Shown here: one piece after another, positions 1 to 64,000 of the stretch | Numbering within the stretch: position 1 is the first letter of the stretch | How the letters are laid out: each line of letters starts with the position of its first letter | Assembly (NCBI GenBank): GCA_025353585.1 | Contig: JANXOM010000189.1 | Span: forward strand, 1-64,000 | Length of the DNA: 64,000 nt | Direction: 5' to 3' | Source of the DNA: Deltaproteobacteria bacterium | GTDB taxonomy: Bacteria > Myxococcota_A > Polyangia > Haliangiales > Haliangiaceae | Program-made: the position numbers and the translations under genes | The notes under the pieces: model-generated | What the model was told of the DNA's origin: nothing | Seen by the model: only the letters and a program-made list of their open reading frames with translations | The model's database searches: none

Positions 1-339
1 AAACACTCCGCCATCGACGCGCGCACGACACGCCATGAGGGTTACCGAGTCAGTCAGCGGATCCGCAAGCGCGTCGAGGAGATCTTCGGCTGGATGAAGA
101 CCTACGGCGGCCTGCGAAAGACCAGATTTCACGGCGTGGTCGGCACGCAGCAGACAGCGCATTTTGTCGGCGCCGCCTACAACCTGCTCCGTATCGCGAA
201 CCTCATGGCAGCGGCGGCTTAGCCGGCGCGCCGGACCGCCGGCCCGGCGGCAACGACGGCGGGCTCGCCGAACGGCGGCGCGGGCCGGACCGCGAACGGG
301 GGAGCCACGCGCCGAGTTCAGCGGTTTTTCAACGACCTG
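1..339 (+). mobile_element. IS5-family insertion sequence, 3' portion (transposase C-terminus 1..222 and right end), truncated by window start
   Basis: Frame 1 reads KHSAIDARTTRHEGYRVSQRIRKRVEEIFGWMKTYGGLRKTRFHGVVGTQQTAHFVGAAYNLLRIANLMAAAA*, typical of an IS5-group DDE transposase C-terminus; followed by a terminal-repeat-like GTTTTTCAACGACCTG then CTAG. Confidence 0.85.
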
Positions 340-1605
<1,266 letters not shown>

Positions 1606-1618
1606 CGTAGGCCCCAGC

Positions 1619-2191
1619 CTAGCGCAGATCGGCGCCTGGCGCCCCTAGCTGGGAGGGCGGTGGCGTCCACTGCACGCCGGTGCCGGCGCGCGTGTGAGGC
1701 CGAAACACGTAGCCACCGACGACCCCCAGGACGAGCATCGCCGCGCCTGCGATCGCGAACCCCGAGCTGTCCGCCACGGCGCCGGTGAACGCGAACGAGC
1801 CCCCCGTGATCGCGAGCAGATACGCGACGGAGAGCTCGGCGATCGGGATGTCCTGCCGCCCCATCGCGTAGCGGTACGCCGTCGGGTACTTGCCGACGGT
1901 GATCCGGCCGTCGCCGCGCGGCTCGTGGCTGACCGGGTCGACGAACCGCAGGTCGTGCAGCCCTTGCGGGAGGTGGACCTCGCAGGGCGTGGTGCAGATC
2001 GTCTTGGTCTCGTCATAGACATCGGCGGCCGCGCCGACCGTGTCGATCAGCACCGTGCCATCGCCCGCGGCGGGCTCGCCGAGCACCACGTTCGGCCGCG
2101 GGACGATCTCTTCCGGGACGGCCGGCGGCGGCTCGTGCACGACGCACGCGGAGAGCAGGGCCGCCGCGGCGACCGCTGCGGACAGGCGCAT
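1619..2191 (-). CDS. PEGA-domain-like putative lipoprotein
   Basis: 190 aa; lipobox LLSAC near N-terminus; PEGA-like '[39 protein letters not shown]'; hydrophobic segment near the C-terminus. Confidence 0.75.
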
Positions 2192-2811
2192 TACTTCTTC
2201 GGCTCGGGGCTCTTCTTCGCGGTGATGAGGACCTCGTCGATGAGGCCGTACTCCTTGGCCGTCGCCGACGACATGAAGTTATCCCGGTCCGTGTCGTTCT
2301 TGATCTTGTCCATCGGCTGGCCCGTGTGCTTCGAGTACAGCTCGTTCAGCGTGTCACGCGTCTTCAAGATCTCCTTGGTGTGGATCTCGATGTCGGTCGC
2401 CTGGCCCTGAAAGCCGGCGAGCGGCTGGTGGATCATGACGCGCGCGTGGGGCAGGGCGTAGCGCTTGCCCTTGGTGCCGGCGGCGAGCAGGAAGCTGCCC
2501 ATCGACGCCGCCTGGCCCATGCAGATCGTCGCCACGTCGCAGTGGAGGTACTGCATCGTGTCGTAGATCGCGAGGCCGGCCGAGACGTGGCCACCGGGCG
2601 AGTTGATGTACAGCATGATGTCCTTCTCCGGCTCCTCGGAGTCGAGGAAGAGGAGCTGCGCGATGATCACGTTCGCGACGTCGTCGTTGATCGCCGTGCC
2701 GAGAAAGATGATGCGGTCCTTGAGGAGCCGCGAAAAGATGTCCCAGCCGCGCTCGCCGCGGTGAGTCTGTTCGATGACCGTCGGGACGAGGTAGCTGGAG
2801 ATCTCTTTCAT
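2191..2811 (-). CDS. clpP: ATP-dependent Clp protease proteolytic subunit ClpP
   Basis: From [33 protein letters not shown]...; catalytic GQAASMGS and HQPLAG motifs. Start set inside the longer ORF. Confidence 0.97.
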
Positions 2812-2894
2812 CTCGTCGAATGTACGAGCGCGCGGGGGCCGGCGCAACGCTCGCCGATGCGCGAGGTGCCTGCCGTAACGGGCAGGCGGCCGAT

Positions 2895-3551
2895 TTACTT
2901 CCCCTTGGCGTACGTGACGAGCTTGGCCTCGACCTCGTTGGTCGTGCCGTGGTGCGCGTAGTGAAAGCGCGCGACGCCGGTGCCGGGCTCGAGCTCGAAC
3001 GTCTGCTCGTCGGGGCCGGTGAAGAACGACAGCGTGTAGCCTGTTTCGACGGCGGCGACCTGCCAGCAGTAGACCATCTCGGCCGACGGGCAGATCTTCT
3101 GGCCATCGATCACCGGCCAGCTGAACCAGCCCTCGGCGCCGTCCAGCGTCGGGTCCGGGGACGTGCCCCACAGGAAGCTGTTGCCGGAGCGCAGGAGGGT
3201 CTTCTCGGTCGCGACCGGCGCGCCGCTGCCCTCGGCCGAGGCCTCGAGGTCGCTCGGCCAGCCCTTGATGCGGTACGCGATCACGCCGTTCGCTTCACGC
3301 GCGTCGATCACTTCGGTCGTCCACGACAGGTTGGACGTGACGACCTTGTCCGTGTCGGCGTCGAAGCGCTTCACGGTCACCGCGTACGTCCAGTGCGCGC
3401 CCTTCGCGAGCGGGAGAGGATCCATCTGGACCATCTCCTGCGCCGTGAGCGGGCGCTTCTTCGCGTTGCTGGTGCACGCGCTGGTGGAGGCAAAGACAAC
3501 AACGGGCGCGACGACAGACAGCGCGGTACGAGCGAGGCGACGGGAGATCAT
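2895..3551 (-). CDS. hypothetical lipoprotein
   Basis: Signal/lipobox [12 protein letters not shown] from [13 protein letters not shown]; no family recognised. Confidence 0.6.
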
Positions 3552-3628
3552 GGCGAACGCGCTCATCCTACGCCTCCCAGTATGCACGGGGGCCGCCCGG
3601 GGTCGAGAAAAGGAGAGAGATCCGGAAG

Positions 3629-4207
3629 GTGTTTGTGTATGGTCCGCCGATGCCGTTCGCCGACCGTCTCGGCCGCTTGCTCCCCGTCCCTCGCCTCGTC
3701 GGCGGACGGAACGCGATCAAGGACGCGTGGAACCTCCTGTCGCGCCTCCCCGGCGGCAAGGTCCTGTTCTCGCGGCTGGTCGGCCGGATGGCGCCGTACA
3801 CGGGGTCGATCGGCGCGACCGTCATCGCGCTGCGCGCCGGCCGGGCCGAGGTGGAGCTCCACGACCGCAAGGCCGTTCGCAACCACCTCGACTGCGTGCA
3901 CGCGATCGCCCTGGCGAACCTCGCGGAGCTGGCCGGCAATATCGCGCTGGCGTACTCCCTCCCCGACGATGCACGCTTCATCGTGGGCGGCCTCGAGATC
4001 GAGTACACGAAGAAGGCGCGCGGGACGATCATCGCGACGGGCGAGTGCCCGGTACCGCAGACGTCGGTCCGCGCCGCGATCGATGTCCCGGTCATCCTGC
4101 GCGATGCCAGCGGCGAGCAGGTCGCGAAGGCCGTGCTGCACAGCGTCGTGGGGCCCAAGCCCGGCGGGGCGGGCCGGCAATCGACGGATCGTCGGGACGT
4201 AAACTAG
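3629..4207 (+). CDS. DUF4442-like hotdog-fold (thioesterase-like) protein
   Basis: 192 aa; 'NHLDCVHAIALANLAELAGNIALAYSLP...FIVGGLEIEYTKKARG' resembles DUF4442 hotdog proteins. Confidence 0.7.
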   Translation: MFVYGPPMPFADRLGRLLPVPRLVGGRNAIKDAWNLLSRLPGGKVLFSRLVGRMAPYTGSIGATVIALRAGRAEVELHDRKAVRNHLDCVHAIALANLAELAGNIALAYSLPDDARFIVGGLEIEYTKKARGTIIATGECPVPQTSVRAAIDVPVILRDASGEQVAKAVLHSVVGPKPGGAGRQSTDRRDVN

Positions 4208-4229
4208 CGCCCAGGAGTGAGGTCGGCGT

Positions 4230-5444
4230 ATGTGTAAATCGATGTCGCGCTCCTCGCTGGTCGTCGCGGTCGGCTTGACCGGCTTGATGTTGGCGGCGGT
4301 GGCGGGTCCCGTTCATGCCGAGGGGGCCGGGGCGGCCGGCGAGGCGCGCGATTTCATTAACGACGCGAAGCTGTTCTATCGCGTCGTGGCGTGTGGCGGC
4401 AGCGAGGAGCCGCCGGCGAGCGTGGATCGCCCGCTGCTCGACAAGCACTGTGCCGAGATGCAGAAGCGCTACACGCACTTCACCGACACGTACATCACCC
4501 CGGCGCGCGCGTTCTTCGCGCCGCTGCGCCCGGCCACCGTGCCGACGACGATCGTCTATCCCTTCGGCGGCGGCGACCTCGGCGGCGCGCTGGTCACCTA
4601 CCCGGATGCGCGCGAGATCACGACCATTTCCCTCGAGCACGCCGGCGACCCGACGCGCCTCGGTACCCTCGACAAGAAGCACCTCGCGACCGCGCTCTCG
4701 GCGTACCGCGATGCGATCGAGGGCCTGCTCTCGCTCAACGACTCGACCACCGACAACATGCGGAAGCTCGAGAAGGGCGGCATCCCCGGCCAGCTCTCGT
4801 TCCACATCACGGGGATGACGGCGCTCGGGTTCGAGCCGGTCTCGCTCAAGTTCTTCAAGCTGCAGGACGACGGCGCGATCCACTACTACACGGCCGCCGA
4901 GGTCGAGGAGCTCGCGCCCAAGACGGCGAAGAAGATCAAGGAGGGCTGGGTCGACACCGACTTCAGCCAGGCCTTCACGAACATGGAGCTGACGTTCCGC
5001 AAGGTCGGCGATCCGCACGCGCCGCTCGTCATCCATCGCCACATCGCCGCGAACCTGGCGACCAAGGCGTTCAAGGGCTCGCCGCTGGAGAAGTACCTGC
5101 TCGCGCGCGGCAAGGTGGCGGCGATGACCAAGGCCGCGAGCTACCTCCTGTGGAGCGATAACTTCACGGCGATCCGCGACTACCTCCTCGGCAACATGCA
5201 GTGGATGGCCTCGGATGCGACAGGCGTCGCGCCGAGCGCGGCGAAGAAAGCCGGCTTCGTGCAGACGACGTACGGCTCGTTCACGGGCCCGTTCCTCGAG
5301 GACGCGAACAAGAGCGTCGGCGAGGAGATGGTGAAGATGTGGTCCTCGCAGCCGCATCGCAAGCTCCCGTTTCGCTACGGCTACCCCGACGCGAACAAGG
5401 CCGTGCATCTGATGATCACGGCGCCCGCGGAGGCGAAGAAGTGA
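4230..5444 (+). CDS. secreted hypothetical protein
   Basis: 404 aa with N-terminal signal peptide-like segment; overlaps start of next gene. Confidence 0.65.
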   Translation: MCKSMSRSSLVVAVGLTGLMLAAVAGPVHAEGAGAAGEARDFINDAKLFYRVVACGGSEEPPASVDRPLLDKHCAEMQKRYTHFTDTYITPARAFFAPLRPATVPTTIVYPFGGGDLGGALVTYPDAREITTISLEHAGDPTRLGTLDKKHLATALSAYRDAIEGLLSLNDSTTDNMRKLEKGGIPGQLSFHITGMTALGFEPVSLKFFKLQDDGAIHYYTAAEVEELAPKTAKKIKEGWVDTDFSQAFTNMELTFRKVGDPHAPLVIHRHIAANLATKAFKGSPLEKYLLARGKVAAMTKAASYLLWSDNFTAIRDYLLGNMQWMASDATGVAPSAAKKAGFVQTTYGSFTGPFLEDANKSVGEEMVKMWSSQPHRKLPFRYGYPDANKAVHLMITAPAEAKK

Positions 5445-6397
5445 CGCGCGGATGCCTGCTGTCGGTGCTGCTCCTCGCGAGCGTCGTCCCGAGCTCGGCG
5501 GCCCGCGCCGATGACGCGCCGGCGAAGATCTCGGTCTCCACCGTCGATGACGACCCGGGCGCGCCTGGCGAGAACGACGTGCCCGAGCCGGCTCCCGCGC
5601 CCGCGCCCGCCGGCCACTCCAAGGCCCGGCTGTCGATGCCGACGCCGCGCGCCGTCCATCACGAGCGCATCAAGGACGACGGCGACGGCAAGCTCGACAA
5701 GGCCGAGGACACGGTCGCCGGCGGCAAGCACTGGCGCATCAAGACGTCGCAGGGCGCGGTCCACGTGTGGATCCCGTCGGGCTACGACCGCGCGACGGCC
5801 GGCACGGTGGTGTACGTCCACGGCTACTGGACCGACGCCGACGGCGCCTGGAAAGAGCACGAGCTCGGCAAGCAGTTCCGCGCGAGCCACCAGAACGCGA
5901 TGTTCATCGTGCCGGACGCGCCCGCGTCGAACGACGACGGCGTCAACTGGCCCGCGCTGACGGATCTCCGCAAGGCGGTCGCGCGCGCGAACCTCCACTT
6001 GCCTGATGGCCCGGTCATCGTGATGGGGCACTCCGGCGCGTTTCGCACGATCATGCAGTGGGTCGACCACCGCCTCGTGGACCAGATCATCCTGCTCGAC
6101 GCGATGTACGCCGGCGAGTCGGCGTTCGACGAGTACATCGCGAGCGGCAAGCACGCCGACGAGCACAAGCTGATCGTCGTCGCGGCGAGCACGGCCGAGG
6201 AGTCGGCCGCGTTCGCGAAGAAGTACAAGTTCGCCGTGGCGCGCGAGCGCATGCCGGATAGCGCCGGCGGGTTCTCGAAGAAGGAGCGCACGGCCAAGCT
6301 CCTTTACGTGCGCTCGCAATACGAGCACATGCAGATCGTGACCGGCGGCAAGGTCATCCCGACTCTCCTGCATCTCACGCCGCTCAAGGCGTTGTAA
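5441..6397 (+). CDS. secreted alpha/beta-hydrolase-like protein
   Basis: GTG start overlapping previous stop; nucleophile elbow GHSGA, VVYVHGYWTDADG oxyanion-like region; signal peptide. Confidence 0.65.
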   Translation: MTRGCLLSVLLLASVVPSSAARADDAPAKISVSTVDDDPGAPGENDVPEPAPAPAPAGHSKARLSMPTPRAVHHERIKDDGDGKLDKAEDTVAGGKHWRIKTSQGAVHVWIPSGYDRATAGTVVYVHGYWTDADGAWKEHELGKQFRASHQNAMFIVPDAPASNDDGVNWPALTDLRKAVARANLHLPDGPVIVMGHSGAFRTIMQWVDHRLVDQIILLDAMYAGESAFDEYIASGKHADEHKLIVVAASTAEESAAFAKKYKFAVARERMPDSAGGFSKKERTAKLLYVRSQYEHMQIVTGGKVIPTLLHLTPLKAL

Positions 6398-6424
6398 GTC
6401 GCCGCGCCGCGTTAGGATGCGGGC

Positions 6425-7318
6425 GTGCCCGTCGTCCTCTCCGTCGCTGACAGCGACGACCACGCGCACAAGCTCGCGCAGCGCCTCGGCGCGCGTCTGA
6501 TCGCGCCCCACGTCCACGTGTTCCCCGACGGGGAGATCAGCGTGCGCATCGACGGCGATGTCGGCGGCGAGGACGTCATCGTGTGCGGCAGCCTCTATCC
6601 GCGGCCGGCCGACAAGTTCCTGCTCGTCGCGTTCCTGGCCGCGACCGCGCGCGAGCTCGGCGCGCGGCGCGTGGGCCTCGTGGCGCCGTACCTGGCGTTC
6701 ATGCGGCAGGACCGCGCGTTTCATCCAGGCGAGGGCGTCACGGCGCGCTACTTCGCCGAGCTCGTGTCGAAGAGCGTCGACTGGATGGTGACGGTCGATC
6801 CGCACCTGCACCGGATCCACACGCTCGAGGGGCTCTACACCATCCCGACCACGGTCGCGCGGTCGGCGGCGGCCATCGCGGCGTGGATCACGGCCGAGGT
6901 CGAGCACCCGGTGCTCGTCGGGCCGGACGCCGAGAGCGTGCAATGGGTCGCGGCGGTCGCGGCGGCGTGCGGCGCGCCGTACGTGGTGCTGGAGAAGACG
7001 CGGCGCGGTGATCGCGACGTGTCGGTGACCCGGCCGGTCGCGCCCGGCGGCACGTGGAACGGCGAGACGCCGGTGGTGATCGACGACATCGTGTCGACGG
7101 GCCGCACGATGCTCGAGGCGACGCGCGAGCTGCGCGCGGCGGGCGCCGCGGCGCCGGTGTGCGTGGCGATCCACGCGGTGTTCGCGGACGCGGTGCACGA
7201 CGAACTCCTCGACGCGGGGGCGCGGCAGGTCGTGTCGTGCAACACGATCGTGCACGGGACGAACGCGATCTGCGTCGCGGATCCGATCGCCGACGCGGTG
7301 CGCGCCTACCTGAGTTAG
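6425..7318 (+). CDS. prs: ribose-phosphate pyrophosphokinase (PRPP synthetase)
   Basis: FPDGEISVRI, APYLAFMRQDR, VTVDPHLHRIH and PRPP loop VVIDDIVSTGRTM; GTG start. Confidence 0.92.
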   Translation: MPVVLSVADSDDHAHKLAQRLGARLIAPHVHVFPDGEISVRIDGDVGGEDVIVCGSLYPRPADKFLLVAFLAATARELGARRVGLVAPYLAFMRQDRAFHPGEGVTARYFAELVSKSVDWMVTVDPHLHRIHTLEGLYTIPTTVARSAAAIAAWITAEVEHPVLVGPDAESVQWVAAVAAACGAPYVVLEKTRRGDRDVSVTRPVAPGGTWNGETPVVIDDIVSTGRTMLEATRELRAAGAAAPVCVAIHAVFADAVHDELLDAGARQVVSCNTIVHGTNAICVADPIADAVRAYLS

Positions 7319-7333
7319 CCTGAAGGGACGCTC

Positions 7334-8467
7334 GTGCGTCCGCTCTCCTGGCTCGCCATCGTCGCCGGGTTCGCGCTCGCGTTGCCGATGGCGGCCGCGG
7401 ACATCGCGCCGCCGCCGCAGGCGCCGCGCGGCCCGCACGCGGCCGCGCCGACGCTCACCCGGCTCGGGTTCCAGTTGCAGGGGGCGCGGCGCGCGCGGAT
7501 CGCGCTGCAGCTCTCGGCGGAGGTGCCGGTCTACGAGGATCTCGACGGCAACACGCTGGTCGTCGAGCTGCCGGGCGTGGCGTTCTCCGCGAGCGGCGAC
7601 TGGGGGACGGTCGACACGCACGGCTACGACACCTCGGTCGCGGCGATCGCCTTTGCCCGAGGGACGCGCGGCGGCAGCTCGGTCGTCGTGCGCGTCACGT
7701 TCCAGGGACGCGCGGGGGCGCGGAGGGGCGCGGCGCGGATCGAGCGCGGGCAGGATGGCTTTCGCTACCTCGTCATCGACACGGGTGCCGACGGCGCGGT
7801 CCCCGTCCATCGCGGCGGGCTCGAGGTGGAGCCGGGCGAGCCCGAGGCGACCACGGGCGGGCGGCACGTGGCGGACGTCGACACGGCGCCACCGCCGCCG
7901 CACGACGAGCGCGCGGATCTGCCCGGCGTGGTGAGCTTCGCGCCGCCGGCGGACGCGCCGCCGAGCGGGCCCGACTGGCGAACGGGGCCGCGCTGGAACC
8001 TCGCCGCGTCCACTGGCTACAACAGCCCGGCGGGCTTCCTCGGCCTCGAGGTCGACTTCCGCGTGCAGCACTACATCTCGCTCGGTGTCGCCGGCGGCGT
8101 GGGAGGCTGGGGCTATCGCGTGAGCCCGACGGTCAAGCTCGACCTCTTGCCGGGCCGGCGCACGCAGGTGTTCTTCGAGGCCGCGGTGGCGGTGAACCTC
8201 GGCGGCGCCGGCACGGTGACGTCGAACGGGATGGTGACGGACGTCGACATGGGCGTCGTGCCGACGGCCGACGTGGCGGTCGGCGTGCGCGTGCACAAGT
8301 TCGGGCCGCTGTGGACGGGGTTCCGGCTGGGCGTCGCGGTGGCTCTGGCAACGGAACGCTTCACCACGACGGGCACGCCAGACCAGACGACGCGCGACCT
8401 GATCGACGCGCTGTACCCGGGGAGCCCGAGCATCCTGGTGGCGTGGATGGCGGGGGCGTCGTTCTGA
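7334..8467 (+). CDS. putative outer-membrane beta-barrel / hypothetical exported protein
   Basis: 377 aa, signal-peptide-like N-terminus; C-terminal half rich in alternating barrel-like segments. Confidence 0.5.
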   Translation: MRPLSWLAIVAGFALALPMAAADIAPPPQAPRGPHAAAPTLTRLGFQLQGARRARIALQLSAEVPVYEDLDGNTLVVELPGVAFSASGDWGTVDTHGYDTSVAAIAFARGTRGGSSVVVRVTFQGRAGARRGAARIERGQDGFRYLVIDTGADGAVPVHRGGLEVEPGEPEATTGGRHVADVDTAPPPPHDERADLPGVVSFAPPADAPPSGPDWRTGPRWNLAASTGYNSPAGFLGLEVDFRVQHYISLGVAGGVGGWGYRVSPTVKLDLLPGRRTQVFFEAAVAVNLGGAGTVTSNGMVTDVDMGVVPTADVAVGVRVHKFGPLWTGFRLGVAVALATERFTTTGTPDQTTRDLIDALYPGSPSILVAWMAGASF

Positions 8468-8471
8468 CCGG

Positions 8472-8511
8472 GTAGCCGGTGGCTACTCCAGTCGCCACCG
8501 CCGGGCGACTG
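8472..8511 (+). terminator. two tandem perfect hairpins (GTAGCC-GGT-GGCTAC and CAGTCGCC-N7-GGCGACTG)
   Basis: Stems 8472-8477/8481-8486 and 8489-8496/8504-8511, immediately 3' of the 7334..8467 ORF; no U-tract. Confidence 0.5.
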
Positions 8512-8863
8512 ATCGGTGCCAAACGGCTGATCTTAGGAGGGCCGCGATCTGGGCCGGTGTGTGCAACAAGTGGGTGCGTGGAGTACTCAATCGCCCTTCG
8601 CCCGGTCGCGACGCTCGCGCGTGGCACCCGCGAGCTGGCGATCGTCCGCACCAAGCCGGTGACGGCCGCGCTGGCCGGGCCCGCGCGGACCGAGGCGCCG
8701 GCCATGGTCCCGATCGTCGTGATCCAGCAGCTGATGGTCGAGCTGTCCGCGCCGCCGTCGGCCGTGCCGACCTACGGCTCGATCCGCGCGCGGCGTGCCC
8801 TCGCTGCGTACGTCGAGCCCGTCGCGATTCGCCCGCCGCTCGCGATCGGCTGATCGTCGCGGG

Positions 8864-10264
8864 TCAGCTCTCGCGCGCGGATAGATCCGCGAGGGTCACG
8901 ACTTGCACGCCGTCGATCACGCGTGGCGCGCCGGCGGCCGCCGCCGGGACGAACAACGCGCGAATGACCTCGCGGTCCGTCACCAGGTGCGGCGTGTGCC
9001 GAGCCCGCAGGCGTGCAGCTTCGCGGGTCAGGAGCGCGAGGGACACGGGCCGCTCGGCGAGCCACGCCTCGCCGAGGAGCACCCGCGGCCCCGATACCGC
9101 CTCGGCGACGAGATCCCATTCGGGCTCGTTGCCGCGCCAGTGGCGCGACGCGGGCCGCCAGGGGCCGAGCTTCGCCAGGGGACCGTGGAGCGTCGGGACG
9201 CCGCGCCGGCACAGGTCTTCCCACGCTTCGCTTGCCAGCGCGGTCCAGTGTTCGTCGAGGAGCGTTCGCCGCGTCCGCGCGGTTCCGGCGACGAGTGCCG
9301 CGCGATGGGGCGCCACCACACGGCACCACATCCGGAGGAACGGATCGTCGAGCTTGTAGAGGCTCCGCTTCCCGCCGCGCTCCGGCTCGCCGTACGGAAC
9401 CTCGCGTCGGACGAGCCCCATGCCGACCAGGCGGGTCAACGGGTGAGCGAGCGCGGTCGCGGGGCGGCCGAGGCGGCCGGCGATCTCCGAGAGGCGGTGC
9501 GCGCCCGCGCCGATCGCGTCCAGGAGAGGCCGCAGCTCGAGCGCGGACGGCGATTCTTCGAGGAGCAGGCGCTCCGGTTCGGAGAATAGGGGGCCGAGCG
9601 GATCGAGGGCGAGGGCCACGACGCGATCGCGGACGCTGCCGCGGTGCGCGGCGGCGAGCTCCCAGTATCGCGGGACGCCACCCCAGGCCGTCCAGTGCTC
9701 GATGCTCGCGTAGGGCGTCAGGCGGCCGAAGGCGCGCGGCAGCTCCGCGGGTGGCAGAGCGGCGAGGTCGAGCAGGACGTTGGCGCGCCCGAACAGCGGC
9801 GCGTCGTGAGCGAGAACGAGGCCTTGCATCATGCGTTGGCTCGAGCCAGCGACGGCGACGCGGATCCCGGCACGCTTCGCGTCGTGATCGAGCCAGCGCT
9901 GGAGAACGCTGGGCAGCTCCGGAGATGCGGCGACGAGGAAGGGCAGCTCGTCGATCACGAGGGGGCCGCCGAAGTGGGCGGCGCGGGCATCGCTCGCCAG
10001 GCGTGCGAAGAGGCTGGCCCAGTCGGGGTACGTCACGCTGCCGAAGCCAGGCAGGACCTGTTCGAGCGCCTGCGCGAAGTACGCGCGCTGGAGCTCCGGC
10101 GCTGATTGATCGGCGACGGTGTACACGCCGCCGGTGCTGGCGCACCACTCGAGGAGGAGGCGGGTCTTGCCGATGCGGCGGCGCCCCCAGAGGACGGCGA
10201 AGCCGCCGTCCCGCGGCAAGCTGCGGAGCGCGGCCAGCTCGCGCTTACGGTCGAGGAACAACAT
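8864..10264 (-). CDS. AAA+ ATPase, archaeal-ATPase / DUF234-like
   Basis: 466 aa; Walker A GRRRIGKTRLL, Walker B-like LVIDELPFL, sensor-like GSSQRMM, C-terminal winged-helix plus nuclease-like region typical of this family. Confidence 0.8.
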   Translation of the reverse strand: MLFLDRKRELAALRSLPRDGGFAVLWGRRRIGKTRLLLEWCASTGGVYTVADQSAPELQRAYFAQALEQVLPGFGSVTYPDWASLFARLASDARAAHFGGPLVIDELPFLVAASPELPSVLQRWLDHDAKRAGIRVAVAGSSQRMMQGLVLAHDAPLFGRANVLLDLAALPPAELPRAFGRLTPYASIEHWTAWGGVPRYWELAAAHRGSVRDRVVALALDPLGPLFSEPERLLLEESPSALELRPLLDAIGAGAHRLSEIAGRLGRPATALAHPLTRLVGMGLVRREVPYGEPERGGKRSLYKLDDPFLRMWCRVVAPHRAALVAGTARTRRTLLDEHWTALASEAWEDLCRRGVPTLHGPLAKLGPWRPASRHWRGNEPEWDLVAEAVSGPRVLLGEAWLAERPVSLALLTREAARLRARHTPHLVTDREVIRALFVPAAAAGAPRVIDGVQVVTLADLSARES

Positions 10265-10300
10265 TATATTCTAGCTTATAATGTCGCTGTTTATAATGTT
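10260..10300 (-). promoter_or_regulatory. AT-rich repeat cluster over the ATPase start (putative operator/promoter)
   Basis: AACATTATA (10260-10268), TTATAATGTC (10276-10285), TTATAATGTT (10291-10300) in an otherwise GC-rich context. Confidence 0.5.
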
Positions 10301-10339
10301 CTGCGAAAATGCCCTCGCCGAAAGGTTCGGCGTCCCAGT

Positions 10340-11647
10340 TCAGGGGGCCGGGGCCGGGCCCCAGTCCACGCCCGTGGCGCTACCGGACCAGATCTTGACG
10401 GCCTTGCCGGTGCCATCGGCGTTGGCGAGGAACACGCCCTGGCCGGCCCGGGCGAACGCGATGGCGCGGCCGTTGGGCGCCCACGCCGGCTCCTCGTTCT
10501 GACCCTCGTTCTGCGTGACGCGGACCATCGCCTTGGAGTCGAGGTCGAGCGTGACGATGTCGTACGTGCCGCCGTCGCGCGTCGTGTAGGCGATGACGTG
10601 CTTGCCGGCCTTGGGCGACCACGCGGGCGTCGTGTTGTAGCTGCCGTTCGTCGACACCTGCTTCGGCGTGCCGCCGCCCACGCCGACCACGAAGATCTGC
10701 GGGCCGCCGTTGCGGTCGGAGACGAACGCGATCGAGCCGCCGTCCGGTGACCACGCGGGCGACGTGTCGATCGCCTTGTCGGTCGTGAGCCGCTTGACGA
10801 TCGCGCCGTCGCTGGCGCTGATGATGTAGATCTCCGCGTTGCCGTCCTTCGACAGCGTGACCGCGAGCTGCTTGCCATCCGGCGACCACGACGCGCCGGT
10901 GTTCATGCCCTTCTGCGCGCTGACCTTCGTCGGCCGGCCGCCGCCCGCGGGGGCGACGTACAGGTCCGGGTTGTCGCGCATGAAGCTCGTGTAGGCGATC
11001 TGCCCGCCCGACGGCGACCACGCCGGCAAGATGTTCGTCGAGCTGTTCTTCGAGACCGAGTAGGCGTTGGCCCCGTCGAAGTCCATCGCGTAGATGGCGC
11101 TGGTGCCCTTGCCCTTCGCCGTGAACGCGATCTTCGAGCCGAAGAAGCCGGTCTCGCCCGTGTAGTACTTCACGACCTCGTTGCACCAGCGGTGCGTGAT
11201 CGTCCGCGTGTCGCCCTTGCGCGGGTACGTCTTCGTGAGCGACGGCGTCGTGCCCTTCGAGACCTCGTAGAGCCGGAACTCGACGGCGTCCGCGGTCGCC
11301 TTGTACTTCACGACGCCGTACGCGCCGACGTCCTTCCACTTCTGCGGATCGATGTCGAGGCCGAGCGTCTTGTCGAGGAACGACGCCGAGTCGAGCACCT
11401 TGAACACGCCCGCGACGCCGAGGTCGAACGACGCGACGGTCGCGATGTCCTTTGCCGCCGCCGTGTCCCCATCGATCGAGACCGGGATGGCGATCGGGTA
11501 CGCGCCCGTCTTCGTGCCCGACACCGACAGCACGGTGCCGCCGCTGCCGTCATCGGCGCGCGCCACGCGCGGCCCGGCGAGGACCGCGCCGACCACCACG
11601 GCCGCGAGCGCGGCTACTCTGACTTTGCGATGCTGAATTTGAAGCAT
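10340..11647 (-). CDS. tolB: Tol-Pal system beta-propeller protein TolB
   Basis: Signal peptide; multiple PD40 repeats ([38 protein letters not shown]). Confidence 0.9.
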
Positions 11648-12327
11648 AGCCACTTCGTCGTTAGGGGCAGCAGGTGGTCCGGAACCGGGACCGGGTGATC
11701 GTTGCGCATCTTCTTCAAGGCGTCGATGGCGGTCTCGGCCGCGGTCTGCAGGTCATCGTCCGTCTTCACGTCGAACTTCGTGTCGACGATCTTGCCCTCG
11801 GCCGTGAGGTGGATGCAGCCGACCGGCACGCTGTCGCCCTTCGCCATCGCCGGCGGCGCGTAGTGCATGTCGGCGTTGAGCTGCCCGAGCCACGGGTCGC
11901 CCTTCGTGATGTCGCCGAAGCCCTTCTCGCTGCCGTTGAAGTCGCCGACCGTCGGCTTGGCCGAGCCGGCGGGCGCGTCGTCGTCATCGTGGTGCTTGAA
12001 GCGATCGATGTTCGTGTCGACCTTGTCGTCGTGCTTCGGCGGCGGCTTGTCGTCGTCCGGCTTGGGCGGCGGCGGGTCCTTCTTGTCGTCGTGGGAGACG
12101 CCGACCGGCTTCTGGACTTCATCGGGCGGCCGGAAGTGCTTCTGCGGCTGGTTGACCTTCTCCTTGCGCATCGCGATCGACGCCTCGATCGCGGTCATGT
12201 CCTTCAGCTCGGGCGCGCGCGCCTCGGCCGCCTGCGTGAACCACAGGGTCGGGACCGCGATCGCCCCGACGACGAGCAGCGCGCTCACGGCCGAGATGAC
12301 CTGCATCTCGGTCTCCTTGAGCGACAT
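11614..12327 (-). CDS. TolA/TonB-like protein
   Basis: Single N-terminal TM, Asp/Pro/Lys-rich linker ([18 protein letters not shown]), C-terminal globular domain; within tolQ-tolR-tolB cluster. Confidence 0.7.
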
Positions 12328-12818
12328 CACTTCCCCGGCCCCGGCGCCACGGTGGCCCCGATCGCCGCCGGCCCGAGCGAGCTCGCGTCGAGCCCGTCGA
12401 GCTTGAGCACGTCGCTGGGGTTGGTGAGCATCATGACCTTCTGGACCTTGGCGTCGCGCGCGATCGCCATCGCGGTGATCACGACGCCATACGGCAGCGA
12501 CGTGTCGGCCTCGACGTAGAGCGCGCTCTCCTTTTGGACGCGCGCGTTGGCCTCGAGCTTCACCCGTAGATCCTTCCACGTGATCTGCGTTCCACCCAGG
12601 TAGATCTTGTCGTCCTTCGCGATCGAAAGGACGAGCTTACCGTCGGGATCCTCGATGTTCTGCGCCGTTACGGCGGGCAGGTCGAGGGACACGCCGGTGT
12701 TCATCATCGGCGCCGTGATCATGAAGATGATCAACAGCACCAGCATCACGTCGACGAACGGCGTGACGTTGATCTCGGAGTTGAGATCGTCGCCGCCGCC
12801 GCCTCCTCCGAGCTTCAT
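12327..12818 (-). CDS. tolR: ExbD/TolR family biopolymer transport protein
   Basis: [21 protein letters not shown] motif. Confidence 0.93.
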
Positions 12819-12833
12819 CGCATCACCGCCGGG

Positions 12834-13553
12834 CTACCTGAGGAAGTGCCGCTTGATGATGTTGAGGTAGTCCTGCTCGAACATGTCCATCTCCGAGCGG
12901 AGGACGCGGATGCGCCGCGAGAAGTAGTTGTAGGCCATGACGGCGGGGATGGCGGCGACGAGGCCGATCGCCGTCGCGAACAGGGCCTCTGCGATGTGCG
13001 GGCCGACCGTCTTGAGCGATGCCGCGCCGGCTTCCTTCGAGTCCGCGATGTCCATGAACGCGAAGAGGATGCCGATGACCGTGCCGAACAGGCCGATGAA
13101 CGGGCCGGCCGAGCCCGTCGTCGCGAGGAACGGCGTCATCGACTCGAGCTTCGTGGTCTCGACCGTCTGCGCGCGCCGCAGCGAGCGCTCGATGTTCGCG
13201 AGGTTGCCCTCGCGGTCCCCCTTCAAGTTCTCGTCGGACGCGAGCTTCGCCAGCTCCGTGTAGCCCGCCACGAACATCTGCGAGATCGGGCTGTTGCGCA
13301 GCGCCTGGGCTTGCTTGTAGATCTGCTCGATGTCGCGCGAGCGCCAGAACGAGTCGAGGAACTTCGTCGATTCACTGGTCGCGCGGCGGATGTAGAGCGC
13401 CTTGTAGATGATGATGTACAGGCCCACCACGAACATCAGGGCGAGCAAGATCATCACGCACTTGACGATCCAGTGCGCCTGGTCGAACAGGCGCGGGATG
13501 TCGAGCGTTGCGGCCAGGCTCCACGCCGCGTGTTTCGTCAAAAGCCCTGGCAT
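12834..13553 (-). CDS. tolQ: MotA/TolQ/ExbB proton channel protein
   Basis: [25 protein letters not shown]...[13 protein letters not shown]; start placed at MPGLLTK (13553), the ORF allows 13583. Confidence 0.92.
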
Positions 13554-13581
13554 AATGAATGTTTCGTCGATAGCACGCGCC

Positions 13582-14055
13582 ATGCGACCCGGTCAAATCG
13601 CCCACCTCTCTTTGGCCGCCGCGGCCGCGCTGGCCGCCGCGCTGGGAGCGTGCGGCACGATCGAAGGCGGCGCGGTCGAGCTGTCGTGGCGCCTGCGCCC
13701 CGAGCCGGGGACGATCATCGAAAACCCCAGCCCGTTTCTCGACTGCGATCCGATGCAGCCGAGCACGAACCCGATCGGTCAGATCCGCCTGACCTGGGAC
13801 GTCGACGGCGCGACCGACTCGACCAGCTTTCCCTGCGCCAATGGTAACGGCGTCACGCGCTTCGAGGTCCCGCCGGGCGACGCGCTCCTGACCGTGACCC
13901 CGGTGTGCGTCGGACACGACGCCGATCCGACGACCTACGTCACGCCCGCCGCGGTCCAGCGCACGGTGAAGGTCGGCGACACGGTGAGCCTCGGCGCGGT
14001 CGAGCTGTTACTGCGTGTGTCGTCATGTGATCTTCAGCCCTGTATCTGCGAGTAG
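13582..14055 (+). CDS. hypothetical lipoprotein
   Basis: From [11 protein letters not shown]...[10 protein letters not shown] with lipobox; divergent from tolQ. Confidence 0.6.
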
Positions 14056-14073
14056 GTGGCACCCTCGCGGCCC

Positions 14074-14796
14074 ATGAACCGCGCGCTCCTGCTCCTCGCC
14101 GGCCTCGCCCTGCCGGCGTGCATCGCCGGCAAGGCGACCGGCATCGACTCGAACGACGCTCTCGTCGCCGTCACCTGGAGCGTGCGCACCGTCGCCGGGT
14201 TCGAGCAGGCCTGTCCGGCCGGCACGCCGACCGCGCAGGTCATCGCGCAGCCGGTGGATCCCCTGACCGGGGAGCCGACGACGGCCTCGCAGGAGACGCT
14301 GTTCGACTGCAGCGCCAAGTCGGGGACGATCTCCCTCGTCCCGGACTCGTACGTGATCAGCGTCCACCTCCTGGACGCTGACGGCGCGGGGGTCTACGCC
14401 GCCTCGCTGCCGTCAGGGGTCGTCGATCTCAGCGCCATCGACGCGAGCGAGGCCTTCGACCTCTACACCGACGGCGGTTACCTCGAGCTCGCCTGGACGC
14501 TGACTTCTCCGTCCGACGCGGTCGTCGATTGCGAGACGGCCGGCGTGACGGACATCGTCGCCGTCCTGACCCCGACCGGCAGCGGCGGCGGGGCGCTGAC
14601 CACCACGTCACCGATCCCCTGCGTCGCCGGCACGGCCATCAGCAGCGTCGTCGCCGCCGGCACGTACAGCGTGGCCGTCCGCGCCGAGGCCACCGGCTCC
14701 GTCCGCGGCAGCACCACGCTGCCCGTCGAGATCGTCCGCGGGCCGAACCAGGTCACCGCGGTTGGCACGATCACGATCCCCATCCCGGCGAACTAG
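14074..14796 (+). CDS. hypothetical lipoprotein
   Basis: MNRALLLLAGLALPACIAG lipobox; similar gene layout to preceding lipoprotein. Confidence 0.6.
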   Translation: MNRALLLLAGLALPACIAGKATGIDSNDALVAVTWSVRTVAGFEQACPAGTPTAQVIAQPVDPLTGEPTTASQETLFDCSAKSGTISLVPDSYVISVHLLDADGAGVYAASLPSGVVDLSAIDASEAFDLYTDGGYLELAWTLTSPSDAVVDCETAGVTDIVAVLTPTGSGGGALTTTSPIPCVAGTAISSVVAAGTYSVAVRAEATGSVRGSTTLPVEIVRGPNQVTAVGTITIPIPAN

Positions 14797-14811
14797 CGCT
14801 AAGGTCTGGCC

Positions 14812-15564
14812 ATGAGTGTCCGCGGCCGCCTCGGTCTCGACCCGAGCCAGTTCCGGATCACGCCCGGCGCGCTGGCGCTGGCGCTCGGCGAGCTGGCGGT
14901 CTCGCTCCTCTGGCTCGCGTCCCCGCCGACCGTGCGCGCGACCCTCGACACGTGGCTCGCGGCGACGCCGAGCAACGTCTTCGAGCACGGCCGGGTGTGG
15001 ACGCTCGTCACCGGCGCGTTCCTGGAGCTGAACTTCCTCTCGATCATCCTCCACATGATCATCTTGTGGTCGTTCGTCCCGACCCTAGAGCGGTTCTGGG
15101 GAACGGCGCGCTTCCTGCGCTTCGCGGCGATCACGTCGGTCGCGGCCACGGTCGCCGGCACGGTGTTCGGGCGGTTCGTCACCGGCGACAACGTCGTCAT
15201 CGGCGGCCTGAACCCGTTCGTGGACGCGGCGATCGTGGCGTTCGGGATCACGTACGCGCGCCAGCCGGTCCAGTTCTTCGGTGTGCTGCCGCTCACAGGC
15301 CGGCAGCTCATGTACGGCATCCTCGGCGTCGTCGCGGTCGGCGTGCTGCTGCAGGGGGACTGGAACAACGGCGTCGCGTTCGCGGCCGCGTGCGGCGCGG
15401 CGGCGCTCATGACCTCGAAGTGGAGCCCGATGCTCGCCTGGAAGCGGCGCAAGATCGCCCGGGCCCGCGCGAAGCTGTCCGTGATGCAGGGCGGCAAGAG
15501 CGGCCCGAGCGGGCGGAGCGCCCCGTCGAAGCCGAAGCGTGACGACTCGCGGTTTTTGAACTAA
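14812..15564 (+). CDS. rhomboid-like membrane protein, probably proteolytically inactive
   Basis: Multi-TM protein 'FLELNFLSIILHMIILWSFVPTLERFWGTARFLRF...' with rhomboid/derlin-like topology; GxSx motif replaced by GGLNPF. Confidence 0.6.
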   Translation: MSVRGRLGLDPSQFRITPGALALALGELAVSLLWLASPPTVRATLDTWLAATPSNVFEHGRVWTLVTGAFLELNFLSIILHMIILWSFVPTLERFWGTARFLRFAAITSVAATVAGTVFGRFVTGDNVVIGGLNPFVDAAIVAFGITYARQPVQFFGVLPLTGRQLMYGILGVVAVGVLLQGDWNNGVAFAAACGAAALMTSKWSPMLAWKRRKIARARAKLSVMQGGKSGPSGRSAPSKPKRDDSRFLN

Positions 15565-15575
15565 CGTCCCTCTCG

Positions 15576-17384
15576 ATGAGGATGCCAGCGGTCCGCCTCG
15601 GGGCGGTTGTCGTGTTGTTTGTCGGGGCCACGGCGTGCGGGACGAAGCACACGGGGGGTGACGACGACGATCAGAGCGCCGGCCTCGTGTCGATCGACGT
15701 GCTCCCCCCGAACGCGATGCTGACGTACACCGGCACGCCGGTGACGCTCGCGTACTCTGCCGTGGGCCACTACGACGATGGCCACACCGCGACGCTCGCG
15801 ATGGCCACGTTCGGCCTCGACGACACGGCCGCGCTGCTCGGCACGCTCGACGCGACCGCGACCTTCACCGCGAGCGGCACCGGCGCCGGTAAGGGGCAAG
15901 TCACCGCGACGCTCGGCGAGATCCACGGCGCGACGTCCGTCATCGTGCAGATGCACACGACGACCTTCGGCGCGGGCGTCGATCCCGGCGCGGGCTCGAG
16001 CTTCACCGACCCGCTGCCGACGGGCGCGCTGTCGCCGGTCGTCGACTACCCGCTCGCCGGCGCCGTGATGCCGTCGAGCGTCAAGGCGCCCGACGTGATG
16101 TGGGAGCAGGGCGCGAGCGTCCCGACGGACCTCTACCGCGTGCGCTGGACGGCCGGGCTCGCGACGCAGGACACCATCCTCGTCGTCGCCGATGGCTTCA
16201 AGTTCGACGCGAAGCCGGCCGACAGCGCCTGGCAGGCGCTCGTGAACAGCGCGCAGGGCGAGCCGATCACCGTCGAGGTGGCGCACTGGGATGCCACGAA
16301 CGGCGCGCAGGTCAGCAGCGCGGTGGCCGTCAACGTCGTGCCGGGCGACGTCGTCGGCGCCATCTACTACTGGGACCTCAGCCAGGGCCGCATGAAGCGG
16401 ATCGACGCGGATGGCCTCGCCGACGCGATCCCGAACCCACCCGGCAGCCCCAACGCGGCCGACGCCGGCGCGCAGTGCGTGGCGTGCCACGCGATCAGCC
16501 ACGATGGCCGCTACCTGTCGGCGTCGCTGTTCGGCGGCGGCGAGCAGGGCGCCGTCTTCGACCTCTCGAACCCCGACGTCACGAGCGGCACGGTCGTCGC
16601 CCCGACGCTCGCGCCGGTGACCACGGCGTCGTACCGCACGCTGTTCTCGACGTTCTCGCCCGACGATACGCGCCTCGTCATCAACAACGGCGTTGGCCTC
16701 GATCTCCTCGATCCGCAGACCGGCACCTCGGTCGTGCAGAACGGCACGCCGCTGCCGACGGCGGGCATGGCCCACCCGACCTGGTCGCCGGACGGCAGCG
16801 CGATCGCGGTCGTCGGTAACCATAACGGCAGCTGGGCCGTCGACTACACCGTCGGCGACCTGCAGATCATCCCGGTCACCGGCCCCGACACGTTCGGTCC
16901 GCCGACGACGATCGTGGCGGCGGCGAGCGTCGATCCGGCGTTCGCGGCGCCCTCGTGGCCGTCGTTCTCGCCGGACTCGAAGGTCGTGGCGTACGGCGCC
17001 GGCGTGAACTCGCGCGGCCGCAACTTCGACGGCACGACCGAGATCACGTACCCCGGCGCGCTGTTCTACGTCCCGAAGGCCGGCGGCGCGCCGATCCTCC
17101 TCGACGGCGCGTGCTCGGGCGGCCGCAACTGCTTCCTGCCGAACTTCAGCCCGTTCGACGACGGCGGCTACTTCTGGATGGTGTTCTACAGCCTCCGCGA
17201 CTACGGCAACGCCCAGGCCGGCACGCGCGGCACGACGCGGCGCCAGATGTGGATCACCGCGATCGACAAGACCAAGCTCGCCGCCGGCGTCGACGCCAGC
17301 TCGGTCCCCTACTGGCTGCCCGAGCAGGACGTCGCGACCGAGAACATGAGCGCGTTCTGGTCCGTCGCGCCGCCGATCCAGTAG
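15576..17384 (+). CDS. exported beta-propeller (PD40-like) protein with one CxxCH motif
   Basis: Lipobox VGATACGT; PD40-like repeats (SPDGSAIAVVGN, SPDSKVVAYGAG); CVACH at about codon 290. Confidence 0.7.
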   Translation: MRMPAVRLGAVVVLFVGATACGTKHTGGDDDDQSAGLVSIDVLPPNAMLTYTGTPVTLAYSAVGHYDDGHTATLAMATFGLDDTAALLGTLDATATFTASGTGAGKGQVTATLGEIHGATSVIVQMHTTTFGAGVDPGAGSSFTDPLPTGALSPVVDYPLAGAVMPSSVKAPDVMWEQGASVPTDLYRVRWTAGLATQDTILVVADGFKFDAKPADSAWQALVNSAQGEPITVEVAHWDATNGAQVSSAVAVNVVPGDVVGAIYYWDLSQGRMKRIDADGLADAIPNPPGSPNAADAGAQCVACHAISHDGRYLSASLFGGGEQGAVFDLSNPDVTSGTVVAPTLAPVTTASYRTLFSTFSPDDTRLVINNGVGLDLLDPQTGTSVVQNGTPLPTAGMAHPTWSPDGSAIAVVGNHNGSWAVDYTVGDLQIIPVTGPDTFGPPTTIVAAASVDPAFAAPSWPSFSPDSKVVAYGAGVNSRGRNFDGTTEITYPGALFYVPKAGGAPILLDGACSGGRNCFLPNFSPFDDGGYFWMVFYSLRDYGNAQAGTRGTTRRQMWITAIDKTKLAAGVDASSVPYWLPEQDVATENMSAFWSVAPPIQ

Positions 17385-17456
17385 CCCCCCGGGTTGCCCC
17401 CGGGTTGCGGCGCGCTGCGTCAGTCTGCCCCACAAACTGAGGTAACCTGGACACCG

Positions 17457-18941
<1,485 letters not shown>

Positions 18942-18977
18942 GCCGAACGCAGCCGCGAGCGCTGCATGTAAGGGTCG

Positions 18978-21900
18978 ATGACGGACCTCGATCCCGCGGA
19001 GCTCCTCGCGCACGCCACCTGGCTGCGGCGGCTGGCGTATCGCCTCGTCGGCGACACGAGCGTGGCCGACGATGTCGCGCAGGAGACCTGGCTCGCGGCC
19101 TGGAGGTCGCCGCCGCGCGCGGACCGCCCCGTGCGGCCGTGGCTCCGGCACGTGCTGCGCAACGCGGCGCGGTTTCGGTGGCGCACCGAGACGAACCGGG
19201 CGGCGCGCGAGCAGACGATGGCCGCGCTCGCCGAGGACGCGGCCCCCGCGAGCGACGAGCTCCTGGCGCGGCACGAGCTGCAGCAGCTGCTGGCGCGGCT
19301 GGTCGGCGAGCTGGCGGAACCGTACCGGACGGCGGTGTTGCTGCGGTTTGCCGAGGGCCTGGACCCGGCGGCGATCGCGGTGAAGCTCGGGGTGCCGGCG
19401 GGGACCGTCCGATCGCGGGTGAACGAGGGGTTGCAGCGGCTCCGCGCGCGGCTCGACGATCTGCACGGCGGCCACCGGAGACCGTGGTTGCTCGCGCTCG
19501 GTCCGCTGGCCGCGCGGGGGACGCCGGCGCCGGTGGCGGGTGCAGCCTCGCTGGTCGCGTGGATGCTGCTCGCCGCGATGGCCGCGATCTGCGCGCTCGT
19601 GATGATCCAGCGCATGACGAGCCCGGCGCGCGAGTCGGCTCGTCCGTCGGTGCTGCGCGCCGAGCGGCCGCGGCTTGCGCTGGAGCCCGCGGCGGCGACG
19701 GCGGCGACGGCAGAGATCGCGGCAGAGAGCGCGGCAGAGAGCGCACTGATGACGGACGCGCCTCCGGGCTGGTTCGCGCAAGAGGGCGCGCCGGCCCGCC
19801 GGGTGGCCGGTCGCGTGACCGACGCGGGGGCGCCGGTCGGGGCGCTCGAGGTGCAGCTGGCGACGGAGCTGACGCGCGCGGGGCTCGGCGCGCCGGTGGT
19901 CACGCGTACGGCCGCAGACGGGAGCTTCGCGTTTCCCCCGCAGACGGCGGGCGTGGTCACGGTGGCCGCGGCGGCGCCGGATCGGATCGCGGCCATCGCG
20001 CACGTCGATCTGCGAGACCCGACGGCGCACGTCGATGGGGTCGAGCTGGCGCTCCGCCCGTGCGTCGGCGCGCTGGATGGCGCGGTGACCGACGCGGCCG
20101 GCGTGCCGATCGCGCACGCGCTGGTCCGCCGCGACGACGTCATCGGGACGGAGACGGATGCGGCAGGAGCCTACGCGCTGTGCATGGCGCCGAACGGCAT
20201 CACGACGGGCGAGGTGACGGTCGTCGTGCGCGCGCCGGGCTATGGCGCGTTGCAGCTCGCCGCCGGCGTGCCGGGTCGCGTGCACCACGACTTCGTGCTC
20301 GTGCCGGAGGCGGTCGTGACGGGGCGGGTGACGACGGAGGCGGGAACGGCCGTGGCGTACGCGGCGATCGCGAGCGAGGTCGACGTCGGCGCGCGTCGCG
20401 GCCTGGGGGAGATCGCGGCCCCGCAGCGCACCGTCGCCGATGCGAACGGCCAGTTCCGCCTCGCGGGGCTCGTCGCCGGCGCGCACGTGCTGGCGGGCTC
20501 GGCGCGCGGGCTCGTCGCGTCGCCGACGCGGCTCGCGCTCGTGCCCGGGGCCACGCAGGAGGTCGCGCTGGTGCTTCATCCGGCGAGCGTCGTGCGCGGA
20601 CACGTGACGCAAGCGGGTCGACCGGTTGGCGGCGCGGTGATCCAGCTCGCCGGCGCGGCGAGGAGCGATGCAAAGAATGATGCAAAGACCGATGCAAAGA
20701 CCGATGCGGTGAGCCAGGCCGACGGCTCGTTCGTCCTCGACGGCGTGCCCGTCGGGACGTGGACCGTGAGCGCGAGTCCTTATCGCGCGACGAGCGGGCC
20801 CGGTGGTGATCGCGGCGGGGATCGCCGCGCCGATCGTCGTCGCGGTGGAGCCGCTCGGGCTCGTCTCCGGCACGGTTCGCCGGCAGGGGCGCGTGGTCGC
20901 GGGAGCGCGCGTGTGCGCCGGGCTCGACGGTCACCGCAACACGTGTGCGATCGCGGACGCGGTCGGGCGCTACGTCCTCGTCGGGCTCGAGCCCGGCGCG
21001 TACACGCTGTTCGCCGACAGCGACGAGGCCGGCGCGTTCGCGCGCGACGTCATGTTCACGTTGGCGCTCGGCGAGCACCAGGTGCGCGACGTGGAGCTCG
21101 CGGCGGGGGCACAGGTCTCCGGTGACGTGATCGATGGCCACGGCGCCCCCGTCGCCGGCGCGGTGGTCAGCTTCGTGCAGCCGGCGAGCACCGGCCACCT
21201 GTTCGACGGCGCGCGCTGTATCACGAGCTCGGCCGGCGCGTTCGCGTGCCGCGCGCTGGCGCCGGGGACGTACGCGGTCGCCGTATCTCCCGCGACGGCC
21301 GGAAGCCATGCGTTTCCGGAGATCGGCGGAGCGCTGGCGCCGGTGGTGATCGCGACCGGCGACGCCAGGATCGCGGCGCTGCGCGTGGTGGTCGACGCGA
21401 CGCCGCTCGGCCTCGCGGGCGTGCTCGTCGATGGAGCGGGCGTGCCGATCGGCGATGCGCGGGTCCGCGCGTGGGCCGAGGGGGCCGATCCGGGCGCGCT
21501 CGTCCCGCCGACGAGCGCGGCGACCGACGGCGAGGGCCGCTTCCGGATCGCTAGCCTCGCGCCGGGTGCCTACGCCGTCGAGGCGCGCGCGCCTGATGGC
21601 ACCACCGTCACGCGGCGCGGGCTCGCCGCCGGGAACGTGGCGGTGGCGCTGGTGCTCGATGGCGCGGCGCAGTGCCACGGCACGGCGCCGCCGGCGGGCA
21701 ACACGGCCCCATCCGCGCGCGTCGCCTGGGACGAGCGCGTCGAGCTCGTCGGCTGGACCGCACCGGCGCGCGTCACGCGCGGCACGCCGTTCGAGGTCGA
21801 GGTCACGTATCGCGTGCTGCGCCCGCTCGACCGCGCGTGGACCGTGTTCGTTCACTTCGACGGTGTTCGGGGGGATGCGACCGCCGGCGCGAAGCCCGCC

Positions 21901-22143
21901 CCGCCGGCGCGCGTGAGCGCCGACCACGACCCGAGCTGCCCGACCACCGCCTGGCGCCCGGGCGACTACGTCCGCGAGCGCTTCACGGCGACGATCGCGA
22001 CCGCGCCCGGCTCGGATGCCCTCGCGGTCGGCTTCTTCGCCGGGGCATCGCTGCAGTGGACGAACCTGCCCGTGACCGCCGCGCCGGCCGGGGCGGCCGA
22101 TGCGTGGCACGGCGTCCGGCTCGCGACACTCGTGGTCGAGTAG
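18978..22143 (+). pseudogene. ECF sigma factor fused via TM helix to CarboxypepD_reg-like domain array; apparent frameshift near 20800
   Basis: ORF 18978..21125 has sigma70 r2/r4, TM AASLVAWMLLAAMAAICALVMIQ, then Gly/Asp-rich beta repeats; similar repeats continue in ORF 20803..22143 in another frame. Removing one C in CCC 20799-20801 restores a continuous frame. Could also be a sequencing error. Confidence 0.75.
20667..20708 (+). repeat. 12-bp tandem repeat GATGCAAAGAMY (3 copies plus partial)
   Basis: GATGCAAAGAAT, GATGCAAAGACC, GATGCAAAGACC, GATGCG; encodes DAKNDAKTDAKTDA. Confidence 0.85.
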
Positions 22144-22170
22144 CGAGGAGCCTGACGGATCACGCGGCGC

Positions 22171-22196
22171 TCCAGACCGGCAATTCGGGGTCTGGA
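22171..22196. terminator. perfect 8-bp hairpin TCCAGACC-N10-GGTCTGGA (terminator or element end)
   Basis: Lies between the sigma-fusion gene and the transposase pseudogene. Confidence 0.4.
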
Positions 22197-22339
22197 TCGC
22201 GCACGGAGCTGCAGACAACCACCGATCGCGACCTCTGTTCCGGAGACGCATGGTGGAGTACCTCCTTGCGCACGGCGTGAGGAAACACGCCGCGGTCAAG
22301 ACGGGCTGGCAGGCCCGAGGAGGTCCTCCGTTGCGGAAG

Positions 22340-23624
22340 GGGAGCCGGAGGAGCGGATCGCGGCGATGGCGATGGCGACGGCCGAGGGCACGTTCGGCGA
22401 GCGAGAGGCGCGCGCGATGGCGCTCGCCAACGAGCTCGCGCGCAGCTGGTCGAGGACGAGCTCGCGCGGGTGGCGAGCTTGTTCGACGACCAAGTCGAGG
22501 CCGGGACGCAGCGCTACCGCCGGCGCGCGGAGGGCACGGTCTCTATCATTCGCTCGCGGGTCGCGTCCGCATGCGGCGCTTCGCGTATCGCCAGGTAGAA
22601 TTCCATAACGGACCGACGGTCGTGCCGCTGGGGCTCGCGGTCGGAATGCGCGAGCACGCCACGCCGGCGCCCGCGTACAGCGCCCTGCAGGCGTTCGCTG
22701 CGATGCCCGTGCGCCACGACGAAGCGGCGATGGCGGCCACGCACCGCACGGTGCCATCGCGGTCGACCCGCGAGTGGATCTGTAACCGCGCGGGCGCGGC
22801 GATCGTCGACGACGTCTCGCGGCTCGAGTCGCCAACCGCCGGCGCTGACGACCGTGCGCTGGCGCATGCCCCACGTGGGCACAATTGCCGTCAACGATCG
22901 CGAGGGCCGCACGCTCGTGAGCTGGCGGTTCGCGGCGACGGTGGCGAAGGCCCGGCGGAGATGCTGGAGCGCATGGCCGCCGAGGTGCTGCACCTCCGCG
23001 CCGAGCGCGCGGACCTCCCGATCGCGGTCATCCAGGACGGCGCGCCCGAGCTGTGGCGACTGATCGACGACTGGGAAGAGAACTTCCAGATCCCGATCAC
23101 AATGCGATTCGTCGGCCGCGATCACGTCGACGAGCGGCTGGCGCAGGTCGCAGAGATCCTGGAACCCGACAAAGTCGGCGCTGGCTGCTGCCGGAGACGT
23201 GGAAGACGGCGATGCGCCGCACGGACTCGCCATCGAGCGGCTGTGCGCGAGCCTTCGCGTGCTGGTCCGTACGCAGTACGCCGCCGACGAGGAGGCCGAT
23301 CTGTTGGCCGTGCCCACCTTGCTCGCGACGACCCACGGCCACCGGGCGCGGACCATCGAGGCGCACCTGACGTACTTCTACAACGCGCGGACGCGCTTCG
23401 CGTACGCGACCGCGCGGCGGCAGGGCTCTCCGATCGGGAGCGGGGTGACCGAGGGCGCGTGCAAGTCGGTGTTCGCGGCGCGCTGCAAGCGGTCGGGCCA
23501 GCGCTGGCACGAAGGAGGCCTGTCGCCGTGGGTGCACCTCCGGACTCAGTACTTGAATGGACGATTGAGCGCGGTTGTGGCGGCGCACATCGACCAGCAA
23601 ATGCGCGAGCTCCATGCAGCCTGA
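22340..23624 (+). pseudogene. decayed ISKra4-like transposase
   Basis: Fragments in different frames: 'LVEDELARVASLFDDQVEAGTQRYRRRAEGTV', 'MPHVGTIAVNDREGRTLVSWRF', 'GSPIGSGVTEGACKSVFAARCKRSGQRW' match the order of ISKra4-type transposases. Confidence 0.7.
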
Positions 23625-23711
23625 CGCTCAGTCGGTGTTCCAGAGGCGCTGGATTTAAAGTATCGACGAAAATCAAGTGACACGAGGCGGCGCCGTTGCT
23701 ATGGTCGTCAC

Positions 23712-24428
23712 GTGGCGAAGCGAGATCCGCAGCAGAGCTTGGTCTTCCGCAAGCACGGCGGACCGCGCGCCGGTGCCGGGCGGCCGAGGAAGCAGGGGCG
23801 GGCCAGCGAGCGGCACGAGGCCCGCGAGAAGTTTGCCGCGCGGTATCCGGTGCACGTGACGTCGAGGACCGTGAAGGCGCTCGGGAACCTGCGCCAGGCA
23901 CACGCGTATCACGCGCTCCGGTGGGCGATGTACTGCGTCATTGGCCGGCATGACTTCCGGATCATCCACGTGAGCATCCAGCACGATCACGTGCACCTCG
24001 TTGTCGAGGCAGACGGCGCCATCGCGCTCGCCAAGGGCATGCAGGCCTTTCTCATCTCGGCCGCGCAGCGCTTGAATCGCGCGCTCGGGGCGCACGCCGG
24101 CGAGAAGCGCCGTGGCACCGTGTTCCCCGACCGCTATCACGCGCGCGTCCTGCGCTCGCCAACGCAGACGAGGAATGCCCTTGCCTATGTCTTGAACAAC
24201 TGGCGGAAGCACCGCGCAGACCGCGGCCACCCGACGCGCAAGATCGATCCGTTCTCCAGCGGCATCAACTTCGCAGGGTGGCGAGAGCGGCGCGACTCGC
24301 CGATGCTCTACGAGCCGCCCGCGGGGTTCTTGCGACTCTCCACCAGCCTGCCGCAGACCTGGCTCTTGCAAGTCGGCTGGGCGAAGGCGGGCGAGATCAG
24401 CGCGTTCACGATGCCGGCATCGGCCTAG
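23712..24428 (+). CDS. REP-associated tyrosine transposase-like (Y1/HUH) protein
   Basis: 238 aa; HUH motif QHDHVHLVVEA, FPDRYHARVLRSPTQTRNALAYVLNNWRKH. Confidence 0.88.
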   Translation: MAKRDPQQSLVFRKHGGPRAGAGRPRKQGRASERHEAREKFAARYPVHVTSRTVKALGNLRQAHAYHALRWAMYCVIGRHDFRIIHVSIQHDHVHLVVEADGAIALAKGMQAFLISAAQRLNRALGAHAGEKRRGTVFPDRYHARVLRSPTQTRNALAYVLNNWRKHRADRGHPTRKIDPFSSGINFAGWRERRDSPMLYEPPAGFLRLSTSLPQTWLLQVGWAKAGEISAFTMPASA

Positions 24429-25027
24429 CCAGTCGTCACATCACGGCATGAAGGTCGAGCTCGCCGACGAAGAACGGCAAGCGGGTCGCGATACTCGCGG
24501 TCGCGCTCGCCCATGACGGCGACGCCGGTCTGGGCCATCTTCAGCGACACGTTCGCCGTCGCGCAGGGCCGGTTCGTCGCGCGGCTGAGGTGGGCCGTCC
24601 CGAAGGCGGCGTGGGGCCCGCTCACGTCGCCATACCCGTGGTCTCCGTATTCGCACCAGGGATGGTCCTCGACCACATCGGCGCCGCGACCACCGCCACG
24701 GCGTTCCTGTCCGCGTTCTCGGAGAGCGACCGCGTCCGCGCGCGCGTCGGCAAGCTAGCGCACAAGGGCGTGGCGCTCGCGCGGCGGCGTCGGGTTCGGA
24801 AGCGCTTTCCACGGTCCTCGTGTTCGGCGACCGGAAGTTTCGCTTCTACGGCGCGACCGGCGCCTAGGTGGCGGCCTTCGGGTTCCGCGGCGTCGTGAGG
24901 CGGCGGTCCGCCGCCCGACCAACCTCTCCGCGATGTCCTTGGCCGGGCGCGACCTTCGGCTCCTCACGTATGACAGCGCGTTCACCTGCGCCTCGATACG
25001 GATCCGCCGGCGCTCGCGCTCGTCGTC

Positions 25028-25079
25028 GCCGCCGCCGGTCGCCGCCGCCGGTCGCCGCCACCGGTCGCCGCCGCCGGGC
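25028..25079. repeat. 13-bp tandem repeat GCCGCCGCCGGTC (4 copies, third and fourth imperfect)
   Basis: Units at 25028, 25041, 25054 and 25067. Confidence 0.8.
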
Positions 25080-25099
25080 GCCCGCGCGCGCCCGTCGCG

Positions 25100-25472
25100 T
25101 CCCCGCCGCCGACCGGCACCTACGGCCCGCTCGGTCTCGCCCGCAGCGGCGCGCTGCTCATCCTCGCGATCGAGCGCATGCGCTGCTGGGAGCTGAACGA
25201 GACGCCGGACTACGCGCGCGGGCCCCTTCATTGCGCTCATCGTGCAGCCAACGGAGCTCCCGTTCTGCCGCGAGCACGCCGGCCGGTTGCGCAAGGGCTT
25301 CGAATTCTCGGCGAGCGCCGTCACGGTCACGATCGCGGCCGCCCCGAAGGCGGCCGATGCGCCGCAGGGCGTTGTCCTCGCGAGCCTGCGCCCGCCGTCG
25401 GGGCCGACCCAGCTGCTGTGCCGCAGCGAGTTCGCCGCCACGCTCGCCGCCGCCACCCGGCGCGAGCAGCGC
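25100..25472 (+). pseudogene. decayed hypothetical gene
   Basis: Plausible coding text in two frames: 'TGTYGPLGLARSGALLILAIERMRCWELNETPDYA' then 'GPFIALIVQPTELPFCREHAGRLRKGFEFSASAVTVTIAAAP...EQR*'. Confidence 0.4.
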
Positions 25473-25499
25473 TGACCGTCGCGCGCCGTCCGTCGGGCG

Positions 25500-25930
25500 G
25501 GATCCGCCCCTTGCACTGGTAGCGCCGCGCCTGCCAGTCGTAGACGCAATCGTTCGCAATGCCGCACCCCGTCGCGGCGTCGGTCGGATCGCAGAGGTCC
25601 GCCGCGGACGTGCCGTACGACGATGGGCCGCACCGGTAGGGCCCCGCGTAGTCGGAGTCGGCGCGACAGCTCGCGAACCGGCACGCGTGATGTTCGGCCG
25701 CGTTGCAGACGCAGACGTCCTCGCTTGCCGGTTGCAGCTCCGGTCGGGCGTGACGGTCCGCGTCGCGCCGGCCCTCGTCGTACACGCACTCGTTGTGCGC
25801 TCCGGACGCGTGCGCGTGGCCGAGGTGCCAGACGCGCTGCTGGGGACGAGCGATGCACCGCCCGCCCGGGCTGCGTCAGCAGTCCGCGTGGCGGACGCAC
25901 TCGTTGGCCACCGGCGGGGCGTGAGAGGCG
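25500..25930 (-). pseudogene. decayed Cys-rich lipoprotein-like gene
   Basis: 'ANECVRHADC*RSPGGRC...AHNECVYDEG...EDVCVCNAAEHHACRFASCRADSDYAGPYRCGPSSYGTSAADLCD...NDCVYDWQARRYQCKG' with an internal stop; spaced Cys pattern as in myxobacterial Cys-rich lipoproteins. Confidence 0.55.
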
Positions 25931-26136
25931 CGCCGGTCGGTTGGCCCCGGCTCTGGCCCCGCGGGTCGCGCCGGGCACTCGCGGGGCGCGAGCCGCCGCG
26001 GCAGGCCCGCGTCGACAGCGGGCGCGGCATCCCGCGGCGCGGGCGGCATCCCTTGCCGGCCGGATCCTGCTGGCTGCGACGCGCTAACCCGCGAGCACGA
26101 TCGCCCCGTGCACGCGCGCCACCCGCATCGCGCGCC

Positions 26137-26919
26137 TCAGCGGATCCGCTCGAGGATCTCTTCGCGCGTCGCGACGCGCTTGTCGATCAGCAGCGAGAGC
26201 AGCTTGCGGAGCACCTCCTCGTCGCGCTGGACGAGGGCCTCGAGCTGCGAGAGGCGGGTCTGCAGCGCCAGGATCTCGGCGTCGCGGACGGCGGGCGCGG
26301 CGGGGGCGGGCGCGGGCGTGGGGCCCGGCGGCGAGGTCAGCGACGGTTTGCCGCGCGGGAACGTCCGGATCCCGTCCTGGCTCGTCGGGATCGCGGGCTG
26401 CGACGGGCGTAGCGCGACGTGGTCGACCTGCTCGAGCACATCGCCCGCGTCGAGCGTGATGGCGAGCTCGGGCCGGTGCACTTGCCCGAAGCCGCGCTGG
26501 TAAAACCTCGCGATCGCGCGCTCCATCATCTTCGGGCCCGTCAGGTACGGGCGGATGTTGAGCTGGGTGCGGATGCGGAGCTCGTCGATGATGCCGAGGT
26601 TCGTCGGGTCGGTCATCGCCACGTCGAGGAAGCGCATCTGCTTGGCGAACGGGACGAGGCTCCACTGCTGCGCGAGCTCGCCGGGGACCAGCTCGAGCAC
26701 GGCCTGCGGCGCGTTGACCTGATCGAGGTCCACCGACTGCAGGCCGAGCTGCGCCGACAGGATGCGCACGAGATCGTCCTCGCCGAGCACCTTCATCTCG
26801 ACGAGCGTCTTGCCGAGCGTGCCGCCCCAGCGCCGCTGCTCGGCGAGCGCGGCGCGCAACGCGTTCTCGCTGATGACGCCCGCCTCGATCAGCATCTCAC
26901 CCAATTTTTTACGCGCCAC
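26137..26919 (-). CDS. stand-alone MshEN/T2SSE_N-like domain protein with C-terminal coiled coil
   Basis: [56 protein letters not shown] repeats; no GspE ATPase domain. Confidence 0.82.
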
Positions 26920-26959
26920 GAGGCATCCTATCGGGCCCTCGTGCCGGGGGCCAATGCCT

Positions 26960-28867
26960 TTACGGCGCGACGACGGTCGCGGTGCCCGTGGCCGCCAGCG
27001 TCCCGAGGAACTGCGCCGACTGCGTCTTGGCCGCCGGGACCTCGAACACGACGAAGTGACCGTCGGACCCGGGCACCATCTTGTACTGCGCGAGGACGGC
27101 GGTGACGCCGTCGAGGTTGTTGCTCACCGGCGGCGCGTCGGTCTTGCTGCCGCGGAGCACCATGCCGGGGACCGCCGCGGTGTCCGCCGTCATCACGAGG
27201 TCGCCGCCGAGCGCGGTGGCGAACGCCTCGATCGCGGGGTTGGGCGCGTAGGTGTCGACGAAGCCTTCGCTCTGGAAGATGCTGCGCGGCGTGATCCCCG
27301 CCGGCGGCTTGCGCACCATCAGCGGCGCGTAGTTCGCGGCGTCGGAGCGCTCGACCCACATCTGCAGGAGCGCGAGCGACGCGTTGTCTTCGTCGATCGG
27401 GTTGTCGCGCAGGAACGTGCCGACGAGCGCGGGGATGTCGAGCGGCGCGAGCTTGTAGAGCATCGCGAGGTAGAGGATGCCGCCGGTGCCCGAGAGCACG
27501 GCGCCCTTGAGCGACGGCTCGAACGCGACAAATGGGGGGCCGGTGAGGCCGCCCTGCGAGTGGCCGAAAAACATCGCGCGCGCCGGGTCGAGGGTGATGG
27601 TGCGTGTGCCGTCCACGACCGAGAGGCCCGTCGCGAGGCGGAGCTGCGCGAACGCGTCGGCCGCGCCCTGCAGCGCGTTGTCGCGCGCGGCATACGGGTT
27701 GCCGAAGTTGAAGAAGTCGATGTCCGGCGTGCCGCCCGGGTTACGCGGCCCGTGCAGCACCTGGTCGGTCGAGATGACGGCGATGCCCTGCTGCGCGAGC
27801 CGGACCGCGGTGCCGTCGTCGATGAAGGACTTGTAGTCGCCGCCCGTGCCGTGCGCGTAGATCGCGAACGGGAAGCCGGTGGCGGGGACGGGCGAGGTCG
27901 GCACCGTCAGCGCGAAGCGCATCGCCTCGGTGCGCTGGACGACGGCAGCGCCATCGCTACCGACGCTGATCTCGCCGCCCTCGGACAGGTACGGCACGGT
28001 GCCGCTCTGGAAGTTCGGGGCCTCGTACGCGCCCGTATAGACGTGGAACACGGGGCTCGGCGTCGTGGTGACGACGTCGGTCGCGACGGGCGCGGCGGCG
28101 GCGAACACGGCCTTGCGGAGCGCGGGCGCGACGAACGTGGCGTGCTGCGTGGTGAACACGGCGGCCGACGCGAGGTCGCCGACCTTGTCATCGGCGGCGG
28201 CGGTGAGCCAGGCGAGGAGCGGCGCGTAGGCGGCCTGCGTGGGGCCAGCGCCGGCGAGCGCGGTGATGAAGTCGGAGCTCGGCCCGACCGGCGCGCCGCC
28301 CTCGTCGTGGACGCGCGTGGTGACCACGAGCGCGTACGTGGTGGCCTCGTCGAGGGGGAAGCCGGGGACGGGACGCACCGCGAGCCGGTTCGCCCCGATC
28401 GTCTGGCCCTTCGCGGCGATGAACGTCGCGATGATCGGCGTGCGCGTGTTGTAGTCGGGCGACGCGGGATCGATGTTGACCAGGTAGACGCTCGCGCCGG
28501 CGACGACGGACGCGGCGGGGTCGGGGAGCGTCGTCTTGTCGAGCGGAGCCGAGAAGCGCGCGAACATGCCGGCGTTGAGGCCAAACCCGTCGAGGTCCTG
28601 CGCGGCGATCCGATACGAGTCGACGATCAAGCTGTTGGTCGGGAACAGCGCGAGGTCGAGCTTGCCGTCGGCGGTGCGGCGGAGGTCGTTCGGAAACGGC
28701 AGCGCGTAGAAGTCGTCGTCGGTGAGCGCGCCGGCGACGCCGCTACCGCTGCCCGTGCCGGCCGTCAGCGAGAACAGCGCCGTCGTGGTGCCGCTGTCGC
28801 CCCCGCACGCAGATGCCGCGGCGGCGGCGACGAGGCTGGCGAGGAGCAGGCGGCGCATGGCGCGCAC
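26960..28867 (-). CDS. secreted lipase/alpha-beta hydrolase-like lipoprotein
   Basis: Lipobox AAAASACGG; GHSQGG nucleophile elbow; 'ALPFPNDLRR' opening typical of extracellular lipase-like lipoproteins. Confidence 0.65.
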   Translation of the reverse strand: MRAMRRLLLASLVAAAAASACGGDSGTTTALFSLTAGTGSGSGVAGALTDDDFYALPFPNDLRRTADGKLDLALFPTNSLIVDSYRIAAQDLDGFGLNAGMFARFSAPLDKTTLPDPAASVVAGASVYLVNIDPASPDYNTRTPIIATFIAAKGQTIGANRLAVRPVPGFPLDEATTYALVVTTRVHDEGGAPVGPSSDFITALAGAGPTQAAYAPLLAWLTAAADDKVGDLASAAVFTTQHATFVAPALRKAVFAAAAPVATDVVTTTPSPVFHVYTGAYEAPNFQSGTVPYLSEGGEISVGSDGAAVVQRTEAMRFALTVPTSPVPATGFPFAIYAHGTGGDYKSFIDDGTAVRLAQQGIAVISTDQVLHGPRNPGGTPDIDFFNFGNPYAARDNALQGAADAFAQLRLATGLSVVDGTRTITLDPARAMFFGHSQGGLTGPPFVAFEPSLKGAVLSGTGGILYLAMLYKLAPLDIPALVGTFLRDNPIDEDNASLALLQMWVERSDAANYAPLMVRKPPAGITPRSIFQSEGFVDTYAPNPAIEAFATALGGDLVMTADTAAVPGMVLRGSKTDAPPVSNNLDGVTAVLAQYKMVPGSDGHFVVFEVPAAKTQSAQFLGTLAATGTATVVAP

Positions 28868-28900
28868 CGTATCAGACGCTCGCGGCGAAGTCGGCGCGAA

Positions 28901-29620
28901 CTAGAACGTGAGCACGAGCACGCCGCTCACGGCGAGGCCGGCGCCGAGCCCCCCGACGACGGCCCCGCCGCGCGCGTGCGACGCGCCGAAGTACCAGCCT
29001 GCCCCGGCCGCCGCGGCGACGATGCCGGCCGCGCTGAGCCCGACGCCGATCTGATGCGCGCGCCGGTGGGCGTGAGCCGCGGCAGCGCTGCGCTCGTGGG
29101 CGGCGGCAGTGGCGGCGGCCGAGCGCTCGGCCGCGCTGTCGGGCAACACCGTCGGGACATCCGCGAGCAGCGCGCGCACGGCGTCGGAGGCGCCCTGGAT
29201 CGCGTCGGTCACCGTGCACACGTCGCAGCGCGCCGACTTCTGCGCGAGCACGTTGCCCGTGTCCGTGCGGACGAGCGTGACGACATAGCCGAAGCTCGTG
29301 CCGGCCCCGGTGAGCGTGGCGAGCAGCGCGAGCTCGGCGCCGGCCTGCGTCTTGACCTCGGCGAGGCACGCGCCGACCACGCAGCCATCGGTCCACGTCG
29401 TGGAGCTCGCGAGGTGCTCGTGCGTGGACTTCGCGCTGGCGACCCAGAAGCGCGACGTGTCGATCTGCTGGTCGAGCCGCTGCTCGAACTGATGCGCCGC
29501 CTCCGTCGGGATGCCCTCGACGTTCACGTCGAGGATCGCCACCACGCGCTTCGCCGGATCCGCCGCCGCCCCCGTCCCGCCCATCGCCAGCAGCGCTGCC
29601 GCCGCGAGGGCTGTCTTCAT
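28901..29620 (-). CDS. exported hypothetical protein
   Basis: Signal peptide MKTALAAAALLAMGGTGAAADPAKRVVAILDVNVEG; C-terminal TM segments. Confidence 0.6.
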   Translation of the reverse strand: MKTALAAAALLAMGGTGAAADPAKRVVAILDVNVEGIPTEAAHQFEQRLDQQIDTSRFWVASAKSTHEHLASSTTWTDGCVVGACLAEVKTQAGAELALLATLTGAGTSFGYVVTLVRTDTGNVLAQKSARCDVCTVTDAIQGASDAVRALLADVPTVLPDSAAERSAAATAAAHERSAAAAHAHRRAHQIGVGLSAAGIVAAAAGAGWYFGASHARGGAVVGGLGAGLAVSGVLVLTF

Positions 29621-30123
29621 GCTTCGTCGACCTGCGCGATGAACTTCTTCATCAGGCCGTCGATCATCAGGTTGCGGTCCACGATCTGATATTTGCCGTC
29701 GCGCCAGCCGGTCTGGACCTCCGTGTACCGCTTCTCGCCGTCGGCGATGAGCAGCCGGTAGGACTGGACCTTCTTGATGATGTCCTTCTGATTGCGGATG
29801 ACATACGAGATCATCGACGCGCCCGCCGCGACCGAGAGCACGAGCCCGAGCGGCCCGCCGATCGCGTACTTGAGGCCGATGCGCAGCGCGAGCGCGAGCC
29901 CGGCGCCGATCGCGACCTTCTTGGTGCCCGTTCCGTCGACGACCGAGTCCTTCGCGAGCGCCATCGAGGTGCTGCCCGACGCGACCAGGAGCGCGATGAA
30001 GTTGCCGCGCCGCGTGGTCCAGCCGCGGTCGTAATATTCCTTGATCGCCTGCTTCAGGAAGGCGTCGTAGGTCGTGTAGATGCCCTGCGCCGCCGCCGGG
30101 GGCTCCTGTTTTGGCTCGGCCAT
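29617..30123 (-). CDS. hypothetical membrane protein
   Basis: MAEPKQEPPAAAQGIYTTYDAF...; hydrophobic central segments; 4-nt overlap with next gene. Confidence 0.6.
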   Translation of the reverse strand: MAEPKQEPPAAAQGIYTTYDAFLKQAIKEYYDRGWTTRRGNFIALLVASGSTSMALAKDSVVDGTGTKKVAIGAGLALALRIGLKYAIGGPLGLVLSVAAGASMISYVIRNQKDIIKKVQSYRLLIADGEKRYTEVQTGWRDGKYQIVDRNLMIDGLMKKFIAQVDEA

Positions 30124-30196
30124 CTGCGTCCAGCATAGCACCAGGTCTTCTAACGGGTTTGACACGCTCCCCGGGGCGGCTCAGATTTGACCCCAG

Positions 30197-32980
30197 ATGA
30201 GACGCCTCGGGCTCGCGCTGGCGCTGGTGTGCTTTGACGTGGCCGCCGCCCACGCGGACCTCGCGGCCGGGCGCGACAAGCTGGTGGCGGGTGACTACAA
30301 GGCCGCGATCAGCGAGCTGCAAAAGGTCACCGGCAAGGATCGCGGCGACGCGAAGCTGCTCCTGGCGCGCGCGCAGATCGCGACGGGCGACTACGCGGGC
30401 GCGGAGGCCACGCTCGCGCCGCTGACGCAGGTCAAGGACTCCACCGGCACCGCGGCGCACCTCGAGCTCGACGAGCTCCGCCGCATGACGGGGCGCCTCA
30501 AGGGCGCGCGCACCGATCTCGAGCAGCTCGCGAAGGATCAGCCGGCCGACCGTGCCGTGCGCACCGCGCTCGCCGTCACGCGCCGCGCGCAGGGCGACCT
30601 CGCCGGCGCGAAGACGCTGTTCACGACCACGATCCACGAGTTCGACGCGGGCAAGCTCGACCTCGACAAGGCCAACGACCTCGAGGTCCTCGCCACCGCC
30701 GCGCGCTACACCGCGCAGCACAAGCTCGCGAACGACTCGTACCGCGCCGTCATGAAGATCGAGCCGTCGCGTACCGCCGCCGGCGTCGCGTGGGCGGATC
30801 TGTTCAACGAGAAGTACAGCTCCGAGGTCGCCGAGCAGACGCTCGAGGAGGTCTTCAAGGTCAACCCGAACGATCCGGACGCGCACGCCGCGATGGCCGC
30901 CGTGATCGTCGAGACGCGCTACGACCTCGCCGCCGTTCGCCACCACCTCGACGCGGCGCTCGGCGTCAATCCCAAGAACACGCGCGCGCTCCGCGTCCGC
31001 GCCTCGATCGAGATCGATCAGAACCAGTGGGACGCCGCCACCAAGACCCTGGACGGCGTGCTCGCGATCAACAGCGACGACGTGGAGGCGATCGCCATGC
31101 GCGCCACCATCGCGTGGCTGCGCGACAACACGAAGGCGTACGACGCCGAGCGCGCCCGCGCGTTCGCGATCGACCCCGCGTACTCGGAGCTCTACCGGAT
31201 CGTGTCGCGCAGCGCGGTCCGCGAGCACCGGTACGTCGAGGCGATCGAGCTCGAGAAGGAGGCCGTGAAGCTCCGCCCCGATGCGTACGAGGCGATGGCC
31301 GGCGCGGGCCTCGGCTACCTGCGCCTCGGCATGGAGAAGGAGGGCGTGGAGTGGCTCGACAAGTCCTTCGCCGGCGATCCGTACAACGTGCGCGCGTTCA
31401 ACACGCTGACGCTGTTCGAGAAGACGCTGCCGACCGAGTACTCGATCCAGACGACGAAGAGCTTCCGCATCCGCTACCACAACAGCGAGAAGGCGGTGCT
31501 CTCGCGCTTCCTCGAGCCGACGATGGAGCGCGCGTTTGCCGACATGGTGCGCCGCTACGGCTTCACGCCGAAGCTGCCCGTGACGCTCGAGCTGTACGCG
31601 GATCGCAGCGACTTCGGCATCCGCACCGTCGGGCTGCCGGACATCGGCGTCCTCGGCGTGTGCTTCGGCCAGGTCATCACCGCCATGTCGCCCGCGACCG
31701 GCAACATCAACTGGGGCATGGTCCTGTGGCACGAGCTCGGCCACGTGTTCGCGATCCAGCTCTCGAACTCGCGCGTGCCGCGCTGGTTCACCGAGGGCCT
31801 GTCCGAGTACGAGACGCTCCTCGCCCGGCCCGACTGGCGCCGCGAGAACGACGCCGACCTCTACGGCGCGGTGTCCGCCGGCACGCTCGCCTCGATCGGC
31901 GCGCTCAACAGCGAGTTCATGCAGCCGGACCAGAACGCGGTCGTGGTCGCGTACTTCCAGAGCGCCGTCACGATCGAGTACCTCGCGCAGACGTACGGCT
32001 TCCCGAAGATCGTCGAGGGCCTCAAGCTCTACGGCAAGGGCCAGGAGACGCCGGCCGTGCTGAAGGCGATGACGGGCAAGTCCATCGCGCAGCTCGACGC
32101 GGACTTCCGCGCGTACCTCGACATCCGCCTCGCGCCCTACGCGGGCACGTTCAAGCTGCCGACGCGCGGCTTCGACGATCCGACGAAGCTCGAGATCGCC
32201 GTCGACGCCGCGCCCAAAGATCCCAAGACGCACGCGAACGTCGCGCTCGCGTACTTCTACGCGGGTGATGCGGACAAGGCCGGCGCCGCGGCGGCGATCG
32301 CCATCAGCCTCGACGCGAAGCAGCCGATCGCGCGCTACGTGCAGGCCGAGATCGCGATGCACGAGCAGAAGTTCCCCGCGGCGAAGCAGCTCTATGCGGG
32401 CCTCGTCGCCGACGGGCACGACAGCTACGACATCCGCACGCAGCTCGCCCGCATCGCGAGCGCGGCCGGCGACAAGGTCGACGTCGAGAAGCAGCTGTGC
32501 GCGGCGAAGAAGCTCGACCCCGAGCGCAGCTATCCCTACGAGGAGCTCGCGACGCTCTACGAGAAGACGGCGCAGCTGCCGAAGGCGCTCGCCGAGCTCG
32601 AGCACTACGTCTACCTCGAGCAGATGGAGATCGCGCCGCTCAAGAAGCTCGTCGTGGAGTACGGCAAGCTCGGGACGTGGAGCAAGGTCCGCACGTACGG
32701 CGAGCTGGCCACGTTCATCGATCCGCAGGACGTGGACGTGCTGCTCGGCCTCGGCCGCGCGAACCTCGAGCTCGGCGATGGCGCCCGCGCGCTGTTCGTC
32801 TACGACACGGCGCTCCTCGTGAAGCCGACGCCGCGCCGCCCCGCGCTCATCCACCTCGGGCGCGCGAAGGCGCTCGCGCTGCAGGGCAAGAAGGCCGAGG
32901 CGAAGGCCGCGATCGATCTCGCGATGAAGACCGAGCCCGAGAACGCCGAGATCCTCGAGCTCAAGGCCAGGCTGAGGTGA
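30197..32980 (+). CDS. TPR-repeat protein with embedded gluzincin-type peptidase (Peptidase_MA-like) domain
   Basis: 927 aa; N- and C-terminal TPR units; WHELGHVFAIQLSNSRVPRWFTEGLSEYE motif. Confidence 0.82.
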   Translation: MRRLGLALALVCFDVAAAHADLAAGRDKLVAGDYKAAISELQKVTGKDRGDAKLLLARAQIATGDYAGAEATLAPLTQVKDSTGTAAHLELDELRRMTGRLKGARTDLEQLAKDQPADRAVRTALAVTRRAQGDLAGAKTLFTTTIHEFDAGKLDLDKANDLEVLATAARYTAQHKLANDSYRAVMKIEPSRTAAGVAWADLFNEKYSSEVAEQTLEEVFKVNPNDPDAHAAMAAVIVETRYDLAAVRHHLDAALGVNPKNTRALRVRASIEIDQNQWDAATKTLDGVLAINSDDVEAIAMRATIAWLRDNTKAYDAERARAFAIDPAYSELYRIVSRSAVREHRYVEAIELEKEAVKLRPDAYEAMAGAGLGYLRLGMEKEGVEWLDKSFAGDPYNVRAFNTLTLFEKTLPTEYSIQTTKSFRIRYHNSEKAVLSRFLEPTMERAFADMVRRYGFTPKLPVTLELYADRSDFGIRTVGLPDIGVLGVCFGQVITAMSPATGNINWGMVLWHELGHVFAIQLSNSRVPRWFTEGLSEYETLLARPDWRRENDADLYGAVSAGTLASIGALNSEFMQPDQNAVVVAYFQSAVTIEYLAQTYGFPKIVEGLKLYGKGQETPAVLKAMTGKSIAQLDADFRAYLDIRLAPYAGTFKLPTRGFDDPTKLEIAVDAAPKDPKTHANVALAYFYAGDADKAGAAAAIAISLDAKQPIARYVQAEIAMHEQKFPAAKQLYAGLVADGHDSYDIRTQLARIASAAGDKVDVEKQLCAAKKLDPERSYPYEELATLYEKTAQLPKALAELEHYVYLEQMEIAPLKKLVVEYGKLGTWSKVRTYGELATFIDPQDVDVLLGLGRANLELGDGARALFVYDTALLVKPTPRRPALIHLGRAKALALQGKKAEAKAAIDLAMKTEPENAEILELKARLR

Positions 32981-32987
32981 AGCGGGG

Positions 32988-33022
32988 CGGGCGCCGGACC
33001 TGGTCGCCGCGGGGGGCGCCCG
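32988..33022. terminator. inverted repeat CGGGCGCC-N19-GGCGCCCG between convergent genes
   Basis: 32988-32995 pairs with 33015-33022. Confidence 0.4.
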
Positions 33023-33023
33023 G

Positions 33024-33767
33024 TCAGACCGCGCCGAGCAGCGCCGAGATCGTCTCGATGACCTGGCGGAGCCGCATCGGCTTGTCGAGGAAGATGTTCG
33101 CGCCGGCCTCGAGCGCGGACCGCCGCGCCGAGTCGCCGCCGGCGGACACCGCGATGATCGGCAGGTCCACGAGGCCGAGCTCCGTGCGCGCGGTGTGGAT
33201 GACCTTCGGACCATCGAGGACGGGGAGGTAGACGTCGATGATGAGCGCGTCGAACTTCTCGGTGCGCAGGATCTCGATCGCCTGGCGGCCATCCTCGGCG
33301 CTGCGGAACACGAACGACACGCGCCCGCCCATGTCGCGGCGGGACGAGCCGCGCAGGCCATCCTGGATGAGCTGGGCGACGTGCTTGTTGTCCTCGACGA
33401 CGAGGATGTGGAAGATGCGCGAGACCGTGCGCGGATCCTTGGCGCGGATGCGGTCGACGATCGCGGCGAGCTGATCGCGCGCCGGGCCGGGATGGAACTC
33501 GATGCCCGCGCCGCGGCTGCCGTCGTCGCCGCGCGACCAGCGCACCGTGCCCTCCACGGCGATGGGCTCGATGAGGCCCGGGAACCCGAGGTTGAGCTGG
33601 ACCTGCGTGCCGATCGGCAGCTCGCGGTTCGTGGCCACGAACGTGCCGCCCGACGATAGATTCTCGGTGAAGTCGCCGATGAGGTCGTCCGCGCCCTCGT
33701 ACTCGACGAAGAGCGTGACCGGCTCGCGGGTATCGCGGCGCTTGTCGGATCCGTCGTCGTCTGTCAC
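33024..33767 (-). CDS. PilZ domain - response regulator receiver fusion
   Basis: PilZ 'RRDTREPVTLFVEY...ENLSSGGTFVAT' plus REC 'HILVVEDNKHVAQLI...ALIIDVYLPVLDG...LDKPM'. GTG start within longer ORF. Confidence 0.88.
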   Translation of the reverse strand: MTDDDGSDKRRDTREPVTLFVEYEGADDLIGDFTENLSSGGTFVATNRELPIGTQVQLNLGFPGLIEPIAVEGTVRWSRGDDGSRGAGIEFHPGPARDQLAAIVDRIRAKDPRTVSRIFHILVVEDNKHVAQLIQDGLRGSSRRDMGGRVSFVFRSAEDGRQAIEILRTEKFDALIIDVYLPVLDGPKVIHTARTELGLVDLPIIAVSAGGDSARRSALEAGANIFLDKPMRLRQVIETISALLGAV

Positions 33768-33808
33768 GCCGGGGCTATCGCACCACCAACGGGGGTTCTG
33801 CGCAACTA

Positions 33809-35323
33809 CTACGCCGGCCCGCCGGCGGGGAGGGTCACCGTGAAGGTCGTACCCCGCCCGACCGTGCTCTCCACGGCGAGCTCGCCGCCGTGGTCCTTGA
33901 CGATCTGCTGCGTGAGGGCCAGCCCCAGGCCGCTGCCGCCGTCCTTCGTGGAGAAGAACTGGTCGAACAGGCGGGGCAGGAGCTCGGGAGCGATGCCGAT
34001 CCCGTCGTCGGCGACCTCGATCGCCACGCGCTTGTCGAGCTGCTTGGTCCGCAGCCAGATGTGGCCGCCGCCGTTGCTCGCGACGGCGTCCGCGGCGTTG
34101 CGGACGAGGTTGATGAGGCACTGGCGGAGCTGCGCGGGATCGACCAAGGCGATCGGATCGCCGGCGCTCGCCTCGACGACGAGCTCGACCTTCCGCGCGG
34201 CCAGGTCCTCGCGCACGAACGACGCGAGCGCGCCGACGAGGGTGTTGACGGGCTCGCTGCCGAGCTTCGGCTTCGGGAGGCGGGCGAACGCCAGGTACTC
34301 CTCGGTGATCGCGGTGAGGCGGTCGACCTCGTGGGTGATGGCGCGGCAGAGAGCGCGCGCCTCGTCGGCGCCGGGGGCGAGCTCGTCCTCGAGGAGCTCG
34401 GTGTTGAGGCCGATCGAGGACAGCGGGTTGCGCACCTCGTGGGTGATCATCGCGGCCATCTTGCCGACGGCGGCGAGGCGCTCGCTGCGGACGAGCTCGC
34501 GCTCGCGCTCCTCGATGGCGCGGCCCATGGAGTTGAACTCGCGGGCGAGGTCGGCGACCTCGGCGGGGCCGCGCTCCTCGATGCGGGACTTGTAGTCGCC
34601 GGCGGCGACCTGGATGGCGCGGGCACGGAGGCGGGCGAGGGGACGCAGCATGATGACCACCCACAGGGCGACCAGGAGGCCGAGGAGGACCGCCGCGCTC
34701 CCCAGGTAGAGCGCGCTCAGCCGCGTGATGTGTTCGTTCGACTGGAGCTGCCCGGTCTTGTAGAGGGCGCGCTTGCGCATCGAATCGCTGAGGGCCTGCG
34801 CAAGGGCCCGGAACCGGCGCTCGGTCGTGAGGATCTGGTTCAGCGCGGGATCCGTGGTGGCCGCCGCGCCGATCGGCGGCCTGCCGAGGATCGCGATGTA
34901 GAGCGGATCGACCGACGCCTCGAACCCGGCGAGCGCGGTCAGATCCGCGCCGGCGGAGTGATAGGACGGGGTCTGGGTCTCGGGAAGGTCGGGGACGATG
35001 ATGTCCAGATCCGAGACGGCATCGAGGTCGTGGCGTGCGACGGCGAGGGCCTTCGCGCGGGCCAGGTAGGCTGTCTTGAGCCGGTTGCGCGCGATCTTGT
35101 AGATCGTCTCGTCCCCGAGGCTCTGGGTCATGTAGTTGACGAGGTTGTCCTCCTTGAGGACCAGCTCCTTGATATCCAGGGCCAAGGGCAGGTAACCGCT
35201 ACCGATCAGGTGGACCTCGTCCTCCACCTCATTGGTGTTGAAGACGATCGTGCCAACGATCACGGCGAAGGCCACGATCAGGATGGCAAACCCCAGCACG
35301 ATCCGCGCGGAGAGGGTGCGCAT
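33809..35323 (-). CDS. membrane sensor histidine kinase (HAMP, HisKA, HATPase)
   Basis: TM, periplasmic region, HAMP, MITHEVRNPLSSIG H-box, N-box LINLVRNAADAV, G boxes. Confidence 0.93.
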   Translation of the reverse strand: MRTLSARIVLGFAILIVAFAVIVGTIVFNTNEVEDEVHLIGSGYLPLALDIKELVLKEDNLVNYMTQSLGDETIYKIARNRLKTAYLARAKALAVARHDLDAVSDLDIIVPDLPETQTPSYHSAGADLTALAGFEASVDPLYIAILGRPPIGAAATTDPALNQILTTERRFRALAQALSDSMRKRALYKTGQLQSNEHITRLSALYLGSAAVLLGLLVALWVVIMLRPLARLRARAIQVAAGDYKSRIEERGPAEVADLAREFNSMGRAIEERERELVRSERLAAVGKMAAMITHEVRNPLSSIGLNTELLEDELAPGADEARALCRAITHEVDRLTAITEEYLAFARLPKPKLGSEPVNTLVGALASFVREDLAARKVELVVEASAGDPIALVDPAQLRQCLINLVRNAADAVASNGGGHIWLRTKQLDKRVAIEVADDGIGIAPELLPRLFDQFFSTKDGGSGLGLALTQQIVKDHGGELAVESTVGRGTTFTVTLPAGGPA

Positions 35324-35409
35324 GCCTGTGGACACGGTAGCTTGCGCCGATCGCTCGATCCAGGTAACCCGCCCCGGACCCGTGTATACTTTCGGGCCGA
35401 GGACCTTCC

Positions 35410-36717
35410 ATGACACGTGCGCTCTCTGTCACTTGCCTGTCCCTTGCGGTGGCGCTCCTCAGCGCGACCGCCGAGGCGAAGCCTACGGTCGCCGTGCTCG
35501 GTCTCGAGGTGTCCACCCCGGACAACGGGCAGATGGACCAGCAGACCACGGCCGCGGCGAACAACCTGACCGTCGCGCTCCGCGACCGCGTCCGGTCGGG
35601 CAGCGGGCCGTACGACACGGCGCCGGGGAGCGACAAGGAGCTGATCGACCTGAAGCTCCTGAACGAGTGCTCGAGCGAGGCGATGCCGTGCATGGTCAAG
35701 ATCGGTAACGATCTCGGCGCGAAGTTCATGCTGTACGGGCACGTGGCGAAGGCGAGCGGCACGTACCGCGTGTCCGTGACGCTGCTGAACGTCGACAACA
35801 AGTCGAAGGGCATGTCGAAGAGCTTTGACGTGCCCGTCGCCGATCTGACCGGCGGGCCGAAGAGCAAGGACACGCTCGTCTGGGCGCGGAAGATCTACGG
35901 CGAGCTGACGGGCGAGACGAGCCAGGGCACGGTCATCGTCCGCGTCACCGGGGCGGACCACGGCACGCTCCTCGTCCTCGAGAACGGGACGTGGCAGCCG
36001 AAGGGCTCGATCACCTCGGGCCAGGGGCGCACGACGCTGCCCGAGGGCAAGTACAAGATCGCGGTCGAGTCGGAGGGCTTCCAGCGCTTCGAGTCGACCG
36101 TCACCGTGACGTCGGGACAGGACAGCTCGATCCCCGTCCGGCTCGAGGCGATGCCGGGTGTCGGCGGCGGAAGCGACGCGCTCCCGGGCACCGGCTCGGG
36201 GGACGGCCACGTGTACGGCGGGACGGTTTCCGATCCCGGCGAGCACAGCCGGACGGGCCTCAAGGTCGGCGCGTGGGGCACGTTGGCCGTCGGCGCGGTC
36301 GCGGGCGGGATCTGGGCGTACGAGTACTTCGGCGTCCAGGCGGACTACAACAGCGACAAGGGGACGATCGTCAACCCGACGACGTTCGCCGCGTTGCCCC
36401 CGCCGGGGTCCGCGAAGAAGTGGGACAACAGCGTGTGCGGGCAGGAGCCGGACGCCGACGTCGATCCGACGAAGGGCACCAACAACAAGTTCAAGAAGGC
36501 CTGCTCGGCCTATAGCGCCGAGAAGATTCTCGTCCCGGCCACCGTCGGCTTCGCGCTGATCAGCGCGGGCCTCTTCTACTTCGCGTACCGAGGCGACGGC
36601 GAGCACGCGCCGACAGGGACGACGGTCTCCCGCAAGCACAAGCAGAAGCCGACCATGGCGCTGATCCCGACGATGACACCCCAGGGCGCCGGCGCCACGT
36701 TCCGCCTCGACTGGTGA
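35410..36717 (+). CDS. exported PEGA-domain-like protein with C-terminal TM segments
   Basis: Signal peptide; 'GTVIVRVTGADHGTLLVLENGTW...LPEGKYKIAVESEGFQRFE' PEGA-like. Confidence 0.65.
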   Translation: MTRALSVTCLSLAVALLSATAEAKPTVAVLGLEVSTPDNGQMDQQTTAAANNLTVALRDRVRSGSGPYDTAPGSDKELIDLKLLNECSSEAMPCMVKIGNDLGAKFMLYGHVAKASGTYRVSVTLLNVDNKSKGMSKSFDVPVADLTGGPKSKDTLVWARKIYGELTGETSQGTVIVRVTGADHGTLLVLENGTWQPKGSITSGQGRTTLPEGKYKIAVESEGFQRFESTVTVTSGQDSSIPVRLEAMPGVGGGSDALPGTGSGDGHVYGGTVSDPGEHSRTGLKVGAWGTLAVGAVAGGIWAYEYFGVQADYNSDKGTIVNPTTFAALPPPGSAKKWDNSVCGQEPDADVDPTKGTNNKFKKACSAYSAEKILVPATVGFALISAGLFYFAYRGDGEHAPTGTTVSRKHKQKPTMALIPTMTPQGAGATFRLDW

Positions 36718-36727
36718 GCCGCGGCGC

Positions 36728-39010
<2,283 letters not shown>

Positions 39011-39024
39011 GCGCTGGTCGCAAT

Positions 39025-40014
39025 CTAGTGCGAACGGGCCCGATTGTCGAAGCGTGGCTGGCCGCGCTGATAGGCACCGGGCGTCTCCCCGGTGACCCGC
39101 CGGAACGCGCGGGTGAACGAGATGGGCGAGTCGTAGCCGACGGCGCCGGCGACCAGGGCGATGGCCGTCCCGCCGCGGAGGAGGGTGCGCGCCTCGTCCA
39201 TGCGCGCGCGGGCGAGGTAGTCGAGCGGCGGCTGGCCGACGATGGTGCGGAACCGGGCCGCGAAGGTCGAGCGCGACATCGAGGCGCTGCGGGCGAGGAG
39301 GCCGACGGTCCAGGGCCGGGCGAGGTCGGCGTGCAGCGCGGTCAGGGGGCGCGCGAGCTGGGCGTCAGCGATGGCGGCGAGGACGCCGCGGCGAGCGCCA
39401 GCGGGGGACTGGAGGTACGCGCGCACGGCAGAGAGGAACAGCGCCTCGCCGAGCCGGCGGACGATCGGCAGGGAGCCGAGCTCGGCCGCGCAGACCTCGC
39501 CGCGGAGGAGCTCGACGAGCGCCTGCAAGTTGTAGCTGCGGTGCTCGTCGATGCGGAGGTGGATGAACGCAGGGAGGGCGCGCAGGAGCTGCTCGGCCGC
39601 CGCCGCGTCGACCTCGAACGCGACGCTCACGAGCGTGGCGCGGGCGCCGCCCCCGCCGTAGCGGATGAGGTAGCCGGCGCGGAGGCGCTCGAGGTCGGCG
39701 CAGTCGACGCTGCGCGAGGTCGGCTTGTCGGAGAGCGTGTAGGGCTCGCCGTCGAGGACGAGGAACACGTCGTGCGGGCCGAGGGCGACGGGCTTCGCGA
39801 GGGCGCGGGTGCGGACCCAGCACGTGCCAGCGACGACGAGGACGAACTTGATCTGGCCGCGGTGCGTGACGCGGTGGCCCCAGGGCGCGGTCGTCTCGAA
39901 GCGCGTGCACAGCGCGTTGCCGACGCGCAGCGAGCCGAACAGCTGGCCGAGCGCGTCCATCGGCGGCATCGGCGGGACCGTGGGCGGCTCGGTCTGGACG
40001 ATGCGTTTATCCAT
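39025..40014 (-). CDS. AraC family transcriptional regulator (cupin_6 N-terminus)
   Basis: C-terminal double HTH 'MSRSTFAARFRTIVGQPPLDYLARARMDEARTLL...VGYDSPISFTRAFRRVTGETPGAYQ'. Confidence 0.93.
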   Translation of the reverse strand: MDKRIVQTEPPTVPPMPPMDALGQLFGSLRVGNALCTRFETTAPWGHRVTHRGQIKFVLVVAGTCWVRTRALAKPVALGPHDVFLVLDGEPYTLSDKPTSRSVDCADLERLRAGYLIRYGGGGARATLVSVAFEVDAAAAEQLLRALPAFIHLRIDEHRSYNLQALVELLRGEVCAAELGSLPIVRRLGEALFLSAVRAYLQSPAGARRGVLAAIADAQLARPLTALHADLARPWTVGLLARSASMSRSTFAARFRTIVGQPPLDYLARARMDEARTLLRGGTAIALVAGAVGYDSPISFTRAFRRVTGETPGAYQRGQPRFDNRARSH

Positions 40015-40064
40015 TCAGACTATCGAGCATAGCGCGTCCACGTCCACAGACGCACGGTCTATCC

Positions 40065-41090
40065 ATGTCCAACCCCCCTCGTCGCCGCTTCTCGTCCCTC
40101 GCCGCCGCCCTCACCGCCGCCCTCGCGCTCTGGGCCGGCGCGCTCGCCCTGCCGGCCCCGACCCTCGCCGCCCCCGGTCCGGCCGCCGCGGCCGTCGCCG
40201 CGCCCGCGCAGGCTGGCTTCTACCGCACGCACATCGGGGACGTCGCCGTGACCGTGCTCTCCGATGGCACCGTCGGACTCGACGTCACGCACGGCCTCGT
40301 GCTCGGCGCGCAGCCCGGCGAGCTCGACCGCCTGCTGGCCCAGGCCGCCCAGGCCTCACCGATCGACGCCTCCTTCAACGTGTTCCTGATCCAGCTCGGG
40401 AGCCACACGATCCTGGTCGATACCGGCGCGGGCGTCACGATGGGCGCGACGGCCGGCAAGCTCGGCCAGGCGCTCGCGAACGCCGGTGTCCGCCCCGCCG
40501 ACATCACCGACATCGTGCTCACCCACGTGCATCCCGACCACACGGGCGGCCTCGTCGTGGCCGGGAAGCGCGCGTTCCCGGCCGCGAAGATCCACGTCGA
40601 CCAGCGCGAGCTCGACTACTGGCTCGACGCGAAGCGCGCCGCGAAGGCCACGGGCATGCAGGCGGTGTTCTTCGGCGCCGCGCATGCCTCGCTACAGCCG
40701 TACCTCGATGCGAAGCAGGTCGTCGCGTTCGCCGGCGCGACCGAGCTGTTCCCGGGGCTGCGGTCGGTGCCCGCGTACGGCCACACCCCCGGCCACTCGA
40801 TGTACGTCCTCGAGAGCCGCGGCCAGAAGCTCACGTTCTGGGGCGACCTCGTGCACATCCCGGCCGTGCAGTTCGAGGATCCGGCGGTCGCGGTCGGCTT
40901 CGACGTCAGCCCGGCCGGCGCGATCGAGACGCGCGAGCAGGCGCTCGCCGCGGCGGCGGACCATGACGACCTCGTCGCCCACGACCACGTGCCGTTCCCG
41001 GGCCTCGGCCACATCCGCCGCGCCGGCACGGGCTACCGCTGGGTCCCGGTCGCGTACGTGAATGACGCGGCGGCCAGCGGCGCCAGATGA
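40065..41090 (+). CDS. MBL-fold metallo-hydrolase, exported
   Basis: THVHPDHTGGL motif, Tat/Sec-like signal peptide. Confidence 0.92.
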   Translation: MSNPPRRRFSSLAAALTAALALWAGALALPAPTLAAPGPAAAAVAAPAQAGFYRTHIGDVAVTVLSDGTVGLDVTHGLVLGAQPGELDRLLAQAAQASPIDASFNVFLIQLGSHTILVDTGAGVTMGATAGKLGQALANAGVRPADITDIVLTHVHPDHTGGLVVAGKRAFPAAKIHVDQRELDYWLDAKRAAKATGMQAVFFGAAHASLQPYLDAKQVVAFAGATELFPGLRSVPAYGHTPGHSMYVLESRGQKLTFWGDLVHIPAVQFEDPAVAVGFDVSPAGAIETREQALAAAADHDDLVAHDHVPFPGLGHIRRAGTGYRWVPVAYVNDAAASGAR

Positions 41091-41239
41091 CCATATGGGG
41101 TCCGAGACGCGCAATCCGCAGGACGGTCTCGTCGACACCGTCGAGATCGTGGGTGACGTGATGGAGGCCGTGTCTCCTCGACGATGGGACGCGTCGCGCG
41201 GCGTGCGGCGGCGGACGGTGATGATCACGCGGTCGGCGT

Positions 41240-41399
41240 CCCGGATCGGAACGGCGATCGTCCCGGAGATGGTCGCGCTCACCGCCACCGGGATCCGGCG
41301 GACCGGATCCTGGTGGCGACGGCGCGCGTGCATGGCGTCCCGCTGCTGACGTCGGACAGCCGGCTCGTGGACGCCGAGCTCGTCCGCACGATCGAGTAG
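41240..41399 (+). pseudogene. VapC-like PIN-domain toxin C-terminal remnant
   Basis: 'HRDPADRILVATARVHGVPLLTSDSRLVDAELVRTIE*' typical PIN C-terminus; no intact N-terminal half or antitoxin seen. Confidence 0.55.
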
Positions 41400-41443
41400 C
41401 GGACCCGACCCTCCGGCGGCGCGCAACCCTGATACCTTGAGGC

Positions 41444-43522
41444 GTGGGCGAACGAACCGCGCCGCCCTTCGGCGCCGCTGCCGGCGCGCGGCAGGCCCGG
41501 ACCGGCGCGATGGTCGCGGTCGCGGTCGCGGGCGTCGGGATCGCGGCGGCCGCGGGCTGTCGCGCTCCCCACGGTCCGGCCGTACCGGGCGACACGGCCA
41601 TCGTGGTGACGGCGGTGCGCGTGGCGCCGCGCGCAGGCGAGACGCTCGATGTCGAGGACAAGGCGCTGATCGCGGGGCTCGGCCTGCGCGCGAAGGCGCT
41701 GCTCGCCACCGAGCGCGGCTACAACCCGTTTCGGGTCGCCGAAGATCGCCGGCGCGTCGCGGCGTACTTCCAGGAGCACGGCTGCTTCGACGTCGAGGTC
41801 GACGAGCCGCGCCTCGACTTTTCACCCGATCGCAAGACCGTGGCCGTCACGTGGTTCGTGCACGAGGGCACGCCGTACCCGATCGCGTCCATCGCGCTCG
41901 TCGGCGCGCCGCCCGCGGAAGACGTCGCGTTGCGCGGACTGATCCCGTTCGGCGTCGGGGCGCGCCTCGATCTCGAGGTCGATCGCCCGGTGCGCGTCAC
42001 GATGGCGGAGCACCTGCAGGCTCACGGCTGGGGCCACGCGCGCGGCTATAGCCGGGCGTTCGTCGATCGCGCCGCGAAGACGGTCGCCTGGTTCTACTAC
42101 ATCGACGCCGGCCCGCAGACGCACGTCGGCACGCTCGCCGTGGAGGGCAACGCGCGCGTGCCGGCGGACGCGATCGTCGCGCGCGCGGGCCTCGCCCTCG
42201 GCGCGCCGTACTCCACCGCAGCGGGGCACGCCGCCGAGCTCGCGCTCCTCGATACGGGTGCGTTCGCCTCTGCGACCGTCATCACCGACGCCGACATCCA
42301 GCGCCTGCCGGAGTATCCGGATACCGGCGGGATCCTCGGGCCGACGAGCGTGGCCGCCGATGGCTCGCTCGTCCCGCGCGCGCTGCCGGCCGCGCTCGGC
42401 GTGCGGATCGTCGTGGTGGAGGCGCCCGCGCGGCAGCTGCACGCGGAGCTCGGCGTCGAGGGCGATCCGACACGCGTGGACGCCTACACCGGCGCGCGCG
42501 TGGTGTTCCGCAACTTGTTCGGCGTGCAGCAGCACCTCGTGCTCGCGGGCAGCGTCGGGTACGGCTGGCTCACCGGCTGCTGCGGCGACGACCGCCCGCT
42601 CGCCGCCGGCCTCTATGGCAGCGCGCTCGCCCAGTACCAGCACCCCGGCGCCCTGACGCGGACCCTCGACCTGCGCGTGACGGCGCGCTGGCGCGACGAG
42701 CTCTACCCGGCCGCGCTCCTGCGCGAGGTCGTCGCGGGGCCGGGCGTCCGCAGCACGCTCGCGGCTGGCGTGTTCCTCGACCTCGACGCGTGGTTCCGCT
42801 TCGCGCGCCAGCTCGACGCGCCGGCCCTCGACCCCGCGCGCTCCGCCGGCCTCGCGTTGGCCGCCGATCGCGATGCCACCGGGGCGGAGCTCGTCGCGTC
42901 GCTGATCGTCGACCGGCGCGACGACCGCGTGGAGCCGACGCGCGGCTGGTTCCTCGGCCTCGGGGCCACGCTCTCGCCCGGCGGGGCGCTCGCCGACCAC
43001 CGCTGGCTCCAGCTCACGCCCGACGCGCGGCTCGTCGTCCCGCTCGGGCGACCGGCCACGACGCCGTGGTCGCTCGCGCTGCGCGCCTCGGGCGGCGTGG
43101 TGCTCCTCGCCGGCGAGTCCGGCGTCCCGCTCGGCGCGCGGCTGTTCGGCGGTGGCGCGTACGGCATGCGCGGGTTCGGGCGCGACCAGCTCTCGCCCGC
43201 GGCGTGCGCGGCCGGCGGCGCGGCGGCGTGTGACCGCGTGCTCGTCGGCGGCCGGAGCCTCGCCGAGGGCAGCGTGGAGGCGCGGTACCTCCCGTTCCGC
43301 AAGCAAGTCGGCGCGGCGGTCTTCGTCGACGCGGGCGGCGCGGGCGCGGGCGCGAACCCGCTCGCGGACGGCATCTCGCTCGCGGCGGGCTTCGGCGTGC
43401 GTGTCCGCACCTGGTACGTGCCGATCGCGCTCGACCTGGCGTATCGCATCGTCGAGGAGAACCACGCCGGCCTCGCGTTCGGCCGCGTGCTCGGCTTCGT
43501 GCGCGTTGGAGAGGCGTTCTGA
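41444..43522 (+). CDS. Omp85-family outer membrane assembly protein (TamA/BamA-like)
   Basis: POTRA-like repeats and C-terminal surface-antigen barrel (GARLFGGGAYGMRGFGRDQLSP); followed by tamB-like gene. Confidence 0.85.
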   Translation: MGERTAPPFGAAAGARQARTGAMVAVAVAGVGIAAAAGCRAPHGPAVPGDTAIVVTAVRVAPRAGETLDVEDKALIAGLGLRAKALLATERGYNPFRVAEDRRRVAAYFQEHGCFDVEVDEPRLDFSPDRKTVAVTWFVHEGTPYPIASIALVGAPPAEDVALRGLIPFGVGARLDLEVDRPVRVTMAEHLQAHGWGHARGYSRAFVDRAAKTVAWFYYIDAGPQTHVGTLAVEGNARVPADAIVARAGLALGAPYSTAAGHAAELALLDTGAFASATVITDADIQRLPEYPDTGGILGPTSVAADGSLVPRALPAALGVRIVVVEAPARQLHAELGVEGDPTRVDAYTGARVVFRNLFGVQQHLVLAGSVGYGWLTGCCGDDRPLAAGLYGSALAQYQHPGALTRTLDLRVTARWRDELYPAALLREVVAGPGVRSTLAAGVFLDLDAWFRFARQLDAPALDPARSAGLALAADRDATGAELVASLIVDRRDDRVEPTRGWFLGLGATLSPGGALADHRWLQLTPDARLVVPLGRPATTPWSLALRASGGVVLLAGESGVPLGARLFGGGAYGMRGFGRDQLSPAACAAGGAAACDRVLVGGRSLAEGSVEARYLPFRKQVGAAVFVDAGGAGAGANPLADGISLAAGFGVRVRTWYVPIALDLAYRIVEENHAGLAFGRVLGFVRVGEAF

Positions 43523-46500
43523 TGGCGGCCAAGGCGGACGCGAAGCCCGCGCGGCCGCGCTCTCGGTTCCGGCGCCTCGTGCGCGGGCTCGTGCGGCTCG
43601 TGGGCGCGCTGCTGGTGCTGGCGACCATCGGCGTCGCGGTGCTGCACACGCGCTGGGGTAAGGAGCGGGTACGCGCGCGCGTCGAGGCGGCGCTCGCCGA
43701 CAAGCTCGACGGCACGGTGACGCTCGCCGCGCTCGACTACGGCTTTCTGTTCGATGGCATCGACCTCGGTGGCCTCACGATTCGTGACCGCAGCGGCCGA
43801 GAGGCGGTGGCCGTCGGCGCGATCCACGTAGACCTCGATCGCGGCAGCCTCTTCGGCGGGGCGCCGGTCATCACCACGCTCGACGTCTCCGGCCTCGTGC
43901 TCACGGCCACGCAGACCGCCGATGGCCGCACGAACCTCGCGACCCTGGCGAAGCCGTCTCGCGGCGGCTCGCCGCCCGCGTCGATCCGGGTCGCCGCGCT
44001 CACGGTGCGGGGCGACGCCTCGCTCGCGCAGCTCGATGGGACGGTGCTCGCGCTGCACGAGCTCGTCGTCTCCGGGTCGGTGACCGCGCGGCCGGCGGCG
44101 CAAGAGCTCGACGCGGTGCTCGGCGGCCTCACGGCGAAGGTGTCCGTCGTGCGGCCCGGCGCGCCGACGACGACGGGCGACCTCGCCATCGGCTCGGCGA
44201 CGCTCGGGCGCAAGCCGGACGGGCTCGACGTCGATGTCGAGGGGCTCGTGCTCGGCGCGCTGTCGGTGGCGGCGGTGCGCGGACGGATCGCGATCGTCGA
44301 TGGGCGCTTCGCGGGCGCGCAGGCCGTGACGCTGATCGGTGGCCACGTCGACCACACGAAGCTCGCGAGCGAGCTCGGGCGCGAGCTGCTCGCCGACGAC
44401 GTGGACCTCGACGCCACGCTCTCCGGGCCGGCGAAGCTGCTCGCCGTGCACGGCGCCGTGTCCACGCGCCACACGCACCTGACGCTCGACGGCACGGGCG
44501 ATCTCTCGCGGCCGGCCCGCCCGCGCTACCAGATCGCGCTCGTGGGGACCGGGGCGAGCGCCGACGTGGTGCCGGCGGTCGCGGTGCCGCCGATCGAGAC
44601 GAGCGTGCGCGTGACGATCGATGGGGCGGGCGTGACGCGCGCCGACCTCGAGGCGGCGATCGGCATCGAGGTCGGTCGGACAAGGATCGGAGCCGTGTCC
44701 ATCGAGGGCGTCTCCGCGAAGCTCCGCGCGAACCGCGGCGCGCTCGCGATCGACGCGCTCGCGGCGCACGGGCGCGGCTTCGAGCTCGGCGCGACCGGCG
44801 ATGTCACGCCCGAGGCCGAGCTCCACGCGCGCGTGACGGTGGCCGTCCGGCCGGCGGACTTGCTCCCGATGCTCGGGGCCGCGGGCGTCGTGCTGCCGCC
44901 GAAGCTGCCGCCGCTGCCGCCGTTCACGGTCGCGGTGACGGCGGCCGGGCGTGTCGACGGCGCGCTGGTCGTGACCCTCGAGCCGCTGCAGCTCGCGGTG
45001 GCGGGTGGCGGCGTGACGGTGGCGGGTCGCGCGCGGGTCGCGAACAAGCTCGTGGAGGACGTGACCGGGACCCTAGAGCTACGCGGGCTCGGGCTGCGCG
45101 CGCTCGCCGGCCTCGCCGGCAAGCCGCCGCCGCTCGTCGACGGCGCGCTGAGCGGGCACATCGGTGTCGCGCGGACGGGCGTCACCCGGCGCGCGACGTA
45201 CGACCTGTCCATCGCGTTGCGCGAGCCCGCGCTTGCCATCACCGCGGCCGGCCGCACCGACGGCTCGACGGCCACCACGCGGGCCACGATCGTGCGGAGC
45301 GCGGATCACGCGGTGCTGGCGACCGTCACCGGGCAGGTGCCGATCGATGACCGCGGCCTGGTGCCCACGCGCGGCTGGCACGTCGCGGTGGAGATCGCGC
45401 CGCGGCCGCTCGCCGAGCTGCTCGCGCTCGTGCCGCCGGCGATCCGCGCCACGCTGCCGCCGCTCGCGCTGCCGCCGGGCGACCTCGCGCTGCGTGCCGA
45501 TCTCGCGGGCACGCCCGCCCAGCCGCGCGGGACGATCGACGTGCGCGCGTCCGCGACCGCGCCCGAGCTCGGACCGGCCCACGTGGAGCTGCACGCGGAC
45601 CTGGCGCCCGCCGGGCACGGGGGCGTGACGGTGGCGACGACCGCGACGGTCGCGGCCGACGCTGTCCCGGGGCCACTCGCGACGATCCGCGGCGAGCTCG
45701 CGCTGCCGCCGCTGTTCGACGGACGCGTCGTCGCCAGGGCGCGCGTGCGGGCAGGGCTCGTCCTCGACGAGACGGTCGACATTCCGGAGCGCACGTTCGC
45801 GGGCCTCCCGAGCGTGCCGCCCGCGCTGCTCGCGCTCGGCGGCGTCATCGGTGGCCGCCTGACCGTGCGCGGCACGCCGCCGGCGCTCGCCCTCGACGCG
45901 CACCTCGGCTGGCACGGCTACCGGATGGCGAGCGGGGCCGAGGGCACGACGACGCTCGCCCTGACGGGCACGCTCCCGCAGCTGACCGCGACGGTCGCGC
46001 ACGCGAACACCCTCACCGTGACCGCCGACATCGGGCACGCCGGCGACCGGTTCACGATCGCCGCGCGCACGGCCGCGACCTCGGCGCCGCTGCTCTCGCT
46101 CTTGCCGGCGCTGCCCGTGTTCGCGGACGAAACGCTGCGTGGCGCCGAGCTCGGCCGGCTGACCACGGATCTCGGCGGCGCCTTCACCGTCGTGCGGGGC
46201 GCGGATGGCGTGACCGTTGTCGAGCAGGCGGCCCTGACGGGCGCGCTGGCGCTGACCGGCGGTGCGTTCGCGCTGCCGCACACGGATCGGCGCTGGCACG
46301 ACATCGGGCTCGCGCTGGCCGGCGAACCGCGCGGCCTGCGCCTCGCCACGCTCGACGTGCACGAGAGCGACGCGCAGGTGCCCGACCGCACGCTCCACGC
46401 GAGCGGGCTCGTCGTGCTGGAGACGGGGCAGCCGCGCACGGCGAGCCTCGTCCTGTCGACGCGCGACTGGCTGGCGCTCGGGTCGCCCTCGCCGCTGGTC

Positions 46501-47532
46501 AGCGACGCGCCCACGGCGGCGGTCGATCTGGACGCGCACGCCGACGTCGATCTGACCGCGGCCGTGATCGGCGTGGACGTCACGGTGGATCACCTCGACC
46601 TGCGCAACCCGGACCGCCACGACCGCGCGCATCAGCCCGAGGTCTCCTCGGTCGCGGGCGACGTCATCTTCGTCGGCGTGAATCAGCCGAGTGGCCGCCT
46701 TCCGGTGGCGCCGCCGCCGCCCGCCGACGCGGTGTCCTCCACCGCCGGTCCCGCGATCGACGCGCGCATCCATGTCCCGGCGCCGATCCACGCGGTCCGC
46801 GCCCCGCTCGACATCACGGCGACGGGCGAGCTCACCGTCACCGTCCGCGGCGGCGCGGTGGCCACGCGCGGGGACGTCACGCTCCTCTCCGGCACGCTGA
46901 CCACGTTCGGGCAGCCACACGCGCTCGTCGGCGGACACGTCCGCTTCACCGCCGAGCATCCGCACGGCGAGCTCGACCTGACGTTCGCGCGCCCGCTGCC
47001 GGACTGGTCGACCCGCGACCTCTCGCACGCCGAGCGCGGCGAACGCATCCACCTCACCGGCGAACCCGCCAAGCCGACGGTCGCGCTGTCTGGCGCCGCG
47101 AACAGCACGCTGCCCGAGGTGTTCTCGACGTACTACGCGGGGCGCCCGCAGTTCCTCGCGCCTCCCGGCTTACCCGCGAGCGTGACGGTCGAGGTCCCGC
47201 GCGGCGACCAGCTGAACGTCCTGGCGTACCTCTCGCTGGTCGTGCCGCAGCTGCTCGTCCTCGATCGCGTCAGCGCGTGGGCCGATCCGACCGAGGCGCG
47301 CGGCGCCTACGGCCGGATTCGCAACCTCGAAGCCGAGCGCTACACCAACGCCGAGCACGCGCGCGTCCGCGCCGTCGCGCGCCCGACCACGCCCGGCCGC
47401 AGCACCGCGGAGCTCCAGTGGGACCGCATGCTCGTGCACGCCGCCCACACCGCCTTCGGCGCCGGCCTCCGCGCCGGCGATCGCCTCGGCGGCGGCATCG
47501 GTCTCTTCTTCGACTGGTCGAGCGAAGAGTGA
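43522..47532 (+). CDS. TamB-like translocation/assembly protein (DUF490)
   Basis: 1336 aa; N-terminal TM, repetitive beta-rich AsmA/TamB sequence; 1-nt overlap with the Omp85 gene. Confidence 0.85.
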   Translation: MAAKADAKPARPRSRFRRLVRGLVRLVGALLVLATIGVAVLHTRWGKERVRARVEAALADKLDGTVTLAALDYGFLFDGIDLGGLTIRDRSGREAVAVGAIHVDLDRGSLFGGAPVITTLDVSGLVLTATQTADGRTNLATLAKPSRGGSPPASIRVAALTVRGDASLAQLDGTVLALHELVVSGSVTARPAAQELDAVLGGLTAKVSVVRPGAPTTTGDLAIGSATLGRKPDGLDVDVEGLVLGALSVAAVRGRIAIVDGRFAGAQAVTLIGGHVDHTKLASELGRELLADDVDLDATLSGPAKLLAVHGAVSTRHTHLTLDGTGDLSRPARPRYQIALVGTGASADVVPAVAVPPIETSVRVTIDGAGVTRADLEAAIGIEVGRTRIGAVSIEGVSAKLRANRGALAIDALAAHGRGFELGATGDVTPEAELHARVTVAVRPADLLPMLGAAGVVLPPKLPPLPPFTVAVTAAGRVDGALVVTLEPLQLAVAGGGVTVAGRARVANKLVEDVTGTLELRGLGLRALAGLAGKPPPLVDGALSGHIGVARTGVTRRATYDLSIALREPALAITAAGRTDGSTATTRATIVRSADHAVLATVTGQVPIDDRGLVPTRGWHVAVEIAPRPLAELLALVPPAIRATLPPLALPPGDLALRADLAGTPAQPRGTIDVRASATAPELGPAHVELHADLAPAGHGGVTVATTATVAADAVPGPLATIRGELALPPLFDGRVVARARVRAGLVLDETVDIPERTFAGLPSVPPALLALGGVIGGRLTVRGTPPALALDAHLGWHGYRMASGAEGTTTLALTGTLPQLTATVAHANTLTVTADIGHAGDRFTIAARTAATSAPLLSLLPALPVFADETLRGAELGRLTTDLGGAFTVVRGADGVTVVEQAALTGALALTGGAFALPHTDRRWHDIGLALAGEPRGLRLATLDVHESDAQVPDRTLHASGLVVLETGQPRTASLVLSTRDWLALGSPSPLVSDAPTAAVDLDAHADVDLTAAVIGVDVTVDHLDLRNPDRHDRAHQPEVSSVAGDVIFVGVNQPSGRLPVAPPPPADAVSSTAGPAIDARIHVPAPIHAVRAPLDITATGELTVTVRGGAVATRGDVTLLSGTLTTFGQPHALVGGHVRFTAEHPHGELDLTFARPLPDWSTRDLSHAERGERIHLTGEPAKPTVALSGAANSTLPEVFSTYYAGRPQFLAPPGLPASVTVEVPRGDQLNVLAYLSLVVPQLLVLDRVSAWADPTEARGAYGRIRNLEAERYTNAEHARVRAVARPTTPGRSTAELQWDRMLVHAAHTAFGAGLRAGDRLGGGIGLFFDWSSEE

Positions 47533-47596
47533 GCTCGAGCGGGAATCAACCGCCAAGGCGTCCGAGGCGCCTGATCTGATGGTCGGGGTCGGGTGG

Positions 47597-49018
47597 TCAG
47601 AGCGCCTCGAGGAACGCGGTCATGTCCGCCTGCTCCGTCGCCGTCATCCCGATCGAGAACTTGGTGTTGTAGAAGTCGACGACGCTCGCCAGCGTGGGCG
47701 CGACGCCGGAGTGGAAGTAGGGCGCGCGCATGGCCAGCCCGCGCAGGGCCGGGACCTGGACCCGGCCGATGTCGGCCCACTTGCCGGTGATCAGCGCGCG
47801 GCCGGGGTCGGTCGTCTGCACGGTCGTGCCATCGCTCGTGCGGCGGAGCGTGTACAGCGGCTGGTCGCTCGTGCGGTGGCCGCTCTCGTCGAGGCCGAGG
47901 CTCATGGTCTCGTCGAGGGAGTGGCCGCCGGTGCCCGGCGTGTCGTGGCAGGTGGAGCAGGTCGCGGCGGCGCGGTCGGGACTGCCGGGGATGCCGCTGA
48001 TCGCGAACGTCTTCGTGTCGAACAGCACCTCGCCCCGCGCGATCGCGAGCCGGCGCGCCGTGGCGGCGTCGCCGCCGGTGAGCGCAGCCCATGCCGCGTA
48101 CAGCGTGAAGACGTCTCGCGTGAAGCCGCCCGCGTCCGGGTCGTTGATGCCGAGGTGGAACGGCTGCTGCGCGAGCGTCGCCGGTCCGCCGCTGGCGCCG
48201 CTCCCGTCGAGCGCGCCCGCGATGCGGTCCGTCACCTGCGCGGTCTCGAGCGAGGATTCGAAGGCGACGATCGTCGCCATCTGCTGCGGATCGGCGCTCG
48301 CGGCCTGGGCGTGCCCGGTCGTGGCATCGGTGGCCTGGTGGGCGAGCGACGGCTCGCGGCCATCCCACATCAACGTCGCGGCGAAGCCGAGGTTTGTCGC
48401 CGGCAGGATGCGCCGGAACAGGGACAGCTCGGCGGCGGTGGCGTAGCCGTACGGATCGTCGACGGCGAAGAGGGTGAACTCGGCACCGGCGGGGATCGGC
48501 AGACCGATGCGGATCAGCCCTTTGCCGAGCAGCATCGCGTACGCGGTGCGGCGCGCGGCCACGGTCGAGACGTCCGCGGTCGGCGAGACGGCGCCGTCGA
48601 CGAGCCGGAAGATCGGATCCGTGCCGTCCGTGGCGTCGAAGCGCGCCTCCAACCCGGCCGGCGTGACGGTCCAGCCCGCGGCGCGGTCGTGGCACGTCGC
48701 GCAGCTGCGGCCGTTCGCACCCAGCGCGGTGAAGTACGGCCCGGCCGGATCCGCGGCTCCGGCGCGGAACAGCGTCGCGCCGCTGCCCGCGTCGTCGGGG
48801 TCGGCGATCGTCACCGGCGCCGCGTCGGGCGGCGGGGCGTCGGGCAGGGTGCCTCCATCCGCCGAGTCGGCCGGAGCATCGGCGGCCGGGCGCGCGTCCG
48901 CCCTCGCGGCATCTCCGCCCACGAGGCCGCCATCGGTCGTGACCCCGGCGCCGGCTCCCCCGCAGCCCGCCGCCGTCGCTACCAGCAGGGCGAAGGATGA
49001 AGCGCGACCGCGTGACAC
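47597..49018 (-). CDS. di-heme cytochrome c peroxidase / MauG-like lipoprotein
   Basis: Two CxxCH motifs (CATCHDRAAGW, CSTCHDTPGTGGHS), 'VPALRGLAMRAPYFHSGVAPTLASVVDFYN'. GTG start. Confidence 0.85.
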   Translation of the reverse strand: MSRGRASSFALLVATAAGCGGAGAGVTTDGGLVGGDAARADARPAADAPADSADGGTLPDAPPPDAAPVTIADPDDAGSGATLFRAGAADPAGPYFTALGANGRSCATCHDRAAGWTVTPAGLEARFDATDGTDPIFRLVDGAVSPTADVSTVAARRTAYAMLLGKGLIRIGLPIPAGAEFTLFAVDDPYGYATAAELSLFRRILPATNLGFAATLMWDGREPSLAHQATDATTGHAQAASADPQQMATIVAFESSLETAQVTDRIAGALDGSGASGGPATLAQQPFHLGINDPDAGGFTRDVFTLYAAWAALTGGDAATARRLAIARGEVLFDTKTFAISGIPGSPDRAAATCSTCHDTPGTGGHSLDETMSLGLDESGHRTSDQPLYTLRRTSDGTTVQTTDPGRALITGKWADIGRVQVPALRGLAMRAPYFHSGVAPTLASVVDFYNTKFSIGMTATEQADMTAFLEAL

Positions 49019-49065
49019 ATCGCCCACATCAGCACTGGCCGTGCCGCGTGGGTCGAGAGTGCGCT

Positions 49066-50970
<1,905 letters not shown>

Positions 50971-51076
50971 GCGCGCACCCTAGCAGGTTGCAGTGACAGC
51001 CGTCGATCCCCGATCGTCGTCGAGCGCGCCTCCGATCGCGCGTCCGAAAGCCGGCCGGCTTGACCCTCTGGGCCCC

Positions 51077-51967
51077 TCAACGACGCAGGGTGGCCAGGAC
51101 CTCGCGCACCGGCCTCCACGTCAGCTCGGGGTAGCGCGTGTTGGCGAGGTCCTCGAGCTTGCCGGCGCCGCTGAACATCCCGTGCAGGTACTGCATGCCC
51201 TGCCACGGCGGATAGATCTCGTCGCGCTGCGGCGCCACGAAGCGCGCGATCTTGATCAGCATGGCGAGCCGCCCGAGGCCACCCGCCCGCAGGAGCTTGT
51301 ACCGCGTGCCGGTCGCCGCGGTGGCGGCCGCGGCGAGGGCGCGCGCCGTGACCTGATCGCCGGCGATCCGCAGAAAGCGCGGCGACGTGTCGTCGAGCGC
51401 CGCCGCCGCCGTGAACGCGGCCACGTCGTCCATCGTCGTGAAGTCCATCGCCTGATCGGCGCTGCCCCAGTACAGGACGCGCTGCCACCGCGGCAGGACG
51501 AGCGGCGCCTTGCCGGTGAGGAGCTCGGCGAAGGCGCCGTTGAAGATCGTGGTCGCGGCGATGCGCGTCCCGTCGAGCCGGCGCTGGAAGTCGCGGCGGA
51601 GGTCGAGGTTGCGGTTGCTCCCGGGCGGCAGCCGCGTGAAGTCGATCGAGAAGTCCGACGGGATGAAGCGCGGGACGCCGGCGGCGATCGCCGCGTCGAG
51701 CAGCGCGGTCTGCGCGCCGAGGATGACCGGGCGCAGCCCCGAGAGCGCCGACACGACGACGGATCCGCCGCGACAGAGGCGCGCCAGCTGCTCGGCGCTG
51801 TGGAGGTTCGCGTCCGCGATCTCCACGCCGAGCGCGCGCAGCCCGGCCACCGCGTCGGCCGCGGCTCCCGGGCGCACCAGCGCACGCACGGCCGCACCGC
51901 GCGCTCGCGCCGCGGCGGCGATGCGCCCACCGAGGTTGCCGGTCGCCCCGGCGAGGATGATCGTCAT
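51077..51967 (-). CDS. NmrA-like NAD(P)-binding protein
   Basis: MTIILAGATGNLGGRIAAAARARGAAVRALVRPG Rossmann start. Confidence 0.85.
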   Translation of the reverse strand: MTIILAGATGNLGGRIAAAARARGAAVRALVRPGAAADAVAGLRALGVEIADANLHSAEQLARLCRGGSVVVSALSGLRPVILGAQTALLDAAIAAGVPRFIPSDFSIDFTRLPPGSNRNLDLRRDFQRRLDGTRIAATTIFNGAFAELLTGKAPLVLPRWQRVLYWGSADQAMDFTTMDDVAAFTAAAALDDTSPRFLRIAGDQVTARALAAAATAATGTRYKLLRAGGLGRLAMLIKIARFVAPQRDEIYPPWQGMQYLHGMFSGAGKLEDLANTRYPELTWRPVREVLATLRR

Positions 51968-52776
51968 GGTGCCTGGTGCGTATGCACGTCAGGCGCCACC
52001 GGCGGGCCGCCCGGGCCCGCTGGATCGACCCCGAAGAACGCCACGAGCTGCGCGTACACCTCGGGGAGGTCCTCGCGTAGCTCCGCGGGCTTCTCGAAGA
52101 AGACCTCCGTCGCGCACGCGAAGTACTCCGCCTCGTTCGTGATCGCGTAGTCGCGCAGGAAGCTCCGCTCGCCTCTCTCGGCTCGCGCGACGTGGCGCTG
52201 GAACGCGGGCTCGAACGCGGCGGCCCAAGCGCGGCGCCCGGCGGCGTCGAGCGGCGGCGTCCCATCGGCCGAGCCGTCGAGGAAGTCGATCTTGTGCGCG
52301 AGCTCGTGGATGACGAGGTTGCGGCCGTCGTGCGGGTGCCGCGCCCCGCGCGCCACGTCGTCCCACGCGAGCACCACCGCGCCGCCGCGCTGCGCGAGCC
52401 CGAGCACGGGCTGCTCGTCGCGGCGCGGGGTCAGCGTGTTGTACGTCATCCATTGGGGCTGCCGCGCGATGACGGCGTGCGGATAGATGACGATCGACTC
52501 CACGTCCGCGAACAGATCGTGGTCGCGCGCGAGGATCATCAGGCACGCCGTGCCCGCGATGGTCACGCGCATCTCGTCGGTGACCTCGAGGCCGCCGGCG
52601 CCCTCGCAGTGCTTCTCCGCGACGAACACCTGCGTCAGCGCGCGCAGCCGCTCCTGCTGCTCGGGCGGCAGCTGCATGTATGCCGCGACGTTCGCGCCGA
52701 GATACGCGCGCCACGCATCGGGAAACGGAGTCTCGAGCAGGTGCGCCCGGCGCCGCTCGGTGAGCCAATGGAACAT
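51964..52776 (-). CDS. mtfA: MtfA-family zinc-dependent peptidase (M90)
   Basis: HELAHKIDFLDGSADGTPPL plus downstream ATEVFFEKPAEL typical of MtfA. Confidence 0.92.
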   Translation of the reverse strand: MFHWLTERRRAHLLETPFPDAWRAYLGANVAAYMQLPPEQQERLRALTQVFVAEKHCEGAGGLEVTDEMRVTIAGTACLMILARDHDLFADVESIVIYPHAVIARQPQWMTYNTLTPRRDEQPVLGLAQRGGAVVLAWDDVARGARHPHDGRNLVIHELAHKIDFLDGSADGTPPLDAAGRRAWAAAFEPAFQRHVARAERGERSFLRDYAITNEAEYFACATEVFFEKPAELREDLPEVYAQLVAFFGVDPAGPGGPPVAPDVHTHQAP

Positions 52777-54104
52777 CAAGTGCGCTTCGTGCCGCGTTTG
52801 CCAAGGCGCTTCTCGAGCCCCGCGATCGGCGTGAAGGTGAACTTTCGACCGGACCGACCCTGCACGAGGAACCCTTCATTTGCGAGCTTCAGGAGATCCG
52901 TCCGCGCTGTCTGGTTTGTTACGCGGTGACTGTTTTGATGTCCTTCGATCGTGTAGCGGGCGTCCGGGTGCCGAAGCGCATGGCCGAGGACGGCGAGCTG
53001 TCGATGGTTGAGATCGTCACGTCCGTGAAGTTGGGTCTCTACAGTTCGAACGTCGGCAACTTTCCGTGCCAGGTACGTCATCAAGGCGTCGATGGCTTTC
53101 CGGACGACGTCGAGTTGGTGAAGCAAGAAGTACGTCGCATCGTAGCCGTCGGTCTCGACGAGTTGGTACGCGCGGTCGTAAGCGCCACGCGACTTCTTGA
53201 TGACGCTCGAGATCGAGAGGAACTCCGTCAACCAGTAGCCCTGGCGCAACATCGACCAGTAAAACAGTGCGCGTGCGGTGCGCCCGTTGCCGTCGACGAA
53301 CGGGTGCTCGTAGGCGAGCCAGAGGTGGAGGATGATCGACCGAACGACCGGGTGAATAAATGGACCGTCTCCATCGGTCTCGTTCGCAAACGCACACATG
53401 AGCGCGACCCGGTCGGGAAGAGACACGGCGGGCGGGGGCACATGAATGACGTCTCCCGTGGTCACATCGATCACGCGGACGTTCTCGTCCGCCCGGCGGA
53501 ATCGCCCGGCGCCGTCCGTGCCGGTGTCGAGCGCGTCTGATGTTACGAGCGACTGAAGTTCCAAGAGCCGCGCGACCGTCAACGGTTCTTTGACGTGAGC
53601 TCGGACCCATTCCATGGCCTGGTAGTTGTTCAAAATCATCCGCTCGCTGTGATCGCGAGGGGGACGCTGGGTCCGGAGCATTTCTTCGGCAACGATACGG
53701 GTCGTCGATGCTCCCTCGAGTTGGCTCGAAGTGATCGCCTCTTCGATCAGTGAGCTGACGATGTAGCGGTCGCGCGTGGCTCGGTTCGTCACGTCCTCTG
53801 GGAGCTCGATCCGACCGCTCGCGTCTCTGTCGACTTGATGCACCAAGCGCTGAACCGCGTCTGTCACGACGAACATGAAGGACGCTCCATCGGAAGCGCG
53901 AAGTGGGAGGATGCGGTGAACCTGGGTTCGTTCCCACCGAAGTAACTGCCACCAGTCCTCGTGCGTCAACGCCTCCGGGGGCGGGCGGCGACGAAGATCG
54001 TCCCAGTGTAGGTATCGGGGATCCGGTGGCAATTCGGAACGCCGACGAATCAGCTCGATAACCCGAGCAAAATCAACGGTCGGCGGTGCTGCGGGGAACG
54101 CCAT
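52776..54104 (-). CDS. Fic-domain protein
   Basis: HPFVDGNGRTAR Fic motif, N-terminal inhibitory motif SSQLEG, C-terminal winged-helix-like region. Confidence 0.94.
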   Translation of the reverse strand: MAFPAAPPTVDFARVIELIRRRSELPPDPRYLHWDDLRRRPPPEALTHEDWWQLLRWERTQVHRILPLRASDGASFMFVVTDAVQRLVHQVDRDASGRIELPEDVTNRATRDRYIVSSLIEEAITSSQLEGASTTRIVAEEMLRTQRPPRDHSERMILNNYQAMEWVRAHVKEPLTVARLLELQSLVTSDALDTGTDGAGRFRRADENVRVIDVTTGDVIHVPPPAVSLPDRVALMCAFANETDGDGPFIHPVVRSIILHLWLAYEHPFVDGNGRTARALFYWSMLRQGYWLTEFLSISSVIKKSRGAYDRAYQLVETDGYDATYFLLHQLDVVRKAIDALMTYLARKVADVRTVETQLHGRDDLNHRQLAVLGHALRHPDARYTIEGHQNSHRVTNQTARTDLLKLANEGFLVQGRSGRKFTFTPIAGLEKRLGKRGTKRT

Positions 54105-54171
54105 TCCTAATCTCTGCGAGTTTAGTAGCCGATTGGGACCAGACGAACTACTAAAAAATGCCAGATTAGGA
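54105..54171 (-). promoter_or_regulatory. nested symmetric palindrome upstream of fic (putative operator)
   Basis: TCCTAATCT (54105-54113)/AGATTAGGA (54163-54171) and TTTAGTAG (54121-54128)/CTACTAAA (54148-54155), all centred on 54138. Confidence 0.6.
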
Positions 54172-54189
54172 GCAAATTAGCAGAGCGAA

Positions 54190-55323
54190 TCAGCTCCGCT
54201 GCAGCAGCAGCGACCCGAGCGAGTAGCCGGCGCCGAACGAGGCCATCATGCCGAACGTGCCCGACGGCAGGTCGCGGTTGTGCAGCGAGAACGCGATCAG
54301 CGAGCCGGCGGAAGCCGTGTTGCCGTACTCGTCGAGGATGAGCGGGGCCTCCGCGCGCGTCGCTTCGCGGCCGAGCACGCGCTGCGCGATCAGCTCGTTC
54401 ATCGACTGGTTGGCCTGGTGGAGCCAGTAGCGGCCGAGCTGGGTTGGCTGGAGGCCGTCGCTCGAGAGGTGCTCGGTGATGAACTTCGCGGCCAGCGGCA
54501 CCACGTCCTTGAAGACGCGGCGGCCGTGCTGGTGGAAGAGCTTGTCGGGCGCGTCCGCCGTCGCGGGATCGCAGCGGGTGAGGTAGCCGAGGTTGTTGCG
54601 GATGTTGTTGCTGAACTTCGACATCATCCGCGTCGACACGATCTCCCAGCCGCCGGTCTTCGCGCGCTCGGTGGGCTCGATGACGAGCGCCACCGCCGCG
54701 TCGCCGAAGATGAAGTGGCTGTCGCGCTCGCGCCAGTTCATGTGGCCCGTCGTCAGCTCGGGAACCACGACGAGCGCGCACTGCGCCTGGCCGCTGCGCA
54801 CCGCGTTGACGGCGGTGATCGCCGCCCCGGTCGCGGCCGAGCAGCCGAGGGACATGTCGAGGCCGTAGCCCCGCGCGCCGAGCGCGTTCTGCACCTCGAT
54901 CGCGATGGCCGGGTACATGCGCTGGAGGTTCGACGCGCCGAGCACGACAAGATCGACGTCCTCGCCGGTCCGGCCCGCGGCCGCCAGCGCCTTCTGCCCG
55001 GCGTGCAGCGCGTACTCCGCCTGCTGGCAGAGCTGGTCCTCGCCGCGGTCGGGGATGTTCGGGCACATCCGCTCCGGGTCCATGAGGCCCGTCTTGTCCT
55101 CGACGTAGCGGGACTTGATGCCGCTCGCCTTCTCGATGAACTCGGGGGTCGACTCCTTCAGCGCGACGCGAGTGCCCGCCTCGATCTCGGCGGCGTGCGC
55201 GGCGTTATCGCGCCGGACGAATTCGTTGAAGCCGACGCAGAGCTCGGCGTTCGAGAGAGCGTGCTCCGGGTGCCACACACCCGAGCCGGTGATCGACGTT
55301 CCTGTCGATGTCCGCGGCGACAT
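54190..55323 (-). CDS. beta-ketoacyl-ACP synthase III-like (FabH family)
   Basis: Active-site Cys DMSLGCSAATGAA, WLHQANQSMNELI, DEYGNTASAGSL. Confidence 0.9.
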   Translation of the reverse strand: MSPRTSTGTSITGSGVWHPEHALSNAELCVGFNEFVRRDNAAHAAEIEAGTRVALKESTPEFIEKASGIKSRYVEDKTGLMDPERMCPNIPDRGEDQLCQQAEYALHAGQKALAAAGRTGEDVDLVVLGASNLQRMYPAIAIEVQNALGARGYGLDMSLGCSAATGAAITAVNAVRSGQAQCALVVVPELTTGHMNWRERDSHFIFGDAAVALVIEPTERAKTGGWEIVSTRMMSKFSNNIRNNLGYLTRCDPATADAPDKLFHQHGRRVFKDVVPLAAKFITEHLSSDGLQPTQLGRYWLHQANQSMNELIAQRVLGREATRAEAPLILDEYGNTASAGSLIAFSLHNRDLPSGTFGMMASFGAGYSLGSLLLQRS

Positions 55324-55363
55324 GTCGCGGAGTTGGGCACATCCCACGCCCCGGCGCAACCGG

Positions 55364-56095
55364 CTACTTTGCCTTGAGCTCCGCGTCGACCTCGGCCAAC
55401 GCCTGGCGCAGGAACGGCGAGGCCGGATCCGACGCGATCGCCATCTTCAAATTGAGCACCGCCATGCGCAGGTCCCCCTGCCGCAGCGCGCTCTCGGCCT
55501 TGCGGTAGTAGACGAGCGCCTTGCCGTTCATCGCCGCCGACGGGCTGATGGGCGTGCCCTCGCCCGGCGTGGCCGTGATGTCGCCGCCCGCCGGGTTTCC
55601 GGCAGGGCCGCCCCGAGCCGGCGCCGCCGTCGGAGCGGCCACCGTTGCGGACCCGGCCGGCTTGGCCGGAGCCGGCCGCGTCGCGCCGCCGGCACGCGCC
55701 GAGATGCCGCCGCCGGGCAACCGCACCATCTCGCTCGGCCGCTTCGCGCGATCGCCGCCGGCCGGCGCGGGAGCCTTCTCCGGCGTCGCCGCGACAGGCG
55801 GCGGGGCCGACGACGCGGGCGCCACCTTGCCGGTCACGCCGCGGAGGCGCGCGACGCGGATCGCCTGGTAGGCCGCCGCGATGTACGCGTACGCGGTCGT
55901 GACGTTCTCGAGCTCCGTTGCATCGAGCGTCGTCCGGTGGAGGTCCGGATGCGCCATCTTCGCGAGCTTGTGAAACGCCTCCTGCGCCTGCTCGAGCGTC
56001 GCGTCTTCCTTGATCTCGAGCAGCTCGTGCGGCGGCGCGTGCTTGCGCGCCACGGCGCGCTGCGCCCACAGCAGGACCTCGATGCGGCTACTCAC
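55364..56095 (-). CDS. J-domain (DnaJ-like) protein
   Basis: PHELLEIKEDATLEQAQEAFHKLAKMAHPDLHR with HPD motif; overlaps Hsp70 gene. Confidence 0.82.
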   Translation of the reverse strand: MSSRIEVLLWAQRAVARKHAPPHELLEIKEDATLEQAQEAFHKLAKMAHPDLHRTTLDATELENVTTAYAYIAAAYQAIRVARLRGVTGKVAPASSAPPPVAATPEKAPAPAGGDRAKRPSEMVRLPGGGISARAGGATRPAPAKPAGSATVAAPTAAPARGGPAGNPAGGDITATPGEGTPISPSAAMNGKALVYYRKAESALRQGDLRMAVLNLKMAIASDPASPFLRQALAEVDAELKAK

Positions 56096-57726
56096 TTCGC
56101 GCCCTCGACACTCGCCTTCTCGACCGGGGCGCCGAGAACTTCGAGGTGCGCTTCCTGTTCCGCACCGGAGTCGGGGTCGTTCGCGCGCACGTGCAGGATA
56201 CCGTCCGAGTCCACGCGGAACGTCACCTCGATCTTGAGATCGCCGCGCGTCTTGCCGTTCAAGTTCTCGAGGACGAGCGTGCCGAGCGGCTCGTTCTCGC
56301 TGTAGCGCCGGTTCTCACCGCGGCAGCAATCGATCTCCACGCGCGTCTGCTTGTCGCGCGCGGTCGTGAAGACGCGCGAGCGCTCGATCGGGATCGGCGC
56401 GTTCTTGTCGAGGAGGCGCTCGACGAAGCCGCCCGCGGTCTGGATCGCGAGCGACGCCGGATTGACGTCCAGCAGCACGGGGCGCTTCAGCTCCCCGACG
56501 GGCAGCGGCGCGTTGCCGTGGAGGAGTGGCGAGTGCGCGGGCGTGGACACGGCGTCGCGCGCGGCCATGCCGGAGCCTTTGAGGATCGTACCGGAGAGGC
56601 TGCCGGCCTGGATCGCGGCGCCCTGCGCGACGACCTCGTCGGGGTTGATCTTGATGTTCGGCTCGCGCTTGAACATCTCGGCGAGGCGCGTGCGCACGAT
56701 CGGAATCCGCGTGGAGCCACCGACGCACAGGACGTCGGAGATGTCTTTCGGGTCGACGCGCGCCTGGTTCAGCACCTGGCGGGTCACGTCGAGCGTGCGC
56801 TGCACGTAACCCGCGACGAGGTCCTCGAACTGCTTGCGCGTCATCTCGAACGGCAGCTTGCCGGCCTGGCCGTTCGGCAGGTCGAGGCCGTCGATCTCGC
56901 CCTCGGCGGCGTCGTTCTCGGAGAGGTGGCACTTGATGGCCTCGGCGCCCATCAGGAGCTTCATCATGAGCGTCGCGTGCGGGCGCGGATCGAAGCGCAG
57001 GACGCGGTTGCACTCGGCCGCGAGCACCTCGGCGAGCGCGCGATCGAGGTCGTCGCCGCCGAGGAAGAAGTCGCCGTCGGAGGCCAGGACCTCGTAGACC
57101 TCGCCGACGAGCTTCAGGACGCTGACGTCGAACGTGCCGCCACCGAAGTCGAACACGAGGATCGTCTGGTTGATGTTGCGCCCGAAGCCGTACGACAGCG
57201 CGGCGGCGGTCGGCTCGTTGATGAGGCGCATGACGTCGAGGCCGGCGAGGCGGCCGGCCTCCTTGGTGGCCTGGCGCTGGCCGTCGGTGAAGTTCGCCGG
57301 CACCGTGATGACGGCGTCCTTCACGACCTGCCCGAGCTGGCGCTCGGCGCAGCTCTTGAGGTGCTTGAGGACGTTGGAGCTGATCTCCGGCATCGTCATG
57401 CGGCGGTCGCGCACGACGACGAGCGGCTGCTGATTCGGCCCCTCGACGATCTTGTACCGGACGCCGGTCATGGCGAGCTGCACGAGCGGCGCGCGGATGT
57501 TCTGGCCAATGAAGCGCTTCGCGGAGTGGATGACCGCGGTGGGCTCGGTCAGCCGGTACTTCTTCGCGTCGCTGCCGACGATCGTGCCGCCGGCGGCCGG
57601 GTACGCCACGACGGACGGATGGACGCGTTCGCCGCGCGGCCCGAGGATGAACTCCACGCCGGTGGGCGTCGCGATCGCCGCACACGAGTTCGTGGTCCCC
57701 AGATCGATCCCGAGCGCGACGGCCAT
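56092..57726 (-). CDS. Hsp70/DnaK-like chaperone (544 aa, short C-terminus)
   Basis: GIDLGTTNSCAAI, VFDFGGGTFDVSVL, CVGGSTRIPIVR; ends shortly after the substrate-binding beta domain. Confidence 0.92.
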   Translation of the reverse strand: MAVALGIDLGTTNSCAAIATPTGVEFILGPRGERVHPSVVAYPAAGGTIVGSDAKKYRLTEPTAVIHSAKRFIGQNIRAPLVQLAMTGVRYKIVEGPNQQPLVVVRDRRMTMPEISSNVLKHLKSCAERQLGQVVKDAVITVPANFTDGQRQATKEAGRLAGLDVMRLINEPTAAALSYGFGRNINQTILVFDFGGGTFDVSVLKLVGEVYEVLASDGDFFLGGDDLDRALAEVLAAECNRVLRFDPRPHATLMMKLLMGAEAIKCHLSENDAAEGEIDGLDLPNGQAGKLPFEMTRKQFEDLVAGYVQRTLDVTRQVLNQARVDPKDISDVLCVGGSTRIPIVRTRLAEMFKREPNIKINPDEVVAQGAAIQAGSLSGTILKGSGMAARDAVSTPAHSPLLHGNAPLPVGELKRPVLLDVNPASLAIQTAGGFVERLLDKNAPIPIERSRVFTTARDKQTRVEIDCCRGENRRYSENEPLGTLVLENLNGKTRGDLKIEVTFRVDSDGILHVRANDPDSGAEQEAHLEVLGAPVEKASVEGAK

Positions 57727-57786
57727 GCGACAACAAGCGTATCCCAGCCCGGTGGACGGCGCGAATTTGCCTTCCGCGGCGCGCCG

Positions 57787-59007
57787 TCAGGTCGGGTTCA
57801 TGCCGGTCAGCTGGCGAGAGAGGATCCGGCGCTGGATCTGGCCGGTTCCCTCGAAAATGTCGTAGATCTTCGCGTCCCGGTACCACTTGTCGACGGGGTG
57901 GCCGGGCGCGAGTGCCTCCTCACCGAGGAGCACCATGGCCCGGGTGGTCACGGCCTGGGCGACCTTCGCGGCGTAGGCCTTCGCCATGGAGGCCTCCGCG
58001 ACGTTCTCCTGGTGGTGGTCCGCGAGCCAGGCCGCGCGGTGCGTCAGGAGGCGAGCGGCGGTGATCTCCATCTGCATGTCCGCGAGCTCGAACATGATGT
58101 GCTGGTGGCTCGCCATCGGCGTGCCGTGCAGCGAGCCGCCGCGGACGCGGTCGAGCAGGAACTCGTACGCGGCGCGCGCGATGCCCACGCCCTGGGCGGC
58201 GACGACGGGGCGCGTGGAGTCGAGCATCTTCTTCGTGTCGGCGAGGCCCCCGCTGGCCTCGCCGGGGACCGCGGGCGAGCCGAGCATCATATCTTTGTGG
58301 ACGCGGACGTCCTCGAAGTGGACCTGCGCCGTCTCCGACGCGCGGATGCCGAGCTTGGTCTCCTTCCGGCCCGGCACCAGGCCCGGCGTGCCGCGCGCGA
58401 CGAGGAAGCCGCGGACGCCCGCGCGCCCGGCGGCGGGCTCCGTCTGGGCCCACACGACATAGACGGCGGCGGACTGCCCGTTCGTGATCCACTGCTTGCT
58501 GCCGCGGATGATCCAGTGCTCCCCGTCGCGCGTGGCGGTGGTGGTGAGGCCGGAGATGTCGCTACCGGTGGCCGGCTCGGAGAGCGCCATCGCGGCGACC
58601 TTGATGTGGCCCTTCTCGTCGTCGCCGGCGAGGAGGCGCTTGAACTCCGCCTTCTGCTCCTCGGTGCCCATGCGCGCCACGGGCGACGCGGCGAGCCCGC
58701 TGCCGCCGAGGGCGAGGCAGATGCCGGCGCACCCGAAGGCGAGCTCCTCGCTGCCGATGACGGCCAGCCGGCCCTGGGATTTCGGCTTCGTGGGGTCTGG
58801 ATCCTCGGCCACGCCGGTGAGCTTCTTGCGGCCGTCGAGCACGGCGGTCTGCGAGAGGCCGAGCTTCTGCGCGGTGCGCATGAGCTCCCACGGCATCGAC
58901 TCTTCCTGATCGTGCTGGATCGCGATCGGACGGATCTGGTGCTGGGCGAAGCCGCCGAGCATCTGGCGCACGCCGGTCAACAGCGGGCTGTCGTGAAAGA
59001 GGTCCAT
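57787..59007 (-). CDS. acyl-CoA dehydrogenase
   Basis: MALSEPATGSDISG, YRDAKIYDIFEGTGQIQRRILSR. Confidence 0.94.
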   Translation of the reverse strand: MDLFHDSPLLTGVRQMLGGFAQHQIRPIAIQHDQEESMPWELMRTAQKLGLSQTAVLDGRKKLTGVAEDPDPTKPKSQGRLAVIGSEELAFGCAGICLALGGSGLAASPVARMGTEEQKAEFKRLLAGDDEKGHIKVAAMALSEPATGSDISGLTTTATRDGEHWIIRGSKQWITNGQSAAVYVVWAQTEPAAGRAGVRGFLVARGTPGLVPGRKETKLGIRASETAQVHFEDVRVHKDMMLGSPAVPGEASGGLADTKKMLDSTRPVVAAQGVGIARAAYEFLLDRVRGGSLHGTPMASHQHIMFELADMQMEITAARLLTHRAAWLADHHQENVAEASMAKAYAAKVAQAVTTRAMVLLGEEALAPGHPVDKWYRDAKIYDIFEGTGQIQRRILSRQLTGMNPT

Positions 59008-59009
59008 GG

Positions 59010-60086
59010 CTAGATCACCGCCTTCTGCGCGAGGACACGGCCGAGCCGCTCGTCGCCGTGGAGGGCCTCGAAGGGACGCGCGTCGCGCATCAGCTTCTCG
59101 ACCGGGTAGTCGTTGACGAAGCCGTAGCCGCCGAAGATCTGCACGGCGTCGATGGTGGCGCGGGTGACGACATCGCCGGCGAGCACGCGGGCGCGGCTCG
59201 CCGCGTCGTGGGCGGAGGGGTGGTGCGTATCGAGGGCCCACGCGGCGTGGAGGGCCATGAGGCGCGCGGCGGCGGCGCCGGTGAGGGCGTCGTCGCGGAG
59301 GCGGATGAGCGACTCGAAGCGGCCGATGGGCTGGCCAAACTGGACGCGCTCGGCGGCGTAGCGCTCGGCGTGCTCCATGGCAGCGGTGGCGACGCCAGCG
59401 GCGCGCGCGGCGAGGGAGGCGCGGGCCCACGCGAGGACCTCGGCGACCGCGGCGGGATCGCGCGAGACGACGTGATCGGCCGCGACGGCGTGTGCGGTCA
59501 GCTCGGCGGTGGCCCAGCGGGCGGCGCGCCACGACGACGGCGCGACCGCAATCCGGGCGACGCCGGCGAGGTCGAGGAGATAGAGCACGCCGTCCTTCGC
59601 GAGGAGGACGTGGCTGGCGATGGCGAGTGCGGGCAGGGGACCGAGCGGGCCGGTGAGGCGCGCGCCGCCGGCGCCGTCGGCGTCGACAGAGAGGGTGCCG
59701 CGCGAGTCGTGGGCCAGCGCGGCGAGGCCGCCGGCGGTCAGCGAAGCGAACAGGGAAGCCTTGGCGGCGGGGCTGCCCCAGCGGCCAACGGCGAGCGCGG
59801 GCTCGACGTTTGTCTCGAGCAGCGCGGCGAGGCCAGGGCAGCCGCGGCCGAGCTCGAAGCCGCGGAGCGCGCGGGTGGCGTGGCTGTAGGCGGCCTCGAG
59901 CTGGCCGCCGGCGTCGGCGGGGACCGCGTCGGTAAAAAAGCCGAGCTCGCCGGCGACGTGGGCGAGGCGATCGGGCGGCGCGCCCGCGCGGTCGGCATCG
60001 GCGGCCCAGCCGCGGAGGTCACGATCCGCGAAGCGGCGGATCGTGTCGACGATCATCTGCTGATCGTCATCGAGAGCGAAGTCCAT
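59010..60086 (-). CDS. acyl-CoA dehydrogenase-like protein
   Basis: Shorter ACAD-like sequence ending GGYGFVNDYPVEKLMRDARPFEALHG. Confidence 0.85.
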   Translation of the reverse strand: MDFALDDDQQMIVDTIRRFADRDLRGWAADADRAGAPPDRLAHVAGELGFFTDAVPADAGGQLEAAYSHATRALRGFELGRGCPGLAALLETNVEPALAVGRWGSPAAKASLFASLTAGGLAALAHDSRGTLSVDADGAGGARLTGPLGPLPALAIASHVLLAKDGVLYLLDLAGVARIAVAPSSWRAARWATAELTAHAVAADHVVSRDPAAVAEVLAWARASLAARAAGVATAAMEHAERYAAERVQFGQPIGRFESLIRLRDDALTGAAAARLMALHAAWALDTHHPSAHDAASRARVLAGDVVTRATIDAVQIFGGYGFVNDYPVEKLMRDARPFEALHGDERLGRVLAQKAVI

Positions 60087-60495
60087 GCGCGGTTGTACCG
60101 CATCGTCCGCGAGCGCCCCACAGGATCGCTCGCGGGCCGGAGCGGCGGCTCCAGCGGCTCGTACACCACACCTCCACGATCGCGAGGAGCTCGGCGCGGG
60201 CGACCTTCACCGCCGCCACCGTCGCGAAGCGAATCATGCGCTGCCGCCCCGTGCCCTGGAGGTGCGGGAAGTCCCCCGGAATGCTGGCCCCGCTCGGGAA
60301 GATCAGGCTCGCGAACTCTCTCGCGTTCCAATGGAAGTACGCCAGGATGCCGCGGTGAAGGAAGGCGGGGGCGCGGTACTTGACGGCCTCGGTGATGCGC
60401 GCGTCGCTCGTGACCACCGCGCGGACCGCGGCGATCACGTCGGCCTTCGGGTTATCTGTCGCGCGTAGCCACGCATCCACCTCGGCCCGGCTCAC
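60067..60495 (-). CDS. DUF1801-like protein
   Basis: 'AVRAVVTSDARITEAVKYRAPAFLHRGILAYFHWNAREFASLIFPSG'. Confidence 0.65.
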   Translation of the reverse strand: MSRAEVDAWLRATDNPKADVIAAVRAVVTSDARITEAVKYRAPAFLHRGILAYFHWNAREFASLIFPSGASIPGDFPHLQGTGRQRMIRFATVAAVKVARAELLAIVEVWCTSRWSRRSGPRAILWGARGRCGTTAHGLRSR

Positions 60496-60570
60496 GGGCG
60501 TCGGGCTCGCTCTTCGAGGTGCGCGAACCGGCCGTCCATCGATCGTGCGTTCGTCGTTCGTCGTTCGTCG

Positions 60571-60645
60571 TGGTGGCCGAAGGCAGATTTGAACTGCCGA
60601 CCAAGGGCTTATGAGACCCCTGCTCTACCACTGAGCTACCCGGCC
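60571..60645 (-). tRNA. tRNA with CAU anticodon (Met elongator or Ile2)
   Basis: Reverse strand GGCCGGGTAGCTCAGTGGTAGAGCAGGGGTCTCATAAGCCCTTGGTCGGCAGTTCAAATCTGCCTTCGGCCACCA; cloverleaf stems and encoded CCA. Confidence 0.95.
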
Positions 60646-60773
60646 AAGGCGCGAGAAACTAAACGGTCGCGCGACAGGTCGCAAGGTGTGAACGCCAGGT
60701 CCGCAACCTTCCAACGAAATCAGCATGATGGCTGGTGGCGTCGCGACTTTCCGGGTATCGTGCCCTCGGGCGA

Positions 60774-60847
60774 TCGGGGATCGTCTAATGGCAGGACAGC
60801 AGCCTTTGACGCTGCTTATCTAGGTTCGAATCCTAGTCCCCGAACCA
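60774..60847 (+). tRNA. tRNA-Gln (UUG)
   Basis: TCGGGGATCGTCTAATGGCAGGACAGCAGCCTTTGACGCTGCTTATCTAGGTTCGAATCCTAGTCCCCGAACCA; anticodon loop CTTTGAC; encoded CCA. Confidence 0.96.
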
Positions 60848-60854
60848 GGACCTT

Positions 60855-61253
60855 ATGAAGCTCGATAAAACCTGCGCGCTGTTCTTCGCCACCAAGATCG
60901 ATAGCAAGCTCCGCGAGGGGCTCGCGCTGTCGAAGCCCGGTGACAAGAAGTACTTCGACGGCAGCTCCGAAGAATTCCTCCGCGTCATCGAGATCGGTGA
61001 CGAGAAGGATCGCGAGCGCTGGGTCGGCAAGCTGATCAAGGCCGGCCCCGCTGTCACCGAGGTCGACGACATCCAGCGCAACCTCTTGTCGATCCTGCGC
61101 CGGGTCGCGCCGAACGCGCGGATCCCGCCCTCGGCCGTGAAGATCTTCGTGATGCAGGGGACGCACGCGGTGCAGTCCTCGGCCGTGATCGATGACGAGG
61201 ATGACGGCGAGGCGGAGATCGGCGGCACCAGCGGCCCGTACATCACCTATTGA
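60855..61253 (+). CDS. hypothetical acidic protein
   Basis: 132 aa MKLDKTCALFFATKIDSKLREGLALSKPGDKKYF...; begins 7 nt after tRNA-Gln. Confidence 0.65.
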   Translation: MKLDKTCALFFATKIDSKLREGLALSKPGDKKYFDGSSEEFLRVIEIGDEKDRERWVGKLIKAGPAVTEVDDIQRNLLSILRRVAPNARIPPSAVKIFVMQGTHAVQSSAVIDDEDDGEAEIGGTSGPYITY

Positions 61254-61267
61254 TCGTGAAACCCCAT

Positions 61268-61298
61268 CACTAACAGGGGCCTGGCCCCTTTGTTGGTG
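61268..61298. terminator. hairpin terminator between convergent genes
   Basis: CACTAACAGGGGC-CTG-GCCCCTTTGTTGGTG; inner 6-bp stem followed by TTTGTT, extended by a second stem after a 2-nt bulge. Confidence 0.7.
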
Positions 61299-61330
61299 GC
61301 CGGCCGCCGGACAGAGCCGGGCCGAGCGGC

Positions 61331-61905
61331 TCAGGCGAGAGCGAGCAGGGCGTCGCCGGCGCTGACGTCGGCGCCGTCGGCCACCAGGACGGCCACCACG
61401 CGGGCGCGCTCGGGGAGGCCGCCGGTGGCCGCGTAGGTGACGCGGTTGAAGGTCTTCATGACCTCGAGCAGGCAGATCGTCGTGCCGGCGGCGAGCTCGC
61501 TGCCCGTCTCGACGAACGCCGGCTTGTCGGGCGAGGCGCGCACGTAGAACCGGCCGCTCGTCGGGGCGCGGAACACGAGCCCGCCCGCCGTGTCCGCGAC
61601 GTGGGCCGGCGCCGCCGCCGCTTCGCCCGCCGCGAGCGCGCCGTTCGGATCGAGCGCGAGCAAGAGCGCGCCGAAGTCCACGGCTGCGCCGGGGGCCGCT
61701 ACCGCGGTCACCACGCCGCGCGCGCCCGGCGGCGCCACCACGCGCGAGATCAGGCCGAGCGTCTCGAGCTCCCCGACCAGGAGCCCCGGCCGCACGAGGT
61801 CGCCGACCGCGACGTGCGCGCGGAAGAAGCCGACCTCGGGGCTCGTGACATGCACCGCGCCGCCATCGTCCGATTCTCGGACAACCGCCGCGATCTCGCG
61901 CGCCT

Positions 61906-61909
<4 letters not shown>
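61331..61909 (-). CDS. biotin/lipoyl carrier protein with two lipoyl-like domains
   Basis: Second domain has EVMKTFN biotinylation-type motif; first domain lacks the lysine (ETLGLI). Start [10 protein letters not shown] inside longer ORF. Confidence 0.85.
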
Positions 61910-63636
<1,727 letters not shown>

Positions 63637-63648
63637 GCGGCCGGAAGG

Positions 63649-64000
63649 CTACACGAACCGTGGCTGCGGCGGCCAGCCGGGGATGGCGCGCGTGTCATAC
63701 GCTCCGGTCTGGAACGCGGGCGAGCGCAGGATCGCGAGGTGCATCGGGATCGTCGTCGGGACGCCGGCCACGCCGAACGCCTCGAGCGCCGCGATCATCT
63801 TCGCGATCGCGGCCGCGCGCGTATCTGCGTACGTGATGACCTTCGCGATCAGCGAATCGTAGAACGGCGGCACCACGTAGCCGGCCGTCACGTGCGTGTC
63901 GACGCGCACCCCATCGCCGGTGGGCGGGGTCCACGCGGTGATCGTGCCGGGCGCGGGCGCGAACCCGGCCGCCGGATCCTCCGCGTTGATCCGGCACTCG
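63649..64000 (-). CDS. biotin carboxylase (AccC-like), C-terminal part, truncated by window end
   Basis: CRINAEDPAAGFAPAPGTITAWTPPTGDGVRVDTHVTAGYVVPPFYDSLIAKVITYADTR. Confidence 0.93.
   Translation of the reverse strand, partial: ECRINAEDPAAGFAPAPGTITAWTPPTGDGVRVDTHVTAGYVVPPFYDSLIAKVITYADTRAAAIAKMIAALEAFGVAGVPTTIPMHLAILRSPAFQTGAYDTRAIPGWPPQPRFV

What the first reader, a model, noticed from the sequence alone, without database searches (positions are those of the whole stretch)
54105..54171. Nested, exactly symmetric double palindrome upstream of fic
Two inverted-repeat pairs (TCCTAATCT/AGATTAGGA and TTTAGTAG/CTACTAAA) share the same centre (54138), with equal 7-nt gaps on both sides and a 19-nt core. 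This AT-rich ~67-bp structure ends right at the fic ATG. Exact symmetry of four half-sites is unlikely by chance and suggests an operator for a tetrameric regulator, possibly the Fic protein's own C-terminal winged-helix-like domain, or an RNA structure controlling translation.
Basis: seen in the sequence. Interest (0 to 1): 0.6.

Follow-up and report, generated by a model that had tools for sequence, protein, structure and literature searches.

The report
Self-operator of a Fic enzyme gene
The symmetric DNA in front of this fic gene is two copies of a binding site that the gene's own enzyme very probably uses to switch itself off; related genes in other bacteria carry matching sites whose letters change together with the enzyme's DNA-reading residues.

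Summary
The four half-sites are real, letter for letter. Comparison with 60 homologs re-parses them: not one nested double palindrome but two tandem 25-bp operators, CTCCTAAT-N9-TTTAGTAG (54148-54172) and CTACTAAA-N9-ATTAGGAA (54104-54128), 44 bp centre to centre. Any two copies of one palindrome look concentric, which explains the 'exact symmetry'. Odd-centred dyads in this register are strongly enriched before fic homologs (perfect 8+9+8 in 21/60, 0.7 expected; 0/60 inside genes). In the 8-Mb genome the only two matches with at most one mismatch are these two. Half-site letters co-vary with residues 397, 398 and 402 of Fic: over 21 phylogenetically independent pairs, 397 ranks first of 430 columns for half-site position 10 and 398 first for position 9. 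A structure prediction places all three in the recognition helix of a C-terminal winged helix-turn-helix. Best explanation: negative autoregulation of a class II Fic enzyme by its own wHTH, as shown for CccR of Yersinia, but with a different operator and an apparent residue-to-base code. Operator plus gene sit as a ~1.4-kb cassette that two sister species lack. Binding and repression are inferred, not shown. RNA-hairpin and tetramer readings are disfavoured.

The parts
54148..54172 (-). Operator 1 (distal): CTCCTAAT-N9-TTTAGTAG, centre 56 nt upstream of the fic ATG
   Evidence: 0 mismatches to CTMCTAAW-N9-WTTAGKAG; one of only two places in the whole genome; same architecture upstream of homologs
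54104..54128 (-). Operator 2 (proximal): CTACTAAA-N9-ATTAGGAA, centre 12 nt upstream of the ATG; overlaps the A of the start codon and an AGGA Shine-Dalgarno-like tetramer
   Evidence: 1 mismatch to the pattern; the other genome-wide match; half-sites read
54129..54147 (.). 19-nt segment between the two operators (the finding's 'core')
   Evidence: not conserved; centre-to-centre distance of doublets varies from 36 to 117 bp among homologs
52776..54104 (-). fic, 442 aa class II Fic protein, the proposed autorepressor
   Evidence: Pfam Fic E 4.3e-13; PADLOC SoFic model E 3.9e-40; AlphaFold2 pLDDT 87, pTM 0.85
53712..53729 (-). Inhibitory-helix motif SSQLEG (residues 126-131), class II Fic
   Evidence: S126, S127, E130, G131 invariant or nearly so in 46 homologs
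53271..53306 (-). Fic catalytic motif HPFVDGNGRTAR (residues 267-278)
   Evidence: mostly invariant or nearly invariant columns
52827..53006 (-). C-terminal winged helix-turn-helix (residues 367-426)
   Evidence: AlphaFold2: helices 367-378, 386-393, 397-409, strands 413-418 and 421-426
52878..52916 (-). Recognition helix (residues 397-409); N397, Q398 and T402 co-vary with half-site letters
   Evidence: 398 and 402 rank 1 and 2 by mutual information; 397 first of 430 columns for offset 10, 398 first for offset 9 in independent pairs

Best explanation
The element is a doublet of dimeric operators for the Fic protein encoded directly downstream. A Fic dimer places its two C-terminal winged helix-turn-helix domains on the two half-sites of one operator (CTMCTAAW-N9-WTTAGKAG, half-site centres 17-19 bp apart). 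Binding at the proximal site covers the start codon and ribosome-binding region; binding at the distal site lies about 44 bp upstream, probably over the promoter. Together they shut down fic expression, so the level of a potentially toxic AMP-transferase is kept low and self-limited. Shown here: the doublet, its conservation, its genome-wide near-exclusiveness to fic, and co-variation of half-site letters with recognition-helix residues. Inferred: physical binding, dimer stoichiometry, repression rather than activation, position of the promoter, and the link to toxicity or defence.
For: Odd-centred dyads: perfect 8-bp arms with N9 in 21/60 homolog upstreams against 0.73 expected; at least 7/8 in 36/60 against 6.3; control regions 2/59 far upstream and 0/60 in the gene. 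Architecture holds across two searched phyla plus plasmid and phage-like records although letters change (CTACTAAT, CTCCTAAT, ATCCTAAT, CGGCTAAT, TTATCAAT, nnnGCAAT, CTATAGAT). The site occurs essentially only before fic: both matches in the window's genome are these. Letters co-vary with residues 398 and 402 (top two columns), and 397 and 398 rank first of 430 columns for offsets 10 and 9 over 21 phylogenetically independent pairs (p 4.4e-5 and 8.4e-4 before correction for multiple columns). AlphaFold2 puts these at the start of the recognition helix. Precedent: CccR, a class II Fic with C-terminal HTH, binds an inverted repeat in its own promoter and represses it (PMC9755527).
Against: No binding or expression data. 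No sigma-70-like promoter was found, so repression by promoter occlusion is assumed. Within each window operator only 6 of 8 pairs are complementary, while cross-site pairs are 8/8 and 9/9, so this genome's copy alone would favour the nested parse. Some homologs (L008, L041, L049, L053, L092) showed no clear site. Half-sites for the co-variation test were partly curated by hand in one register.
Confidence: 0.87

Rival explanations
1. A leader-RNA structure: the transcript folds into a long nested hairpin that hides the start codon and controls translation of fic.
For: The 86-nt leader folds at -25.3 kcal/mol, z -3.2, with nested stems over the AGGA/AUG; in this genome the nested pairs are perfect whereas adjacent ones are 6/8.
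Against: Many homologs have a single operator (e.g. L037, L040, L057, L086, L090), so no nested stem is possible. In 16 other doublets adjacent complementarity is at least as good as nested (8.47 against 8.03 of 10). Operator distance varies from 36 to 117 bp while the N9 spacer is kept. Half-site letters follow residues of the protein's recognition helix. No Rfam family matches. Any two copies of one palindrome can pair in RNA.
Confidence: 0.05
2. A nested operator for a Fic tetramer: two dimers bridge the four half-sites around the 19-nt core.
For: Four half-sites are concentric; 12 of 17 doublets have centres 36-49 bp apart, so cooperative contact between two dimers is possible.
Against: Single operators are common, spacing between operators is not fixed, and the fixed unit is the N9 dyad.
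Confidence: 0.05
3. An operator for another regulator, not Fic itself.
For: Not excluded by the DNA alone; the site could be read by a different HTH protein.
Against: No second regulator gene is next to fic in the window; the site is found essentially only before fic; its letters change with Fic's own recognition helix.
Confidence: 0.03
4. Chance symmetry with no function.
For: About 0.15 such concentric pairs per shuffled 64-kb window.
Against: Conserved architecture in homologs only 35-56% identical in protein.
Confidence: 0.01

Closest known systems
CccR (YPK_0951) of Yersinia pseudotuberculosis, class II Fic with C-terminal HTH, PDB 7XUX (PMC9755527)
   Same: Class II Fic with an N-terminal inhibitory motif and a C-terminal HTH; inverted-repeat operator in its own promoter; negative autoregulation shown there by footprint, EMSA and reporter
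   Different: CccR operator is AGATAATCAT-N26-ATGATAATCT; here 8-10-bp half-sites are 9 nt apart, often in two copies, and residue-to-base co-variation is visible. Overall fold similarity is modest (TM about 0.43, 17% identity). CccR is a T6SS effector; nothing seen here suggests secretion
SoFic (SO_4266, PDB 3EQX/3ZCN; SoFic anti-phage defence family of PADLOC)
   Same: Best structural match (E 8.7e-11); PADLOC SoFic model matches residues 114-422 at E 3.9e-40
   Different: 20% identity; far below the NCBIfam SoFic equivalog cut-off (37.8 against 550 bits); I know of no published SoFic operator
CbFic2 of Coxiella burnetii (PDB 8CIL, PMC10628234)
   Same: Class II Fic with C-terminal winged HTH that binds DNA; DNA binding promotes dimerisation and alters activity
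   Different: Random DNA was used there, and no operator or autoregulation was reported in the passages read; different N-terminal domain (DUF4172)
Autoregulated toxin-antitoxin operators (e.g. AbiE, phd-doc; from general knowledge)
   Same: Gene of a toxic protein kept low by a DNA-binding partner on inverted repeats
   Different: There a separate antitoxin binds the DNA; here toxin-like enzyme and repressor are one protein

Membership tests
Class II Fic protein | Fic motif HxFx(D/E)GNGRxxR | tested here: met
   HPFVDGNGRTAR, residues 267-278; Pfam Fic above cut-off
Class II Fic protein | Inhibitory motif (S/T)xxxE(G/N) N-terminal to the Fic motif | tested here: met
   SSQLEG at 126-131; E130 and G131 invariant in 46 homologs
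Class II Fic protein | AMP transfer activity | not testable with these tools
   needs biochemistry
CccR-like Fic autorepressor (works like) | C-terminal HTH in the Fic polypeptide | tested here: met
   AlphaFold2 winged HTH at 367-426
CccR-like Fic autorepressor (works like) | Inverted-repeat operator in its own promoter region | tested here: met
   two dyads directly upstream, conserved in homologs
CccR-like Fic autorepressor (works like) | Direct binding and repression | not testable with these tools
   inferred from co-variation
CccR family (is a member of) | Same operator spacing (N26) | tested here: not met
   N9, or N10 in a few homologs
SoFic equivalog (NCBIfam NF046030) | Score above curated cut-off of 550 bits | tested here: not met
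   37.8 bits
Anti-phage defence Fic | Protection against phage | not testable with these tools
   only a PADLOC profile match and patchy, cassette-like occurrence
RNA leader element | Match to a known RNA family | tested here: not met
   no Rfam match in this region
RNA leader element | Nested stems conserved across homologs | tested here: not met
   and single-operator homologs

The most novel reading that the evidence does not exclude
A widespread, mobile single-gene module in which a Fic enzyme and its private operator evolve as lock and key: residues 397, 398 and 402 of one helix set the operator letters, giving each lineage its own address. Occupancy of the operator both represses the gene and holds the enzyme in a safe dimer, so disturbance of that balance (for example during phage infection) releases an active toxin.
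Probability: 0.2. Interest if true: 0.75.

Novelty: new variant of a known kind. Interest (0 to 1): 0.58.

Why it matters
One Fic (CccR) had been shown to repress itself. These data suggest that self-repression is the rule in a whole subfamily found in at least two large bacterial groups and on plasmids, define the operator grammar (half-site, N9, half-site, often twice), and offer a testable residue-to-base code. It gives a simple account of how a potentially harmful enzyme gene without a separate antitoxin could travel as a 1.4-kb unit and be kept quiet in a new host.

Tried and rejected
Nested or tetrameric pairing as the conserved unit: rejected, since single dyads are common and spacing between operators is free. 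RNA hairpin: tested by folding, Rfam and pair comparison. A regulon beyond fic: genome searches found essentially no other sites (exceptions are a 22-copy repeat in G758 with one mismatch and single sites in G857 and G592). Generality to all Fic proteins with HTH: 21 distant Fic genes (about 25-33% identity) showed no excess of N9 dyads, so the grammar seems specific to this subfamily. A consensus promoter scan found nothing. Viral contigs gave no relatives. Literature searches found CccR, CbFic2 and SoFic work but no description of this operator; only an open-access library was searched.

Full report
Observation. Both inverted-repeat pairs are present exactly as described, on one centre (54138), and abut the ATG of fic on the minus strand. 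Each pair occurs once in the 8-Mb genome. In shuffled windows about 0.15 such concentric pairs are expected per 64 kb, so the symmetry alone is suggestive rather than decisive; its place in the 85-bp gap before fic makes it notable.

Re-parse by comparison. The first homolog found outside the genome's own group (Luteolibacter pohnpeiensis, 45% identical; L003) has CTCCTAAT-N9-ATTAGGAG and CTCCTAGT-N9-ATTAGGAG directly before its fic. Read the same way, the window holds CTCCTAAT-N9-TTTAGTAG (54148-54172, minus strand) and CTACTAAA-N9-ATTAGGAA (54104-54128). These are two tandem operators 44 bp apart. The window copies are imperfect: each has one CTCCTAAT-type and one CTACTAAA half-site, in mirror order, so 6 of 8 pairs match within a site and 8/8 and 9/9 across sites. 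Since the sister homolog L005 (53-56% identical) has Y397 with CTACTAAT and the window has N397, this may be an operator caught part-way through a change of letters (inference).

Conservation. I gathered 60 homologs from the window's phylum, the Luteolibacter phylum, plasmids and one phage-like record. In the 172 bases around the start, perfect 8-bp arms with N9 occur in 21/60 against 0.73 in dinucleotide shuffles; odd spacers from 3 to 19 are all enriched because the arms extend over offsets of about 5-14 from a base-centred dyad. Control regions gave 2/59 and 0/60. Many homologs carry two operators, most often 36-49 bp apart. A few use N10 (L005, L047, L081, L083). More distant Fic genes lack this grammar.

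Who reads it. The letters differ between homologs in step with the motif at the start of the predicted recognition helix: YQTARTD with CTACTAAT, NQTA with CTCCTAAT, HQTARDD with ATCCTAAT, RQTARTD with CGGCTAAT, YATARAD with TTATCAAT, xNTARAD with CAAT ends. Ranking all alignment columns by mutual information with the half-site puts residues 398 and 402 first and second. With a tree built without the HTH region and 21 phylogenetically independent pairs, residue 397 ranks first of 430 columns for half-site offset 10 (the base changed in 8/8 pairs where the residue changed, 1/13 where it did not; p 4.4e-5) and 398 first for offset 9 (4/5 against 0/16; p 8.4e-4); p values are uncorrected, the ranks are the internal control. 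AlphaFold2 (pLDDT 87, pTM 0.85) shows a winged helix-turn-helix at 367-426 with recognition helix 397-409, so the co-varying residues lie in its first two turns.

Scope. With up to one mismatch the operator pattern has exactly two matches in the window's genome, both here, and in 18 other genomes almost all matches lie before fic. This argues for autoregulation without a wider regulon.

Function of the gene. The protein is a class II Fic enzyme (SSQLEG, HPFVDGNGRTAR), structurally nearest to SoFic, then CbFic2 and other Fic proteins including CccR, and matches the PADLOC SoFic defence model. It is rare: about 4-8% of genomes in the searched groups. In sister species G001 and G014 the flanking ketoacyl-ACP synthase III and M90 peptidase genes are directly adjacent, without fic (L115, L121); in the window fic with its 85-bp operator region lies between them, its TGA overlapping the ATG of the M90 gene. 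So operator and gene appear to have arrived together as a ~1.4-kb cassette.

Mechanism. Best supported is negative autoregulation: Fic dimers occupy the two operators, the proximal one covering the start codon and AGGA, the distal one probably the promoter. Direct support exists for CccR, where the HTH part binds an inverted repeat and represses its own promoter (PMC9755527). CbFic2 shows that DNA binding can change Fic dimerisation and activity (PMC10628234), so a second role of the operator in holding the enzyme in check is conceivable but untested. SoFic is hard to clone without tight repression (PMC12249575), which fits a need for low expression.

RNA alternative. The leader folds well (z -3.2), but single-operator homologs, free inter-operator spacing, no advantage of nested over adjacent pairing (8.03 against 8.47) and the protein co-variation speak against it.

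Limits. No experiment; half-sites partly hand-curated; promoter not located; the literature check covers open-access papers only.

Noticed in passing
window 52774-52778 and 54190; L115, L121: fic plus operator sits between a ketoacyl-ACP synthase III gene and an M90 peptidase gene that are directly adjacent in two sister species: an insertion of about 1.4 kb without obvious mobile-element genes.
   Followed up: partly
genome G758 (L110 and 21 further places): A 25-bp sequence CTCCTAAATTGGCCTGAATTACGAG, one mismatch from the operator pattern, is repeated 22 times, often about 100 bases from contig ends; looks like part of a repeated element.
   Followed up: no
L022, L024: More distant Fic genes (28-31% identical) carry a different dyad around GATAGTATCA/TGATACTATC near their start, possibly another Fic self-operator type.
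   Followed up: no
window 54104-54111; L003 2988-2999; L078; L080: In CTCCTAAT-type operators the proximal half-site (ATTAGGAG) also contains a Shine-Dalgarno-like AGGA(G) very close to the ATG, so operator and ribosome-binding site overlap.
   Followed up: partly
L005, L047, L081, L083: A minority of homologs use an N10 spacer; whether their linker before the wHTH differs was not examined.
   Followed up: no
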